Shown here one piece after another: positions 1 through 64,000 of a stretch of DNA of 64,000 bases. Source of the stretch: Acidobacteriota bacterium. GTDB lineage: Bacteria > Acidobacteriota > Vicinamibacteria > Vicinamibacterales > CAVVIG01. The DNA is taken from positions 62,001 through 126,000 of the forward strand of contig QHWB01000044.1 of NCBI GenBank assembly GCA_003222395.1, in the 5' to 3' direction. Positions within the stretch are counted from its first letter, which is position 1. Each line of letters begins with the position of its first letter. The position numbers and the translations under genes are program-made. The notes below the pieces were generated by a model. It saw only the letters and a program-made list of their open reading frames with translations, made no database searches and was not told where the DNA came from.

Positions 1-1
1 G

Positions 2-325
2 CTGCTGGTGCGCGCGACGAAGCCTCAGATCCTGGCGCGGATGCTCGTCAACCTGAAGCGCGTCTACGTCCACATGCATTCGTTCCCGCAGGCCCGCGAC
101 GTCACGGAGCTGCTGCTCGCGGTCGACCCGTCGGCCACCAACGAGCTGCGCGATCGAGGGCTGCTCGCGTATCACCTCAACGACTACGCGGCGGCGCTCC
201 GCGATCTCCAGCGGTACCTGCAACTGTCGGCGAAAGCCGAGCTCGACGAGGACGATCGCAAGGACTACGAGCAGATCTGGGAGCACGTGAAGACGCTCCG
301 GCGTCGTGTGGCGTCGCTGAACTAG
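2..325 (+). CDS. SirB1-like transglutaminase-family protein, C-terminal part
   Basis: The reading frame is open from the window edge, so the gene starts upstream and only about the last 107 residues are present. The visible part has the C-terminal helical (TPR-like) region typical of SirB1/UPF0162 proteins: NLKRVYVHMHSFPQARD, then a segment ending in LRDRGLLAYHLNDYAAALRD and a final QRYLQL helix pair. The N-terminal transglutaminase-like domain that defines the family is outside the window. Cellular role of the family is not established. The TAG stop overlaps the stop of the convergent glycosylase gene by 4 bp, leaving no room for a terminator between them. Confidence 0.75.
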   Translation: MLVRATKPQILARMLVNLKRVYVHMHSFPQARDVTELLLAVDPSATNELRDRGLLAYHLNDYAAALRDLQRYLQLSAKAELDEDDRKDYEQIWEHVKTLRRRVASLN

Positions 326-996
326 ACCCGCTTCTTTCCTTCAGGACAATCCGGCAGCAGCGGGCAGACAGGGCAGTGAGGATCCGCCTCGGTGCACGTC
401 GCCGCGCCGTGATGTGACAGATAGAGGAACGCGCGGCGGTACGCGTCGATCGACTCGGGCAGCTCGCTCGCGACGGCCGCGCGGACCGAGCGGGCGGTTT
501 TCGTGAAGTCCTTGTGCGATTCGCCGTATCCAAAGCGCCGCGCGACGCGGCTGACGCGCGCGTCGACGGGCAGCACGAGATGATCGGCCGCGAACAACAG
601 CATCCGGTAGGCGCCGCCCTCGCCCATCTGAGGCAGACCGTCGAGCGCCTTCCGCGCCGGTGGGAGCGGTCCGCGGATGATGGACGGCAGCTTCGGCTGG
701 CGGCGGAAGACCTCGACGCCGGTGCGAAGCGCGCGCAGCCGGTTCTCGACGTACGGCCCCGCGAGCTTCACGCTCTCCTCGAGCCGCTTCTGCGGCGCCT
801 TCCACATCGCGTCGGGTGTCAGCGCGCGATGCCGCTTCAGCGCGGCGAGCGCCGCGTCGCGCTTCTGCGGCGTCGAGTGCACCGACAGGACTTCCCACAC
901 GAACAGCGTGAACGGATCGCGCGGCGGCGCCGGCAGCGTGCCGTAGAACTGATGCAGCGCGTCGACGGCGCGTTCGAGTCGCGACACGGCGGCCAC
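322..996 (-). CDS. Endonuclease III-like HhH-GPD DNA glycosylase with Fe-S cluster
   Basis: 224 residues, the size of endonuclease III. The helix-hairpin-helix is at about 118-130 (LDGLPQMGEGGAY), followed by the catalytic Asp (D145) in VDARVSRV. A C-terminal iron-sulphur loop has Cys 201, 208, 211 and 217, spaced C-x6-C-x2-C-x5-C as in Nth/MutY. In canonical Nth the hairpin reads LPGVGRKTA, with a Lys that forms the Schiff base for AP-lyase chemistry; here that position is Gly. A monofunctional glycosylase or altered substrate is therefore more likely than a true bifunctional Nth. The sub-family is uncertain; membership of the HhH-GPD superfamily is clear. Confidence 0.85.
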   Translation of the reverse strand: MAAVSRLERAVDALHQFYGTLPAPPRDPFTLFVWEVLSVHSTPQKRDAALAALKRHRALTPDAMWKAPQKRLEESVKLAGPYVENRLRALRTGVEVFRRQPKLPSIIRGPLPPARKALDGLPQMGEGGAYRMLLFAADHLVLPVDARVSRVARRFGYGESHKDFTKTARSVRAAVASELPESIDAYRRAFLYLSHHGAATCTEADPHCPVCPLLPDCPEGKKRV

Positions 997-1018
997 TCTA
1001 CGTGTCCTTTGTGTCGAT

Positions 1019-2389
1019 TCAGCGCGTCCGCGAGAGCTCGTCGTACAGCATCGCTGACGCGATGATGCCGTTGTGAAAGTTGCCGACGTCGAGCTTTTCG
1101 TTCGGCGCGTGCGCGTTCTCGTCTGGGAGACCGACGCCGAACAGCACCGAGGGCAGTCCGAGCTCCTCCTGGAACGTCGACACCACCGGAATCGAACCGC
1201 CTTCGCGCGTGAACACCGGCTTCTGACCGAATCCCTTCTCGATGGCGCGTCCGGCGGCCTGGATGAACGGGTTGTCGTACGATGCCATCCACGGTTTGCC
1301 GCCGTGCATGCGCGTCACCTTCACTTCGACCGTCTTCGGCGCGACCTCGCGCACGTATTCTTCGAACAGCTTCGCGATCTTGTCGGGATCCTGATTCGGC
1401 ACGAGGCGCATGCTGACCTTCGCCATCGCAACCGCCGGCAGCACCGTCTTCGCCCCTTCGCCGGTGAACCCGGAGAGCAGGCCGTTGATCTCGAACGTCG
1501 GGCGGGCCCACGTGCGCTCCAGCGTCGTGTAGCCCGATTCGCCGAACACCTTCGGGATGCCGAAGTCCTTCTTGTACTTCCGCTCGTTGAACGGCAGCGA
1601 CGCCCAGGCCTTCCGCTCTTCGTCCTGCAGCGGCACCACATCGTCGTAGAAGCCCGGAATCCTGATGCGGCCTCCGCGGTCCTTCATCTGCGCGAGCATC
1701 TGCGAGAGCACCATCGCGGGGTTCGCCACGGCGCCGCCGAACGATCCCGAGTGGAGGTCGGTGCTGCTGCCGCGAAGATCGATCTGGAAGTACACGAGAC
1801 CGCGCAGGCCGTAGCACATCGACGGAACGCCGCGCGCGAACATCGGCGAGTCGGAAATGACCACCACGTCCGCGCCGAGCTCGCCCCTGTGGGCGCGGAC
1901 GAAGTCGTCGAGGTGCGCGCTGCCGACTTCCTCCTCGCCCTCGAGGATGAACTTGATGTTGACCGGCAGCCGGCCGGTCTGCTTCATGTACGCTTCGACG
2001 GCCTTGAAGTGCATGAAGACCTGCCCCTTGTCGTCGGCGGAGCCGCGCGCGTAGATCTCGCCGTCGCGGATCGTCGCGTCGAACGGCGGCGATTCCCACA
2101 AGTCGATCGGATCGACCGGCTGCACGTCGTAATGGCCGTAGAAGAGGATCGTCGGCGCGCCCGCCGCGCCCAGCCAGTCGCCGTAGACGACCGGATTGCC
2201 GGGAGTGTCGATCAACCTGACGTTCTGCAGGCCGATGCGGCGCATCTCGTCGGCGCACCATTCGGCGCAGCGCTTCACGTCGGCGGCATGCTCGGGGAGC
2301 GCGCTGATGCTGGGAATCGCGAGCAGCGCCTTCAGCTCGTCGAGGTAGCGGTCGCGGTTGACGTTGATGAAATCGATCACCTTGTCCAT
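1019..2389 (-). CDS. M20 family metallo-dipeptidase
   Basis: 456 residues, full length for the M20 dipeptidase/carnosinase-like group. Zinc ligands and catalytic acids are visible: H86 and D88 in FYGHYDVQP, D119 in GSADDKG, the E152/E153 pair in EGEEEVGS, and an Asp in VISDSPM. The dimerisation (lid) domain spans roughly residues 200-330, and a late His occurs in VGNFHNG. It should hydrolyse dipeptides or other N-acyl amino acids in the cytoplasm; no signal peptide is visible. It lies 4 bp downstream of the MBL hydrolase gene and is probably co-transcribed with it. The exact substrate cannot be read from the sequence. Confidence 0.9.
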   Translation of the reverse strand: MDKVIDFINVNRDRYLDELKALLAIPSISALPEHAADVKRCAEWCADEMRRIGLQNVRLIDTPGNPVVYGDWLGAAGAPTILFYGHYDVQPVDPIDLWESPPFDATIRDGEIYARGSADDKGQVFMHFKAVEAYMKQTGRLPVNIKFILEGEEEVGSAHLDDFVRAHRGELGADVVVISDSPMFARGVPSMCYGLRGLVYFQIDLRGSSTDLHSGSFGGAVANPAMVLSQMLAQMKDRGGRIRIPGFYDDVVPLQDEERKAWASLPFNERKYKKDFGIPKVFGESGYTTLERTWARPTFEINGLLSGFTGEGAKTVLPAVAMAKVSMRLVPNQDPDKIAKLFEEYVREVAPKTVEVKVTRMHGGKPWMASYDNPFIQAAGRAIEKGFGQKPVFTREGGSIPVVSTFQEELGLPSVLFGVGLPDENAHAPNEKLDVGNFHNGIIASAMLYDELSRTR

Positions 2390-2393
2390 GTGG

Positions 2394-3197
2394 CTACAGT
2401 CTCCAACGATCGCCTTCGACGATCGCGCGTCCTTCGGCCAGCAGCTTGTCGAGATGCGCGCGTACGTTCTCGCGCGCAGCCGCCATCAGCGCCGGATCGA
2501 GCCCATCATAGATGGATTCGGCAATCGCCTGCACCGTCCCATGTCCCGCGTTCAGCGCCTCGATCACCTGACGTTCCCGTATCCTGCGGTGCTCGAGGTA
2601 CTCCTTGATGATGCGCCGGGGATCGTCGATGCGCGGGCCGTGGGCAGGCAGGAGCACACGTGGATTCAGCGTCAGCAGGCGCTCCAGCGAGGCGAGATAC
2701 TGCGCGAGGTTGCCGCCTCGGCTGGTGTGAATCATCACGCTGCTGCCAGCCGTCACGAGATCGCCGGTGAAGATCGTGCCGCTCGGTTCGTGCCGGAACG
2801 CGAAATGATCCGGCGAATGACCCGGCGTGCGCAGCGCGACGAGCCGATCGTCGCCGGCTGTCAGCACGTCTTCTTCTTCGATGGATTGCCAGGCAACTCC
2901 GTACTGCGCATCTTCGGACGGCCAGGGGTGCTTGAGAAATGTCGCCCGCGGGTGCGCCGCCGCCAGGGCGGGCGCGCCGGCGGCGTGATCGCGATGGCCG
3001 TGCGTGACGACAACGCGATCGAGGCGCGCGCCGTGGTCGCGAAGCGCGGCGTCGAGATCCGCGAGATGCCGCGGGTCGCCGACGCCCGCGTCGACGAGCG
3101 TCGCGGATCCCGATCGGCTGACCAGCAGATAGGTATTGTTCCCGCCGCCGGTCATCGGGCTGGGATTATGGGCGCTGAGGAGAATCGGGGAGAACAT
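2394..3197 (-). CDS. MBL-fold metallo-hydrolase (LACTB2-like)
   Basis: 267 residues. The metallo-beta-lactamase signature THGHRDH (H66, H68, D70, H71) is intact, with later metal ligands in RTPGHSPDH, FTGD and LPAHGP. A C-terminal winged-helix-like tail (about 210-267) follows, as in the LACTB2 group, whose best-known members are endoribonucleases; many bacterial relatives are unassigned. It is the first gene of a two-gene unit with the M20 peptidase, 4 bp downstream. A cluster of hairpin repeats lies between its start and the end of the preceding barrel gene. Confidence 0.85.
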   Translation of the reverse strand: MFSPILLSAHNPSPMTGGGNNTYLLVSRSGSATLVDAGVGDPRHLADLDAALRDHGARLDRVVVTHGHRDHAAGAPALAAAHPRATFLKHPWPSEDAQYGVAWQSIEEEDVLTAGDDRLVALRTPGHSPDHFAFRHEPSGTIFTGDLVTAGSSVMIHTSRGGNLAQYLASLERLLTLNPRVLLPAHGPRIDDPRRIIKEYLEHRRIRERQVIEALNAGHGTVQAIAESIYDGLDPALMAAARENVRAHLDKLLAEGRAIVEGDRWRL

Positions 3198-3316
3198 AGT
3201 TCGCTCGGCTGAAAGCCTCGCGCTACAGCCATTCGCTCGGCTGAAAGCCTCGCGCGACGGCGGGTAGCGCGAGCCTTTCAGGCGAGCGTAGTCAACTCGA
3301 GTCTTTCAGGCGAGCG
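3198..3316. repeat. Cluster of four REP-like hairpin units
   Basis: Four copies of a short element with core CTCGSCTGAAAGSCTCG (S = G or C), in both orientations, fill the gap between the barrel gene (stop at 3319) and the MBL gene (start at 3197). Two copies are of the GGCT-GAA-AGCC stem type and two of the GCCT-GAA-AGGC type or close variants. The same element recurs at about 9.0, 13.3, 22.1, 29.0, 30.9 and 52.5 kb. Confidence 0.85.
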
Positions 3317-3318
3317 TC

Positions 3319-4566
3319 CTAAAAACTATATCGAACGGTCGCCGTGAAATGAGAATTGCGGTGGTACTGCCCGAGAAAGTCGTCGGCGTGGCCGCCGATG
3401 CCGACGGCCGTCAACGTCGCCCGCCAGTGCTGACCGCGAGCCTGTGAGTACTCGAGCTTCGCGTACTCTCCGTCGCCGTTCTGCCGCAACGCACCTTCGA
3501 ACGCAATCGATCGGTTGACGTCGAGCGTGTACGAGGCGCGGCCCACCAGGGAGCGCGTCAGCCCGCGGTCCGGCGCGAACGTCAACGAACCGCGTGGCTC
3601 GGTGACCGCCTCGCCCGCGTACCCGCCGACCAGCAGCCACTCGCCGGTCTGCCGCTCGATCTGCACGACGTAGAGGATGTACTCATCGGCGGCGATCGAC
3701 GACGACGTGAAATAGGCAGCCTCCGCTTTGATCGTGAACCATCGCGTCGGCGCCGCAACGTCTCCGCCGTACATGCGAATCGGCGGGTATATCAGACCGC
3801 CGTCGATCGTCGGCAGATGATTGAATCCGTCGAAGAACGATGCGGCGTACTCGAACCCCGCGCCCACGTGGCTCCATCGAACGCCGCTTTCCGATCCGCC
3901 GGGCAGCGTCGCAGGAATCTGCACGATCGGCAGCATCGCGACGTCGGCCGGCACGACCGCCCATCGCTGGTTCAGCAGCGGCACCCGGCTCGGCGTGAAG
4001 CGCGGAACCCACACCGCCTCGAACGTTTCGCTGCGAAGCTGCGCCACGGCGCGTACACCGGTGACCGCGAGGAGCTCGTTGTCGACGACGTTCAGGAAGT
4101 CGCGCGGCGCGAACCGATCGGTCGGCGTGATGATGTCGGTCTTGCCCCACCGGATGAACTGCTTGCCGGCATCGACGGTCAGCGGACCGCGTGCGATCGC
4201 GGCCGACGCGCGCCGCACTGAAAGGCGCGGCCGCTCGGCGCCGCGATCGGCGATGTCCACCCGCCAGCGATCCTCCACCTGGGCGTGCGAATCGGCGCGC
4301 AGATCGATGCCGCCTGCAAACTGGATCCACGGCGCCGGCTTGAAGAACGCTTCTTCGCGCGCGAGGAGACCGCCAACGAGCCGCGTCCGATCGTTCGGCG
4401 CCTCCTGCGGAAAGCCGAACGCGACGGCCTCGACGAAGCCGCGCTGTGTAAGGATTTGCGCAACGACCGGTGTCGGGCGCAGCGCAGCCACGACAGCCAC
4501 GAAAAACACGAACCAAAATGTTTTTCGTCTAAGGCCTGCGAATGGCCTGCAGCGTGAAGTCCTCAT
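3319..4566 (-). CDS. Predicted outer-membrane beta-barrel protein of an export operon
   Basis: 415 residues with an N-terminal signal segment (FWFVFFVAVVAALRPTPVVA, then Q). The body alternates short hydrophobic and polar stretches and ends in HFTATVRYSF, a C-terminal aromatic residue typical of outer-membrane barrels. No named family is recognised. It is the last gene of the ABC operon (ATPase, permease, LolA-like, barrel), and its start overlaps the LolA-like gene by 38 bp, indicating translational coupling. In such operons the barrel may be the client or the outer-membrane partner of the exporter; this is inference from context. Confidence 0.75.
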   Translation of the reverse strand: MRTSRCRPFAGLRRKTFWFVFFVAVVAALRPTPVVAQILTQRGFVEAVAFGFPQEAPNDRTRLVGGLLAREEAFFKPAPWIQFAGGIDLRADSHAQVEDRWRVDIADRGAERPRLSVRRASAAIARGPLTVDAGKQFIRWGKTDIITPTDRFAPRDFLNVVDNELLAVTGVRAVAQLRSETFEAVWVPRFTPSRVPLLNQRWAVVPADVAMLPIVQIPATLPGGSESGVRWSHVGAGFEYAASFFDGFNHLPTIDGGLIYPPIRMYGGDVAAPTRWFTIKAEAAYFTSSSIAADEYILYVVQIERQTGEWLLVGGYAGEAVTEPRGSLTFAPDRGLTRSLVGRASYTLDVNRSIAFEGALRQNGDGEYAKLEYSQARGQHWRATLTAVGIGGHADDFLGQYHRNSHFTATVRYSF

Positions 4567-5326
4567 CCTTGAACGGAACGTTGTAGGCGAGCTTGTCGAG
4601 CGTCAGACGCGTGCGGCTTCCTCTTCGCAGGTCGGCCATTTCCATCTGCCGCGCCGTCCAGATGCCCTGCACGTTCTCGATATCGGAGTAATTCAGCCGC
4701 CGGACGACCTGATCCTTCACGTAGTTCTCGAACCTGGCGAACGCGTAGTCGTCCTTGCGAATCCATACGACCGACTTCGTGTACTGCGACGACTTCGACT
4801 CCTTCGGCCGCGACTCGATCCTCCAGCACGCCGACCCGTCGACCGCATCGTCGCCGGCGAGCGTGTAGTCGAACTGGTCGACGTCGCGCTCCTCCAGATC
4901 CTCGAAGCTGAAATCGGTGCCGAAGAAACGCGTGGACCGATCCTGCAGCGCGATTCGCCGATCGCGCTCGATGGCCGGAGTCCACATCCATTGATCCGAC
5001 GCGCGGTCGGGATGATTGACGACGAGCAGCGCCACGCCTTTGACTTCCGCCGGCGCGGTGAAGCGCAGCACCGCCTTGCTGTTCCCGTGAGATCCGAGAC
5101 GCTCGAACGACCATCGTTTGTCGCTGATTTTTCCTTTCGCGTCGAACACCTGCAGCAGTCCTTCGTATCGCTGCGACTTCGCGTCGGTCCGCTTCTGCGC
5201 TTCCTCCACAATCTGTCGCGCGTTCTGAGCCAACGCCGAGTGCGCATGGATCGCCAGCGCCATCGCAAGCAACACGATGCGCCCCGCTCGTCCCACTCGA
5301 CCTGCCCGGCCCATCCGCCTACTCAT
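4529..5326 (-). CDS. LolA-like outer membrane lipoprotein-sorting protein
   Basis: 265 residues with a signal peptide ending near AHSALAQ (about residues 15-34). The mature part resembles the 'outer membrane lipoprotein-sorting protein' family: long antiparallel strands such as RWSFERLGSHGNSKAVLRFTAPAEVKG in pieces, VNHPDRASDQWMWTP, and DFSFEDLEERD. LolA-fold proteins carry lipid groups through the periplasm in a half-barrel. It overlaps the permease gene by 8 bp and the barrel gene by 38 bp, so all four genes form one translationally linked operon. The cargo is unknown. Confidence 0.8.
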   Translation of the reverse strand: MSRRMGRAGRVGRAGRIVLLAMALAIHAHSALAQNARQIVEEAQKRTDAKSQRYEGLLQVFDAKGKISDKRWSFERLGSHGNSKAVLRFTAPAEVKGVALLVVNHPDRASDQWMWTPAIERDRRIALQDRSTRFFGTDFSFEDLEERDVDQFDYTLAGDDAVDGSACWRIESRPKESKSSQYTKSVVWIRKDDYAFARFENYVKDQVVRRLNYSDIENVQGIWTARQMEMADLRRGSRTRLTLDKLAYNVPFKDEDFTLQAIRRP

Positions 5327-7880
5327 ACTCCAGGGCCTCTACGAGCGAACCGCGCACCGCTGACTCCGCAGGCCAGATCGCCGCAACGAACGCCGCGCCG
5401 AGAATCGCAGGAATCAACGCGACCACCGTGGCCACCGGGAATTCGTAGTCGAGCCGCAGCCCCGCGATGTCGTGATGCACGATCTGGAGGATGTAATAGA
5501 GGTTGACCGCACCGAGCGCGTATCCGAGCGCAAGGCCGAGCACGCCGATGCTGAGCGCCTCGATCCAGATTGTCCGGCGAATCTGCGCGTGCAGTCCGCC
5601 GACCGCCTGCAGCACGCCGAGCTCGCGCCGCCGATCCGTGATGGAGACGGTCAGCGTGTTGACGATCCCGAGAATCGCGACGAGAACCGCGACCGCGATC
5701 TGCACCGACGTGAGGCCGAACCACTGATCGGTGATCTTCAGAATGTACGCCTTCAGCTCGCCGTTGGTCAGCACGAATACCTGTCGTTGTCCCGCGAACG
5801 TCTCCAGGATCCGCTGGCGGACATCGGAAACGTGTGCGCCCGGCGTCACGTAGACGCGGAAGATGTTGACGGTATCGTCGTTCCAGTACCGGACGAACAG
5901 CGATCGGTCCATGAGAATCGTGCCCTGCTGATCGGAGTAGTCGACGACGATGCCGACGAGCGGCAGACGGAGGACGCCGTTCGGAGCCGGCACCTCGAGG
6001 GTGTCGCCGACGCGCAGATGCTGCAGCTCGGCGAGGTTGTCCGATACGATCAGCCCTTCGGCGGCGGCCGCGCGCCGATACATCTCGTCCGGATCGCCCT
6101 CGACCGGCATCCGCGTCACCGTTTCCGCGACGCTCTTCATCTCGACCGCGACCACCATCACCGGCGTCCGGCGGAACACGACGCGCGCATCGCGGACCAT
6201 CTGCACGCGCCGGATCCCCGGAATGGCGGCCAGCTGCCCCGCCATCGCCGGCGGAAATCGAATCGTCCGCACGACGATGTTCGGCGACGGCAGGACGAAC
6301 AGGTCCGGATTGAGCGTCGCGTTCATCCAGTCGATGATCGAGTCGTAGCTGGCGCGCGCCATGCCGGCGAATGCGACGACGAGCGCGAGAGACAGCATCA
6401 GCGCGGCGACGCTCGCCGACGTCCGGCGCGGCGACTGAATCAGGCTGTCTGCCGCCAGCGCACCTTCCACAGGGCGCACCCACTTGAGCATCGGCCGCAG
6501 CGCGCGCGCGAGCGTCAGCGCGAGCAGCGGGCTGAGAAGGAGCGCCACGACGATCGCGAGGAAGTACCCGACGTAGAACACAGGCCGCGATCCAGCGGTC
6601 GTGAGGCACACGACGGAGACCAATCCGAGCACGAGCGCGAGGATCGCGCGCAGGCGGCTCTCGCCGGCCGACAGCACCTGATACTTCCCCTTCTGCAGCG
6701 CCTGAACCGGATCGACGCGGGCGGCGTTCATCGCGGGAATCGCGGCGGCGACCATGCTCGTCGTGACGCCGATCGCAACTGCAATCGCCAGCAGGCCAGG
6801 CGTCCTGGCGATTTCATCCGTCCGCTGAGCCACGCCGTACACGTCAGCGATCAGCGTCCCGATCGACGCCGCGATGGCGTGCGCGATCAGAACGCCGAAT
6901 GCCACGCCGCCAATCGACCCGATGAGCCCGGTAACGGCGCTCTCGCCGAGGAACAGCCACCGGATCTGCCGCCGCGTCGCCCCCAGCGCGCGCAGGATGC
7001 CGATTTCCGATCGCCGCTGTATAACCGCAATTGAAAACGAGTTGTAGATGATGAACATGCCGATGAAGAGCGCGAAGGCGCTCGAGATGTTCACCCCCAT
7101 CGAGTACGCCGTGAGCATCGCCTCGAACTGTTGTCCGCGTCCCGAAGGCGGATCGATCTGGAATCCAGGTCCGACGAGCGCCGTGAGCTCGCGCTGCGCC
7201 TCGCCGATCGAACGTCCCGGCTTGACCGCGAGATCGATCCGATCGAACGAGCGTCCGCGCCCGAACATCTTCTGCGCCGCGTAGACGTCCATGATCGCCA
7301 GGTTGCCGCCGAACGCGCTGGTCAGGCCCGACGCCTTCATCACGCCGCGGATCGTGAACGGCTTCTCGCCTTCGACCGTGCCGAGCGTGAGCCGCTGCCC
7401 GACAGACAGGCGGTTCCTCCCGGCGAACTCGTTCGACACAATGATCGAGTCGGGCTGTGCCAGAAACACGAGCGGATCGTCGACGACGGCATCGTCGCCG
7501 CTCTCGAGATCGTAGTCGCGCAGGCTGCGGTCGCCCGTCATGTCGATACCGAGCACGAGCAGGCTGCCCTGTCCTTTGAGATTCGTGTCGACGACGGCCT
7601 CGATCACCGGTACCGCGACGCGTACCGACCCGGCGGTCTGCACCTTGTCGAGCACTTCTTCGGGAAATCCCGTTTCTGCCGCGGTGACCTGCAGCTCCGT
7701 CTTGCCGGCGATGCGATCGACGGTGCGGCTGAAGGCGAACAGCACGCTTTGATTCGCGGCGTGCATGCCGACGAAGACGGCGACGCCGAGCACGATGCCT
7801 GCGGTGGTGAGCAATGTCCGCAGCACGTGCCTGCGGAAGTACGGCCAGCTAATCAGCCTGAAGAGCGACATGTTCACCAC
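5319..7880 (-). CDS. FtsX-family ABC permease, double-module (LolC/E-like)
   Basis: 853 residues. Two copies of the MacB-periplasmic-core plus FtsX module can be followed: a first TM near 20-40, a large periplasmic region, a TM bundle around 270-400, a central TM pair near 420-460, a second periplasmic domain, and a last TM bundle at 730-845. Conserved FtsX strings are RRSEIGILRALGATRRQI and RRRELGVLQAVGGLHAQI. Such permeases transmit ATPase movement to the periplasm and pull substrates, often lipids or lipoproteins, out of the inner membrane. The start overlaps the ATPase gene by 32 bp. Confidence 0.9.
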   Translation of the reverse strand: MVNMSLFRLISWPYFRRHVLRTLLTTAGIVLGVAVFVGMHAANQSVLFAFSRTVDRIAGKTELQVTAAETGFPEEVLDKVQTAGSVRVAVPVIEAVVDTNLKGQGSLLVLGIDMTGDRSLRDYDLESGDDAVVDDPLVFLAQPDSIIVSNEFAGRNRLSVGQRLTLGTVEGEKPFTIRGVMKASGLTSAFGGNLAIMDVYAAQKMFGRGRSFDRIDLAVKPGRSIGEAQRELTALVGPGFQIDPPSGRGQQFEAMLTAYSMGVNISSAFALFIGMFIIYNSFSIAVIQRRSEIGILRALGATRRQIRWLFLGESAVTGLIGSIGGVAFGVLIAHAIAASIGTLIADVYGVAQRTDEIARTPGLLAIAVAIGVTTSMVAAAIPAMNAARVDPVQALQKGKYQVLSAGESRLRAILALVLGLVSVVCLTTAGSRPVFYVGYFLAIVVALLLSPLLALTLARALRPMLKWVRPVEGALAADSLIQSPRRTSASVAALMLSLALVVAFAGMARASYDSIIDWMNATLNPDLFVLPSPNIVVRTIRFPPAMAGQLAAIPGIRRVQMVRDARVVFRRTPVMVVAVEMKSVAETVTRMPVEGDPDEMYRRAAAAEGLIVSDNLAELQHLRVGDTLEVPAPNGVLRLPLVGIVVDYSDQQGTILMDRSLFVRYWNDDTVNIFRVYVTPGAHVSDVRQRILETFAGQRQVFVLTNGELKAYILKITDQWFGLTSVQIAVAVLVAILGIVNTLTVSITDRRRELGVLQAVGGLHAQIRRTIWIEALSIGVLGLALGYALGAVNLYYILQIVHHDIAGLRLDYEFPVATVVALIPAILGAAFVAAIWPAESAVRGSLVEALEYE

Positions 7881-8592
7881 GCGTGGGATTCGGCGCCGCC
7901 CGGCGCACGTCGTCGACGATGCGGCCGTCGCGGAGAGCGATCGTCCGCTCGCAGCTTCCTGCGACGCTCATGTCGTGGGTGACGATGACGACCGTCGACT
8001 TCAGGCGGCTGTGAAGATCGCGGACGAGCGCGAGGATCTCCTGGCCCGTGCGCGTGTCGAGATTGCCGGTCGGTTCGTCGGCGAGGAGGATCGGCGGATA
8101 GACCGACAGCGCGCGGGCAATCGCGACGCGCTGACGTTCGCCGCCCGAGAGCTCGTCGGGAAGATGGTCCATGCGCGCCTCGAGCTGAACGAGCGTGAGC
8201 AGCTCGCGGGCGCGCTCTTCGACTCTCTTGCGCGGCCATCCGCGCAGGTGCAGCGGGAGGCCGACGTTTTCGAGAGACGTCAGCGTCGGCAGCAGGTTGA
8301 AGAACTGGAAGATGAATCCGATCTTGTCGCGGCGCACCCGCGTCAGGTTGTCGTCGGTGAGGCCGGCGAGCGCCTCGCCGTCGACGCGCACACTGCCGGC
8401 GGTCGGACGGTCGAGTCCGCCGACGAGATTGAGGAGCGTCGACTTGCCCGATCCGGAGGGTCCGATGATCGCGACCATCTCGCCGCGCGGGATCGCGACG
8501 CTCACATCGTCGAGGGCGGTGACGCGGCGCTTGCCGGCGAACTGCTTGGTGACGTGCTCGAGCGCGATCATGTGCGCCGCGGCGACGCTCAT
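7849..8592 (-). CDS. ABC transporter ATP-binding protein (LolD/MacB-type)
   Basis: 247 residues. Walker A GPSGSGKST (about 44-52), signature LSGGERQR, Walker B ILLADEP and the switch His in VIVTHD are all present, with the EPTGNLD string typical of the LolD/MacB/FtsE group. It energises the double permease encoded next. First gene of the export operon; a promoter with -10 CATAAT only 5 nt before the ATG suggests a leaderless message, and a CRP-like palindrome overlaps that promoter. Confidence 0.93.
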   Translation of the reverse strand: MSVAAAHMIALEHVTKQFAGKRRVTALDDVSVAIPRGEMVAIIGPSGSGKSTLLNLVGGLDRPTAGSVRVDGEALAGLTDDNLTRVRRDKIGFIFQFFNLLPTLTSLENVGLPLHLRGWPRKRVEERARELLTLVQLEARMDHLPDELSGGERQRVAIARALSVYPPILLADEPTGNLDTRTGQEILALVRDLHSRLKSTVVIVTHDMSVAGSCERTIALRDGRIVDDVRRAAPNPTRGEHVALQAD

Positions 8593-8597
8593 GCCAA

Positions 8598-8627
8598 ATT
8601 ATGTGAACACTTTCACAAAGCAGTCAA
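8598..8627 (-). promoter_or_regulatory. Promoter of the ABC export operon with CRP/FNR-type palindrome
   Basis: Reading the minus strand: -35 TTGACT (8627-8622), 18-nt spacer, -10 CATAAT (8603-8598), then 5 nt to the ATG. The spacer and -10 contain TGTGAACACTTTCACA (8602-8617), a perfect TGTGA-N6-TCACA palindrome as bound by CRP/FNR regulators. Its position over the -10 and spacer would fit repression rather than activation. The match is seen; the regulator is inferred. Confidence 0.6.
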
Positions 8628-8731
8628 ATTGACTAGAAATTCGGCCGATTCGATCGTCGACCGCCCTCAGCGGGACGGTTGTACAACGTGTGTGTCACCT
8701 GAGTGGCCGCGCACGGCGGCCGTCAGACGCC

Positions 8732-8941
8732 TCAGGTGCCGCCGAATCCGATCGTCACGGCGCCGCCCTCGTCGACGATCACCGGAACAGAGCGGCGCCC
8801 CTTGCTGTAACCGAGCATCCGCTGCAGCTCCGCCGCATTTTTCTTGACGTCGATGTACTCGAACGCCACGCGCCGCCGCTCATGGTCCTCCCGGGCGGCC
8901 TGCGTGTACGGTCACGTGTCCTTGCCGAAGATATAGACCAT
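8732..8941 (-). CDS. Uxx-star glutaredoxin-like selenoprotein (in-frame UGA = selenocysteine)
   Basis: A 69-residue reading frame interrupted only by one TGA at codon 10 (8914-8912). Read through as selenocysteine it gives MVYIFGKDT-U-PYTQAARED, then FEYIDVKKN, a GRRSVPVIV segment and a TIGFGGT end: a complete small thioredoxin/glutaredoxin fold, with Sec at the redox-active position and the cis-Pro in SVPVIV. This is the arrangement I know from the 'Uxx-star' glutaredoxin-like (seleno)protein family. A GC-rich hairpin follows the UGA at SECIS distance. The start is set at 8941 because TACAAT lies 6 nt before it (leaderless); an in-frame ATG also exists at 8947. If correct, selA/B/C/D must exist elsewhere in the genome. 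Confidence 0.8.
8867..8906 (-). promoter_or_regulatory. Candidate bacterial SECIS hairpin after the UGA codon
   Basis: On the minus strand, CACGC (8906-8902) pairs with GCGUG (8871-8867); after a 2-nt AG bulge, GCCGCC (8899-8894) pairs with GGCGGC (8877-8872). The 16-nt apical loop (8893-8878) contains GGACC. The stem begins 5 nt after the UGA and the loop lies about 18-33 nt downstream, within the usual window for SelB-binding bacterial SECIS elements. The whole hairpin is inside the coding sequence, as expected in bacteria. Pairing is seen; SelB binding is inferred. Confidence 0.55.
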
Positions 8942-8947
8942 AGACAT

Positions 8948-8953
8948 ATTGTA
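8948..8953 (-). promoter_or_regulatory. -10 element of the selenoprotein gene
   Basis: TACAAT on the minus strand, separated by 6 nt from the ATG at 8941. Transcription would begin at or next to that ATG, so the message is probably leaderless. No Shine-Dalgarno-like sequence is present. Confidence 0.4.
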
Positions 8954-9080
8954 CCGCTCGGCTATCGCCTCGCACTCCTCGAAGCCGCGCGCTCCTCGAG
9001 ACGTTGTAGGGCGAGCCTTTCAGGCGAGCCATTCGCTCGGCTGCGAGCCACCCGCTCGGCTGAAAGCCTCGCGCTACAAA
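8950..9080. repeat. REP-like hairpin cluster
   Basis: Several intact and decayed units of the window-wide hairpin repeat, in both orientations, between the divergent selenoprotein and ThyX-like genes. The best copies are at about 9005-9030 and 9054-9078. Degenerate copies (CTCGGCTATCGCCTCG, CTCGGCTGCGAGCC) show how units decay while keeping the flanking CTCG. Confidence 0.75.
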
Positions 9081-9103
9081 GTGCGCGGTACAATAACCCG
9101 ACC

Positions 9104-10714
9104 GTGGCCTTCCCCGCGTCGATCGCAGAAACATTCACACCGGAAGAAACGCGCGCGCTCGATCCGTACTTCACGAACACCGATCGCGCGGTGTTCGTGC
9201 TTCGCAATCTTCCGGAGACGGTGAAGGGCGCGCTCTTCGCGCGCTATTCGCGTTCGAACAAATCGGTGCGTCGACTGTTCCTGGACGAGTTCCTCGGTCA
9301 GCTTCAGGCCGATACGCCGCCGCGCACGAGTACCGTCGGCACCGAGCGCGCGGACAGGTTGTATGCGCGCGTACTCAGTGAGTACGGAGACGACTCGGTC
9401 GCGCAGCTCGGCGGCGCGCACATCGCGTGCGAAGGTGTCTCGAACATTCTGACGAAGGTGCTGGAGCGGGGACGCCTGATGGCGTACCTCGAGCAGTCGA
9501 CGCGCTACGTCGCGTATACCGATCGGCCGAACGGCCAGTGGAAGTACCACGTGCCTGCGGAGCTCGAGGGCTCCAGTCTGCGCGTGACGTATGTCCGCAC
9601 GCTCGACGCGGCGTTCGAAGCCTACGCGCGCTGGATCCCCCGGATGGAACAGCATTTCCGCGAGAGATACCCGAAGGCGCCCGATGATTCCGACGCCGTG
9701 TACCGCTCGGTGATTCGCGCGAAAGCGCTGGACACCTTGCGGGGACTGTTACCCGCGGCAACGACATCGAACGTCGGTCTTTTCGGAACGGGACAGGCGT
9801 TCGAAGCGCTGCTGCTTCGGATGTTCGCGCATCCGCTCGAGGAAGTGCGCGCGTGCGCGCAGGAGATGCTGACCGAGCTCCGCCATGTCATCCCCGCGTT
9901 CCTCGCGCGGCTCGATCAACCGAACCGCGGCGGCCGTTGGATCGAGTATCTGGCCGCGACGCGGCAGGCGTTCGCCGCGGCCGCGGACGGGTACGTCACC
10001 GACGCCGAGGCCGAGCCTCGCGGCGAGGTGACGCTGACCGATTTCGATCGGGACGGCGAAACGAAGGTCGTCGCCGCTGCGCTCTACGCCGCGAGCGCGC
10101 TCCCCGACGATCAGCTGCAGCGGATCGCGCGACGGATGTCGGCTGGCGATCGCGCCGCGCTGCTGGCCGCGTACATCGGCGACAGAGCGAATCGCCGTCA
10201 CAAGCCCGGGCGCGCGTTCGAGCGCACCAGCTACCGTTTCGATATCCTGGCCGACTACGGCGCGTTTCGCGACCTGCAGCGTCATCGCCTGCTGACGATC
10301 GAGTGGCAGCCGCTCACCACTCGTCATGGATACGTTGAACCAGTCGCGATCGAAGAGGCCGGAGCGCTGTCGGATTGGCGGCGTGTGATGGACCAGTCGG
10401 CCGAGTTGTTCGAACAACTCGCCGCGGGCGGCCTCGAACCGATCGCGCCGTACGCCGTGGTGATGGCGTACCGCGTGCGCTTTTACATGGAGATGAACGC
10501 GCGCGAGGCGATGCACGTCATCGAGCTTCGGACATCACCGCAGGGTCACCCGTCCTACCGGCGCATCTGTCAGCTGATGCACAACGCGATCGCAGAAGTC
10601 GCGGGTCACCGCGCGATTGCCGCGGCGATGCGCTTCGCCGATCACTCGGAAGTCGAATTGGAACGTTTGCAAGCCGAGCGCGCGATGGAGCAGAAGCGCC
10701 AATCGCGGCATTGA
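9104..10714 (+). CDS. Tandem ThyX-like protein (FAD-dependent thymidylate synthase family)
   Basis: 536 residues from the GTG at 9104, about twice a normal ThyX. The first half contains YGDDSVAQLGGAHIACEG and RGRLMAYLEQSTRY (about 123-135), aligning with the ThyX signature RHRxxSxNxxSxRY; the second half contains RDLQRHRLLTIEW followed by TTRHGY (about 384-405). Each half keeps only part of the signature, so the protein may be a divergent flavoprotein rather than a working thymidylate synthase. The open frame extends upstream to 8690, but that part runs through repeats and the antisense of the selenoprotein gene. TACAAT 9 nt before the GTG supports this start. Confidence 0.8.
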   Translation: MAFPASIAETFTPEETRALDPYFTNTDRAVFVLRNLPETVKGALFARYSRSNKSVRRLFLDEFLGQLQADTPPRTSTVGTERADRLYARVLSEYGDDSVAQLGGAHIACEGVSNILTKVLERGRLMAYLEQSTRYVAYTDRPNGQWKYHVPAELEGSSLRVTYVRTLDAAFEAYARWIPRMEQHFRERYPKAPDDSDAVYRSVIRAKALDTLRGLLPAATTSNVGLFGTGQAFEALLLRMFAHPLEEVRACAQEMLTELRHVIPAFLARLDQPNRGGRWIEYLAATRQAFAAAADGYVTDAEAEPRGEVTLTDFDRDGETKVVAAALYAASALPDDQLQRIARRMSAGDRAALLAAYIGDRANRRHKPGRAFERTSYRFDILADYGAFRDLQRHRLLTIEWQPLTTRHGYVEPVAIEEAGALSDWRRVMDQSAELFEQLAAGGLEPIAPYAVVMAYRVRFYMEMNAREAMHVIELRTSPQGHPSYRRICQLMHNAIAEVAGHRAIAAAMRFADHSEVELERLQAERAMEQKRQSRH

Positions 10715-10757
10715 ACCGCCTTCGCGCCAGCCCTCAGCACACCAGCAACCAGCAGAA

Positions 10758-11285
10758 TCAGTCTTTCACCCAGTACCGCGAATACTCGTCGAGGAAGGTC
10801 AGCGAGTCGAGACTCGCCATCCGGTCGAAGAACAGCAGGCCGTCGAGGTGATCGGCTTCGTGCTGGATGACGCGCGCGGGAAAATCGTGGGCTTTCAGCT
10901 CGAGCCGATCGCCGCGCCGATCGTAGGCGCGGACTCTGATCTCCTTTGCGCGCGGCACGCGGCCCCGGACGTCGGGGATGCTCAGGCAGCCTTCCCAGTC
11001 CTCGACCGTTTCGTCGCCGATCACCGTGATTTCCGGGTTGATGAGCGCGAGCGGCTCGGCTTCGGCGGCGCCTTCTTCGGCCGCGTCGAGCGCCGCGACG
11101 AAGATGCGGAGGCTCTCGTGGATTTGCGGCGCCGCGAGGCCGACGCCGTGGTACTCGACCATCGTCTCGATCATGTCGTCGATCAGCTTCTGCACGATCG
11201 CGCCCTTCATCTCGGCCTTCTCGAGCGCCCGCGCCTTTCGGCGGAGCACCGGATGCCCCATGCGCGCGACCTTCAGAATCGACAT
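10758..11285 (-). CDS. def: Peptide deformylase
   Basis: 175 residues. All three deformylase motifs are present: GVGLAAPQ (about 48-55), EGCLS with the metal-binding Cys, and QHEADHLDG with the HExxH-type metal site written HEADH. The enzyme removes the formyl group from new N-termini in the cytoplasm. It is encoded singly, without fmt beside it, and is divergent from the Nudix gene with only 14 bp between start codons; a perfect TATAAT lies 9 nt before its ATG. Confidence 0.97.
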   Translation of the reverse strand: MSILKVARMGHPVLRRKARALEKAEMKGAIVQKLIDDMIETMVEYHGVGLAAPQIHESLRIFVAALDAAEEGAAEAEPLALINPEITVIGDETVEDWEGCLSIPDVRGRVPRAKEIRVRAYDRRGDRLELKAHDFPARVIQHEADHLDGLLFFDRMASLDSLTFLDEYSRYWVKD

Positions 11286-11300
11286 AATCTTCGAATTATA
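11283..11300. promoter_or_regulatory. Overlapping divergent -10 elements for def and the Nudix gene
   Basis: In the 14-bp gap, the minus strand reads TATAAT (11300-11295) 9 nt before the def ATG, and the plus strand reads CATAAT (11283-11288) 11 nt before the Nudix ATG. Each -10 overlaps the other gene's start codon. Leaders of only a few nucleotides, or none, are expected for both messages. Confidence 0.45.
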
Positions 11301-11848
11301 TGGTTTCGCATCTGCACCCGCATGACGAGTCGCACGCGTACCGCTTCTGCCCGCGCTGCGGCGGCGCGCTCGAACGCCGCGTGCTGAAGACGACCGAGCC
11401 CGAGCGTCCGGTGTGCGCCGACTGCGGCTTCGTGTTCTACATCGATCCGAAAATCGCGGTGGGCACCGTCATCCGCAACGCCGACGATCGTCTCGTGCTC
11501 GTGCGCCGCGCAATCGAGCCGGGCTACGGCAAATGGGTGTTCCCCGGCGGATACGTCGATCGCGGCGAAGCGCTGACGGCCGCTGCCGTTCGCGAAGCGC
11601 GAGAAGAGTGCGGGCTCGACGTCCGGCTCGACGGCCTCGTCAACGTCTACTCGTATCCGGGACGCGCGCCGATCATCGTCGTCTACGCGGCGACCGCCAT
11701 CGGCGGCGAGCTCTGCAGCGACGAGGAATGTCTCGAAACGGCTGTGTTCGACAACACAAGCATTCCATGGGAAGATCTTGCGTTCCGCAGCACACGTGAC
11801 GGTCTCCGCGACTATCTGGAAGGCGTGCGCCATCCAATACGTCTCTGA
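11300..11848 (+). CDS. Nudix hydrolase with N-terminal zinc ribbon
   Basis: 182 residues. An N-terminal zinc ribbon (CPRCGG about 17-22 and CADCG about 40-44) precedes a Nudix domain with the complete box GGYVDRGEALTAAAVREARE followed by ECGLD (G-x5-E-x7-RE-U-x-EE-x-G-U). A zinc ribbon plus Nudix box is found in NudC-like NAD(H) pyrophosphatases and in many uncharacterised 'NUDIX hydrolase' proteins. The C-terminal NudC SQPWPFPxS motif is not seen, so the substrate is left open. Confidence 0.9.
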   Translation: MVSHLHPHDESHAYRFCPRCGGALERRVLKTTEPERPVCADCGFVFYIDPKIAVGTVIRNADDRLVLVRRAIEPGYGKWVFPGGYVDRGEALTAAAVREAREECGLDVRLDGLVNVYSYPGRAPIIVVYAATAIGGELCSDEECLETAVFDNTSIPWEDLAFRSTRDGLRDYLEGVRHPIRL

Positions 11849-11976
11849 CATGGTTCTGCTCGGTATTGCGCGGCCTCCCGGCTGCCGATAAGTCAGTCCG
11901 AGTCAGAGTTGGCCGACGTTCTGCAGCGGTTCAGTTCGGCTCCCTCGCACACACGATAAATACGGCAACCCGTGAG

Positions 11977-12020
11977 ATCGAGCGCGTCAGATTCGTGCGC
12001 CTCGATACAGGTTTGTAACC
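11977..12020 (+). promoter_or_regulatory. Structured leader before the lipoprotein gene
   Basis: ATCGAG (11977-11982) pairs with CTCGAT (12001-12006), with an inner GCG/CGC extension, and a second small hairpin GGTT-TGT-AACC (12010-12020) touches the ATG at 12021. No Shine-Dalgarno sequence is visible between them. The rest of the 11849-12020 gap shows a possible -10 (GATAAA near 11955) and nothing else recognised. Confidence 0.35.
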
Positions 12021-13094
12021 ATGAAAAGGTCCCTTTCGCTCAGCGTGGCTCTCGTCGCAACTCTGGCGTTCGCGGCGTGCGGGTTCGAGCACGCGACGAG
12101 CGTGCTGGCGCCGACTTCGTCCCCGAGCGGCGGCGGCTCGTCGCCGACTCCGAATCCAACATCACCCAACTCGGGAGCGTCATCGATCGTCGGCGTGTGG
12201 ACGTCGCGCGACATCGTCTCGTCGCTGCCGAGTCCCAATTCATGCGGCAACTTTCAGTACCAAATCGCATCGCAGACGGCGAGCTCCATCACCGGAACGT
12301 TCACCGCGACGTGCGGCAACGGCATGGTCCTCTCGGCGATGGCCAGCGGTCAGGTGAACGGCAACAACGTCACGATCACGCTCGACGGCAGCGGCAGCAT
12401 GCAGGGCCTTCCGCTGTGCACGTTCAAGATCACGGGCAACGGCACGATCGAGGACAACGGCAACACGCTGAACCTGCCGTACTCGGGCACGACGTGCCTC
12501 GGTCCGGTGCACGGAACGGAAGTGCTCCGCCGGCCGCAGCCGCAAGCGCCGCCGGCGCCCGACCCGACGCCGCCGCCGCCTCCGCCGCCGCCGGCCCCGT
12601 CAGGTCCGTCTGACGGTCTCGATCTGCACTCGGCGGTGATCACGGGCGGCTCGGCAGCCGACGTCGCGAACTGGCCGATCGCGGCGCAGATCACGGGATT
12701 GGATTTCACGGGCAACGGTCTCCGCATCGACTTCACGAAGAAGGACGGCGGCAACCGCTGGCCCGACGTCGTGCCGCCCGGTTGGGACGGCCCGCTGCAG
12801 TACACGGTGTGGATGGTCGTCAACATCGGCGGCCGTTGGTATACGTCCGGCGGCGTCGAGTACTGGTACGGCCTGCAGTACAGCGGCGGTCCGGTGTCGC
12901 AGTTCGCGTACAACTGGTACTACAACCCGCAGGTGTGGGGACCGCTCGCGAACCACCAGCCGGCCAACGGCGAGCAGGTCGGCTTCTTCGTCACCGCAGG
13001 AGACGAACGCGTGAAGGACGTTACGCGCGTCCGTGAGCGCTCGCAGGTGGTCGTCCTCCCGTTCCCGAGCGGAGGCGGATACTTCTCGTTCTAA
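12021..13094 (+). CDS. Hypothetical lipoprotein with Pro-rich linker
   Basis: 357 residues. A lipoprotein signal (MKRSLSLSVALVATLAFAAC) has a lipobox FAAC at about 17-20. A Ser/Pro/Gly linker follows, then a Cys-containing domain (about 55-170; IVGVWTSRDIVSSLP, TSSITGTF-like strands, four Cys) resembling small extracellular beta domains. Next comes a run of prolines (about 175-195) and an aromatic C-terminal domain rich in Trp and Tyr (YTVWMVVNIGGRWY, NWYYNPQVWGPL). I recognise no named family for either domain. Likely exported and membrane-anchored. Confidence 0.75.
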   Translation: MKRSLSLSVALVATLAFAACGFEHATSVLAPTSSPSGGGSSPTPNPTSPNSGASSIVGVWTSRDIVSSLPSPNSCGNFQYQIASQTASSITGTFTATCGNGMVLSAMASGQVNGNNVTITLDGSGSMQGLPLCTFKITGNGTIEDNGNTLNLPYSGTTCLGPVHGTEVLRRPQPQAPPAPDPTPPPPPPPPAPSGPSDGLDLHSAVITGGSAADVANWPIAAQITGLDFTGNGLRIDFTKKDGGNRWPDVVPPGWDGPLQYTVWMVVNIGGRWYTSGGVEYWYGLQYSGGPVSQFAYNWYYNPQVWGPLANHQPANGEQVGFFVTAGDERVKDVTRVRERSQVVVLPFPSGGGYFSF

Positions 13095-13154
13095 GCCTCT
13101 GCCCTTTTCTTTTTGCGCTTTGTTCAACTCCCCGGCGCCTTCTATAGTGACCGG

Positions 13155-13262
13155 ATGAAACGCCGAGCCTTCATAGCGCGGTCGAAAGCGGCCAAGGCGT
13201 GGGCGAATGCAGATCCAAATCTGCCGCAGATGCAGCGGCTCACGACGAGCGCTCAGCGGTAG
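13155..13262 (+). CDS. Possible 35-residue small protein
   Basis: ATG at 13155 opens a short frame (MKRRAFIARSKAAKAW..., ending TTSAQR) whose TAG stop is the first triplet of a hairpin repeat. CTATAG at 13142 lies just upstream. The basic N-terminus and lack of homology that I can name leave it doubtful; it may be spurious. Confidence 0.25.
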   Translation: MKRRAFIARSKAAKAWANADPNLPQMQRLTTSAQR

Positions 13263-13311
13263 CGCGAGGCTTTCAGCCGAGCGTCGGTCGTTCGCCTAAA
13301 AGGCTCGCGCT
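13259..13311. repeat. Two REP-like hairpin units
   Basis: One unit of the GGCT/AGCC type (TAGCGCGAGGCTTTCAGCCG, 13260-13279) and one with CCTAAAAGG in the loop (13292-13310), in opposite orientation, at the 3' ends of a small ORF and of the SCO-like pseudogene. Confidence 0.75.
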
Positions 13312-13714
13312 CCCAGAATCGTGTCGATGAGATCGCCGAGCTGTTTCGGCGTGAACTCCTTGCCTTCCACCGTCGCCGCAAGACGGCCGTCACGATCGAT
13401 GACGGCCGTCTGCAGCGAATGCGTGATCAATCCCTCCTCCGCGAAGTACTGAATCCCGAACGCGTCGCAGACGATCGCGCGCGCTTCACCGCGAGGCGGA
13501 AGCGGACAGGTCGCCCGGCGTCAGCGCGACGCGCCGCGCGCCGCCTTCGAGGCCGAACCGTCACCATCGCGTCCATGAAACCGGGAAAGGCATTGTGCGA
13601 GATGGTGACCGTCGACGAGGGCCGGTCGACTTTCAGCACCAGGCCGGGTAGTCGTGTAGTGCCGCGCGCACCCAGCCGTCGCCGCCGCGAACGCGATCGC
13701 GGCGGCTATTTCGA
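13296..13714 (-). pseudogene. Decayed SCO-family copper chaperone with CusF-like domain
   Basis: Pieces of one protein appear in order but in different frames. First a lipoprotein-type signal (AAAIAFAAATAGC), then after a frameshift PGLVLKVDRPSSTVTISHN and AFPGFMDAM, the CusF-like copper-binding segment that precedes the SCO domain in many homologues. After more shifts (TPGDL, VRFRLAVK) it jumps to the SCO C-terminus: FGIQYFAEEGLITHSLQTAV, then IDRDGRLAATVEG and KQLGDLIDTIL. The thioredoxin-like core with the CxxxC copper site (several hundred bp) is missing. The final stop is supplied by a hairpin repeat. This is a remnant, not a working gene. Confidence 0.8.
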
Positions 13715-13803
13715 CAATCTGCAATCTGCAATCTGCAATCTGCAATCAATCAGCAATCAGCAATCAGCAATCAGCAATCAGCAATCAGCAATCAGCAATC
13801 AAT
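13715..13803. repeat. Heptamer array (AATCTGC then AATCAGC)
   Basis: About four copies of AATCTGC are followed by about seven of AATCAGC, a strict 7-bp period, between the SCO remnant and the aldolase stop. The change of one base between the two blocks suggests local amplification after a point mutation. Confidence 0.9.
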
Positions 13804-13812
13804 AATTTCGGA

Positions 13813-15210
13813 CTAATCCGCAAGCCCTTCGGCCTTCTTTTCGGCTGCGGTGATCTTGCCGCCCGCGGCGACGATCTCGGCATCTCTGTCGGGTGGCAGC
13901 TGGGGCGCCTTCACGAATTTCGCCACCACCCCCGCCGTATCGTTGACGCGAAGCTGCTTCATGAGGAACGCGAACCGTTCCTCGAGCGTCTGGCCGACGG
14001 CGCGCCGCACGTCGTCCGGCAGGCTCCACAGCCGCTTCTTGAACGGGCCGAGCGCCTTCTTCCGCGCTTTGTAGACGAACTGCTCTTCCGTGTCCTTCGG
14101 CTTGCGCTCTTCAGCGGCGTGCTCGGCGAGCCACGCGTACATCTCGGATTTCAGGTCGGCCGGGAGCCTGGGATGGTCGTACACCATATTCTGAAAATCG
14201 GTCGCCAGATGAATCTCGCAGGCGCCAACGCGGGGGAACGCGTCGAACGCATCGGGCGGCAGCGTCGACGCGCCGTGCTGCACGGCGCCGGCGAGGTGGT
14301 AGTCCTGCCGCGCGACGCGCGACAGCTCCTCGAGCGTCTTGAGATCGATCTTCACGTCGGTGCGCACGGTGCCGTCCGGGTTGATGAAGCCGCCGTGCGC
14401 CGTGCCGGTCTGCACGCTGATCTTGCTGATGCCGGTCGCGTTCGCGCGCCGTTTTTTCAGCTCGGCGTTGTAGCCTTTCATGAACGCGTGCAGCTCGTGC
14501 ACGTCCGAGTTCTTGCCGCCGACCTCCCCGATCTCTCCACCAACCGACGTTGTCACGCCGTGCGGCTCGTGATCGCGGATGAACGCCGTGAATTCGGCGG
14601 CGAGCGACGTGTTCGTCTGCTGCTGCTCGTCGAGCGTCGCCTTCGAGAGGTCGACGAGCGTCGACGTGTCGATGTCGATGTTGTAGAAGCCGGCGGCGAG
14701 CTCCTCGTTGATCAGCGTGCGCACGGCGTCGACTTCCTTGTCACGGTCCGGGCTGTTGTACTTCTTGGCGTTCGTCTGCACGTGATCGCCCTGGATGAAC
14801 ACCGGTCCGGTAAAGCCTTCGCGCAGCGCGGCGCCGAGAACGACCGCCGCGTACTCGTGCGGCCGCTGTTCCGTGTAGCCGATCTCGGATCGCGCGATCT
14901 CGAAGATGAGCGCACCCGCATTCAGCTTCTTCGCCGCGCGGACGACGGCGCGCGCGGTGTCGTACGCCATCGCCCTCACGTTCATCGCCGGCACGGTGAA
15001 CCCGCCGGCTTCGCCGCGTCCCATGGCCATGTAGAGATCGTGAATCGATGCGGGACGAATGCCCGCGGCCGCGGCGGCGGTCCTGATGTTGAATCGCGCC
15101 GTTCCGCGAAGCTCCGCGGTCTCGCCGAACACGGCCGTCCACACGAGTCGATCGACGGTCTCGCCGTTGATCGTCCCTACGTGCTTCATTTCTTCAAGTG
15201 ACTGGAACAT
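13813..15210 (-). CDS. Class II fructose-bisphosphate aldolase family protein, long form
   Basis: 465 residues, longer than the usual 280-360. Zinc and catalytic positions of class II aldolases can be followed: IQGDHVQTN (Asp and His), GGEIGEVGGK, GTAHGGF and VQHGAST, each carrying the expected acid or His. The C-terminal 120 residues (PADLKSEMYAWLAEHAAEER onward) form a charged helical extension seen in the long aldolase-like group. It probably cleaves or forms ketose bisphosphates, but the exact substrate of the long form is unsure. GAGGTG lies 7 nt before the ATG, a proper ribosome site. Confidence 0.85.
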   Translation of the reverse strand: MFQSLEEMKHVGTINGETVDRLVWTAVFGETAELRGTARFNIRTAAAAAGIRPASIHDLYMAMGRGEAGGFTVPAMNVRAMAYDTARAVVRAAKKLNAGALIFEIARSEIGYTEQRPHEYAAVVLGAALREGFTGPVFIQGDHVQTNAKKYNSPDRDKEVDAVRTLINEELAAGFYNIDIDTSTLVDLSKATLDEQQQTNTSLAAEFTAFIRDHEPHGVTTSVGGEIGEVGGKNSDVHELHAFMKGYNAELKKRRANATGISKISVQTGTAHGGFINPDGTVRTDVKIDLKTLEELSRVARQDYHLAGAVQHGASTLPPDAFDAFPRVGACEIHLATDFQNMVYDHPRLPADLKSEMYAWLAEHAAEERKPKDTEEQFVYKARKKALGPFKKRLWSLPDDVRRAVGQTLEERFAFLMKQLRVNDTAGVVAKFVKAPQLPPDRDAEIVAAGGKITAAEKKAEGLAD

Positions 15211-15337
15211 TGCTTACACCTCGCGGGGGTCTTTTACCATCGCTCGCGGGGCCCCACCCCGCTTGGCTCAAGGCTGCCCCCGCTCGCCCGCACTCTCGCG
15301 CCGTAGCGCTCGGATGTATCCAACACGGAACGTCGCC

Positions 15338-16528
15338 TCACGGTCCGTGGCCAGCCGGCAATTCTAGCACTGGGAATTTGAACTGCTCCACAACGGTCGA
15401 GGCGATCGCTGAGGTGACCATCTCCTCGATCGGCAGCGCTTCCTCGGCGGCCGACGCGTCGGTGACGCGCGCGCGCGTGGCGGGATGGCGCGGCGTGAAC
15501 AGCGTGCAACAGTCCTGATCCGGAACGATCGAGATCGGGAAGGTGCCGATGCGCTGCGCTTCCGCGGCAATCTCGTCCTTGTCCATGCCGACGAGCGGAC
15601 GCAGCACCTCGAGCTCGGTCGCGGTGGCAATCGTCGTCATGTTCTCGAGCGTCTGCGACGCGACCTGGCCGATGACCTCGCCGGTGACGAGCGCCTTCGC
15701 GTGCCATTTGCGCGCGAGCCGCTCCGCGATGCGCAGCATCAGGCGTCGATAGATCACAACGCGCAGGTCCGGCGGCACCGCGAGCACGATCTTCTGCTGC
15801 AGATCGCCGAACGGCACGAGCGCGAGACGCGAGCGCTGCTGATAACGCGTCAGGACCGACGCGATCTCGCGCACCTTCTCCTGAGACGCGAGCGACAGAA
15901 TCGGATAGCTGTGGAAGTGGATGAACAGGACGAAGCATCCGCGCCGCATCAACCGGTACGCGGCGACCGGCGAATCGATCCCGCCCGACAGCAGACACGC
16001 CACGCGGCCGCCCGTCCCGGTCGGCAGGCCGCCGGCGCCCGGTTCCTTTCCGAAGAAATAAAACGCGCGCTCCGGCAGCATCTCGATGTGAATCGTGAGC
16101 GCCGGCCGATCGAGATCGACGTGCCACCCCTTCGCGTCCTTGATTCGCCCGCCCACCTCCCGCTCGACCTGCGGCGACGTGAACGGCAGCCGCTTGTCGG
16201 CGCGCGTGGCGGCCACGCGAAACGACGGCGTCTGCCGATCGCCGAGATCGTCGAGGATGGCCGCCGCGAGCGCGTCGAAATCGTGCGGTCCCTGGCCGGC
16301 ACAGGAGAAGTTCGCGATGCCGAACACGCGCGTCAGCCGCTCGCGCACGTCGATCCACGGAGTGTCCCGCCCGAGCTCGATCTCGATGCGGCCCATGAGC
16401 GAGCGAACCGCCGGCACGTGAAGGCCGGCGAGCGCGCTCTTCAGGTTCCTGACGAGCAGCTGAATGAACCACGGACGATTGCGTCCCTTCAGCGCGAGCT
16501 CTTTGTAGTGAACGACGATCGTGTTCAT
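15338..16528 (-). CDS. thiI: tRNA 4-thiouridine synthase ThiI
   Basis: 396 residues: ferredoxin-like and THUMP domains (about 1-165), then a PP-loop ATPase (LLSGGIDSPVA, about 181-191) and the conserved DQDCCTLFTPRHP near 335. There is no C-terminal rhodanese domain, so it is the Bacillus-type short form. It transfers sulphur to U8 of tRNA. It starts directly after an 8-bp-period array. The 127 bp between its stop and the aldolase start hold a GC-rich stretch but no gene. Confidence 0.95.
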   Translation of the reverse strand: MNTIVVHYKELALKGRNRPWFIQLLVRNLKSALAGLHVPAVRSLMGRIEIELGRDTPWIDVRERLTRVFGIANFSCAGQGPHDFDALAAAILDDLGDRQTPSFRVAATRADKRLPFTSPQVEREVGGRIKDAKGWHVDLDRPALTIHIEMLPERAFYFFGKEPGAGGLPTGTGGRVACLLSGGIDSPVAAYRLMRRGCFVLFIHFHSYPILSLASQEKVREIASVLTRYQQRSRLALVPFGDLQQKIVLAVPPDLRVVIYRRLMLRIAERLARKWHAKALVTGEVIGQVASQTLENMTTIATATELEVLRPLVGMDKDEIAAEAQRIGTFPISIVPDQDCCTLFTPRHPATRARVTDASAAEEALPIEEMVTSAIASTVVEQFKFPVLELPAGHGP

Positions 16529-16532
16529 GAAT

Positions 16533-16607
16533 CGGGTAATCGGGTAATCGGGTAATCGGGTAATCGAGCAATCAATTACCCGATTACCCGATTATCCAAT
16601 TATCCAA
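16533..16607. repeat. Inverted array of 8-bp units (AATCGGGT / ATTACCCG)
   Basis: Four to five copies of AATCGGGT are followed by an opposed set (ATTACCCG twice, ATTATCCA twice). The two halves are reverse complements, so the region can fold into one long hairpin. It separates hpnE (whose TAA stop lies inside it at 16600) from thiI and may act as a terminator. Confidence 0.85.
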
Positions 16608-17985
16608 TGCATGCGGCAGCAGCCATGTGTCCGGACCGGACGGCCGACTCGATCGTCGCGGGCAGCCCCGTATCAATCCAGTCGCCGGCGAGGAGGAATC
16701 GCTTCAGGCGGGTCTCGGTGTGGGGCCGTGCGGGCTGACCTGGCGCGAGCGAGAAGGTGGCGCGCGGCTCGCGCACGACGGTCGATCGCCGCAGCTTCGC
16801 GGTCCGCGACTCAGGAATCGCCTCCATCAGCTCCTGATGCGCGATCGCGACCAATTCCTCGTTCGTCTTGCCGACGATCGCCGATGCGCCGCTCGACACG
16901 AGCGACAGGTGCGAGGCATCGTCGCCGACCGTGAGCCGCTTGTCGAATACCCACTGCATGGTGCGGCCGGGCAGGCCGATGAAGGGTTCGTCGAGCAGCG
17001 GTCGATCGAACCAGAGGTTCACGGTGACGATCGGGCACGAAGCGAGCGCGCGCGCCCGCGCGACGAGGTCGGCCAGCGGCGTCGGAATCGCGTCGAAGAG
17101 ATCGGCAAGGGCGAACCAGGGGACGGCTGAAATGACGCGGCCTGCGCTGTACGAGCGCAGAGAACGCGGCGCAATCTTCTTCTCGTCGGTCTCGGCGTTT
17201 ATCGTGGTCTCGACGATCACGTCTTCACCACGGATCCGAATCTTCGCCGCCGCGCCTGTCAGCACCGTTCCGCCGCGGCGTTCGATGTACTCGCGAGCCG
17301 GTTCCGCGTACATCTGATGGAGCGGCCTGGTCGGGAGCGCGATGGCGGCTGCCTGCGAATCGCTCCCGAACATTTCCGCGAGCACGCGCGCGAACGACGG
17401 CGCCGCGGCCTGATGCGGCGGCTGGTTCAGCGCCGCGAGCGCCAGCGGATCCCACAGCATCTCGCGGAGCCGCGCGCTCTGGCCGTTCCGGATCAACCAG
17501 TTCTCGACCGTCTCGCCGTCGGACGCCGCCTTGCGCGTCGATCCCGTCGAGAGCGCGCGCCGCGCGTTCTTCAGCGGCGTCGCCATGCCGAGAACCGATA
17601 CCCGATCGCGCCACGCGAGCGCGTCCCATTCCAGCACCCCCGCGACCAGGTGAAGCGGCGGCGGCAGCGCCGGGCACACGAGCCGCGACCGCGTCCCCTG
17701 CCGATCGATCATCGTGACCGCCAGCTGCGGCTGCAGCCGCACGTTGTCCGCCGCGCCAATCTCGCGCAGAAACGCGAACGTGTCGCTGTAGCAGCCGAGA
17801 AGGATGTGCTGTCCGTTGTCGACCAGCTCGCCGGTGTCGCGATCGGCAAAGGCCGTGGCCCGTCCGCCGAGGCGCGCCTTCGCTTCGACGACGAGCACGC
17901 GTGCGCCGTCGCGGACCGAGCGCGCCGCCGCGCTCAACCCGGCGAAGCCGCCGCCGATGACGACGACGTCTACGTCCACAGCCAT
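16600..17985 (-). CDS. hpnE: Hydroxysqualene dehydroxylase HpnE
   Basis: 461 residues from the ATG at 17985. An N-terminal FAD-binding Rossmann motif (VVVIGGGFAGLSAA, about 6-19) is followed by GGRATAF, as in carotenoid-desaturase-like oxidoreductases, and the C-terminal flavin segment is LAGDWIDTGLPATIESA. HpnE reduces hydroxysqualene to squalene with FAD. The gene overlaps hpnD by 16 bp, and the order hpnC-hpnD-hpnE is the standard squalene operon. No squalene-hopene cyclase lies in the window. A longer open frame to 18249 exists but would run far into hpnD. Confidence 0.93.
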   Translation of the reverse strand: MAVDVDVVVIGGGFAGLSAAARSVRDGARVLVVEAKARLGGRATAFADRDTGELVDNGQHILLGCYSDTFAFLREIGAADNVRLQPQLAVTMIDRQGTRSRLVCPALPPPLHLVAGVLEWDALAWRDRVSVLGMATPLKNARRALSTGSTRKAASDGETVENWLIRNGQSARLREMLWDPLALAALNQPPHQAAAPSFARVLAEMFGSDSQAAAIALPTRPLHQMYAEPAREYIERRGGTVLTGAAAKIRIRGEDVIVETTINAETDEKKIAPRSLRSYSAGRVISAVPWFALADLFDAIPTPLADLVARARALASCPIVTVNLWFDRPLLDEPFIGLPGRTMQWVFDKRLTVGDDASHLSLVSSGASAIVGKTNEELVAIAHQELMEAIPESRTAKLRRSTVVREPRATFSLAPGQPARPHTETRLKRFLLAGDWIDTGLPATIESAVRSGHMAAAACIG

Positions 17986-18785
17986 TGCCTCAGCGCGATG
18001 AGCGCCTGCTGCGGCCGCGCCACGCGCGCGCGCGCGGTGAAGACGTCGTAACCGCTCCGCTCGATGCGGCGCAGCGTCTCGAAATAGACGGCGCGCATGA
18101 TCTCGGCGGCCATCAGTCGCTTTCGATCCTCGGGCGCGAGCGCCGCCCGCGCGCGCTCGTAGAACTCGCGCGCCCGCCGGCATTCGAAGGCGATCAGCTG
18201 GCGCACCGGTTCGGACGCGACGCCTCCGGCGAGATCGGCGACGGTGCACCCGGCCTTGGCGAGATCTTCCTGCGGCAGGTAGACGCGGCCGCGTTCGAGA
18301 TCGGTCTTGATATCGCGCAGGATGTTGGTCAGCTGCAGCGCCACGCCGAGATTCAACGCATAGTCGGCCGCGCGCGGGCCGGTGCAGCCGAAGATCCTGA
18401 TGCAGATGAGGCCGACGGCCGATGCGACGCGGCGGCAGTACTCGAACAGCTCGTCGAAGGTCGCGTAGGCCGTGCGTTCGAGATCCATCGCCACGCCGTC
18501 AACCACATCGTCGAACGCGGCCCGCGGCAGGTCGAAGCGGCTGATGAACGGTTGAAGGCTCCGGCCCTGTTCGGTCGACGGCGGCACGCCGTTAAAGCAG
18601 CGCGCGAGCTCACCGCGCCAGAACGTCACGCCCGCGGATCCGGACGGGCTCGCGCTCGACGGCGAGGGCGCCTCGTCGACCGCATCGTCGACGGCGCGGC
18701 AGAAGTCCCAGACGGCGACGATCGCGCGGCGCTGTTCGGCGGGGAGAACGAGAAACGAGTAGTAGAAGCTGGTCTTTCGCGACAT
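17970..18785 (-). CDS. hpnD: Presqualene diphosphate synthase HpnD
   Basis: 271 residues of the squalene/phytoene synthase fold. The first aspartate-rich motif is in FCRAVDDAVDEA (about 28-39), the second in NILRDIKTDLERGRVYLP (about 150-168). HpnD joins two farnesyl diphosphates to presqualene diphosphate. It lies 11 bp downstream of hpnC and overlaps hpnE. Confidence 0.95.
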   Translation of the reverse strand: MSRKTSFYYSFLVLPAEQRRAIVAVWDFCRAVDDAVDEAPSPSSASPSGSAGVTFWRGELARCFNGVPPSTEQGRSLQPFISRFDLPRAAFDDVVDGVAMDLERTAYATFDELFEYCRRVASAVGLICIRIFGCTGPRAADYALNLGVALQLTNILRDIKTDLERGRVYLPQEDLAKAGCTVADLAGGVASEPVRQLIAFECRRAREFYERARAALAPEDRKRLMAAEIMRAVYFETLRRIERSGYDVFTARARVARPQQALIALRQWLWT

Positions 18786-18796
18786 CCCGTCAGTCG

Positions 18797-19696
18797 TCAG
18801 TCATCAGTCGCGAGTCTCCATCGCGCGGCGCGCCAGAGCAGCGCCGGCACGTCGGCCACGCCAAGCGTCGGGCGTTGGGTCATGAGATTGTGCCGCAATC
18901 GGTCGACGCGCTCCAGAATGCGGTGGCCGCCCAGCCAGGTGAGCCGCAATTCGTACCGAAGCCGTCCGGCGACTCCATCGCAGACGGCGCGGCCGCGATC
19001 GAACCGCTCGCTCGTCACGGCGACGCACTCCGCGAGCGCGCGCGACCACGCATCGGTCAGTCGTCCGTCGAGAAGATCGGTCTCTGTCGCGCCGCACGCG
19101 CCAGCGACCTCGCGCGGGACGTACAGCCGCCCCGCTCGCCAGTCGCGCCCGAAGTCCTGCCAGAAATTGGTCAGCTGCAGCGCGGTGCACAGCGCGTCGG
19201 ACGATCGATCGAGACCTTCATTCCGAAAGCCGGCGATTCGCAGCATCAGACGGCCGATCGGATTCGCCGATCTCCGGCAGTAGTCGAAGACGTCGCGCCA
19301 CGAGGCGTAGCGAGTCGTCATGGTATCCTGACCGAACGCGCTCAGCAGATCGTCGAACAACGCGAGCGGCAGATCGAGCGTCCGAATCGAGTGCGCGAGC
19401 GCAACCACGACCAGGTCCTCATGATCATGCGGTGGTGCGGAAGCGGCCTCGACCGCCACTGCCGCGTGCAGCCGGCGCTGCCAGCGTCCCAGGAGCTTCA
19501 GCCGCTCGTCCGGCGGCTGCGATCCCTCATCCGCGATGTCGTCGGCGACCCGGGCGTAAGCGTACACCGCGGCGACGTGCGGCCGCATCGCGGCCGGCAG
19601 CAGGCGCGACGCGACCGGAAAGTTCTCGTAATGCGACCGCGCCAGCGACTCGCACGCCGCGTACGCGCGCGCGAGCGGCTCGGGCAGCGAGGACAC
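18797..19696 (-). CDS. hpnC: Hydroxysqualene synthase HpnC
   Basis: 299 residues, GTG start. NFPVASRLLPAAMRPHVAAV near the N-terminus is characteristic of HpnC, followed by ARVADDIADEG (first Asp motif) and NFWQDFGRDWRAGRLYVP (second). HpnC converts presqualene diphosphate to hydroxysqualene. It is the first gene of hpnCDE. A TAGAAT sits 5 nt before the GTG, so the operon message is probably leaderless. Confidence 0.95.
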   Translation of the reverse strand: MSSLPEPLARAYAACESLARSHYENFPVASRLLPAAMRPHVAAVYAYARVADDIADEGSQPPDERLKLLGRWQRRLHAAVAVEAASAPPHDHEDLVVVALAHSIRTLDLPLALFDDLLSAFGQDTMTTRYASWRDVFDYCRRSANPIGRLMLRIAGFRNEGLDRSSDALCTALQLTNFWQDFGRDWRAGRLYVPREVAGACGATETDLLDGRLTDAWSRALAECVAVTSERFDRGRAVCDGVAGRLRYELRLTWLGGHRILERVDRLRHNLMTQRPTLGVADVPALLWRAARWRLATDD

Positions 19697-19707
19697 GAGG
19701 CATTCTA

Positions 19708-20223
19708 ATGCGTGACGTCTTCGCGGGCGTCGCCGCGATCCTGCTGACGCTCGTTGCGCTCAGCCTTGCGACGACGCTGCAGCGGTACCGGAAGCGGCGC
19801 GCGCGCGCGCGCGACTCCGAACGCGCGCTCGGCCGCACGATCGTCGCGGAAATTCCGGCGCCGGACGATCTCGTCCTGTTCAGCGAAGACGACGTCCGCT
19901 TTCATTACGGCGAGCGTTCCATCGACAAGGATCTGATCGTCGCGGTCCGCGTGCTGGTCAACGGCGCGCCGATTGCGGCGTACGTCTCGACGCGGCACAC
20001 AGCCGCCGCGCGGCAGCCGACGAGCTTCGAGGATCATCCGGAAGGGATCGCGCGCGACCGCTGGGACGTCGCCATCGAGACCGCAACGGGCACCGTGCTG
20101 GTCGAGTGCGGCGCGATTCGCGAGCGGGTATCGCAGGAGCTGGCGCGAACGGTGTTCGATGCGGTCAAGCGCGATCTGGAGCGACGCGACACAGAGGAGA
20201 CGGGAGAACACAGAGGTCGTTAG
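19708..20223 (+). CDS. Hypothetical protein with one N-terminal membrane segment
   Basis: 171 residues. One transmembrane helix (VFAGVAAILLTLVALSLATTL, about 4-24) is followed by a very basic stretch (RYRKRRARARDSERALGR) and a soluble, cytoplasm-facing domain with no recognised family. It is divergent from hpnC with only 11 bp between start codons. No function is proposed. Confidence 0.6.
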   Translation: MRDVFAGVAAILLTLVALSLATTLQRYRKRRARARDSERALGRTIVAEIPAPDDLVLFSEDDVRFHYGERSIDKDLIVAVRVLVNGAPIAAYVSTRHTAAARQPTSFEDHPEGIARDRWDVAIETATGTVLVECGAIRERVSQELARTVFDAVKRDLERRDTEETGEHRGR

Positions 20224-20475
20224 CCACAGAGACACAGAGACACGGAGATGCTTTTAAGACTGGCTTGCAGGATCAGACTCTCGACCACGGCGCAGGCGGA
20301 GGACACAGAATATGATCGACCGAAGCATTCAAACGCAGGCGCTGAGCCCGCAGAGTGAACGCCGATCCGTTCGGCGGCGTCGCTACGCGACGCACAGGCC
20401 GAACGGAGGCGCGCTGGGTCTCTGTGTCTCAGTGGCTGATCTAACTCTGTGGTCTCCGACAACTCTGTGTCGTCA
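20221..20475. repeat. Intergenic region with opposed CACAGAG / CTCTGTG repeats
   Basis: The left end carries CCACAGAGACACAGAGACAC (8-bp period) and the right end carries GTCTCTGTGTCTCAG, CTCTGTGGTCTC and CTCTGTGTCGTC in the opposite sense. The two ends can pair around a central stretch in which I see no gene. It lies between convergent genes. Confidence 0.7.
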
Positions 20476-21012
20476 TCACCATTGGCTTTCCGGCGCCCCC
20501 GCCCGATGATTCGCGGCGCGCGCCATCACGAACAGCAGATCGGAGAGGCGGTTCACATAGCGAACGAGCACCGGATCGACGGGCGGATCGAGCGAGACGA
20601 TGCGGCGCTCGGCGCGGCGGCAGACGGCGCGGGCGAGGTGAAGGGTGGCGCCGGCCGGCGTGCCGCCGGCGAGAATGAAGCGCCGCAGCGGCGGCAGCTC
20701 TTGGTCGAACCGATCGATCAGCCGCTCGAGGCGGTCGACGTCCGCGTCGCTCAGCGCGGCCTTCATCACGCGCGCGGCGATCCGGTCGGCTGGATCGGCG
20801 AGCTGCGCGCCGAGCGCGAAGAGATCCCGCTGAACCTGCATCACGTCGCTGTCGATCGCCGGATCGAGGCGCGACGCGCGCGCGAGGCCGAGCCAGGCAT
20901 TCAGCTCGTCGACCTCGCCATACGCGTCGACGCGGGGGTCGTTCTTCCGGACGCGCGTGCCGTCGAACAGAGACGTCTCGCCGGCGTCGCCAGTCCGCGT
21001 GTAGATTTTCAC
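20476..21012 (-). CDS. Cob(I)alamin adenosyltransferase, PduO type
   Basis: 178 residues from a GTG at 21012 (MKIYTRTGDAGETSLFDGTR). The N-terminal KIYTRTGDAGETSL ATP-binding motif, DELNAWLG, FALGAQLA, GGTPAGATLHLARAVCRRAER and the C-terminal NRLSDLLFVMAR are all hallmarks of the PduO/MMAB family. It converts cob(I)alamin to adenosylcobalamin. TATACT lies 7 nt before the GTG (leaderless). An upstream extension of the frame to 21576 is antisense to mutY and was discarded. Confidence 0.95.
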   Translation of the reverse strand: MKIYTRTGDAGETSLFDGTRVRKNDPRVDAYGEVDELNAWLGLARASRLDPAIDSDVMQVQRDLFALGAQLADPADRIAARVMKAALSDADVDRLERLIDRFDQELPPLRRFILAGGTPAGATLHLARAVCRRAERRIVSLDPPVDPVLVRYVNRLSDLLFVMARAANHRAGAPESQW

Positions 21013-21024
21013 TGACCCGAGTAT

Positions 21025-21705
21025 ATGGCGAAGCTCACCATCCCGCCGCCGCCCGACCGGCGGCGCTTCCGACAGCGTCTGCTGACGTGGTACCAGCGGC
21101 ACGGCCGCGATCTGCCGTGGCGCAAGACCGACGACCCGTATCACATCCTCGTCTCCGAAATCATGCTGCAGCAGACGCAGGTCGATCGGGTCGTGCCGAA
21201 GTACGTCGAGTGGCTCGAGAAGTATCCGACGATGACCGCGCTCGCCGGCGCGCCCGATGCCGAAGTGAGGGCGACATGGTATCCGCTCGGCTACAACATC
21301 CGGCCGAAGCGGCTGCAGTCGATCGCGCGCGAGGCGGTCGCGAAGTACGGCGGCGAGCTGCCATCGGATGAGCGCACGCTGCGGTCGTTCAAGGGCATCG
21401 GCGCGTACACTGCGGGCGCGATCCGCAGCTTCGCGTTCCGCGAGCGCGCGGCGATTCTCGACACGAACGTCGCGCGCGTCCTCTTTCGGGTGTTCGTCGC
21501 CGCCGGCGACCCGAAGAGCCATGCGATGAAGCGCCATCTCTGGGACGTAGCGGAAGCCCTCGTGCCGTCGCGACACGGCTACGACTTCAACCAGGCGCTG
21601 ATGGACCTGGGCGCCACCGTGTGCGTCGCGCGCAACCCGAAATGTCTCGTCTGCCCGATGGCGAACGGTTGCGCGTGGCGCACGGCGCCGGCCCCCGAAC
21701 CATGA
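21025..21705 (+). CDS. mutY: A/G-specific adenine glycosylase MutY, catalytic part only
   Basis: 226 residues. Catalytic Glu in SEIMLQQTQVDRV, helix-hairpin-helix FKGIGAYTAGAI with the MutY-type Tyr, catalytic Asp in LDTNVARV, and the Fe-S loop CVARNPKCLVCPMANGC (C-x6-C-x2-C-x5-C). The C-terminal Nudix-like 8-oxoG-reading domain of normal MutY (about 350 residues) is absent; instead a separate Nudix gene begins in an ATGA overlap. The protein should remove adenine opposite 8-oxoguanine. Confidence 0.9.
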   Translation: MAKLTIPPPPDRRRFRQRLLTWYQRHGRDLPWRKTDDPYHILVSEIMLQQTQVDRVVPKYVEWLEKYPTMTALAGAPDAEVRATWYPLGYNIRPKRLQSIAREAVAKYGGELPSDERTLRSFKGIGAYTAGAIRSFAFRERAAILDTNVARVLFRVFVAAGDPKSHAMKRHLWDVAEALVPSRHGYDFNQALMDLGATVCVARNPKCLVCPMANGCAWRTAPAPEP

Positions 21706-22082
21706 TCGTCGTCGTGGCCGCCGCCGTCATCGAGCGCGACGGACGGTTTCTCGTGACGAGACGGCAGAAAGGCGTCCACCTCGAAGGGTGCTGGGAATTT
21801 CCGGGCGGCAAATGCGACGACGGCGAATCGCTGACCGCATGCATTCGGCGCGAGCTGCGCGAAGAGCTGGCCGTCGACGCGGAAGTCGGCAAAGATTTTT
21901 TCACGGTCACGCATAACTATGCAGACCGCTCGGTGGAGCTGCACTTCTTCCATTGCGAGGTCACGGGCGAGCCTGCGCCGCAGATCGGTCAGGAGATGCG
22001 GTGGGTCCGGCGCGAGGAGCTGACGACGCTGGAGTTTCCGCCGGCGGATGAAGAGTTGATCCGAGTACTGACGCTCGGCTGA
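21702..22082 (+). CDS. mutT: MutT-type Nudix hydrolase coupled to mutY
   Basis: 126 residues beginning at the ATG that overlaps the mutY stop (ATGA). The start VVVAAAVIERDGRFLVTRR is typical of MutT, and the Nudix box GGKCDDGESLTACIRRELRE then ELAV keeps all catalytic acids. The size fits a complete 8-oxo-dGTP diphosphatase. Its placement exactly where the MutY C-terminal domain would be makes it either a true MutT or a detached MutY reading domain; the intact box favours an enzyme. Its TGA stop is supplied by a hairpin repeat. Confidence 0.85.
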   Translation: MIVVVAAAVIERDGRFLVTRRQKGVHLEGCWEFPGGKCDDGESLTACIRRELREELAVDAEVGKDFFTVTHNYADRSVELHFFHCEVTGEPAPQIGQEMRWVRREELTTLEFPPADEELIRVLTLG

Positions 22083-22281
22083 AAGCCTCGCGCTACCTGT
22101 AGCGCCGAGCCTTTGAGGCGAGCGTTGGTCGTCGCGCGAGCCTTTGAGGCGAGCGTTGGTCGTCGCGCGAGCCTTTGAGGCGAGCGTTGGTCGTCGCGCG
22201 AGCCTTTGAGGCGAGCGTTGGTCGTCGCGCGAGCCTTTGAGGCGAGCGTTGGTCGTAGCGCGAGCCTTTTAGGCGAGCGGA
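22074..22281. repeat. 31-bp tandem array built on the REP hairpin
   Basis: After one GGCT-type unit at the mutT stop, about five near-identical 31-bp units follow, each carrying GCGAGCCTTTGAGGCGAGC plus the linker GTTGGTCGTCGC. The last unit reverts to CCTTTTAGG and supplies the TAA stop of the convergent ygfZ-like gene. No spacers vary, so this is not a CRISPR array. Confidence 0.9.
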
Positions 22282-23258
22282 ACAAAAGGCAATGCCGTCA
22301 CCGTGGCGTTCGTTCCGTCGATCGTGACGATGGTGCCGGGCGCCAGAAAATCGCGGTGAAGATACGCGAGCGCGATCGGCTGATTCAACGCCGGCGACAC
22401 CGTCGCGCTCGTCACCTGACCGATCTCGCGCGCGCCGGATCGGACGACCGCGCCGGGACGCGGCACCTTGTCGCCCTCGACGCGCACGCCGACCAACTTC
22501 CGCGCGACGCGGCCGTGGCCGCGATGCAGGACGCGGACGATCACCTCCTGGCCGACGTAGCATCCCTTCGTGAAGCTGATCGCGCGCTGTTCGATGCCGG
22601 CTTCGAGCGGAATCGTCTCCTCGTCCATGTCGCGGTGGAACAGCGGCACCCCCGTTTCGATCCGGATGGCGTCGGCCGTGTCGGCGTCGAGCGACGCGAC
22701 ACCCCCGCGGTTCAGCGCCAGAATCAACGCTTCGCGCTGATCGACGTCCACGTAGACGTCGAATCCGGGTTCGCCGGCGTCGCTGGTACGAGTGACGATC
22801 GCCGCCGTGCCGGCGAATTGACCGCGGATGTTGCCGTGCTCGGGCAGCGCGCGCAGCGCGCCGACGGGAACTTCCGACAGCAGGCTCGACACGACCGCGG
22901 CCGCGTCGGGTCCGATGACGGCGAACTGCGCGAACGTCGACGTCACGTCGCCGAGCTGCACGTCCTCGCTGAAGAGAAACTGATCGAACTTCGCGAGAAC
23001 CGCATCCTTGACGTCGCCGTGGGACGTGAGCAGCATCACGTCGCCGAGCTCGTACACGTTGAGATCGGCAATCAGTCGTCCCTGCGGCGTCAGGTACGCG
23101 GCATAGCAGCCCTGGCCCGGCTTCAGCGCGGCGATATCGTTCGTGAGCAGCCCCTGCAGATACGACGCGCGGTCCGCACCCGACACGACGATGCGGCCGC
23201 GATCCGATCGGTCGAGGAAGGCCGCGCGCTCGCGCGCGGCGGTGTATGCTTCCCTCAT
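22269..23258 (-). CDS. ygfZ: YgfZ/GcvT-like folate-binding protein
   Basis: 329 residues. The diagnostic KGCYVGQE motif (in FTKGCYVGQEVIVRVLHRGH, about 227-246) is intact, with the N-terminal RIVVSGADRASYLQGLLTND typical of the family. YgfZ/IBA57 proteins use tetrahydrofolate and help repair or assemble certain Fe-S enzymes. The start codon overlaps that of the divergent hydrolase by two bases (the palindrome CATG), so the promoters must lie inside the neighbouring coding sequence. Confidence 0.9.
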   Translation of the reverse strand: MREAYTAARERAAFLDRSDRGRIVVSGADRASYLQGLLTNDIAALKPGQGCYAAYLTPQGRLIADLNVYELGDVMLLTSHGDVKDAVLAKFDQFLFSEDVQLGDVTSTFAQFAVIGPDAAAVVSSLLSEVPVGALRALPEHGNIRGQFAGTAAIVTRTSDAGEPGFDVYVDVDQREALILALNRGGVASLDADTADAIRIETGVPLFHRDMDEETIPLEAGIEQRAISFTKGCYVGQEVIVRVLHRGHGRVARKLVGVRVEGDKVPRPGAVVRSGAREIGQVTSATVSPALNQPIALAYLHRDFLAPGTIVTIDGTNATVTALPFVPLA

Positions 23259-24897
23259 GCCCTCATTTCATTTTATGCGGGCGGCGTGTGCCGCGCTGGC
23301 GGTCGCGCTGCCGGCTGCCGCGGACGCGCAGGAGAGCTTCAGCGTCTACATCCGCGGCGTCGCGGCCGGCGCCGAACAGATCGGCGTCGCGCGAACCGCT
23401 GAGGGGTGGACGATCAGCGGCTCCGGCCGCCTCGCCGCGTCAGTCGATCTCGTCACGCGGCGGCTGCAGATCCGGTACGACGCCGAGTGGAAGCCGATCG
23501 ATCTCACGATCGACGCCACGATGCGCGCGCAGCCGCTGTCGCTGAGGACGACGGTCAGCGGCACGACGGCGACCTCGCACGTCGTGAACGCCGGACAGGT
23601 CGCCGACAAAGTCGACGCGATTGCCGCGGACGCGGTGCTGCTGCCGAGCCCGTTCTGGGCGCCGTTCGCGGCGCTCGCGCAGCGTACGAGAGACGCCGCC
23701 TCGGGCGCGATGATCCCCGCGTATATTCCGGGCCAGGCGAGCTTCAACATCCGCATCGGTGAATCGTCACCCGAACAGATTCAGACGGTGTCGGGACTCG
23801 TCGTCGCGCGCCGGACCGCCATCACCCTCGCAATCCCGAACGCGCCGCTCGACGGCGAGATCTGGAGCGACGCGACCGGCCGCCTGCTGCGCCTGACGAT
23901 TCCCGGCCAGGGCCTCGACGTCGTGCGCGAGGACATCGCGGCGGTCTCGTCGCGGCGCGTGACGATTTCGCGCGCCAACGACGAGCAGGTGAAGATCGGC
24001 GGCAGCGGCTTCACGCTCGTGGGCACGCTGTCGAGGCCCGAACGCGTGGGCGGGCGGCTGCCGGCCGTCGTGCTGGTCGGCGGCAGCGGTCCGCGGGATC
24101 GCGACGAGCTCGTCTCCGGCGTCCCGATTCTCGGCCAGCTCGCCGGCGCCATCGCGAACGCGGGGTTCGCGGTTCTCAGGTACGACAAGCGCGGCATCGG
24201 TCAATCGGGCGGCCGTACCGAATCGGCGTCGCTCGCCGACTTCGCGGAAGACGTGCGCGCGGCGGTGAAGATGCTGTCGGATCGGAAGGACATCGATCCG
24301 AAGCGCATCGCCGTCATCGGCCACAGCGAGGGTGGCGCAATCGCGCTGCTCGCGGCCTCGAAGGAGAAGCGGATTGCCGCCGTCGGCCTCCTCGAGGCGC
24401 ACGGCACGAGCGGCGCCGATCTGATCCTCGCGCAGCAGAAGCGCGCGCTCGATCGCATGACCCTCACGCCTGAAGAGAAACAGGCGAAGATCGACCTGCA
24501 GAAGCGCGTCAACGAAGCGGTCGTCAGCGGCAAAGGGCTCGATCAGCTTCCACCCGAAATCCGGCGGCAGGCGGACAACATGGAGTTCCAGAGCCTCCTC
24601 TCGAACGATCCGGCGAAGGTGATGCCCGACGTCAAGCAGCCGCTGCTGATCGTGCAGGGGTCGCTCGATACGCAAGTGGAACCGTACAACGCCGATCGGC
24701 TCGAAGCGCTCGCGCGCAAGCGCAAGAACTCGCCCCCGGTGGAGGTCGTGCGCGTTGCTGGTGTGAACCATCTGCTCGTGCCGGCGAAGACGGGAGAGGC
24801 CGAAGAGTACGCGTCGCTGAAAGACAAGAACATCAGCCCTGACGTCATCCAGCCCATCATCGCGTGGCTGCAAAAGACGCTCGTTCCAGCGAAGTGA
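23257..24897 (+). CDS. Exported alpha/beta hydrolase
   Basis: 546 residues, signal peptide MRAACAALAVALPAAADAQE if started at the second ATG (23275). An N-terminal all-beta domain (about 25-250) precedes an alpha/beta hydrolase domain with the oxyanion region VLVGGSGPRDRD, nucleophile elbow GHSEGG, an Asp in QGSLDTQVEPYN and His in AGVNHLLVP. This is the layout of serine hydrolases annotated as acyl-CoA-thioester or peptidase-like; the substrate is unknown. TATGCT lies 6 nt before the ATG at 23257, supporting that start in a leaderless message. Confidence 0.85.
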   Translation: MPSFHFMRAACAALAVALPAAADAQESFSVYIRGVAAGAEQIGVARTAEGWTISGSGRLAASVDLVTRRLQIRYDAEWKPIDLTIDATMRAQPLSLRTTVSGTTATSHVVNAGQVADKVDAIAADAVLLPSPFWAPFAALAQRTRDAASGAMIPAYIPGQASFNIRIGESSPEQIQTVSGLVVARRTAITLAIPNAPLDGEIWSDATGRLLRLTIPGQGLDVVREDIAAVSSRRVTISRANDEQVKIGGSGFTLVGTLSRPERVGGRLPAVVLVGGSGPRDRDELVSGVPILGQLAGAIANAGFAVLRYDKRGIGQSGGRTESASLADFAEDVRAAVKMLSDRKDIDPKRIAVIGHSEGGAIALLAASKEKRIAAVGLLEAHGTSGADLILAQQKRALDRMTLTPEEKQAKIDLQKRVNEAVVSGKGLDQLPPEIRRQADNMEFQSLLSNDPAKVMPDVKQPLLIVQGSLDTQVEPYNADRLEALARKRKNSPPVEVVRVAGVNHLLVPAKTGEAEEYASLKDKNISPDVIQPIIAWLQKTLVPAK

Positions 24898-26291
24898 TGG
24901 CGCGCGCGGAAAGCGCGCTCGGGCGTGTGTTCGAGCTCGCGCGCGATTACATCGCGACCCATCGCGATCGTCCCGTCTGGCCGCTTACGAGCCTCGAGGC
25001 GCTCCGTCGAGCGCTGAACGGTCCGCTGCCGGCAGAACCTGCCTCCGACTTCGATGTCGTCGAGCAGCTCGCACGCGCCGCCGAGCCGGGCCTCGTCGCG
25101 ACCGCCGGACCGAGGTACTTCGGCTTCGTGACCGGCGGCGCGCTGCCGGCGACCGTCGCCGCCGACTGGCTCGCGTCGGCGTGGGATCAGAACGCCGGGC
25201 TCTTCGTGATGTCTCCGGCTGCAGCCGTCGTCGAGGAAGTGGCGGGAGCGTGGCTGCTCGAGCTGCTCGGGCTCCCGGCCACAGCGAGCGTCGCGTTCGT
25301 CACCGGTTGTCACATGGCGAACTTCACCGCGCTCGCCGCCGCGCGGCACGAGCTGCTCCGCCGCGCCGGCTGGGACGTCGAGGCCGACGGGCTGCAGGCT
25401 GCGCCGGGGCTGCGCGTCATCGTCGGCGACGAAGTGCACGTGTCAGTCGTCGGCGCGCTGCGCATGCTCGGCATCGGATCGCGTCAGCTGGTTCGCGTGG
25501 CAGCCGACGATCAGGGACGGATGCGGACCAGCGCGCTGGCGGCCGCGCTCGCCGAGAGCGACGGACCGACGATCGTCTGCGCGCAGGCCGGCAACGTGAA
25601 TACCGGCGCGTTCGATCCGTTCGTCGCGATTGCCGATCTGTGTGCGGAGCGCCGCGCATGGCTTCACGTCGACGGCGCCTTTGGATTGTGGGCCGCGGCG
25701 AGCGACGCGTTGCGCCATCACGTGCGCGGCGTCGAACGCGCCGACTCGTGGGCGACCGATGCGCACAAGTGGCTGAACGTGCCGTACGACTCCGGCCTCG
25801 TGTTCGTGGCGCATCCGGCGGCGCACCACGCGGCGATGAGCATGGACGCCGCGTATCTGGAACGATCGGCGGACCAGGCGCGCGAGCCGATGGACTGGAC
25901 TCCCGAGTCGTCTCGCCGGGCCCGAGGCTTTGCCGTGTATGCGGCGCTTCAATCGCTCGGACGCCGCGGCGTCGCCGACCTCGTCGACCGCTGCTGCCGC
26001 CTCGCGCGGCGGTTCGCGGATCGCCTGAGCGCCGACGATCGCGTGCAGATTCTGAACGAGGTCGCGCTGAATCAGGTGCTCGTGCGCGTCGCGCCGTCGG
26101 GCGGCGATCCGGATGTCGCGACGGATTGCGCGCTCGGTGCGGTTCAGGAAGAGCGCATCTGCTGGCTCGGCGGTACCACGTGGCACGGGATGCGCGCGAT
26201 GCGAATCTCCGTCTCCAACTGGTCGACGACCGAAGAGGACGTCGACAGGTCCGCGGAATCGATCCTCGGCGCGGTCCGCCGGCAATCCTGA
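24897..26291 (+). CDS. PLP-dependent group II amino-acid decarboxylase-like protein
   Basis: 464 residues starting in a TGATG overlap with the hydrolase stop. The PLP lysine is in ATDAHKWLNVPYD, preceded by the cofactor-binding WLHVDGAFGLWA and the GPRYFGFVTGGALPAT substrate loop. This matches the aromatic-L-amino-acid/glutamate decarboxylase family. The substrate could be an aromatic amino acid, but no decisive residue was identified. An upstream GTG frame (24864) lies inside the hydrolase gene and was not chosen. Confidence 0.88.
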   Translation: MARAESALGRVFELARDYIATHRDRPVWPLTSLEALRRALNGPLPAEPASDFDVVEQLARAAEPGLVATAGPRYFGFVTGGALPATVAADWLASAWDQNAGLFVMSPAAAVVEEVAGAWLLELLGLPATASVAFVTGCHMANFTALAAARHELLRRAGWDVEADGLQAAPGLRVIVGDEVHVSVVGALRMLGIGSRQLVRVAADDQGRMRTSALAAALAESDGPTIVCAQAGNVNTGAFDPFVAIADLCAERRAWLHVDGAFGLWAAASDALRHHVRGVERADSWATDAHKWLNVPYDSGLVFVAHPAAHHAAMSMDAAYLERSADQAREPMDWTPESSRRARGFAVYAALQSLGRRGVADLVDRCCRLARRFADRLSADDRVQILNEVALNQVLVRVAPSGGDPDVATDCALGAVQEERICWLGGTTWHGMRAMRISVSNWSTTEEDVDRSAESILGAVRRQS

Positions 26292-26359
26292 TCCAACGAC
26301 CGCCCCCACGCGAGACGGGAAATCGTGTAAGGTTTTGTCCGTTTTCGAATAGTACCTAA

Positions 26360-26383
26360 TCGTAATAATAAGCCGTTCGGCTT
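26360..26383 (-). terminator. Possible rho-independent terminator after the permease pair
   Basis: On the minus strand AAGCC-GAAC-GGCTT (26383-26370) forms a 5-bp stem with a tetraloop and is followed by TATTATTACG. It lies 29 bp past the stop of the second permease, in the correct orientation. The stem is short, so confidence is moderate. Confidence 0.45.
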
Positions 26384-26411
26384 CGACAGCCGCGGCCTTT
26401 CAGTTCCGCGA

Positions 26412-27728
26412 TCATTCGTACCGAAGCGCCTCAATCGGGTCCAGCCTGGACGCTTTGATCGCCGGCAGCAGACCCGCGACGAGGCCGACGAACATCAGAA
26501 TGCCCGTCGTGACCGCCACGAGCGGTACGGACATGATGAGGTGGATGTCCGACACGCGGCTCGCATCGTCGAGCAGCTCCGCGAGGAACGGCCGCGGGCT
26601 GAGCAGCCACACGAGCGCCGAGGAAACGGCGATGCCGAGCGCTCCGCCCACGAACGTCGTCGCGAGACCTTCGAGCAGAAACTGCAGCAGGATGTCGCGC
26701 CGGCGCGCGCCGAGCGCCTTGCGGACGCCGACTTCGCGCGTACGCTCCTGCACGTTGACGAACATGATGTTCATGATTCCGACGCCGCCGATCGCAAGCG
26801 TCAGCACGCCGATGAACGTCAGCACGATCTTCAATCCGCCGACGATGCCGGCGGTGATCTCCTGCGTTTTCTCCGAGCCGAACATGTTCAGCGCGCGCTC
26901 GTCGGCCGGATTGTAGCGATATCGTCTCGCGACGTATTCGCGTACCTGGCGCGTCGCCTTCGGTTCCAGCATCGGCGAGATGGCCTGCCACACGAACGTG
27001 TTCGTGTACCGCGTGTCCGTGAGCCCTCCCATCGTCGTCCACGGGATGAACACGCAGTACCTGTCCGGGCGCTGATAGTTCGACAGCTGCACCTTGTCTT
27101 CCATCACGCCGACGATCTCGAACGGCTGCCCCTTGACGTGAATCGTCGCGCCGACCGGTGGAATGCCGCCAAACAGCTTCCGCTGGACTTCACTGCCGAT
27201 GAACGCGACGCGACGCCTCAGCCGGACGTCTTCTTCATCGAGGAAGCGGCCGCCGGGCTGCGGTGTCTCGCTGCGCATCTGGCCGTAGCTGGCCGCGACT
27301 CCACGGAGAAGATGGCTCGATTGCCTGTTGCCGTACACGATCGGCGCGTCGAGGAAGAACTCGGGGCTGACGTTCTTCACGAGGGGCAGCTCGCCAATGG
27401 CGAGTACATCGTCCGGCGTCACTCGCACACGCTTTCCAGCGCGTTCGCCGCCCGCCTGCATGCTGGTCTGCCCCGGCCAGACGACGACCGTACCGTCCGA
27501 GAACGCGCCACGGAAGCCGGCATCCAGTGCGCCGCGAAAGCCATCGCCGTACGCGAGCAGCACGACGACCGACACGATTCCCCAGGAGATGCCGAGCATC
27601 GACAGCGCCGCGCGGAAGCGATGGTGGTACAGGCCGTAGCACGCTTCGCGCACGACTTCGCGCAGCAGCGTGAGGCGCGGCCTTGCGACGAACGCCGGAG
27701 TGTGGGGAATCGCAATTGGATATGCCAT
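26412..27728 (-). CDS. MacB-type ABC permease (second of pair)
   Basis: 438 residues from ATG 27728. One N-terminal TM (about 40-60), a MacB periplasmic core with GQTSMQAGGERAGKRVRVT, and a C-terminal FtsX bundle with the conserved VGIMNIMFVNVQERTREVGV and RKALGARRRDILLQFLLEG. It has no ATP-binding domain. The order adaptor, permease, permease points to a MacAB-like efflux or export pump; the two permeases would make a heterodimer. It starts 5 bp after the first permease gene. Confidence 0.92.
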   Translation of the reverse strand: MAYPIAIPHTPAFVARPRLTLLREVVREACYGLYHHRFRAALSMLGISWGIVSVVVLLAYGDGFRGALDAGFRGAFSDGTVVVWPGQTSMQAGGERAGKRVRVTPDDVLAIGELPLVKNVSPEFFLDAPIVYGNRQSSHLLRGVAASYGQMRSETPQPGGRFLDEEDVRLRRRVAFIGSEVQRKLFGGIPPVGATIHVKGQPFEIVGVMEDKVQLSNYQRPDRYCVFIPWTTMGGLTDTRYTNTFVWQAISPMLEPKATRQVREYVARRYRYNPADERALNMFGSEKTQEITAGIVGGLKIVLTFIGVLTLAIGGVGIMNIMFVNVQERTREVGVRKALGARRRDILLQFLLEGLATTFVGGALGIAVSSALVWLLSPRPFLAELLDDASRVSDIHLIMSVPLVAVTTGILMFVGLVAGLLPAIKASRLDPIEALRYE

Positions 27729-27733
27729 CGACG

Positions 27734-29029
27734 TTACATCTCGAAGCGCAGCGCCTCGACCGGCGGCAGGTCGGCGGCCTTGCGAGCGGGATAGGTGGAT
27801 GTCACGATGCCGATGGTCACGAGCGTCGCGAGCGCTGCCACGGCCGACTGCCACGACAGAATCATTCCTGAAAAGCGATCGGGCATCGGCGCGAGGTTCA
27901 CGAGCTGACACAGGCCGAGCGCGAGCACCATCCCCGCGCCACCGCTGAGCAGCGTGAGAAACAGACCTTCGAGGAAGAACTGACGCTGGATGACGCGCGT
28001 GGTCGCGCCGAGCGCCTTTCGGACGCCGATCTCGCGCGTGCGCTCCTTCACCGCAATCAGCATGATGTTCATGACGCCGATGCCGCCGAGCGCGAGCGTC
28101 ACGATGCCCACGACCGTGAAGAACTGCTTCATGTGGCCGATCATGCGCGCGAACATCAGCGTCTCGAGCGACGTGTCCCACATCGCGATCGCCTGCTTGT
28201 CGTCTGGATCGAAGCCGTGGCGGCGCGCCAGAATCGCGCGGACGTTCTGTTCGAGCGGCCAGTCGATGTCCTCGATGCGGCCGGTCCGCTCGTCGAGCGC
28301 GCGCGGGAGGCCGGCGACCACCCAGTCTTTCGGCGCCACGATGATGTCCGACAGCACGCCGGCTGCCGCGTCGCGCCGCGGCATGTCGCGCGACATCGCG
28401 GCGAACGGCACGAAGATCTTGTTGTTGTCGGGACCGCTGTAATTGCTGTCCTGATTCTTCTTCCTGATCTTGCCCACCACTGTGTAGGGCACGCCGTTGA
28501 GCGTCATCGTCTCGCCGAGCACGTGGCGCTTGCCGAACAGCTGCTCCGCCATGTCGAAGCCGACGATGGCGACGCGTGTGACATTCTCTTCGTCCGTCCA
28601 CGTGAAGTTGCGGCCGTATTCGAGCTCGATCGTGCGGACGTCCTGATACTGCGGCTCGATGCCGGTGACCTGCGCGTTCGCGGCGTTGTAGGAGGACTTC
28701 ACCCTGACGCCGCCGCGCTGCAGCTCGGGGCTGACGACGGCAATCATCGACGAGTCGGCGGCAATCGCGCGGGCGTCGTCGAGCGTCAGCCGAATCTCGC
28801 GTCCCGCGCGCTCGCCGCCCGCCTGCAGGCTGGTGCGGCCGCCCCAGACGATGCCGATGTTCTTCCCCAGCTCGCGCAGCACCTTGTCGTTGCCGCGGCG
28901 GAAGCCTTCGCCGGTCGCCGACAACACGACGACCGAGATCATTCCCCACAGGATCCCGAACATCGTCAGAAAGCTGCGAAGCTTGTTGGCGCGCAGATTC
29001 TGGAAGGATTGAATGATGGCTTCGCGCAT
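27734..29029 (-). CDS. MacB-type ABC permease (first of pair)
   Basis: 431 residues. Same architecture as its neighbour: MREAIIQSFQNLRANKLRSF start, TM about 20-40, GGRTSLQAGGERAGREIRLT, and GVMNIMLIAVKERTREIGV with RKALGATTRVIQRQFFLEG near the C-terminus. The two permeases are paralogues from an old duplication. Separated from the adaptor gene upstream by a 200-bp repeat array, where homologous operons usually carry the ATPase gene. Confidence 0.92.
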   Translation of the reverse strand: MREAIIQSFQNLRANKLRSFLTMFGILWGMISVVVLSATGEGFRRGNDKVLRELGKNIGIVWGGRTSLQAGGERAGREIRLTLDDARAIAADSSMIAVVSPELQRGGVRVKSSYNAANAQVTGIEPQYQDVRTIELEYGRNFTWTDEENVTRVAIVGFDMAEQLFGKRHVLGETMTLNGVPYTVVGKIRKKNQDSNYSGPDNNKIFVPFAAMSRDMPRRDAAAGVLSDIIVAPKDWVVAGLPRALDERTGRIEDIDWPLEQNVRAILARRHGFDPDDKQAIAMWDTSLETLMFARMIGHMKQFFTVVGIVTLALGGIGVMNIMLIAVKERTREIGVRKALGATTRVIQRQFFLEGLFLTLLSGGAGMVLALGLCQLVNLAPMPDRFSGMILSWQSAVAALATLVTIGIVTSTYPARKAADLPPVEALRFEM

Positions 29030-29038
29030 TGTCGCGGC

Positions 29039-29228
29039 GGCTCGCCTAAAAGGCTCGCCCTACTCGTTCGTGGTCGCCCTACTCGTTCGTGGTCGCCCTA
29101 CTCGTTCGTGGTCGCCCTACTCGTTCGTGGTCGCCGTACTCGTTCGTGGTCGCCGTACTCGTCGTAGTCGCCGTACTCGTTCGTGATCGCCGCACTCGTT
29201 CGTGGTAGCGCGAGGCTTTCAGCCGAGC
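29039..29228. repeat. 19-bp tandem array flanked by REP units
   Basis: About eight copies of CTACTCGTTCGTGGTCGCC and close variants (CGTACTCG, CGCACTCG starts; one 18-bp copy) lie between a REP hairpin unit at 29039-29059 and another at 29205-29228. The array sits inside an operon, between adaptor and permease genes. Confidence 0.92.
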
Positions 29229-29229
29229 G

Positions 29230-30438
29230 TCAACTCTGGACGATGACCTTGTCGCCGGCCTTCAGTCCATCGAGCACTTCGATCTTCGTGCCGTTGCCGA
29301 CGCCGACCTTCACCTGAACCTTCTTCCGTCCGCTTTTCGCGCCGGGCGACACGACGCTGACGAACGCGTTTTTCTGCGCGTCGTACGTGACCGCGGATTC
29401 GGGCACGATGAGCGCGTTGGCATGCTCCTCGAGCACGATCTCGGCGTTCGCCGTCATGTTGGCCTTGAGCTCCTTGCCGGGGTTGTCGATGGAGACCCGC
29501 ACCTCGAAGCTCGTGACGTTGTCCTTCTCGACGCCCATCGGCGAAATCTGCGTGACGCGGCCGTTGAACGTCTTCTCCTTGAACGTCTCCACGCGGATGC
29601 GCGCCGGCTGACCGAGGCGGACGCGGCCGATGTCGGCCTCGTCCACCTTGCCGCGGACGAACACCTGGTCGATGTCGCCGATCGTCATGACGAGCGTCGC
29701 GTTCGCGCCGAGGTTCAGGATCGACGAGACCGGGCTGCCGACCTCCACGTCGCGCGTCAACACCGTGCCGGCAATGGGCGCGCGAATCGTCGCGTTCGCC
29801 AGGTCCTCGGCCGCGCGATCCGTCGCCGCCTTCGCCTGCGCGACCTGCGCGCGCGCCTCGGCGACCTTGGCCTGGCTGACCGCGAGCTGCGACTGCGCGG
29901 CGCGTTTCCGGTTTTCGGCCACGTCGACGACGCTGTGAGCATCATCGAGCGTCGACTGCGAGATCAGGTTCTGCGCGAACAGCGATTTGGCGCGCTCGAA
30001 CGCGCGGCGGGCGAACTCGGCGTCCGGCCCTTCGGCCTCGACGAGATTTTTCTTCAGCTGCGCTTCTGAGGCTTCGAGCGAGGCACGCGCGGCCAACAGG
30101 TTCGCTTCGGCGCCGCGAAGCGCGGCGGCGAGCTGCTCTTTGTCGAGCTCCACGAGCACATCACCGGCTCTCACCGACCGATCGATGTCGACGTTCAGGG
30201 CCTTGATGATCCCGTTCGCCTTCGACTTGATCTCGACCTTCGTGGTCGGCTCGACTTTGCCCGTCGCGACGACCGATTTCACCATCGTCCCGACTTCGAC
30301 GGCTGCAACCTTCGAGGGGTCGACATCGGGCGCCGCGCCTTTGAGCGTCGCGATGCCGGCCGCGCCGCCCAGGGCGATCAGCGCGACGGCGATGCCGACG
30401 TACAAACCTGTTTTCGACTTCTTGAATCGCGAACTCAT
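29230..30438 (-). CDS. MacA/HlyD-type periplasmic adaptor protein
   Basis: 402 residues. One N-terminal membrane segment (VGIAVALIALGGAAGIATL, about 14-32), a split biotinyl-lipoyl domain (VVATGKVEPTTKVEIKSK and ATIRAPIAGTVL), a long coiled-coil hairpin between them (about 100-200, rich in A/K/E/Q) and beta-barrel plus proximal domains. It should link the permease pair to an outer-membrane channel. First gene of the efflux operon; no TolC-like gene or ATPase is nearby. Confidence 0.92.
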   Translation of the reverse strand: MSSRFKKSKTGLYVGIAVALIALGGAAGIATLKGAAPDVDPSKVAAVEVGTMVKSVVATGKVEPTTKVEIKSKANGIIKALNVDIDRSVRAGDVLVELDKEQLAAALRGAEANLLAARASLEASEAQLKKNLVEAEGPDAEFARRAFERAKSLFAQNLISQSTLDDAHSVVDVAENRKRAAQSQLAVSQAKVAEARAQVAQAKAATDRAAEDLANATIRAPIAGTVLTRDVEVGSPVSSILNLGANATLVMTIGDIDQVFVRGKVDEADIGRVRLGQPARIRVETFKEKTFNGRVTQISPMGVEKDNVTSFEVRVSIDNPGKELKANMTANAEIVLEEHANALIVPESAVTYDAQKNAFVSVVSPGAKSGRKKVQVKVGVGNGTKIEVLDGLKAGDKVIVQS

Positions 30439-30482
30439 GAAGGGCTGTGACGAGATCGGGACGCCCGAAGTTCGATATTTGG

Positions 30483-30539
30483 CTTTCAGCTATCAGCTAT
30501 CAGCTATCAGCTATCAGGTATCAGGTATCAGCTATCAGT
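30483..30539. repeat. Heptamer array (ATCAGCT)
   Basis: Eight copies of ATCAGCT or ATCAGGT with a strict 7-bp period, between the divergent adaptor and FHA genes. Confidence 0.9.
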
Positions 30540-30572
30540 CAGCCGAGAGCCGAGAGCTTAAGATAAGCGTCC

Positions 30573-30848
30573 ATGTGGACTCTGCAGAGTTCCGAAACGA
30601 CGTTCCGCCTCCCGGCGGGCGCGGTCAAGACCGTCGGCCGCGCGCCGCGAGCCGATTTCATCCTCGACGTCGCGCTCGTTTCCCGCCTGCACTGCCGGAT
30701 TACGGCGGGCGACGATACCCTCGAAGTCGTCGACCTCTCGAGCACGAACGGGACTTACGTCAACGACAAACGAATTCGGAAGGCGACCGTCGCCGCCGGC
30801 GATCGGCTCCGCGTCGGACGCGTCGAGATGAAAGTGGACCGGGCCTGA
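30573..30848 (+). CDS. Small FHA-domain protein
   Basis: 91 residues, almost entirely one forkhead-associated domain: VGRAPRADF (about 23-31), SRLHCRI and STNGTYVNDKRI carry the phosphothreonine-binding Arg, Ser and Asn. It should bind phosphorylated proteins in the cytoplasm. A Ser/Thr kinase encoded 2 kb away (32973-35576) is a possible partner. TAAGAT lies 8 nt before the ATG. Confidence 0.88.
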   Translation: MWTLQSSETTFRLPAGAVKTVGRAPRADFILDVALVSRLHCRITAGDDTLEVVDLSSTNGTYVNDKRIRKATVAAGDRLRVGRVEMKVDRA

Positions 30849-30852
30849 AACT

Positions 30853-30926
30853 GTGTAGCGCGAGGCTTTCAGCGGAGCGGTCGCAAGAGGCTTTCAGCCG
30901 AGCGGTCGCAAGAGGCCTCAGCCGAG
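30853..30926. repeat. Three REP-like hairpin units
   Basis: Three consecutive copies of the GGCT-type unit (GAGGCTTTCAGCCGAGCG, or GAGGCCTCAGCCGAGCG in the last) with the linker GTCGCAA. The final unit provides the TGA stop of the minus-strand MBL gene. Confidence 0.85.
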
Positions 30927-31568
30927 CGTTGCCACGAGGAACGGATTGCTCTTTCGCTCGCGGCCGATGGTTGTCGCTGGTCCATGGCCCGGATGGACGA
31001 CCGCATCGTCGCCAAACGCGAACAGCACGTCGCGTATCGAGGAAATCAGCGTGTGGTAGTCGCCGCCAGGCAGGTCGGTCCGTCCGATCGATCCCGCGAA
31101 CAGCGTATCTCCGACGAATAAGTCCTTCCCGGGCTGACCGCGCGTGCCAATTTGCAGGCACACGCCGCCGGGACAGTGTCCGGGCGTGTGGTGCGGCCGC
31201 GCTTCGCACGAACCGAACGCAATCACCTGCCCCGGACTATAGAAGACGTCAATCGGCGGCGGCGTTTCGACGTGCAGCCCGAACATCGCACCCGATTCGA
31301 CCGCTCGATCGTAGAGAAACAGATCGTCGCGATGCAGGTAGATCGGCACGTTCAGCGCCCGCTTCGCGGCGCCGACGCCGGTGACGTGATCGACATGCGC
31401 GTGGGTCAGGAGAATGTGGCGAATCGCCAGGCTGTTTCGTTCGGCAAAGGCGAGCAGGTCGCGCACGCCGTCGCCGGGATCGATGATCACCGCCTCGCGT
31501 GATTCGTCGCACGCGACGATGAACCCATTCTGCATGAAGGGACCGGCGGCCTGCGTCTCGATGACCAT
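30918..31568 (-). CDS. MBL-fold hydrolase (glyoxalase II-like)
   Basis: 216 residues from ATG 31568. The metal site THAHVDHVTG (HxHxDH), the ligand His in HHTPGHCPGG, Asp in FVGDTLF and final His in VHPGHGP are complete. Size and motifs fit the glyoxalase-II-like group (thiolesterases or persulfide dioxygenase relatives); the substrate is not identifiable. TATCAT lies 7 nt before the ATG. A longer frame to 31910 covers the divergent receiver gene and was rejected. Confidence 0.9.
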   Translation of the reverse strand: MVIETQAAGPFMQNGFIVACDESREAVIIDPGDGVRDLLAFAERNSLAIRHILLTHAHVDHVTGVGAAKRALNVPIYLHRDDLFLYDRAVESGAMFGLHVETPPPIDVFYSPGQVIAFGSCEARPHHTPGHCPGGVCLQIGTRGQPGKDLFVGDTLFAGSIGRTDLPGGDYHTLISSIRDVLFAFGDDAVVHPGHGPATTIGRERKSNPFLVATLG

Positions 31569-31574
31569 GGCCGG

Positions 31575-31581
31575 TATGATA
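31575..31581. promoter_or_regulatory. Bidirectional -10 element TATGATA
   Basis: The 18-bp gap between the MBL gene and the receiver gene contains TATGATA. On the plus strand TATGAT ends 6 nt before the receiver GTG; on the minus strand TATCAT ends 7 nt before the MBL ATG. One AT-rich heptamer can thus serve both genes, with leaderless messages in both directions. Confidence 0.45.
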
Positions 31582-31586
31582 GCCGT

Positions 31587-31949
31587 GTGATTCTTGCGAT
31601 TCTCGACGACCTGATGTTCACCTCGAAGATCAAAACGGCGGCGAGCCAGCTCGGCGTTCCCGTCACCTTCGCGCGCTCGGCCGACGCCGCGCGCGGCGAA
31701 ATGCAGAAGGGCGCGCCGTCCCTGGTCATTCTCGATCTCAACAGCGCGCGGACCGATCCGCTCGGCATCGTGCGGGCGATGAAGGCCAACGCTGAATTGG
31801 CCTCGATTCCGACGGTCGGCTTCGTGTCTCATGTGCAGATCGACGTGATCAACGCGGCGCGCCAGGCTGGCGTCGACGAAGTGCTCGCGCGTTCGGCGTT
31901 TACCGCTCAACTCGCCGACATTCTCCGCAGGACCGAACGCGGCCCCTGA
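31587..31949 (+). CDS. Stand-alone receiver-like domain protein, degenerate
   Basis: 120 residues, GTG start. It has a receiver fold with the acidic pair (ILDDLMF, about 5-11) and phospho-acceptor Asp in LVILDLNS (about 49), but the conserved Lys near the end of the domain is missing (EVLARSAFT instead of a KP motif). Phosphorylation may therefore not trigger the usual switch. No output domain. It overlaps the following gene's first possible ATG. Confidence 0.7.
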   Translation: MILAILDDLMFTSKIKTAASQLGVPVTFARSADAARGEMQKGAPSLVILDLNSARTDPLGIVRAMKANAELASIPTVGFVSHVQIDVINAARQAGVDEVLARSAFTAQLADILRRTERGP

Positions 31950-31981
31950 TGCTCGCCTGTCCTTCAGAACCGGGACAGTCC

Positions 31982-32944
31982 ATGACTCTCATCGACGTCT
32001 TTCGCGCCCGCAGGCGGATTGCGTCCTTCGTGCGCCGGACGCCGCTCGTCGAATCGCCCTGGCTGTCGGATGCGAGCGGCGCACGCGTGTGGATGAAGCT
32101 CGAATCGCTGCAGACGGCGAGCTCGTTCAAATCGCGCGGCGCGTTCAATGCCGTGATCGCCCGCCTCGAACGTGGCCTGAATGCGGCGACCGAGCTCGTC
32201 ACCGCGTCGGCTGGAAACCACGGGCGCGCGCTGGCGGCAGCGGCTGAAGCATTCAAGCTGCCGCTGGTGGTGTTCACGCCAGTCGACGCACCGCAGGCCA
32301 AGCTCGGAGCGATTCGACGCCACGGCGCGGACCTGCGCGCGGTCGGACGCGACTACGACGATGCGGAGCGGCGCGCGCTGGCGTATGCGGGCGAGACCGG
32401 CGCCGAGTTCATCTCGCCGTACAACGACCTCGACGTCGTCGCCGGCGCAGCGACGATCGCGCTTGAAATCTTCGAGGACGCACCGGACGTCGACCTGTTC
32501 GTCGTTCCGATTGGCGGCGGCGGACTGATCAGCGGAATCGCGTCGGTCGCCAAGGCAATCGATCCCTCGTGCCGCGTGATCGGCGTCGAGGTCGAAGCCT
32601 CGTGCGCGTTTCAAACCAGCCTGAGAGCCGGTCGCCTCGTCGAGATCGTTCCAGGTCCGACGCTCGCGGACGGCCTCGGCGGCAATCCGGATCCGAACAC
32701 CATCACCTGGCCCTTCGTTCAGCAGCTCGTCGATCGCATCGTCACTGTCAGCGAAAGCGATCTGCAGTCGGCGCTGGTCGGCCTCGTCGAGTCGGAGCAT
32801 CTGGTCGCCGAAGGCGCCGGCGCCGCGGCGATCGCTTCGCTGATTGGCGGCGCCGACGAGGTTCGTGGACGCCGCGTCGCGGCAATCGTCACGGGATCGA
32901 ACATCGATCGCGCGCGATTGGCGACCTTATTGGCGTCGGGCTGA
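31982..32944 (+). CDS. Threonine ammonia-lyase-like PLP enzyme
   Basis: 320 residues. The PLP lysine is in SSFKSRGAFNAV, the phosphate-binding loop is PIGGGGLISG, and TASAGNHGRALA is the substrate loop of serine/threonine dehydratases. The regulatory ACT domain of biosynthetic IlvA is absent, so it resembles catabolic threonine dehydratase or serine racemase. The start is placed at the ATG at 31982 because family similarity begins there; an in-frame ATG at 31949 overlaps the receiver stop (TGATG) and cannot be excluded. Confidence 0.88.
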   Translation: MTLIDVFRARRRIASFVRRTPLVESPWLSDASGARVWMKLESLQTASSFKSRGAFNAVIARLERGLNAATELVTASAGNHGRALAAAAEAFKLPLVVFTPVDAPQAKLGAIRRHGADLRAVGRDYDDAERRALAYAGETGAEFISPYNDLDVVAGAATIALEIFEDAPDVDLFVVPIGGGGLISGIASVAKAIDPSCRVIGVEVEASCAFQTSLRAGRLVEIVPGPTLADGLGGNPDPNTITWPFVQQLVDRIVTVSESDLQSALVGLVESEHLVAEGAGAAAIASLIGGADEVRGRRVAAIVTGSNIDRARLATLLASG

Positions 32945-32972
32945 AGCCGTGGCGTCCGGCTGAAACCGGACG

Positions 32973-32975
<3 letters not shown>
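32942..32975. repeat. Hairpin repeat (third type) between convergent genes
   Basis: GCGTCCGG (32952-32959) and CCGGACGC (32966-32973) form a perfect 8-bp stem around CTGAAA. The left side follows the dehydratase TGA, and the right side (GCTAC) contains the TAG stop of the kinase on the other strand. A bidirectional terminator role is plausible. Confidence 0.8.
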
Positions 32976-35576
<2,601 letters not shown>

Positions 35577-35699
35577 AGGCGGGCGGCAGCCGACGATTAT
35601 ACTGACGCGTTCACATGAAGTCCGGTCGACCGCCTTCGCCAAGGCGGCGGCGGTCCGCCGAAGCGTTTCGCGAGGGCGGAAGCCGGACGCCGCACGATC
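35577..35699. other. Kinase/MFS divergent gap with palindrome
   Basis: Contains the kinase promoter candidate (TATAAT on the minus strand near 35597-35602) and the inverted repeat CCGCCTT-CGCC-AAGGCGG (about 35630-35647), followed by GC-rich sequence with GTCCGCCGAAGC and AAGCCGGACGCC. No gene is seen. Confidence 0.5.
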
Positions 35700-37004
35700 G
35701 TGAATCCATACATCGCGCTGCTCCGGCAAAACCGTAACTTCCGCCTGCTGTACATCGGTCAGACGATCTCGCAGCTGGGCGACTGGTTCAACGCGGTCGC
35801 CGTGTACGCGCTGCTCCTCGATCTCACGGGATCGGCGACAGCCGTCGCATGGATGATGATCGTGCAGTTCCTTCCCGTCGCGATCGTCGGCCCAATCGCC
35901 GGCGTCGTCGTCGACCGCGTCGATCGTCGGCGCCTGATGATCGCGTCGGACGTCCTGCGCGGATGCCTCATCCTCGGCCTGCTTCTCGTACGCCGCGCCG
36001 AACACGTCTGGATCGCGTACGTCGTCATGGCGCTCACCGTCGCGGCGTCCGCGTTCTTCGAGCCGGCGCGAACGGCGACGATTCCGAACATCACGTCGGA
36101 CGAAGAGCTGTTGCCGGCCAACGCGCTGGCCGCGGCGACCTGGTCCGCGATGCTGGCGCTCGGCGCATCGCTGGGCGGCGTCGTGACGGCGGTTGCGGGT
36201 CGAAACGTCGCATTCCTGATCAACGCCGCCTCGTTCTTCTGGTCGGCGAGCTTCATCGTGCGCACGCGCTACCACTCGACGCCGGCCGATCGCCCGCCAC
36301 CGTCGGGCATCGCCGAACTGACCGGCCTCACCGATCTGATTGAAGGGGTGCGATACGTGCGGCAGCGGTCGCACGTCGCGGCGTTGATGTGTGTGAAAGC
36401 GGGATGGGGATTGGCCGGCGGCGTGCTGCTGCTGCTGACGGTATTCGGCCAGCGCGTGTTTCCGGTCGGGAGCGGATCGGCGGCGGGCATCGGCGTGCTC
36501 TACGGCGCGCGCGGCGTCGGCGCCGGGCTCGGGCCGATCGCCCTGCGGTGGATTCTCGGCCAGCAGCCGAAGACGCTCCGCCGCACGATCGGTCCCGCGT
36601 TCTTCACGGTCGGCGCGTTCTACATGGCGCTCGCCGGCGCGCCTGCGCTGGCGGTTGCGGCGATGTGCGTGCTGTGCGCGCACATCGGCGGATCCATCTT
36701 GTGGGTGTTCAGCACGGTGCTGCTGCAGCTCGAGGTGCCCGACCGGTTTCGCGGACGCGTGTTCGCGGCGGAGCTCGCGATGGTGACGCTCGTCACGTCG
36801 GCGTCGAGCTACTGGACGGCGTACGAGCTCGATCGCGTCGGGCGGTCTCCGCGCGCGCTTTCATTCGCGCTCGGCGCGCTGTTCTGCATTCCCGGGGTGT
36901 TGTGGCTGATCATCCAGTCGCGATGGAAAGAGCCCGCAGCCGTGTCTCCGCCTGCAACGACGACGTCCGCCGGGGAAGAAGTTCTCGAAGGGAGAATCGG
37001 ATAG
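35700..37004 (+). CDS. MFS transporter
   Basis: 434 residues, GTG start. About 12 hydrophobic segments, beginning NFRLLYIGQTISQLGDWFNAV, with the motif-A-like VVVDRVDRRRLMI between TM2 and TM3. It belongs to the MFS_3/enterobactin-exporter-like group, common for small-molecule efflux. No regulator or biosynthetic gene beside it reveals the substrate. Confidence 0.9.
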   Translation: MNPYIALLRQNRNFRLLYIGQTISQLGDWFNAVAVYALLLDLTGSATAVAWMMIVQFLPVAIVGPIAGVVVDRVDRRRLMIASDVLRGCLILGLLLVRRAEHVWIAYVVMALTVAASAFFEPARTATIPNITSDEELLPANALAAATWSAMLALGASLGGVVTAVAGRNVAFLINAASFFWSASFIVRTRYHSTPADRPPPSGIAELTGLTDLIEGVRYVRQRSHVAALMCVKAGWGLAGGVLLLLTVFGQRVFPVGSGSAAGIGVLYGARGVGAGLGPIALRWILGQQPKTLRRTIGPAFFTVGAFYMALAGAPALAVAAMCVLCAHIGGSILWVFSTVLLQLEVPDRFRGRVFAAELAMVTLVTSASSYWTAYELDRVGRSPRALSFALGALFCIPGVLWLIIQSRWKEPAAVSPPATTTSAGEEVLEGRIG

Positions 37005-37012
37005 CAGGAGCT

Positions 37013-37264
37013 TCAGCCCTGCTTCATTTCTTCCATCGCGCTCTGCACCAACTGCTTCGCGTCGTCGAGCTGCTCGAGCACCAGCGCGATGTCCAGCTTC
37101 GGCTTGCCGGGAAATCGCTCGCTGCGGCAGTAGACGCCGTGCTGCCCCACGAGCGCGAGCGAGTCGGTGAGCAGGTCGAGCGCGACTGCCAGGCGTCCGC
37201 GTGCCGTGCCCATCATCGTCTCGTGCACTTCGAGTGCGTCGCGGTGTTTGTCGAATACAGACAT
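37013..37264 (-). CDS. Hypothetical protein, 83 residues
   Basis: A small, mostly helical acidic protein with HETMMGTARGRLAVALDLLT and LVLEQLDDAKQLVQSAMEEM, one Cys, no membrane segment. It is convergent with the MFS gene (8 bp between stops) and preceded by a heptamer array. I do not recognise a family. Confidence 0.6.
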   Translation of the reverse strand: MSVFDKHRDALEVHETMMGTARGRLAVALDLLTDSLALVGQHGVYCRSERFPGKPKLDIALVLEQLDDAKQLVQSAMEEMKQG

Positions 37265-37265
37265 T

Positions 37266-37340
37266 GCTATCAGCTTTCAGCTATCAGCTTTCAGCTATCA
37301 GCTTTCAGTTTTCAGCTATCAGCTTTCGGCCTTCAGCTGA
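37266..37340. repeat. Heptamer array (ATCAGCT / TTCAGCT)
   Basis: About ten 7-bp units alternating ATCAGCT and TTCAGCT, decaying to TTCAGTT and TTCGGCC at the right. Related pieces (GACAGCCGATAGCTGGCAGC) continue to about 37390. Confidence 0.9.
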
Positions 37341-37391
37341 TCGGGCGCCGGCGTTTGGCTGCGCTGACAGCCGATAGCTGGCAGCTGATCG

Positions 37392-38114
37392 CTATTTTCT
37401 CGGCTTCGACGGCCTGAGCTCGACGCGGCTGGGGAGGCTGCGCGGGTTGTGGCGCAGCAGGTTGACGACGACTTCGGCGACTTCTTCGGGCGCGATTTTC
37501 CAATCGGCTCCTTTGTTTTCATCGCCGCTCGAGAATGCGGTGGCGACCGACCCGGGCATCACGTAGCTGACGCGGATGTTGTCGTAGCGGACCTCCTGCA
37601 TCAGCGCTTCGCTGAACGCGTTCAGCCCCGATTTCGACGCGCAGTAGGCGGCGCCGTCGGCGAACGGATTCTTGCCCGCGAGGCTGCTGATGTTGATGAT
37701 GAAGCCGCCGCCGCGGCGCCGCATGTGCGGGATCGCGACCCGGCACGTGTGGAAGACGCCCGTCAGGTTCGTGTCGACCACTTCGGCCCACTGCTCGGGC
37801 GTCATCGTGGCGACGTCGGTGAAGATGCCGACGCCGGCGTTGTTGATCAGGATATCGAGGCCGCCGAAGCGCGCGACCGTGGCGTCAATGGCGCGCTGCA
37901 CTTCGTCGTAGCGCCGCACATCGGCCTGCAGCGTTTCGACCGCGCCCGGTCCCGAACCCTCGATCTTCGGACGCGCGGCGGACAGATGCGACGCGCTGCG
38001 TCCGGTGACGGCGACCTGCACCGCGTCGGCGACGAGCGCGCGGGCAATGGCGAGTCCGATGCCGCGCGATCCTCCGGTGACGACTGCGACTTTTCCGTGG
38101 AGCGATTGCATCAT
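37392..38114 (-). CDS. SDR-family oxidoreductase
   Basis: 240 residues. Classical short-chain dehydrogenase: TGGSRGIGLAIA cofactor loop (about 13-24), ILINNAGVG, a Ser in IINISSLAG and the YCASKSG catalytic Tyr/Lys (about 153-159). It resembles 3-oxoacyl-ACP-reductase-like proteins, but as a lone gene its substrate is unknown. The chosen ATG (38114) follows a TTG that also opens the frame. Confidence 0.9.
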   Translation of the reverse strand: MMQSLHGKVAVVTGGSRGIGLAIARALVADAVQVAVTGRSASHLSAARPKIEGSGPGAVETLQADVRRYDEVQRAIDATVARFGGLDILINNAGVGIFTDVATMTPEQWAEVVDTNLTGVFHTCRVAIPHMRRRGGGFIINISSLAGKNPFADGAAYCASKSGLNAFSEALMQEVRYDNIRVSYVMPGSVATAFSSGDENKGADWKIAPEEVAEVVVNLLRHNPRSLPSRVELRPSKPRK

Positions 38115-38115
38115 C

Positions 38116-38197
38116 AAGCTCTCAGCTGTCAGCTATCAGCTATCAGCTATCAGCCGTCGGCTCTGAGCTGAGAGCTGAAAGCTGACAGCTGAAAGCC
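38116..38197. repeat. Inverted heptamer array between divergent genes
   Basis: The left half repeats TCAGCTATC-type heptamers and the right half repeats GAGCTGA, GAGCTGAAAGCTGACAGCTG in the opposite sense, so both halves can pair into a long hairpin. It fills almost the whole gap between the SDR gene and the MDH-like gene. Confidence 0.85.
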
Positions 38198-38214
38198 AAT
38201 AGAATATCGCACCG

Positions 38215-39057
38215 ATGCAGTCAGTCGCGATCTTCGGCGCGGGCGAGCTGGGCGGCCAGGTTGCGCACCTCCTCGCGCGGCGCGACGTCGCCCGCGCGAT
38301 CGTTCTCCTCGACGACGCAGGAACCGTCGCGGCAGGAAAGGCGCTCGACATCGCTCAGGCCGCGCCGATCGAAGGGTTCGCGACACAGCTGTCGGGATCG
38401 ACCGACGTCGCCGCCGCGTTCGGATGCGCGGTCATCGTGCTCGCGGAGACGGCGAAGAGCGGCGAATGGCAGGACGACGCGGCGCAGCAGCTGCTGCGGC
38501 AGATCGCGGCCGGCGCGCCGAGCGCGACCGTCATCTGCGCCGGGGCATCGCATCGCGACGTCGTGCAGCGCGGCATACGCGATCTGAAGATGTCGCCGGA
38601 CCGTCTCGTCGGCACGGCGCCCGAAGCGCTCGCCGGCGCCGCGCGCGCGATTGTGGCGCTGGCGGCCAACGGATCGCCGAAGGACGTCGCGCTGTCGGTG
38701 CTCGGCGTGCCGCCCACCCACATCGTCGTGCCGTGGGAAGATGCGACGATTGCCGGCTTCGCGCTGACGCGATCGCTCGACGGCCCGACCCGGCGCCGCA
38801 TCGGCGCGACGATAGCGGCGTTGTGGCCGCCGGGCCCTCACGCCCTCGCTGCCGCCGCCGTCAAAGCCATCGAGTCGATCGCCGGCCGCGGACGTCAGGT
38901 GGTGAGCTGTTTCGTCGGTCCGGATACGAAGGCGGGAACGCGTACGCGCACCGCGGCGCTTCCGGTGCGGCTCGGCGCGGGCGGCGTGGTGGACGTTCTG
39001 ACGCCATCACTGAGCGTCGTCGAGCGCGTGGCGTTGGAGAATGCGATGCAGTTGTGA
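38215..39057 (+). CDS. Malate/lactate dehydrogenase-like protein lacking catalytic motifs
   Basis: 280 residues. The N-terminal Rossmann motif (VAIFGAGELGGQVAHLLA) and overall layout match the MDH/LDH family, including GTAPEALAGAARAIVAL. However, the substrate Arg of the mobile loop is replaced (LAETAKSGEW), and the catalytic His motif (GxHG) is absent; the matching place reads GVPPTHIVVPWEDATIAG. It is probably a non-canonical dehydrogenase or NAD-binding paralogue. TAGAAT lies 9 nt before the ATG. Confidence 0.7.
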   Translation: MQSVAIFGAGELGGQVAHLLARRDVARAIVLLDDAGTVAAGKALDIAQAAPIEGFATQLSGSTDVAAAFGCAVIVLAETAKSGEWQDDAAQQLLRQIAAGAPSATVICAGASHRDVVQRGIRDLKMSPDRLVGTAPEALAGAARAIVALAANGSPKDVALSVLGVPPTHIVVPWEDATIAGFALTRSLDGPTRRRIGATIAALWPPGPHALAAAAVKAIESIAGRGRQVVSCFVGPDTKAGTRTRTAALPVRLGAGGVVDVLTPSLSVVERVALENAMQL

Positions 39058-39077
39058 GGCAGGCCTGGTCTTAACCT

Positions 39078-39701
39078 CTAGGTACCGTAGATCGGCCGAT
39101 GGAGCGTCAGACCGCCGGCGAAATCGGCGAGCTGCTTTCGCAGAATGAGCCGGCCGCGGTGCAGTCGCGATTTCAGCGTTTGATCCTTCACGCGCAGCAC
39201 GGCGCTGGCTTCTTCGGTCGACATGCCCTGAATGTCGCGCATGATCACCGGCGCGCGGTAGATGGCCGGCAGCGCGAGGATGGCGCGCAGCACCCGGCGG
39301 CGAAGCTGCGTACGGAACACGTGCTCGTCGGCCATGTCGCTCCAGTCGGCGAGCTCGGGCCGTGCCGGCGCCACCGGCTGATCGCTTTCACCCGATGACG
39401 CCTGCCGCTGCTCGTCCTGCAGCCGCTGATACTTCGCCGTGCGAAGCCGCGACATCGCCGCGTTGAACGTAATCCGGTAAATCCACGACGACAGCGCCGC
39501 GTCGCCGCGGAACGCCCCGACTTTTCGATGCACCTTGAACAGCACGTCCTGCGTCACTTCCTCGGCGTCTTCCTTGTTCCGCAGGTATCGAAACGCCAGC
39601 TGATAAATTTTCGACCCGTAGGTCTCGGCCACGTCGGCAAGGGCGCGGTCGTCGCCGGCCTTGAGCCGCTCCAACAGATTGTCTTCTCTCGGATCCCGCA
39701 T
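39078..39701 (-). CDS. ECF-type RNA polymerase sigma factor
   Basis: 207 residues. Region 2 (YLRNKEDAEEVTQDVLFKVH, SSWIYRITFNAAMSRLR) and region 4 (LPAIYRAPVIMRDIQGMSTE, VKDQTLKSRLHRGRLILRK) are both clear. The spacer between them is longer than usual (QRQASSGESDQPVAPARPEL). No anti-sigma gene is adjacent: the upstream gene encodes a membrane protein of a different type. Target promoters are unknown. Confidence 0.92.
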   Translation of the reverse strand: MRDPREDNLLERLKAGDDRALADVAETYGSKIYQLAFRYLRNKEDAEEVTQDVLFKVHRKVGAFRGDAALSSWIYRITFNAAMSRLRTAKYQRLQDEQRQASSGESDQPVAPARPELADWSDMADEHVFRTQLRRRVLRAILALPAIYRAPVIMRDIQGMSTEEASAVLRVKDQTLKSRLHRGRLILRKQLADFAGGLTLHRPIYGT

Positions 39702-39771
39702 GAGTTTTCCTCGTCTGCGGGATCAAAACACCAGGAGCGGCTCGAATATTCCAGACCTTGGGGGTCGGCGA

Positions 39772-40473
39772 TTATCTCAGTGACAGGCCGAGAATTAGGG
39801 CTGGAGCGACGATGCCGACGATGAGGATGACGCCCATCAGGGCGACGGCCACGGGACGTCCGAAATTCAACGTCCAGCGGTCGCCGGCGCGGGTCGGGAC
39901 GAAGAGGGCGGGGTCATCGGCGTTCTTGTACAACTGGCCGAAGCGCCAGTGTTCGGGAACGAACGGTCGCGGCGCCGGCGCACGCAGCTGCGCGTAGGCT
40001 CGCGCGGCGACGACACCGGTCAAGATGACGCCTGCAAGCTCGACCGCGTTGTAGGCATACAGCCCGGCGTGCTCGCGCTGCCACATCGCGATCAGCGCGA
40101 AGGTCGCATACGCCTGAAACGCAATCCAGATGAATGTGAGCAGCGCCACGGCTTCTGCGGCCGCCGCCGCCACCTTCACGTCCGGCGCGTCGCGATCGTG
40201 CTCGCCCTGCGAACGCGAGAGCAGCAGCGCCGCAATCGATCCGAGTGTGAGCGCGAGCGCCAGCTGCACGAAGACAGGCATCAACACGCGCGCGTAGGTC
40301 TTGTACTGCCACCCGTTCGGCACTCCGCCGCGCATGAAATGGACGACGAGGACATCCGGAAGACCGCGATACCGCGTCAGCGCGAATGCGGCGCTGATGA
40401 CGATCGCCAGCGCGCTGCCGGTGGCGGCCGCCCTGGTCAGGCGAGTCGGGCGAATGTAGCGGCCGGTCCTCAC
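39772..40473 (-). CDS. Membrane protein with DUF5808-like C-terminus
   Basis: 233 residues, GTG start in a GTGA overlap with the lipB stop. About five membrane helices. The N-terminal GLPDVLVVHFMRGGVPNGW resembles the DUF1648 motif, and the C-terminal LYKNADDPALFVPTRAGDRW with TLNFGRPVAV resembles DUF5808. These domains occur together in small uncharacterised membrane proteins. Coupling to lipB is probably only transcriptional. Confidence 0.75.
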   Translation of the reverse strand: MRTGRYIRPTRLTRAAATGSALAIVISAAFALTRYRGLPDVLVVHFMRGGVPNGWQYKTYARVLMPVFVQLALALTLGSIAALLLSRSQGEHDRDAPDVKVAAAAAEAVALLTFIWIAFQAYATFALIAMWQREHAGLYAYNAVELAGVILTGVVAARAYAQLRAPAPRPFVPEHWRFGQLYKNADDPALFVPTRAGDRWTLNFGRPVAVALMGVILIVGIVAPALILGLSLR

Positions 40474-41192
40474 GATTTCAATTCTACAGGCCCGATCGAC
40501 GACGCGGTGCGATCGAAAACGCCGCAAAAGTGTGCAGCGATGCGATCTTCGACGTCGCGCCATCCGACAGCTCGACCGAGCAGCCGCTCGAGCGAGGTGA
40601 CGCCGCGGTCGGCAATGCCGCACGGCACGATCAGGTTGAAGTAGTCGAGATCGGTCGTGACGTTGAACGCGAACCCGTGGCTCGTGATCCACCGCGAAAT
40701 GCGAACGCCAATGGCTGCGAGCTTGTCGCGTCCCACCCACACGCCGGTCAGACCCTCGACGCGGCCGGCGTCGACGCCGTAGTCGGCCGCCGTTCGAATG
40801 AGTACCTCTTCGAGATCGCGCACGTAACGGTGCACGTCGCAGCGGTCGGGCTTCAAATCGACGATCGGATAGCCGACGACCTGCCCGGGACCGTGATAGG
40901 TGATGTCGCCGCCGCGTCCCGCTTCGAACACTTCGATGCGCCGGGCGGCCAGCGTCTCGTCGGACGCGAGGATGTGCGAGCGGCCGCCGTCGCCGCGCAC
41001 CCCGAGCGTCAGCACGTGTGGATGCTCGACGAGCAGAAGAAGATCATTTTTTACTCCGGGGGCCCCTACGGTCCGCTCCGCCTCTGCGCGAGAATGCACA
41101 CGCTCCTCGACGAGCGCGCGCTGCAGCGCGAGCGCCTCCCCGTACGGCACGCGCCCGAGCCGCCGGATCTCTAGCTGACGCCTGGGTCCCAA
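40470..41192 (-). CDS. lipB: Lipoyl(octanoyl) transferase LipB
   Basis: About 240 residues. GRGGDITYHGPGQVVGYPI, the active-site Lys in DKLAAIGVRISRWITSHGFA and the catalytic Cys in VPCGIADRGVTSL are all in place. LipB moves octanoyl from ACP to lipoyl domains. It directly follows the E2 gene, whose lipoyl domain is the natural acceptor. The start is uncertain: alignment with LEIRRLGRVPYGEAL needs a start upstream of 41150, and the TTG at 41192 (with GGAG close by) is the best candidate; it overlaps the E2 gene by 22 bp. Confidence 0.92.
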   Translation of the reverse strand: MGPRRQLEIRRLGRVPYGEALALQRALVEERVHSRAEAERTVGAPGVKNDLLLLVEHPHVLTLGVRGDGGRSHILASDETLAARRIEVFEAGRGGDITYHGPGQVVGYPIVDLKPDRCDVHRYVRDLEEVLIRTAADYGVDAGRVEGLTGVWVGRDKLAAIGVRISRWITSHGFAFNVTTDLDYFNLIVPCGIADRGVTSLERLLGRAVGWRDVEDRIAAHFCGVFDRTASSIGPVELKS

Positions 41193-42523
41193 TTCTCCAG
41201 CGATCGCTTGACGAGCGACATGAACTGATCGGCGACGGCGCCGTCGATGACGCGGTGATCGTACCCGAGCGTGAGGTAGGCCATCGGTCTGATCGCAATC
41301 GCATCGTCGACGACGACCGGACGCTTTTCGACGTTTCCGACGCCGAGAATGGCCACCTGTGGCTGATTGATGATGGGTGTGCCGAGCAGCGCACCGAACA
41401 CGCCGGGGTTGGTGATCGTGAACGTGCCGCCCTGCACGTCGTCCGGCTTGAGCTGCTTCGAGCGTGCGCGGCTCGCCAGATCGGCGACGGCGCGCGTGAC
41501 GCCGAGAAGATTCTTCTCGTCCGCGTGTTTGATGACCGGAACGATGAGCCCCCAATCGAGCGCCACCGCGATGCCGACGTTGATGTCCTTGTGATAGATG
41601 ATCGAGTCGCCGTCCACCGAGGAGTTGACGATCGGCATCGAGCGCAGCGCATCGACTGCGGCTTTGATGATGAAGGAGAGATAGGTGAGCTTCGCGCCTG
41701 CGCGCTCGAACTCCGCCTTCTTCGCATCCCGAATCTGCGCGACGCGCGCGAAGTTCACTTCGAATACGGAATGGACGTGAGCGGAAGTGTGGCGGCTCAG
41801 CACCATGTGCTCGGCGATCCGCTTGCGCATCACCGACATCTTCTCGACGACGTCGTGCTCGCCGTGCTCGAGGCCGGGCGCCGCCGGAAGCGACGAGGCT
41901 TGTGCTCCTTGTCGCGCCGTAGCCGCGCCCGTCTTCGACGCGGCGGAGGCAGACCCTGCCCACCCCTGCTGCTCCTCCCGCCCGATGAACTGCAGGATGT
42001 CCGCCTTCGTCACGCGGCCGGCGATTCCGCTGCCGTGCAGCTGCGAGATGTCGACGTGGTGCTCTTTCGCGATCTTGCGAACGAGCGGAGAGGACCGCTG
42101 CCGGATGGCGTCTTCTGTCTGTTGCGGGCGGCTCTGGAGACCCAGCTCTACCCGAGATGGTGTGGGCTGACCCGCCCCTCTTACGCCACTCGCGCCATCG
42201 CCCTGCGCCGTCGGCTCTGGCGGCTCCACCGGTTTGACTGCAGGCGCGGTGGGTGTTTGCGCTGCAGGGGCAGCCTTGGCTTCTCCAGCCGCGCCGATCA
42301 CGGCGACGATGCTGTTGACCGGAACCGTCTCGCCTTCCTTCGCGCGGATCTCAGCGAGGACACCGGCGGCCGGCGACGGGATTTCGGCGTCGACCTTGTC
42401 GGTCGAAATTTCGAACAGCGGTTCGTCGCGATCGACTTTGTCGCCAACCTTCTTGATCCAGCGGACGATCGTGCCCTCGGCAATCGACTCGCCCATCTGG
42501 GGCATCACGACGTCAGTAGCCAT
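41171..42523 (-). CDS. 2-oxo acid dehydrogenase complex E2 component
   Basis: 450 residues. An N-terminal lipoyl domain with the lipoylated Lys in EISTDKVDAEIPSPAAG (about 39-55), an Ala/Pro-rich linker (about 78-135), a peripheral subunit-binding domain (SPLVRKIAKEHHVDISQLHG, then GSGIAGRVTKADIL) and a catalytic acyltransferase domain ending with YDHRVIDGAVADQF. Which acid (pyruvate, oxoglutarate or branched-chain) cannot be decided because no E1 gene is in the window. Forms an operon with lpd upstream and lipB downstream. Confidence 0.93.
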   Translation of the reverse strand: MATDVVMPQMGESIAEGTIVRWIKKVGDKVDRDEPLFEISTDKVDAEIPSPAAGVLAEIRAKEGETVPVNSIVAVIGAAGEAKAAPAAQTPTAPAVKPVEPPEPTAQGDGASGVRGAGQPTPSRVELGLQSRPQQTEDAIRQRSSPLVRKIAKEHHVDISQLHGSGIAGRVTKADILQFIGREEQQGWAGSASAASKTGAATARQGAQASSLPAAPGLEHGEHDVVEKMSVMRKRIAEHMVLSRHTSAHVHSVFEVNFARVAQIRDAKKAEFERAGAKLTYLSFIIKAAVDALRSMPIVNSSVDGDSIIYHKDINVGIAVALDWGLIVPVIKHADEKNLLGVTRAVADLASRARSKQLKPDDVQGGTFTITNPGVFGALLGTPIINQPQVAILGVGNVEKRPVVVDDAIAIRPMAYLTLGYDHRVIDGAVADQFMSLVKRSLENWDPGVS

Positions 42524-42524
42524 G

Positions 42525-42636
42525 TCAATTCACAATTCACAATTCACAATTCACAATTTACAATTCACAATTTACAAAGGGCCAAAGGACAAGATCGACC
42601 GCCAGGACTTTGTCGATTCACAATTGTAAATTCACA
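42525..42636. repeat. Heptamer array (AATTCAC)
   Basis: About seven copies of AATTCAC or AATTTAC with a 7-bp period (42525-42578), and a short opposed piece ACAATTGTAAATTCACAAG at the right end, between the lpd stop and E2 start. Confidence 0.9.
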
Positions 42637-44065
42637 AGTGGATGGCCGCACCGTGCACCGCATGCGCGGCTTCGCCAACCGCCTCGGCCATCGTCGGATG
42701 CGCATGGATTGTGCGGATCAGTTCCTCGACGGTCGACTCGAGGCGCAGCGCGACGACCGCTTCGGCGACGAGCTCGGTGGCGCGCAGACCGATCATGTGG
42801 ATGCCGAGCACTTCGTCGTACTTCTTGTCGGCGACGATCTTGACGAAGCCGTCGGTCTCGCCTGCGATCTTCGCCCGTCCGAGCACGCCGAACGGAAAGG
42901 TGCCGGTGCGCACGTCGTATCCGCGCCGCGCCGCTTCGCGTTCGGTCAGGCCGACGCTGCCGATTTCAGGATCGCAGTACGTGCAACCCGGCACATGATC
43001 GTAGTTGAGCGGACGAACGGTCCGGCCGGCGATCCGCTCGGCGGCGATGACGCCTTCAGCCGACGACACGTGCGCGAGCTGCGGGTGCGGGCCGCCCATC
43101 GTGATGACGTCGCCGATCGCCGAGATGCCCTGAACGCTGGTGCGATATCCGGCGTCGACGCGCACGTATCCCGTCTCAAGATCGATCCCGATGCGTTCGG
43201 CGTCCAGTCCGGCCGTCACCGGCCCGCGCCCGGTCGCGACGAGCAGGTAATCGGCGCGCAATTTTTCCGCCGCGCCGTCCGACTTCTGAAACTGAAGATC
43301 GACGCCGTCTGCCGTCGCTCTCGCCGACGTGACCTTCGCGTTCGTGTGGCTCGTGATCCCCTGCCTGCGAAACGCCTTCTCCAATTCTTCAGACACCGCC
43401 TGGTCTTCGACCGGCACGAGCCGCGGGAGCAGCTCGAGAATCGTCACGTCGCTGCCGAACCGCCGGAAAATCGACGCGAACTCGACGCCGACCGCGCCGC
43501 TGCCCATGATCGCGATCGATTTCGGCACCTCACGCAGGGCGACCGCTTCGTCGCTCGTAATGATGCGTCTGCGATCGATCTCGACGCCGGGAACGCTCCG
43601 AGGCGTCGAGCCGGTCGCGACGATGATCTCCCTGCGCGCGCGCAGCGTCTGCCTGTCGCCTTCGAAGACGTCGACGCCGCCGTTGCCGGTCAGCCGCGCC
43701 GTGCCTTTGATCCAGTCGATCCGGTTCTTCTTGAACAGGAACTCGACGCCTTTGGTCAGGCCGGTGACGACGCGATCTTTCCGCGTCTGCACCTGCGCCA
43801 TGTCGATCGAGACGCGCGGCGCGCCGGAGCCCGCCGAAGCGTCGCCGATCGCGACGCCCCAGTCTTTCGCGTGCTGCACGACCTTCAGCGCATGCGCATG
43901 CTCGAGCAGCGCCTTGGTCGGAATGCAGCCCACCAGCAGGCACGTGCCGCCGAGCGCTTTCTGTTTTTCGACGACGGCCGTTTTCAGACCGAGCTGCGCG
44001 GCGCGAATGGCGGCGACGTAGCCGCCCGTCCCCGCACCGATGACGACGACGTCGTAGTCGGTCAT
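42632..44065 (-). CDS. lpdA: Dihydrolipoyl dehydrogenase (E3)
   Basis: 477 residues. FAD motif VVVIGAGTGGYVAAIRAAQL, redox disulfide GGTCLLVGCIPTKALLEH, NAD motif IMGSGAVGVEFASIF, and C-terminal catalytic His in IHAHPTMAEAVGEA. It reoxidises the dihydrolipoyl group of the E2 encoded next. Its start overlaps the upstream small membrane-protein gene by 4 bp (ATGA). Separated from E2 by a heptamer array but in the same direction. Confidence 0.95.
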   Translation of the reverse strand: MTDYDVVVIGAGTGGYVAAIRAAQLGLKTAVVEKQKALGGTCLLVGCIPTKALLEHAHALKVVQHAKDWGVAIGDASAGSGAPRVSIDMAQVQTRKDRVVTGLTKGVEFLFKKNRIDWIKGTARLTGNGGVDVFEGDRQTLRARREIIVATGSTPRSVPGVEIDRRRIITSDEAVALREVPKSIAIMGSGAVGVEFASIFRRFGSDVTILELLPRLVPVEDQAVSEELEKAFRRQGITSHTNAKVTSARATADGVDLQFQKSDGAAEKLRADYLLVATGRGPVTAGLDAERIGIDLETGYVRVDAGYRTSVQGISAIGDVITMGGPHPQLAHVSSAEGVIAAERIAGRTVRPLNYDHVPGCTYCDPEIGSVGLTEREAARRGYDVRTGTFPFGVLGRAKIAGETDGFVKIVADKKYDEVLGIHMIGLRATELVAEAVVALRLESTVEELIRTIHAHPTMAEAVGEAAHAVHGAAIHL

Positions 44066-44307
44066 CGCTTGAGCGACGAGAGTGGAACGAACGCAGTCGT
44101 CCCCGCCGGACGCGACGCCTCGGACGGCGTCACCGGTTCGGGATCGATTCGGTTGAGACGCGCGCGCAGCTGCCCGTGCTCGTAGCGAAGTTCCCAGTAC
44201 GACTCAGCGAGTCGTTCGAGACGCTTTGCCAGACGTCGCGCTTTGATGAGTGCGGCCGCCGCTACGACGAGCGCTGCGCCGGTGAGCAGCCACTGGAACG
44301 TCAACAA
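44062..44307 (-). CDS. Small membrane protein upstream of lpd
   Basis: 81 residues. One N-terminal membrane helix (WLLTGAALVVAAAALI) followed by a basic coiled stretch (KARRLAKRLERLAESYWELR) and a polar tail. It overlaps lpd by 4 bp and therefore may be the first gene of the operon. I do not recognise a family. Confidence 0.65.
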   Translation of the reverse strand: MLTFQWLLTGAALVVAAAALIKARRLAKRLERLAESYWELRYEHGQLRARLNRIDPEPVTPSEASRPAGTTAFVPLSSLKR

Positions 44308-44375
44308 AACTCGTACCTTACCGAACGGCTTGCAACAGTGTCAACCGCCTGACAAAATACGCCGATTTCGCTCGC

Positions 44376-45767
<1,392 letters not shown>

Positions 45768-45790
45768 ACATTACGCGAAGGGAATTACGG

Positions 45791-45808
45791 AGGCCAATAA
45801 TTTGGCCT
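45791..45808. promoter_or_regulatory. Perfect inverted repeat, candidate activator site
   Basis: AGGCCAA-TAAT-TTGGCCT, 7-bp arms and a 4-bp spacer, 24 bp after the regulator stop and about 200 bp upstream of the sigma-54 -24 element, a normal distance for an enhancer site. It could also be a terminator, but no T-run follows. Two direct CGGACCT copies (45927-45933, 45943-45949) lie nearer the promoter. The rest of 45768-46115 shows no gene. Confidence 0.45.
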
Positions 45809-46006
45809 GACCGGACAACCGCTTGTCTTCTCCCGTATAATTCGCTGATTTTGCGCCAGTAATCGCGACCCGCGCGCGGCCTCTCAAACCTCACCCGGGT
45901 AATCCTTTACCTGAGCCGCCAAGTTCCGGACCTGAACCGTTTCGGACCTTTAATGGCGACGCAAGAAATCGTTAGGAAAACCCGCGATTCGTGCGGCCAT
46001 TCGTCA

Positions 46007-46022
46007 TGGAACATCGGTTGCT
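46007..46022 (+). promoter_or_regulatory. Sigma-54 (-24/-12) promoter of the peptide operon
   Basis: TGGAACATCGGTTGCT: GG at 46008-46009 and GC at 46020-46021 are exactly 10 nt apart, as the TGGCAC-N5-TTGCW consensus requires, with one mismatch in the first box. Transcription should start near 46033, about 80 nt before the radical SAM gene. Confidence 0.7.
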
Positions 46023-46115
46023 ATTCCATGGCACTACGGTCCTCATCATTTATAAACACGATTCGGTTCTCATCTCGGCCAAGCAACATCGTTTCGGGAT
46101 GTAGTTGGGAGCGTG

Positions 46116-47528
46116 ATGCAGTCGTCGATGTTCAACCTCCGTGTGACGCTCGATGAGCGGGGCGAAATCTTCCTGATGAATACGCTCACCGACGCCCAGC
46201 TCGTCGTGTCGAGCGACGTCGCCGCCCTGCTCGATCGGTCGAGCGACGCGATGGTCGGGAACGACGAGGACGAGCTCGAAGCGCTTGCGCTCCTGCACGA
46301 GAACGGATTCCTGGTCGAGAGCCGCGACGCCGACCGGCGCGCGCTCGATCAGTATCTGTCCGAGGTGAAGAGCGACGCGACGGAGCTGAACGTCACGATT
46401 CTGACGACGCTGCAGTGCAACTTCGCCTGCGACTACTGCTTCCAGGGCGATCACGCCGACTACAACCAGCGCGCCGATCGGATGTCGCTCGAAACGGCGA
46501 GCCGCGTCGGCGATTGGATCGAGCGCGAGCTCGATCGTGTGCGCCCTGAGAAGCTGGTGCTCACGTTCTTCGGCGGCGAACCGCTCCTCAATCTGCCGGT
46601 GATGTACGCGATCGCCGAGCGGCTGTGGAAGGCAACGCGGGAACGGGGCGTCGCGCACTACGTCAACATCATCACCAACGGGCTGCTGCTGACTCCGGAC
46701 GTTGTCGATCGCATGTCGCCGCTGGGGCTGAACGGCGTGAAGATCACGCTCGACGGCGATCGGAACACGCACGACCGGATGCGCCCGCTCCGCGGCGGAC
46801 AGGGAACGTTCGATCGCATCATCGACAACATCCGGAAGGTCGCGGGCCGCTGCCGGATCGCGGTCGGCGGAAACTTCGACGAGAGCTCGGTCGACAGCTT
46901 TCCGGCGCTGCTCGACTTCCTGCACGAGCAGGATTTCGCCGACAAGCTGTCGAAGGTCTTCTTCAAACCGATCGTCCGGACCGAGCCCGTGTCGGCGAAG
47001 GGCATCATCCCGTTGACGCCGATCGCGGCGAAGGACAGCTTCAACGGCACGTGCATGACATCGGTCGGCTCGGGGGCCGGCCGCGCGTGCGATTCGTGCA
47101 ACGTGCTCGACGACAAGCTGTCGATGGTGCGCGAGCACACCAAGCGCCTCGGCTTCCCGACGCACGACGGCGTGCACAACGGTCCGTGCCACGTGCACAA
47201 ACAGCACGCGCACACGATCGGCCCGGACGGCTCGCTCTACGCGTGCCCCGGCTTCACCGGCCAGCTCGCGCTGTCGACCGGCCACATCGACGACCGCAAG
47301 GACTCGTGGCGCGAGACGGCGCTCGAGCGGTTCAACCGACTGCATCCATGGAAAGAGTGCGGTGACTGCGCGTTCATCCCGGTCTGCGCCGGTGGGTGCG
47401 TCGCAGCTTCGTACTCTCAGCTTGGCGACATGAACCTGCCGACATGTCACAAGCCAAGTTTTGAATCGGCACTCGTGTCCCTGGCGCATGAAATCGCCAG
47501 AAACGAAGCGACCCCCCAGGTCGCATAA
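46116..47528 (+). CDS. Radical SAM/SPASM peptide maturase
   Basis: 470 residues. The 4Fe-4S SAM site is C101-x3-C105-x2-C108 (CNFACDYC), with the GGEP motif soon after (FFGGEPLL). The C-terminal SPASM domain is canonical: C-x13-G-x4-C (CHVHKQHAHTIGPDGSLYAC), then C-x2-C-x5-C-x3-C (CGDCAFIPVCAGGC) and a final Cys. The N-terminal 85 residues resemble the small peptide-recognition region found in many SPASM maturases. Such enzymes crosslink ribosomal peptides. The start ATG at 46116 has GGGAG 4 nt upstream. Transcribed from a sigma-54 promoter; the substrate is most probably the 30-residue peptide encoded 12 bp downstream. Confidence 0.93.
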   Translation: MQSSMFNLRVTLDERGEIFLMNTLTDAQLVVSSDVAALLDRSSDAMVGNDEDELEALALLHENGFLVESRDADRRALDQYLSEVKSDATELNVTILTTLQCNFACDYCFQGDHADYNQRADRMSLETASRVGDWIERELDRVRPEKLVLTFFGGEPLLNLPVMYAIAERLWKATRERGVAHYVNIITNGLLLTPDVVDRMSPLGLNGVKITLDGDRNTHDRMRPLRGGQGTFDRIIDNIRKVAGRCRIAVGGNFDESSVDSFPALLDFLHEQDFADKLSKVFFKPIVRTEPVSAKGIIPLTPIAAKDSFNGTCMTSVGSGAGRACDSCNVLDDKLSMVREHTKRLGFPTHDGVHNGPCHVHKQHAHTIGPDGSLYACPGFTGQLALSTGHIDDRKDSWRETALERFNRLHPWKECGDCAFIPVCAGGCVAASYSQLGDMNLPTCHKPSFESALVSLAHEIARNEATPQVA

Positions 47529-47540
47529 GGAGAAATAGCC

Positions 47541-47633
47541 ATGAAAATCAAAGTGATCAACAAGGCGACGAACCGTAAGCCGACCGGTTTCTGCGTCCAG
47601 ATGGTCGACGATCCGCCGATGAACAAGAAGTAA
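47541..47633 (+). CDS. 30-residue Cys-containing peptide, candidate RiPP precursor
   Basis: A very short gene with a strong ribosome site AAGGAG 8 nt before its ATG. The peptide begins MKIKVINKAT and ends GFCVQMVDDPPMNKK: a basic, likely leader half and an acidic C-terminal half with a single Cys (C18), two Asp (D23, D24) and Pro-Pro. No signal peptide, GG site or transporter is visible. The position between the SPASM maturase and a solute-binding protein (2 bp gap) strongly suggests a modified peptide. A Cys-to-Asp thioether, as known from ranthipeptides with Cys-x3-Asp, is one possibility; here the spacing is Cys-x4-Asp. No known precursor family is recognised. Confidence 0.8.
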   Translation: MKIKVINKATNRKPTGFCVQMVDDPPMNKK

Positions 47634-47635
47634 AC

Positions 47636-49153
47636 ATGCCGCATCACCGCGGCAAGTGCCGCGAGGGTAGGATCTGCCTAGCGATCGTTACAGCCGCCCT
47701 ATCGACCGTAGCGATCGCTATCGGATCGTGCCGAAAGCTCCCAGCATCACGCGCCGATACGGCGTCGGGCATTTTGCGCGTCGGAACGGCTCAACTCTCG
47801 GCGAGCAATCCAATCGCCGGCCTTCGTCAGTTGAGTCAACTCCTTACCGTGGAAGGTCTGGTCCGTGTCGGAGAAGACGGTCGCCTCGAACCCGTCCTAG
47901 CCGAAAAATGGTCTTTCGCAAACGGCGGACGGTCGCTCTTGCTCACCCTCCGATCGGGTGTGCAGTTTCACGATGGCACCATCCTGGACTCGAATGCGCT
48001 CGTACGCGCGCTTCCGGAAGGCCTGAAATCCTTTTGGGGCTCACTCGCGCAGAACGTTGAACAAATCAAGGCAATCGACGACCGCACGATCGAGATCACA
48101 TTCAGAAGCCCATCGCCGCTCTGGCAGGAAATGCTTGAAGTGACGATTCGAAAGCCTGGTGGCTCGATCGTTGGTACCGGGCCCTTCATCGCGGCGCAAA
48201 ACGCTGCCACGTTACGAGCGAATGCTAATTATTACCTCGGGTCCCCACGAATTAATGAAGTTGAAGTCACGAGCTTTCCTGCTGTTCGCACGGCGTGGGC
48301 TGAACTGCTGCGAAACCGAATCGACATGCTGTGGGAAGTCGGAACCGACGCGTTAGATTCTCTCCAGAGCTCCACGACGGTTGCCGTTTTCGCCTACACT
48401 CGACATTATCAATACGTGCTTGCCTTCAACCCGAGGACACCTGCTCTTCGATCGAGTGATGTCCGTCGGGCGCTGAACATGGCCATCAATCGGGCCGAAA
48501 TCGTCCGGCAGGCGCTGAACGGTCATGGCGTTCCATCGTCGGGGCCGGTTTGGCCGCGATACTGGGCGCTCCCGCCCCCCGTCGCGACATTCGAATTCGA
48601 CCCCGCGCGCGCCGCCGAGCTGCTTGCAGGTCGTGCCCAGCCGAAGATTCCTGTTCGGTTTACGTGCCTCATCCCTGCCGATGCGATGTACGAGCGCCTT
48701 GCTCTGGAGGTGCGGCGGCAACTTCAGGCCGTCGGTGTCGAGATGGACGTACAAGGAATGCCAACGGACCGGCTGTTTGAAGCAGAACGAACGGGAAAGT
48801 TCGACGCCGTGCTTATTGACTTCGTTAGTGGACCGACGATGCTGCGCGTGTGGTCCCTGCGGGACTCGCGTACCGAGAATAACCTTGGCGGGTTTGGAAA
48901 CGGCACGATAGATTCGGGATTCGACCGAATTGGTCAGGCCGCAGACGAGGACAATTACCGACAGGGCGTCGGCAGCCTCCAGCAGGCCTTCCTTGATGAT
49001 CCGCCGGCGATTTTCCTCGCCTGGAGTGAACGCGCACGCGCCATCAGCAAGCGTTTCGCTGTTCCTCCGCCTGAAAACGGACGTGATGTAATTAGTACGA
49101 TCCGACTCTGGTCTCCGCGTAATAATGACGCGAGGTTCGCTAGCCGAAATTAG
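47636..49153 (+). CDS. Family 5 solute-binding lipoprotein, orphan
   Basis: 505 residues. Signal with a lipobox-like IGSC (about residues 29-32), so membrane-anchored. The mature protein matches the oligopeptide/nickel-binding SBP family 5: LRVGTAQLSASNPIAGL near the start, VEGLVRVGEDGRLEPVLAEK, LRSGVQFHDGT and RRALNMAINRAEIV. No ABC permease or ATPase is nearby, so uptake is not its obvious role; together with the downstream kinase it may be a peptide-sensing protein. Codon use is visibly less GC-rich than in its neighbours (many AAT, TTA, GAA codons), which may reflect transfer. Confidence 0.9.
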   Translation: MPHHRGKCREGRICLAIVTAALSTVAIAIGSCRKLPASRADTASGILRVGTAQLSASNPIAGLRQLSQLLTVEGLVRVGEDGRLEPVLAEKWSFANGGRSLLLTLRSGVQFHDGTILDSNALVRALPEGLKSFWGSLAQNVEQIKAIDDRTIEITFRSPSPLWQEMLEVTIRKPGGSIVGTGPFIAAQNAATLRANANYYLGSPRINEVEVTSFPAVRTAWAELLRNRIDMLWEVGTDALDSLQSSTTVAVFAYTRHYQYVLAFNPRTPALRSSDVRRALNMAINRAEIVRQALNGHGVPSSGPVWPRYWALPPPVATFEFDPARAAELLAGRAQPKIPVRFTCLIPADAMYERLALEVRRQLQAVGVEMDVQGMPTDRLFEAERTGKFDAVLIDFVSGPTMLRVWSLRDSRTENNLGGFGNGTIDSGFDRIGQAADEDNYRQGVGSLQQAFLDDPPAIFLAWSERARAISKRFAVPPPENGRDVISTIRLWSPRNNDARFASRN

Positions 49154-49159
49154 ATCCGG

Positions 49160-50926
49160 ATGGCTTTGAGAATCCGGCACATCGCGCATCGCTTCGCGCT
49201 GTTGCTCGCGCTTGCCGCAGTAGTGCCGCTCGTCGCATACGGCGTCATCTCGATCTGGTCGCTTCAACGCGGCACGCGCGCATCGATCACCACCGGAAAC
49301 GAGAACGTCGCCACGCGTGCCGCCGAGGAAATCCGCCGCTACGTCGTCGGCAACGCGGACCTGCTCAAGGCGCTCGCCGCCGATCTGCAGAACACCGGCC
49401 TCGAGGCGTGGCAGCAGGACCGCATCCTCAAGAACTACGTCCTCGAGTTCCGCGAATTCCGGGAGATCACGCTCTTCGACGAGGGCGGCGCGATCATCGC
49501 GTCGAGCCGCGTGGGCAAGCCGCGCGTCACGATTCCAAAGGACGCGGAGCTGTCGGTCGACGGCGTGCTGATGTCGCCGATGCGCGTTGACGAAGATCTC
49601 CTCCCCACGTCGGCGTTCGGCATCCATCTCACGCGCCTGAACCGGCCCGCGGGCTGGCTCGCCGGCGAGCTCAACCTCGAGGAGATGTGGCGCATGGTCG
49701 ACCGCATCCGCCTCGGCGAGCACGGCTACGCGATGGTCATCGCCCCGGACGGCGCGCTGATCGCGCACGGCGACCCGGACAAGAAGGCGCTCGTCGCGCA
49801 GACGCGCAACATGTCGTCGTCCAACCCGATGCTCGCCGCGGCTCGAGAGCAACGAGAGGACGCGCCGGTGGCGCGCGAGTACGTGGACGAGGACGGCCGC
49901 CGCGACCTCGGAGTGGCGGCGAAGATTACGGCGCTCGGCTGGACCGTCGTGGTCGAGCAGCCGACCAACGAAGCATTCGCCAGCGCCCAGGAGCTGCAGA
50001 AGCAGCTCATCGTCGCGATCTCGCTGGCGCTGTTCGCGATGATTGCCGTCGGCTACGCGTTCGGCCGCTCGTTCATCGATCCGATCCTCGAGCTCAAGCG
50101 CGCCACGCACGACGTCGCCGCGAGAGGCCATCTGGACACGCGCGTCGACATCACGACCGGCGACGAGTTCGCGGATCTGGGTGAGTCGTTCAACGTCATG
50201 GCGGATCGCCTCGTCGAGCTGCAGGAAGACCTGAAGCGGCAGGAGCGGCAGGCGATATTCGGGCGCATGGCGGCGGGTCTCGTGCACGACCTCTCGCACC
50301 CGATTCAGAACATCGGCAACAGCACGCGGCTGCTGCTGCGCGACGACGTCGACGCCGAGTCGCGCGACATGTTCCGGCGCACGATCGACCGCGAGCTGCA
50401 GACGCTGAAGCGCTTCATGGAAGATCTGCGCAACATCGTGAAGCCGAAGCCGATCGAACGCTTCGCGATGGACGTGAATGCGTCCGTGGCGGAAATAGTC
50501 GAATCGATGCGCGCCGAGGGCGAGCGCCACGGCATCGCCATCGAGACGCAGTACGCGTCGGGACCGTTGTTCATCGAGGGCGACCGCTTCGCCCTCGGCC
50601 GTGTGTACCGCAATCTCATTACGAATGCGATTCAGGCCACCGAAGCAGGCGGGCGGATCCTCATCGGCACGGCGCGCGCCGGCGACCACGTCGAGATTAC
50701 CGTTGCCGACACCGGTTCGGGCATTCCGGCCGATCGACTCTCGAAAATCTTCGACGACTTCGTCACGACCAAGCGGCGCGGCCTCGGCCTCGGTCTCGCG
50801 ATCTCGAAGCGGATCGTCGAACAGCTTGACGGCACGATCGCCGTCAACAGCGAAGTGGGACGCGGCACGGCATTTACGCTGCGCTTTCCGGCGCGCGACG
50901 ACCGCGCGCAGGCGGCTGCCAGTTAG
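49160..50926 (+). CDS. Membrane sensor histidine kinase with extracytoplasmic Cache-like domain
   Basis: 588 residues. TM1 (about 11-33), an extracytoplasmic region of 250 residues that looks like a double Cache sensor (FREFREITLFDEGGAIIASS, GEHGYAMVIAPDGALIAHGD), TM2 (about 283-302), HAMP (303-355), phospho-accepting H376 in GLVHDLSHPIQN, and an ATPase domain with NLITNAIQAT, DTGSGIP and GLGLGLAI. It is NtrB-like and should phosphorylate a sigma-54 regulator, most plausibly the one at 44376. It starts 6 bp after the SBP gene. Confidence 0.93.
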   Translation: MALRIRHIAHRFALLLALAAVVPLVAYGVISIWSLQRGTRASITTGNENVATRAAEEIRRYVVGNADLLKALAADLQNTGLEAWQQDRILKNYVLEFREFREITLFDEGGAIIASSRVGKPRVTIPKDAELSVDGVLMSPMRVDEDLLPTSAFGIHLTRLNRPAGWLAGELNLEEMWRMVDRIRLGEHGYAMVIAPDGALIAHGDPDKKALVAQTRNMSSSNPMLAAAREQREDAPVAREYVDEDGRRDLGVAAKITALGWTVVVEQPTNEAFASAQELQKQLIVAISLALFAMIAVGYAFGRSFIDPILELKRATHDVAARGHLDTRVDITTGDEFADLGESFNVMADRLVELQEDLKRQERQAIFGRMAAGLVHDLSHPIQNIGNSTRLLLRDDVDAESRDMFRRTIDRELQTLKRFMEDLRNIVKPKPIERFAMDVNASVAEIVESMRAEGERHGIAIETQYASGPLFIEGDRFALGRVYRNLITNAIQATEAGGRILIGTARAGDHVEITVADTGSGIPADRLSKIFDDFVTTKRRGLGLGLAISKRIVEQLDGTIAVNSEVGRGTAFTLRFPARDDRAQAAAS

Positions 50927-51006
50927 CGCCTGCGAGCCGGCGCCAGCGGCCGGGGGGCGCACAGCCTGAGCCGATCGAGGGGTGGGTTGCGCGTAAGAGG
51001 TGGGGA

Positions 51007-51270
51007 ATGGGAGGGGAAGCGAGAACCATGTTTCGGACACTCGTCAAGACAGACGCCATAGCCGTCGACGATCACACCGTCGCGGTACGGTACTTCGAGC
51101 TGCGCACGCTGCGCGGCGGCCGGCGTTACAGCGCCGAAATCCTGCTGGGACCGGGCGACCGGATCATCCTCGATGACGATTCGGTGACGAATTTGGAAGC
51201 GCGCGCGGAGATGCTCGTGCCGGCGACGCTGTACAGCCGCGTGCTCGCCGCGCGTCCGACCGCCGCCTAG
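51007..51270 (+). CDS. Hypothetical protein, 87 residues
   Basis: A small soluble protein with VRYFELRTLRGGRRYSAEIL and LGPGDRIILDDDS, mostly beta strands. GAGG lies 6 nt before the ATG at 51007; a second ATG at 51028 is also possible. It follows the kinase gene by 80 bp in the same direction. I do not recognise the family. Confidence 0.6.
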   Translation: MGGEARTMFRTLVKTDAIAVDDHTVAVRYFELRTLRGGRRYSAEILLGPGDRIILDDDSVTNLEARAEMLVPATLYSRVLAARPTAA

Positions 51271-51352
51271 ACCAGGAACCGCCGACCGCGAGGTGGCGCG
51301 GCAGCCGTCGCCGCGCCGCTCTCGCATCAAGCGTCAAGCAGGTTGGGGAGAG

Positions 51353-51652
51353 TTACTTTCGGGGCAGAACCGCGTCTTTCAGCTGTTTGGCAATCCTCGC
51401 CTTCACGACCGTTTTCGCTGGAATCTTGATCGCCTCACCTGTCGCCGGGTTGCGGCCCATTCGCGCTTTGCGCTTCTGAACGACGAGCTTCACCATGCCG
51501 GGCAGCACGAACTCGCCCGATCGCTTCAGCTCCTTCTCCGAGAGCGCCGTCAGCTCGTCGAAGAACTCCCGAGCCTGCGTCCGCTTCATCTCGAAGCGTT
51601 CGGCGAAATGGGAAAAGAGTTCGGATTTGCCCATCCTGCGGGCGTCGGCCAT
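51353..51652 (-). CDS. HU-family DNA-binding protein
   Basis: 99 residues, normal length. MGKSELFSHFAER at the start of the conserved part and the DNA-arm signature GRNPATGEAIKIPAKTVVKA are typical of HU/IHF. Binds and bends DNA as a dimer. The true start may be the internal ATG at 51634 (MGKSELF). Confidence 0.95.
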   Translation of the reverse strand: MADARRMGKSELFSHFAERFEMKRTQAREFFDELTALSEKELKRSGEFVLPGMVKLVVQKRKARMGRNPATGEAIKIPAKTVVKARIAKQLKDAVLPRK

Positions 51653-51797
51653 CGGCGTTCTCCCCTGCTCACGCGCGTGATGTTCACCGCAGCACGTCGC
51701 GCGCGCAGCGACAGCGCAGTTTTTGTTCGAAAAAACGCCGTATCCTAGCGCGCGCCTCTCGCCAGTGTCAATTGGCGCACGCTAGAATTCGCCTCGT

Positions 51798-52154
51798 ATG
51801 TCAAGCTCGACGATCGAGACCTTTCCCAACCCGCGACCCGAACGGGATTATGAAATTGCCATTCACTGTCGGGAGTTCACGTCGGTGTGTCCCAAGACCG
51901 GGCTGCCCGATTTCGGTGAGATTCGAATCACCTACGTGCCCGACGCGAGCTGTATCGAGCTGAAATCGCTGAAGTACTACATGATCGAGTTCCGCAACCG
52001 CGGAATCTTCTACGAGCACGTCACGAACCAGATCCTCGACGACCTTGTCGCCGCCATCCATCCGCGCCGCATGACCGTCGTCGGCGATTTCTCCGTTCGC
52101 GGAGGCATCAAGACCGTCGTCACCGCCGAATACCTGTCGAAGGGCAGTCGCTGA
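51798..52154 (+). CDS. queF: NADPH-dependent 7-cyano-7-deazaguanine reductase QueF
   Basis: 118 residues, the short (type I) QueF. Catalytic Cys31 in [14 protein letters not shown], and the family motif [20 protein letters not shown] followed by the substrate Glu region. It reduces preQ0 to preQ1 in queuosine synthesis. TAGAAT is 9 nt before the ATG. The stop overlaps the Smr gene start (TGATG). Confidence 0.96.
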
Positions 52155-52423
52155 TGGCCGATCGCGTCGTGCGCATTCCGATCGAGGCGGAGCTCGATCT
52201 CCACGCGTTCGCGCCGGCGGAGATCAGATCTGTCGTCGAGGAATACGTGGAAGCTGCCGCCGCGGCAGGATTGCGAGAGGTGCGGCTCGTTCACGGACGC
52301 GGCCGCGGCGTGCAGCGCGGCATCGTGCAGGCGGCGCTGGAACGCCACGCGCGCGTCGTCGAGTTCTGGGACGATACGGAGTCACATCTCGGCGCGACGA
52401 TCGCGATCCTGTCGCTCGGCTAG
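52154..52423 (+). CDS. Smr-domain protein
   Basis: 89 residues, essentially one Smr domain: ELDLHAFAP (LDLH motif, about 14-22) and LVHGRGRGVQRGIVQ (HGxGxGxLR-like, about 45-60). Smr domains nick or bind branched DNA, or act as ribonucleases on stalled ribosomes. Stand-alone versions are mostly uncharacterised. Its TAG stop is the first triplet of a hairpin repeat. Confidence 0.85.
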   Translation: MADRVVRIPIEAELDLHAFAPAEIRSVVEEYVEAAAAAGLREVRLVHGRGRGVQRGIVQAALERHARVVEFWDDTESHLGATIAILSLG

Positions 52424-52580
52424 AAGCCTCGCGCTACAACGCGTCCGCTATACGACGATCGCCCGGAACCTTTCAGTCGACTTCAAATTGCTTCGGGCGA
52501 GCGTTTCAGGCGAGGCCAGACTCACTGTAGCGCGAGCCTTTCAGGCGAGCGCACATCTTCGGGCGAGCGCACATCTTCAG
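52415..52580. repeat. REP-like hairpin cluster
   Basis: A GGCT-type unit follows the Smr stop, and three to four GCCT-type units precede the DUF192 stop, one with the insert ATCTTCGGGCGAGCGCACAT duplicated. Between them lies decayed material (CTTTCAGTCGACTTCAAATT). Confidence 0.8.
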
Positions 52581-52960
52581 GCGAGCGACACTTCCATCGA
52601 TTCCGCCGGAACGTGTTCAGATCCGATGTAGAGACGGTCGCCGACGCGAACGTCGCGCGTGCCGGCAACCGCGCCGGCCGCAAGCTCGATGACCGTGTGC
52701 GCGCCCCACGCCGCCGCAATGCGCCACGGACCCATCTGACGCACCACCTTGAGGACGATGCCGTTTCGATCGACGAAGACGACATCGATAGGAAATTGCA
52801 TGAACGCGGTATGTACCGAAAAGCACGGAGTGAGCACGAGCGCAGCCGCCGGATCGAGATGATCGCGGCCCAGCAGCCCCTTGCGACGGGTCGCGCGGTC
52901 GTCCGCAACCTCCACGGCGCTGGCGACGACCGTTCGCGTGTGAGCGTTCATCAACCGCAT
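52577..52960 (-). CDS. DUF192 family protein
   Basis: 127 residues from the ATG at 52960. Typical DUF192 strings: RRKGLLGRDHLDPAAALVL, CFSVHTAFMQFPIDVVFVDR and KVVRQMGPWRIA, ending with VIELAAGAVAGTRDVRVGD. The family is a small beta protein of unknown role, often near exported proteins. It lies just downstream of the Tad locus in the same direction. The longer frame to 53185 reads through a CAGCCCC heptamer array and was trimmed. Confidence 0.85.
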   Translation of the reverse strand: MRLMNAHTRTVVASAVEVADDRATRRKGLLGRDHLDPAAALVLTPCFSVHTAFMQFPIDVVFVDRNGIVLKVVRQMGPWRIAAAWGAHTVIELAAGAVAGTRDVRVGDRLYIGSEHVPAESMEVSLA

Positions 52961-52981
52961 GCCCTGACCCCTGTCCTCTGA

Positions 52982-53043
52982 TCCCAACCCCAACAAGCAG
53001 CCCCCAGCCCCCAGTCCCCAGCCCGCAGCCCCCAGCCCCAGAC
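52982..53043. repeat. Heptamer array (CAGCCCC)
   Basis: About seven copies of CAGCCCC or close variants with a 7-bp period, between the methyltransferase-like gene and the DUF192 gene. Confidence 0.85.
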
Positions 53044-53655
53044 TCAGAACAGTCCCGGCACCAGATGCCAGGCGACACGGGTGCAATACGCCTGATAGGA
53101 GCTGTCGCTCGCCAGCACCCGTTCCTCGAGGAGCGCCCGAACGATCAGCGCCGAATCGGCGACGAGCACGACGGCCGCGTTCCACACCGTCGGGTGCGCC
53201 ATGACGAACGCGAAGTGGGTAATCACGTAGCCGGTGTAAATCGGGTGCCGGACGATGTTGTACGGTCCGCGCGCCACGACGCCGCGATTGGCCGGCACGA
53301 TGCCGAAGCTCCGGCCCAGCGTCAGCTTGGCGGCTATGACGACGATGAGGCCGGCCGCCGACATCGCGGCGGTCATCGCGTCGCCGGCCAATGGCGCCGC
53401 GGCGGATGGGCGCAGCAACGGCGGCCCCGCAACCGACAGCATCGTCATCGCGGCGGCGGCAAAGGATCGATCCACCACCTGCGCGCGGCGGCGCGCGATC
53501 GTCAGCACGACGATCAGCGACTCACTCGTCAGCAGAAGCATTCCGGTGATGTGACCGGTCCGCAGGAATTCGGCGAGCAGGTTCATCGACAACAGCGTGA
53601 ACAGGACTGCGCAGGCCGCTCGCGCCGCCAGGTCGCGGGCGTGCTCAGACGACAT
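53044..53655 (-). CDS. Isoprenylcysteine-methyltransferase-like membrane protein
   Basis: 203 residues with about five membrane helices. The C-terminal part has the family signature GPYNIVRHPIYTGYVITH and the terminal EERVLASDSSYQAYCTRVAW, ending LVPGLF. ICMT/PEMT-like proteins methylate carboxyl or amine groups using SAM in membranes. It overlaps the AAA+ gene by 11 bp, so it may belong to the Tad operon, although no prenylated target is known there. Confidence 0.82.
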   Translation of the reverse strand: MSSEHARDLAARAACAVLFTLLSMNLLAEFLRTGHITGMLLLTSESLIVVLTIARRRAQVVDRSFAAAAMTMLSVAGPPLLRPSAAAPLAGDAMTAAMSAAGLIVVIAAKLTLGRSFGIVPANRGVVARGPYNIVRHPIYTGYVITHFAFVMAHPTVWNAAVVLVADSALIVRALLEERVLASDSSYQAYCTRVAWHLVPGLF

Positions 53656-55030
53656 AGCTGTTGCGGCTGCTGGATTGCCCCGCTTTCGGTGCGGGTGCGA
53701 CCGGATGCGCAGGCGGGTCGTCGTCGACGAAATACGACTGGCACGCCCGGTCGAGCAGCTCGCGCGTGATTTTGGGCTGGATTCCTCGGTAGCGGCAGAG
53801 CGAGATCACCTGATCGAGCAGGTCTCGCGGGTGGCAGGCGCGCAGCGGCCGTCCGAGCGGCTCGTAATAGCGGCGCAGCAAGTACGCCACCATCAGCTGG
53901 TGATACCGCAGGTGACGGCGGCGGCAGTTCAGCTCGAAGATTTCGGTGAACTCGTCGACCGTCGGATCGACGACCGGCACCTTGTACGGAATGCGGCGCA
54001 GGAACGCTTCGTCCGCCAGCGATTTCGGATCCAGGTTGGTCGCGAAGACGATCAGAACGTCGAACGGCACCTGGAATTTCTTGCCGGTGTGCAGCGTCAG
54101 GTAATCGAAGCGGCTTTCGAGCGGCACGATCCAGCGGTTCAACAGCTCCTGCGGACGGATGCGCTGCCGTCCGAAGTCGTCGACGAGAAACACGCCGCCG
54201 TTGGCCTTCAGCTGAATCGGCGCTTCGTAGAACTTCGACAGCGGGTTGAACGTGAGATCGAGCTGTTCGAGCGTCAGCTCGCCGCCGACCATCACGACCG
54301 GGCGGCGAATGCGCACCCACCGGCGGTCGCGCGGCGCCGACGCGATGATGCTCGATGGTTCGTCGTCGTCGGCCTCGAGCGACTCGTGGTTGATCGGATC
54401 GAACATCGTGATGATCTGTCCGTCGACGTCGATGGCGTGCGGCATGTACATGTCGCCGCCGAGCGAGTGGCCCATGCCTTCGGCCAGCACCGTCTTGCCG
54501 TTTCCGGGCGGCCCGTACAAGAACAGCGCGTTGCCGGCGTTGACGGCCGGCCCGATCTGCTCGAGCACGTGATCGCCGACGATCAGGTGTGAGAATGCCT
54601 GGCGCAGCCGCTCGCGATCGATGTAGCCGCGCTTGGTCGCCAGCGCGCGCACTTCGGCGACGTAGGCGGCGAGCGGAACCGGCGTCGGTCCGATGTACGA
54701 ATTGATCTCGAGGTATTGGCGCGTCCGATCGCGTCCGAGATCGGTCAGCGCGTATCGGTACGACGCGGATCCGGATCCGGTCGCGCCGCGCACTTCCATC
54801 AGCCGCTCGGCGCGCGCGCGCTCGATGAGCGGCTCGAGGATGCCGAACGTCAGCCGCATGCGATCGGCGACGGCCGTGCCGATGGCCTCGCCCTGATACA
54901 GCGTCTTGATCAGCAGCTGCTCGATCTGATCGACCGCGATGCCGGTCGCCTCGATCGTCCGCGGCATCTCGGGCGTGTCGGCGATCTTCGGCGTGTCGAG
55001 GAGTGACGCGGCGGCGGCTTGTGATGTCAT
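53645..55030 (-). CDS. AAA+ ATPase at the Tad locus
   Basis: 461 residues. An N-terminal helical/winged region (about 30-110), then Walker A GPPGNGKT (173-180), Walker B GGVFLVDDFGRQ and an Arg-finger-like RWIVPLESRFD segment, sensor ATNLDPKSL, and a C-terminal lid. It is not one of the canonical Tad proteins (TadA/CpaF and TadZ are separate). Directly follows tadC with 7 bp between them, pointing to a lineage-specific accessory role in pilus assembly or regulation. Confidence 0.82.
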   Translation of the reverse strand: MTSQAAAASLLDTPKIADTPEMPRTIEATGIAVDQIEQLLIKTLYQGEAIGTAVADRMRLTFGILEPLIERARAERLMEVRGATGSGSASYRYALTDLGRDRTRQYLEINSYIGPTPVPLAAYVAEVRALATKRGYIDRERLRQAFSHLIVGDHVLEQIGPAVNAGNALFLYGPPGNGKTVLAEGMGHSLGGDMYMPHAIDVDGQIITMFDPINHESLEADDDEPSSIIASAPRDRRWVRIRRPVVMVGGELTLEQLDLTFNPLSKFYEAPIQLKANGGVFLVDDFGRQRIRPQELLNRWIVPLESRFDYLTLHTGKKFQVPFDVLIVFATNLDPKSLADEAFLRRIPYKVPVVDPTVDEFTEIFELNCRRRHLRYHQLMVAYLLRRYYEPLGRPLRACHPRDLLDQVISLCRYRGIQPKITRELLDRACQSYFVDDDPPAHPVAPAPKAGQSSSRNSYVV

Positions 55031-55037
55031 CTTCTTA

Positions 55038-55946
55038 TTAGTTCTGCGCCATCGGGAACAGGACCTGGACGAACTTGATCGCCGCCGGTCCGATGGTCAC
55101 CACCCAGATCGCGGGGAAGATGCAGAACACCAGCGGGAACACCATCTTCACGCCGGTCTTCGCCGCCGCTTCCTCGGCGCGCTGACGCCGTTTCGTCCGC
55201 ATCACGTCGGAGTGCACGCGCAGCGACTGCGCGACGCTCGTGCCGAACTTGTCGGTCTGCACCAGCATCGTCACAAGCGACGAGATGTCGTCGACGCCGG
55301 TGCGATCGGCGAAGTTGCGGAGCGCTTCCGCGCGCGCCTTGCCGGCCCGCAGCTCGAGGTTGATGAGGCGCATCTCGCTCGAGAGATCCGGATGGGCGAA
55401 GGCGAGCTCCTCGGACACGCGCAGAATCGCCTGGTCGAGGCCGAGCCCCGCTTCCACGCTGACGACGAGGAGATCGAGCGTGTCGGGCAGTCCGAGACGA
55501 ATGCGGTGCTGCCGGCGCGCGGCCATGCGCTTCAACGCCATCGTCGGGAGCAGGTATCCGATGCCGCACGCGCCGAGCGCCATGATGAAGTTCGGCCGGT
55601 TGAAGATGATTGGCGTCGCGAACATCGCGAACGCGGCCACCGCGAGCGCGACGCGAATGCCGAAGAACACGATCAACGCTTCGGTGCCGCGGTAGCCGGC
55701 GGTGACCAGCTTCATCCGCAGCTTGCCCATCTCGGACGGCGATTTCGGCACGAGGTTGCCGAGGCGCTTCAGCCCGTCGATGACGGCCTTTTCATAGCTC
55801 GAATCGGCCACCCTCGGCGTCGTCCCGGTCACCTCGCCGAGCCGCTGCTCGATGGTCAACGCGCCGCTCGACGTGAACATCATGGCCGCCGCCGCCACCA
55901 GCAGCGACACGAAGACGAAAGCGAGCAGCGGGATGAGAAGCGTCAC
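55038..55946 (-). CDS. tadC: Tad pilus inner-membrane protein TadC (GspF domain)
   Basis: 302 residues. A GspF-type domain with RRQHRIRLGLPDTLDLLVVS, GLGLDQAILRVSEELAFAHP, and EKLGTS-like FGTSVAQSLRVHSD, flanked by three to four TM helices. Partners with TadB as the inner-membrane platform. It is 3 bp downstream of tadB. Confidence 0.93.
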   Translation of the reverse strand: MTLLIPLLAFVFVSLLVAAAAMMFTSSGALTIEQRLGEVTGTTPRVADSSYEKAVIDGLKRLGNLVPKSPSEMGKLRMKLVTAGYRGTEALIVFFGIRVALAVAAFAMFATPIIFNRPNFIMALGACGIGYLLPTMALKRMAARRQHRIRLGLPDTLDLLVVSVEAGLGLDQAILRVSEELAFAHPDLSSEMRLINLELRAGKARAEALRNFADRTGVDDISSLVTMLVQTDKFGTSVAQSLRVHSDVMRTKRRQRAEEAAAKTGVKMVFPLVFCIFPAIWVVTIGPAAIKFVQVLFPMAQN

Positions 55947-55949
55947 GGC

Positions 55950-56914
55950 TTATACCTCGATTTTGATGACCTGGCGAATCCAGAAGTAGCCGATCGTCTG
56001 CATGACGATCGCGCCGATCACCATCATCTGTCCCATGTGCTCGTGGAACAGCAGGTTGATGTGATCGGGGTTGATGAACATGAGCGCGACCGCGAGCGCC
56101 GCGGGCAGCGCCATCAGCACGTAGCCGGTGAAGCGCCCGTGCGCGGTGTGCACGCGCACCTGCCGCAGAATCTTGAACCGCTCGCGCACCACGTGCGCCA
56201 GGTTGTCGAGAATCTCGGCGAGGTTGCCGCCGGTGTCGCGCTGGATCAGCACGGCGGTCACGAAGAACCGGACGTCGAGCAGCGGCACGCGCTCGGCGAG
56301 GCCGTTCAGCGAGTCTTTCAGCGGCAGACCGAAGTTCTGCTGGTCGAACGTCGTCTTGAATTCGGGTCCGACCGGCTCCGGCATCTCGTCGGCCACCATC
56401 CCCATCGCGGACTGGAACGCGTGGCCGGCACGGATGGCCCGTCCCAGCAGATCGAGCGCCTCGGGGAATTTCTCCTCGAATCGCCGGATTCTCGCAGACC
56501 GGCGGTTCAGCAGGTAGCCGAAGGGGACCATCAGACCGGACAGGGCCGCCACGATCGGGGCATACGGCACGCGCACGAACGTCGCGGTGACGAACGCCGC
56601 CAAACCGCCGAGCGCGAGGCTGAACACGACGACGGCGCTCGGCGTGGTCTTCACACCCGAACGCTCGATGAGGCGCGCGAGCCACGAACCTGCCGACGTC
56701 TGTGCGACCAGGCGATCGACTGCGGGCAGCGGCCCCTGATCGCGCTGCTTGAGCACCGACTCGTCTTCGGTCGAAGGCACGCCGGGCGAGGCGACGTCGC
56801 GGAGACGCTCGTTCAGCTTGCGATTGGCAAGCATGCCCGGGAGATACATGACGGCGGCGTACCCGCCGACGATCGCTCCGGCGAAGAGCACGAAAGCGAA
56901 GAGTGCGAGGCCCA

Positions 56915-56915
<1 letters not shown>
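55950..56915 (-). CDS. tadB: Tad pilus inner-membrane protein TadB (GspF domain)
   Basis: 321 residues from the ATG at 56915, which overlaps the cpaF stop (TGATG), with GGAGGTG just upstream, so translation is coupled. N-terminal TMs (MGLALFAFVLFAGAIVGG), then FEEKFPEALDLLGRAIRAGH and RDTGGNLAEILDNLAHVVRE, both typical of the GspF domain. The open frame extends to 56990, but those extra residues lie inside cpaF. Confidence 0.93.
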
Positions 56916-58210
<1,295 letters not shown>

Positions 58211-58216
58211 ATCCGT

Positions 58217-59392
58217 TTACCAGAGCGATGCAAGCCGCTCGATCCCGAGCGCGTTTTTTTTGCCGGCGGCCACCGGAGCGATCTGCGCGTTCGGATCGAG
58301 GATGAGCCGCGTGAAGCGATCGAACTGCGACGCGATGTCCGAGTTGCCGGTCAGCGCGAGCGGCACGCCGGAATTCAGCGCCGCCGACACGGTCTTGTAG
58401 TCGCTCGGAAACATGTGGTGAATCGGGTGGCCGAGCGCGCTCTCGATCTGCTTCGGCGGAATCGGAAACGGCTCGGCCGCGCGGTTCATGACGATGCGCA
58501 CGCGCTCGCCGCACGCGCCGAGCTGCCGCACGCGATCGAGCAGCCGCTGCGCGTTCCGCACCGACGGAACGTCGGGGTTGCCGATCAGGAACATCTGATC
58601 CGCCGTATACAACGCCGCGACGGTGCACGAATTGATCTGGCTGCCGGCGTCGATGAGGATGTAGTCGTACTGGCGGCCGAGCAGGCGGAACAGCTCCTCG
58701 AGCGCGCCGGCGTCGCCGGCGCCCGGACGATCGAAGTGATCGGCGCCCGCGAGGATCTCCAGCCCCGATTTGTGCTTCACCACCAGCTCGCGCAGGAACT
58801 CGCGATCGAGCCGGTGCAGGTTGTCGATGGCGTCGATGAGCGTATACCGCGGACGGACGCCGAGGAACAGCGAGACCTCGCCGAGCCCCGCCTTGAGGTC
58901 GACGATGACGGTCGATCGCTTGCTCAGGCGCGCGAGCTCGACGCCGCAGTTCACGGCGACCGTCGTCGTGCCGGCGCCGCCCTTGGCGCCGAAGAACACG
59001 AGCGTCGTCGCCGGCGGCTTCGAGCCGATGGCCGTCTCGCGACGCCCCGCCAGGCGGCGGATCGCGTTGTGAAACGTCTCCTCGGGCGGCGGCCACGTGA
59101 AGAATTCGTTCGCGCCCGCGCGCATCGACTGCAGGATCAGGTCCGGATCGGCGGCGAGCGCCACGGCGAAGATGCCGGCGCCGGCGGCCGTCGCCCGCAT
59201 CCGCTCGATCGTGCTCATCGCAGACGAGGCGTCGCCGCGCGCATCGACGACGATGACGTCGGGCGCAGCGCCGTCGCGGGCCAGGCGCTCGTCGAGCACG
59301 CTGAGCGGGATCGGTCCCGTCCTCAGCATGCGGCCGACATGCTTCTTGAAACCGTCGTCTTCCGAAACGATGAGACCTGCAAGTTGCGCCAT
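58217..59392 (-). CDS. cpaE: Tad pilus localisation protein CpaE/TadZ
   Basis: 391 residues. An N-terminal atypical receiver domain (VIVVDARGDASSAMSTIERM, about 48-67) is followed by a ParA/MinD-like ATPase with deviant Walker A GAKGGAGTTTVA (about 133-144) and IVDLKAGLGEVSLFLG. This is the normal TadZ layout, which places the pilus machine at a cell pole. Confidence 0.93.
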   Translation of the reverse strand: MAQLAGLIVSEDDGFKKHVGRMLRTGPIPLSVLDERLARDGAAPDVIVVDARGDASSAMSTIERMRATAAGAGIFAVALAADPDLILQSMRAGANEFFTWPPPEETFHNAIRRLAGRRETAIGSKPPATTLVFFGAKGGAGTTTVAVNCGVELARLSKRSTVIVDLKAGLGEVSLFLGVRPRYTLIDAIDNLHRLDREFLRELVVKHKSGLEILAGADHFDRPGAGDAGALEELFRLLGRQYDYILIDAGSQINSCTVAALYTADQMFLIGNPDVPSVRNAQRLLDRVRQLGACGERVRIVMNRAAEPFPIPPKQIESALGHPIHHMFPSDYKTVSAALNSGVPLALTGNSDIASQFDRFTRLILDPNAQIAPVAAGKKNALGIERLASLW

Positions 59393-59415
59393 AGGGAGCC
59401 TCTGGCCTGACGCCG

Positions 59416-60591
59416 TTATTGAACGAGACGAATCGCATGCGCGAACATCGTCGAGGGAACGTTGGTCGCGGTCTTGTCGACGAGGCCCATGATGTTCGTG
59501 ATGATTCCGTAAATCTTGCCGTTATTGTCGATGTGATCCGCGTAGAACCCGAGGAAGTTCGTGAGCTTGAAATCGGCCACGCGGCCGTTCAACTTGCCCT
59601 CGGTGTAGTACTGCGGGTCGAACAGCGGGATCGGGAACACGCGCGGGCTCTGCCCCGAGAACTTGCTCCCCTTCACGCACGCGCAGCCGGGGGCCGGCTG
59701 CCAGTACGTGTTTGGGTCTTGATCCATGAGATCCTGGATGCCCTGCAGCGTCGGGCCTTGTTTGTCGCCCGGCTCCTGGGTCATGTAGTACGGGTTGTCC
59801 GGGTCGTACGCAATCACGCTCGGATTGCAGCCGTCGATGTTGTCGCGATAGAAGTTGCCGCCGATGTCGCCCGGCATCTTCCACGAGAAATAGAAGCTCG
59901 GATTCAGCTGGTCGCCCTGGCCCGCGCGAAGGACGAGCGTCGTTCCGACGTCTTTCGCAACCGTGTAGCCGGTGTAGTTGACCTGGTCGGTGGGCGGCAC
60001 GTAGATGTCTGGTTTGGGGACCGGGTTCCCTTTGTTGTCGAACTCGTTGAACTCGCTGGCCGGCGCCGTGTGCTCTTCCCACTTATCGGGAATCATGAAC
60101 GGCTTCACGCAGGTCATCGCATTCGCCGGCGACGCTTCAGCCGTTGCCGTCGCCGTGATGTTGACCGTCTTGACGCCGAAGATGCCACCGATCAACGTCG
60201 GCACGGGGTTGTTCCGATCTGCAGCGTCCGTGCGGTACACGTCGACTTTGACGCGCGTCGGATTGCCGGCCGGATCGTTTGGAAACGTCACGTCTGCGGT
60301 CTTCACTGACACGTCGCTGCCGATGACCTGGTTGGCCAGCGCAGTGTTGATGGCGCTCTGAACAGCCGGACCAGTCGGCGTCCGATCCGTGAAGCTGTTG
60401 AACACGAGCGCGGTCGCGCCGGCCAGGGCGCCGGCGTCGGCCGAGTTCTGCGCCTGCGAGCGGGCGGTCATGAACATGCCGACGTCAATCGCGAGCGTCG
60501 TGCAGGCGAGAAACGCAAAGAACCCTACTCCGACGAAGATGAACGACATCCCGCGCTCGTCGTGCCGAAGACGTTGAAGTGGAGAAGGCAT
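59416..60591 (-). CDS. TadG-like pilus-assembly protein
   Basis: 391 residues. The N-terminal Tad domain has a positively charged start, GMSFIFVGVGFFAFLACTTL membrane helix, then DVGMFMTARSQAQNSADAGA and LAGA. The C-terminal, secreted part is long and Cys-containing, with no recognised subdomain. TadG-type minor pseudopilins sit in the envelope and are needed for pilus stability. Confidence 0.85.
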   Translation of the reverse strand: MPSPLQRLRHDERGMSFIFVGVGFFAFLACTTLAIDVGMFMTARSQAQNSADAGALAGATALVFNSFTDRTPTGPAVQSAINTALANQVIGSDVSVKTADVTFPNDPAGNPTRVKVDVYRTDAADRNNPVPTLIGGIFGVKTVNITATATAEASPANAMTCVKPFMIPDKWEEHTAPASEFNEFDNKGNPVPKPDIYVPPTDQVNYTGYTVAKDVGTTLVLRAGQGDQLNPSFYFSWKMPGDIGGNFYRDNIDGCNPSVIAYDPDNPYYMTQEPGDKQGPTLQGIQDLMDQDPNTYWQPAPGCACVKGSKFSGQSPRVFPIPLFDPQYYTEGKLNGRVADFKLTNFLGFYADHIDNNGKIYGIITNIMGLVDKTATNVPSTMFAHAIRLVQ

Positions 60592-60642
60592 AATCCCCCC
60601 GTCAAATCCGATCCGACTCCTGGAGTCGAGCCGTCTCGACTC

Positions 60643-62508
60643 CTACTGGTCCTTCTTCTTCGCCTTGGCGAGCTCGGCTTCGTACGCCGCCTGCGCGGCC
60701 TTCAGCTTCGCTTCGGCCTCGGCGATGTCCTTCTGCTTCTTCTTGTCGATCTCCGCCTGCTTCCTCGCCAGTTCGGCGCTCCGCCTGGCGGCGGCGGCCT
60801 GCGCCACCTTGTCGACCTCGGCCTGTTTGCGCGCGGCGGCGACGGCCTGGCTGGACGCCTCGGCGTCTCTTCTCGCCTGGTCCTCGGCCACCTTGTCGCG
60901 CAGCTTCTTCGCCGCGCCGTTCTGCGACTTCCGCGCTTCCATCTCCTGCTGGCGCGCGCGCGCGATCATCTTCTGCTCCTGCGGCGTCAGCGGACGCGAG
61001 ACGGCGCTCGCGGGCGTCTCGGCCGGATTCGACGGCGAGTCGCCGTTCACCACCGGGCGCGTATTCGGCGTCAGCGCCTGCATCTTCGCGGCGGCAGCTG
61101 CGGCGTCCTGCGACGTGGCCGTGGGCACCGGCATCGGCGTCGCGTTCGCGGCGCCGCTTCGCGGCGGCACCGGCGGGAACGCCGGCGGCGGCATTTCCCG
61201 CGTGCGCTTCGGATCGAGGGGCGGCAGGAACGTCTCGGGCGGGCGCGGCAGCTCGTTGGTCACGCCCGGCGAGTTGTTGCGCAGAATCTGCGGCGTGATC
61301 ATGACGACCAGCTCGGTGCGATCCTTCTGCGCCGCCTCGCTGCGGAAGAGCAGCCCGAGAATCGGGATGTCGCCGATACCCGGGACCTTCTGCATCGACT
61401 TGTTCATCGTGTTGTTCATCAGGCCGGCGATCGCGAACGTCTGCCCGTTCTGCAGCTCCAGCTCCGTTTCAGTACGGCGCGTCGACAGCGCCGGGATGCG
61501 GAATCCCTGCAGCGTGATCGCGTTGGTGAAGTCGAGCGTGCTCACTTCCGGCCGCACCTTCAGGTGCACGCGGTCGCCGTTTACTTGCGGCGTGAAGTTC
61601 AGGCGGATGCCGAACTCCTTCCACATGATCGTCACCGCCACGCCTGCGCCGCCCGGCTGCGCCACGGGGATCGGGATCTCGCCGCCCGCGAGGAAGCTCG
61701 CTTCCTTGCCGCTCTCGGCGACGAGGTTCGGCTCGGCGAGGCTCTGGAACAGACCGCGCGTCTGCAGCGCCTTGACGACCGCGCCCAGATCGTTCTTGAA
61801 ATCCCAGATGAAGAAGTTCAGGAAGTCGCTGAAGATCAGCTTGTTCCCGCCGCTCTGGCTGTCAAAGGTCGGCGCGGGATATTGCCCTGTCGTGACCCGG
61901 CCGATGACGTTGTGGAACTGGCCGTCCGGGCTGGTGAAGAAACTCACGCCGAGCTCGGTCAGCGCGCTGCGCGACACCTCGGCGAACCGCACGCGGAGCA
62001 GCACCTGATTCGACGGCGCGCCCTCGGCGAGCTGCAGCAGCGTGATGACGTCGTCCTTCTTGTCCACGTAGCCGCCGGCCAGGCTGACCGCGCGGTCGAT
62101 GACGTCCTTGTTGCTCACCGCTCCCGAGAGGACGATGCTGCGCCCGTTGGCGCGGGCTTCGATCTTCTCGTTCGGGAACAGCTCCTTGATCTGCGACGTG
62201 AGGCGCGCCAGATCGCGCTGGACGTTGATCTCGTAGCGCTTGATCCCGCCCGCGCGGTTCCAGACGAACATCGAGATCGTGCCCGGCGTCTTGCCGTTGA
62301 TCAGCAGTTCGCTCGGCGAGGTGACGAGCGCGTCGGCGATGTCGGCGCTGGTCAGCGACACGCGCGCGATCTGCATGCCGGTATCGACGATGGTGGATCG
62401 CCCGACCGTCAGGCTCACGCTCTCGCCATCGGCGCCCGCGCCCGCGTAGACGATCGAACCGCTGGCGATGGCGATCAGCAGGATGAACAACTTCAGACGC
62501 CGGCTCAT
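60643..62508 (-). CDS. cpaC: Secretin of the Tad system (CpaC/RcpA) with long C-terminal tail
   Basis: 621 residues. A signal peptide (about 1-24), N-terminal pilus/BON-like domains, then the secretin domain ending with GIGDIPILGLLFRSEAAQ and ELVVMITPQIL. The usual protein stops near there (about 400). Here a further 190 residues follow: a Pro-rich region (EMPPPAFPPVPPRSG) and a highly charged Ala/Lys/Glu/Gln helix that looks like a coiled coil and ends AELAKAKKKDQ. The pore passes the pilus through the outer membrane. Confidence 0.93.
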   Translation of the reverse strand: MSRRLKLFILLIAIASGSIVYAGAGADGESVSLTVGRSTIVDTGMQIARVSLTSADIADALVTSPSELLINGKTPGTISMFVWNRAGGIKRYEINVQRDLARLTSQIKELFPNEKIEARANGRSIVLSGAVSNKDVIDRAVSLAGGYVDKKDDVITLLQLAEGAPSNQVLLRVRFAEVSRSALTELGVSFFTSPDGQFHNVIGRVTTGQYPAPTFDSQSGGNKLIFSDFLNFFIWDFKNDLGAVVKALQTRGLFQSLAEPNLVAESGKEASFLAGGEIPIPVAQPGGAGVAVTIMWKEFGIRLNFTPQVNGDRVHLKVRPEVSTLDFTNAITLQGFRIPALSTRRTETELELQNGQTFAIAGLMNNTMNKSMQKVPGIGDIPILGLLFRSEAAQKDRTELVVMITPQILRNNSPGVTNELPRPPETFLPPLDPKRTREMPPPAFPPVPPRSGAANATPMPVPTATSQDAAAAAAKMQALTPNTRPVVNGDSPSNPAETPASAVSRPLTPQEQKMIARARQQEMEARKSQNGAAKKLRDKVAEDQARRDAEASSQAVAAARKQAEVDKVAQAAAARRSAELARKQAEIDKKKQKDIAEAEAKLKAAQAAYEAELAKAKKKDQ

Positions 62509-62510
62509 GG

Positions 62511-63374
62511 CTACTCCTCGCGCACGACTTCGCGTGCCCGCTTGTCCCCACGGATGATTTCAACAGTCGCTTCCGGCAAAGCAGAGAGCGGCATCGGTTC
62601 CGCCTTCGTCGTCGTGTGCGCCGCCGCCGTGCGCATCCGCGCCACGGCCGGCGCCGCGGCCGACGCGCCGATGAGCCCCGCAGGCCGGATGCCGCGCGTC
62701 ACCGGCGTGTCCTTGTCCAGCGGATTCCGCAGCGCGAGCTGAATTCTTCCTTCGCTGCTCGCCAGCGTCAGCCGCTCGGCCTCGTCGGGATTCACCAGCA
62801 GGGTCACGACGCTGACCGGGATCGGCTTGTTCTTGTCGGTTTCACGATCGATCTTCGTGCCTGCCGCCAGCACCTGCACGTTGGTCAGGATCACCTTCGA
62901 GGTGATGGTCTCGTGCTTGTCGCTCGGGTTCAGCGTCACGACGACGTCCACGTGGGTGCCCGGCAGGACGTAGCCGGCGACGCCGATGACCTCGTTGACC
63001 TTCACCGACACGGCGCGGAGGCCCGCGGGAATCGCCGGCGGCAGACCCGCGCCCGCGTCCTTCGAGGCGAGCTTCATCGGCAGAATCGGCTCGTTCTGAA
63101 TGACAGGCAGAATCAGGCCGCGGCCCATCACGTCCTTCGGATCGGTGAACGCGCCGGCGGGTACGGCGTTGGCCGGCCAGTCGATGATCCGGATGTCGTC
63201 GCGCCCGAGCTCGGCGCCGACGTCGAGATCGGCGGCGGCCACGACGACCTGTTTGGTGGGAATGGTGACCGTCTTCGCCGGAATCCTGTTCACGTAGTTA
63301 TACGTGGCGAAGGCGAACACGCCGCCCACCGTGACGGCGAGCACCAAGACGATAAAGACGCGAATGCGGGCCAT
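62511..63374 (-). CDS. cpaB: Flp pilus assembly protein CpaB/RcpC
   Basis: 287 residues. One N-terminal TM (VFIVLVLAVTVGGVFAF), an SAF domain start VVVAAADLDVGAELGRDDIR, and the conserved GYVLPGTHVDVVVTL of the RcpC group. It interacts with the secretin in the periplasm. It lies 2 bp upstream of the secretin gene. Confidence 0.93.
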   Translation of the reverse strand: MARIRVFIVLVLAVTVGGVFAFATYNYVNRIPAKTVTIPTKQVVVAAADLDVGAELGRDDIRIIDWPANAVPAGAFTDPKDVMGRGLILPVIQNEPILPMKLASKDAGAGLPPAIPAGLRAVSVKVNEVIGVAGYVLPGTHVDVVVTLNPSDKHETITSKVILTNVQVLAAGTKIDRETDKNKPIPVSVVTLLVNPDEAERLTLASSEGRIQLALRNPLDKDTPVTRGIRPAGLIGASAAAPAVARMRTAAAHTTTKAEPMPLSALPEATVEIIRGDKRAREVVREE

Positions 63375-63407
63375 GATGGTCCTCGGTTCTCCGATCCTCT
63401 GTTTGCT

Positions 63408-63476
63408 GCTTCGAACTTCCTACTTCGTGCTTCCTACTTCGTGCTTCCTACTTCTAACTTCGTACTTCTGACTTCC
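63408..63476. repeat. Heptamer array (TTCNNNC)
   Basis: About ten 7-bp units such as TTCCTAC and TTCGTGC in alternation, then TTCTAAC, TTCGTAC, TTCTGAC, inside the Tad operon between tadE and cpaB. Confidence 0.9.
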
Positions 63477-63480
63477 AGAG

Positions 63481-63927
63481 TTACTGAGATTCGTTGCGCA
63501 TTTCAGCCGACGTGCTCATCGTGATGTCGTTTCCCATCGTGGTGCTCTGCGAGAACAGCTGCGCGATGGGATGGAGCACGATGAACTTGAACGGGTAGTT
63601 CACCGTGACGAGCGACGCCGTCGCCGTCTTGCCGCCGCCGAGGTCGATCGTCTTGGCCATGTCGACCGTGACGCTCGTGGCATCGATCCTGTCCTTCGGC
63701 AACTGCCCCGACGTCATGTACGCCGACACACGTGTCTGGGCGTCCGAGACGGTCGCGTTCGGCAGCACCGCGACGCGCGCCCCTTCGCGGGCGGCGTTGG
63801 TCAGCACCTGCCACGTCTGATAGGCGCGGCCGAACTCGAAGATCGACACCGACACCAGCAGGAGCAGCGGCAGCGTCATCGCCGCTTCGAGAAGCGCCTG
63901 GCCCCGTTCGTTTTTCACCATATGCAT
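63481..63927 (-). CDS. tadE: TadE-like pseudopilin
   Basis: 148 residues. ERGQALLEAAMTLPLLLLVS is the TadE pattern (charged residues, Gly, then Glu five residues into a hydrophobic helix), followed by NAAREGARVAVLP. Processed by the CpaA peptidase and needed for pilus formation. Confidence 0.9.
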   Translation of the reverse strand: MHMVKNERGQALLEAAMTLPLLLLVSVSIFEFGRAYQTWQVLTNAAREGARVAVLPNATVSDAQTRVSAYMTSGQLPKDRIDATSVTVDMAKTIDLGGGKTATASLVTVNYPFKFIVLHPIAQLFSQSTTMGNDITMSTSAEMRNESQ

Positions 63928-63929
63928 GG

Positions 63930-64000
63930 CTACGACCCCATCGCGGCGGCGAGCGCCCCGAGCGCGATCGCCGGCGCGTACGCGAACCGGTTGTTCTCCG
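63930..64000 (-). CDS. cpaA: Prepilin peptidase CpaA/TadV, C-terminal end
   Basis: Only the last 23 codons are in the window: ENNRFAYAPAIALGALAAAM, then GS and a TAG stop. The string YAPAIALG is the C-terminal hallmark of A24-family prepilin peptidases. The stop is 2 bp before the tadE start, as expected in the operon. The pilin gene (flp) is presumably just outside the window. Confidence 0.75.
   Translation of the reverse strand, partial: ENNRFAYAPAIALGALAAAMGS

Follow-up and report, generated by a model that had tools for sequence, protein, structure and literature searches.

A UXX-star family 1 selenoprotein gene with two predicted selenocysteine codons in a soil acidobacterium

A 64,000-nucleotide stretch of acidobacterial DNA, analysed here as a whole and referred to as the window, carries on its minus strand (8947–8723) a gene for a 74-residue glutaredoxin-like protein that reads MSMVYIFGKDT-U-PYT…GFGGT-U-GV and then a stop when TGA is translated as U. 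Judged from the sequence, the two UGAs are almost certainly both read as selenocysteine (Sec) by SelA, SelB, SelD and tRNA-Sec, and the host appears as a soil acidobacterium with a genuine bacterial selenoprotein gene. Since UXX-star family 1 and both of its Sec residues have already been described, the gene is a further sequence of a family known beforehand. The original prediction of a selenoprotein gene at this place is supported yet incomplete: it missed the second, C-terminal Sec, and as an observation it is borne out in part, with the end of the gene wrong. The features of the locus are:

8723..8947, minus strand: UXX-star family 1 selenoprotein gene, 74 aa, two predicted Sec (translation; NF041114; AlphaFold glutaredoxin fold)
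8912..8914, minus strand: first predicted Sec codon (UGA), N-terminal UPYT redox motif (TGA in 47 and a Cys codon in 10 of 57 readable copies)
8864..8911, minus strand: first putative bacterial SECIS region, a GCCGCC...GGCGGC hairpin with GCC CGG GAG (fold; GCC-CGK-GA motif)
8732..8734, minus strand: second predicted Sec codon (UGA), C-terminal U-G-V-stop, earlier taken as the stop (TGA in 58/58 copies)
8695..8731, minus strand: second putative bacterial SECIS, a GGCCGC-CGUGC-GCGGCC hairpin that extends past the stop into the 3′ UTR (fold; 52/57 copies)
8642..8663, minus strand: terminator-like stem 3′ of the gene (consensus scan only)
9104..10714, plus strand: duplicated ThyX-like (Thy1-domain) flavoprotein homologue, the divergent neighbour (Pfam Thy1, two stretches)

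Two in-frame ATG codons, at 8947 (MSMVYIF) and at 8941, lie two codons apart and are both candidate starts. From the latter the minus strand reads MVYIFGKDT-U-PYTQAAREDHERRRVAFEYIDVKKNAAELQRMLGYSKGRRSVPVIVDEGGAVTIGFGGT, and the first TGA (8914-8912) is codon 10 when counted from this Met, exactly as had been predicted, or codon 12 from 8947. The segments GKDT-U-PYT, SVPVIV and GFGGT, by which the protein had been recognized, are all present in the minus-strand translation. The frame drawn at 8732-8941 likewise exists at those coordinates, on the minus strand (none had been named), with its end misplaced: the TGA at 8734-8732, thought to close a complete 69-residue protein, is in all probability the second Sec codon rather than a stop, and past it the frame reads GGC GTC TGA, the stop TGA being 8725-8723. 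The plus-strand reading of 8732-8941 was rejected as an unrelated frame. The terminator-like stem at 8642..8663 suggests a single-gene transcript.

With both UGAs read through, the protein matches NF041114 (NCBIfam, UXX-star selenoprotein family 1) over profile positions 1-70/70 at 115.3 bits, far over the curated cut-off of 72 bits, which bears out the Uxx-star assignment first made from the letters of the sequence. The shorter frame ending at 8734-8732 scores 110.8 bits and reaches profile position 68; its match, at E 2.6e-32, rules out the chance frame that the original prediction had held to be an implausible explanation, and the two residues after the second UGA fall within the profile. 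The N-terminal redox motif of the family, UxxT (or CxxT), appears as U-P-Y-T with its U at codon 12 from 8947, and the C-terminal Sec, followed by two residues and a stop, appears as TGA GGC GTC TGA at 8734-8723; the family name is read here as Sec-X-X-stop (U-X-X-stop). The NCBI annotation pipeline has a model dedicated to UXX-star family 1, and NF041114 is entered in a review as 'distant Grx-like protein 1', with UxxT and two Sec (PMC13188914).

Relatives were sought in 193 genomes of the same class, 67 of which had a match, 58 above the cut-off; those that are named are MAGs of Acidobacteria, several of them from subdivision gp6. Among the fetched loci, the window included, the C-terminus is readable in 58 distinct copies and the first site in 57. 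The search that yielded the 58 required U at the second site, a filter that every family-1 copy with a complete end passed; it removed L079, which is cut by a contig end, and L082-L085, four remote relatives with Cys that score under the cut-off. In one genome (G033, locus L064), two contigs carry UXX-star copies that differ from each other, and one closely resembles L051 (G003) from another family; this might be contamination or else a second copy.

The second site is TGA in 58/58 distinct class copies; after it come two codons, never more or fewer, and a stop, which is TGA in 36 of them, TAG in 15 and TAA in 7. A real stop would vary freely and impose no constraint on the codons after it; the reverse is seen, with TGA invariant and the following codons held (GV in 45/58 copies) while the type of the later stop varies, and this argues for Sec at the second UGA. 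That only the first UGA encodes Sec, with 8734-8732 as the true stop, would be in keeping with TGA being legal as a stop and with the frame up to GFGGT forming a complete glutaredoxin domain. It is nonetheless most improbable in the face of an invariant TGA beside a stop that is free two codons on, of the conserved GV and of an NF041114 profile that spans both extra residues; moreover, distant Cys relatives have Cys at this very place (L082 ends ...GRSCLV-stop), and the family entry counts two Sec (PMC13188914).

At the first site the codon is TGA in 47 of the 57 readable copies and TGC or TGT in 10, so that Cys at this position, expected in some relatives, is seen within the class itself. Thus, the N-terminal Sec is replaceable by Cys, whereas the C-terminal Sec is never replaced in the class family-1 copies; because it never varies while its N-terminal counterpart can be Cys, the C-terminal Sec would be the indispensable one of the two. 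Other stops or frameshifts in close relatives, which the original prediction had named as evidence against itself, were looked for, and one broken gene (L081) was seen among about 60 class relatives. This copy (G062, region 1390-1720, minus strand) is truncated and frame-disrupted at the first site: its N-terminal half is disrupted and its C-terminal Sec end retained. A pseudogene, or a sequencing error, in which a Cys codon has been turned into TGA would find its parallel in such a copy. As an account of the window gene it is barely credible, since both in-frame TGA sites are kept throughout numerous genera and families (47 and 58 copies), the gene has no further stop or frameshift, the protein sequence stays conserved downstream of either TGA (mean column identity 69%) and the Sec machinery is encoded in the same genome.

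The claim that this organism makes selenocysteine came with a check for selA, selB, selC and selD, which has now been run, and all four are found in the source genome (7.74 Mb, 99% complete): a tRNA-Sec with anticodon UCA (TCA in the DNA) at 62.5 bits with the covariance model, SelB at 313.8 bits, SelA at 542 bits and SelD at 344 bits. SelD (L020:1435-2436) itself has one in-frame UGA in its active-site loop (MVACAG-U-ASKLAAG). Sec use is well supported because all these components are present and one of them has its own in-frame UGA; together, gene and machinery confirm selenocysteine use in an acidobacterial genome, now with a corrected gene end. More widely, SelA is found in 55/59 class genomes with the family (Fisher p 2e-4 versus other genomes), and the remaining 4/59 have SelB over its cut-off. 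The SelB of the genome with the broken UXX-star copy (G062) likewise seems to be divided between two frames of a single contig. That UGA might stand for another residue, through an altered genetic code or tRNA suppression, has nothing found in its favour and virtually no likelihood: the UCA-anticodon tRNA is tRNA-Sec by covariance model, the genome encodes SelA, SelB and SelD, relatives carry Cys in place of the first UGA, and SECIS-like elements come after both UGAs.

A hairpin after the UGA had been proposed to be a bacterial SECIS, and this holds at the level of the family, while the hairpins of the window taken by themselves do not rise above shuffled sequence. Folding of the RNA after the second UGA, UGAGGCGUCUGACGGCCGCCGUGCGCGGCC, gives a hairpin of -11.2 kcal/mol whose 6-bp stem carries the loop CGUGC, 16 nt downstream of the UGA. 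It thus falls within the published limits for bacterial SECIS elements (loop 16-37 nt from the UGA, G in the first two loop bases, stem of at least 4 pairs), and it spans the stop codon. Hairpins that satisfy these rules at -5 kcal/mol or better are found in 52/57 copies versus 30% of dinucleotide shuffles, with a mean of -10.8 kcal/mol in the copies versus -3.3 in the shuffles; their stems vary in sequence with the pairing kept, the register being that of the best hairpin in each copy. After the first UGA, codons 6-8 are GCC-CG(T/G)-GA in 47/47 Sec copies and 0/10 Cys copies (Fisher p 2e-11, uncorrected for relatedness), and the Arg of this motif is encoded by CGT in 41/47 cases against 23/213 for the other Arg codons of the same genes, again uncorrected for relatedness. 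This choice of codons, for which the protein offers no reason, is consistent with an RNA element that only a UGA codon requires. RNAalifold returned no common structure for this first element across all the Sec members, and a 15-member subgroup shares the GCCGCC/GGCGGC stem; in the window sequence, a strict scan for contiguous-stem hairpins after the first UGA found none, and a longer, bulged hairpin folds there. Thus, what would mark the first SECIS is a synonymous motif and not a fold common to all relatives. Neither hairpin of the window, judged on this one sequence, exceeds its dinucleotide shuffles in stability (z -0.61 and -0.95), a consequence of the high GC content, and an Rfam scan of the whole window gave nothing at gathering score.

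The neighbour of the selenoprotein gene, arranged head to head with it, encodes a 536-residue ThyX-like protein that lies below the cut-off of the TIGR02170 thyX equivalog and was called degenerate. Close homologues occur in 83/193 class genomes, and in those with both genes the two are on one contig within 4 kb in 28/28 cases, 27 of them within 1.4 kb. Three relative arrangements are seen in the 28: divergent, downstream on the same strand and upstream on the same strand. Shared ancestry accounts for part of this linkage. Its survival through changes of orientation suggests a functional tie between the ThyX-like gene and the selenoprotein; this tie is not obligatory, as many genomes hold one gene without the other. 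The same locus with its ThyX-like gene also appears in a record titled Woeseiaceae, a gammaproteobacterial name (L055/L089), which is filed in the class and is probably a misnamed MAG. In the combination of an invariant C-terminal Sec with a tight ThyX-like linkage there is a testable lead on the role of an uncharacterised family.

AlphaFold models the protein with confidence (pLDDT 92) as a glutaredoxin fold that has two helices and lacks a third. Among solved structures, those closest to it in fold are a thioredoxin-like protein and glutaredoxins, E. coli Grx3 in complex with glutathione and C. oremlandii cGrx1 among them. Glutathione-dependent dithiol glutaredoxins are marked by CPxC and by a C-terminal helix at the glutathione site; the protein does not fit this class, as it has UPYT and its model has no third helix. 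Glutaredoxins hold glutathione near the region following the GG turn, and the chain encoded in the window stops shortly after this turn, with Sec third from its end. The protein may be taken as a small soluble glutaredoxin-fold oxidoreductase in which U12 of UPYT, a motif without a second Cys, would provide the selenol that attacks the substrate, and U72 of GGT-U-GV, near the glutathione site of classical glutaredoxins and with helix 3 missing, would act as the resolving selenol. The intermediate would then be resolved as an internal diselenide or selenylsulfide, and a cellular thiol or the thioredoxin system would re-reduce the protein. Such a U12-U72 mechanism seems about evenly poised between being right and being wrong. 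That the C-terminal Sec stands in for glutathione, so that the protein would be a diselenide redoxin complete in itself, working with or for the adjacent duplicated ThyX-like flavoprotein in an organism that lacks glutathione synthetase, is a distinctly more speculative and rather doubtful extension. Glutathione synthetase was sought in the source genome and not found; absence of glutathione is nevertheless not established, because a GCS2-family glutamate-cysteine ligase is present, and the argument from a lack of glutathione was dropped on this account.

In comparison with known systems, nothing sets the window protein apart from UXX-star family 1, with which it shares the full-length match over the cut-off, UPYT, a Sec two residues before the stop and the total of two Sec. 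UXX-star families 2 and 3 (NF041211, NF047338) and the HUGP/GUXX-star fusion (NF045501) belong to the same Uxx-star subfamily (NF041212) and are detectably similar, but the protein scores far below all three cut-offs and is not a member of any. It shares with classical glutaredoxins such as E. coli Grx3 and cGrx1 the fold, the position of the active-site CPYx/UPxC and the VP cis-proline loop, whereas it is without their second active-site Cys and C-terminal helix and ends in Sec-Gly-Val. A parallel might also be drawn with mammalian thioredoxin reductase, in which a C-terminal Sec stands in GCUG-stop; the two proteins are unrelated, and the likeness lies in a Sec close to the C-terminus with a SECIS beyond the coding part. 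The Clostridium oremlandii cGrx1 is naturally a selenoprotein, with MsrA as its proposed reduction target (PMC7642778), and for production of the thioredoxin reductase in E. coli a SECIS, itself untranslated, was engineered after such a C-terminal Sec (PMC3834832). That element is engineered and not natural, and the second SECIS of the present gene, lying mostly beyond the stop, may be seen as its natural counterpart.
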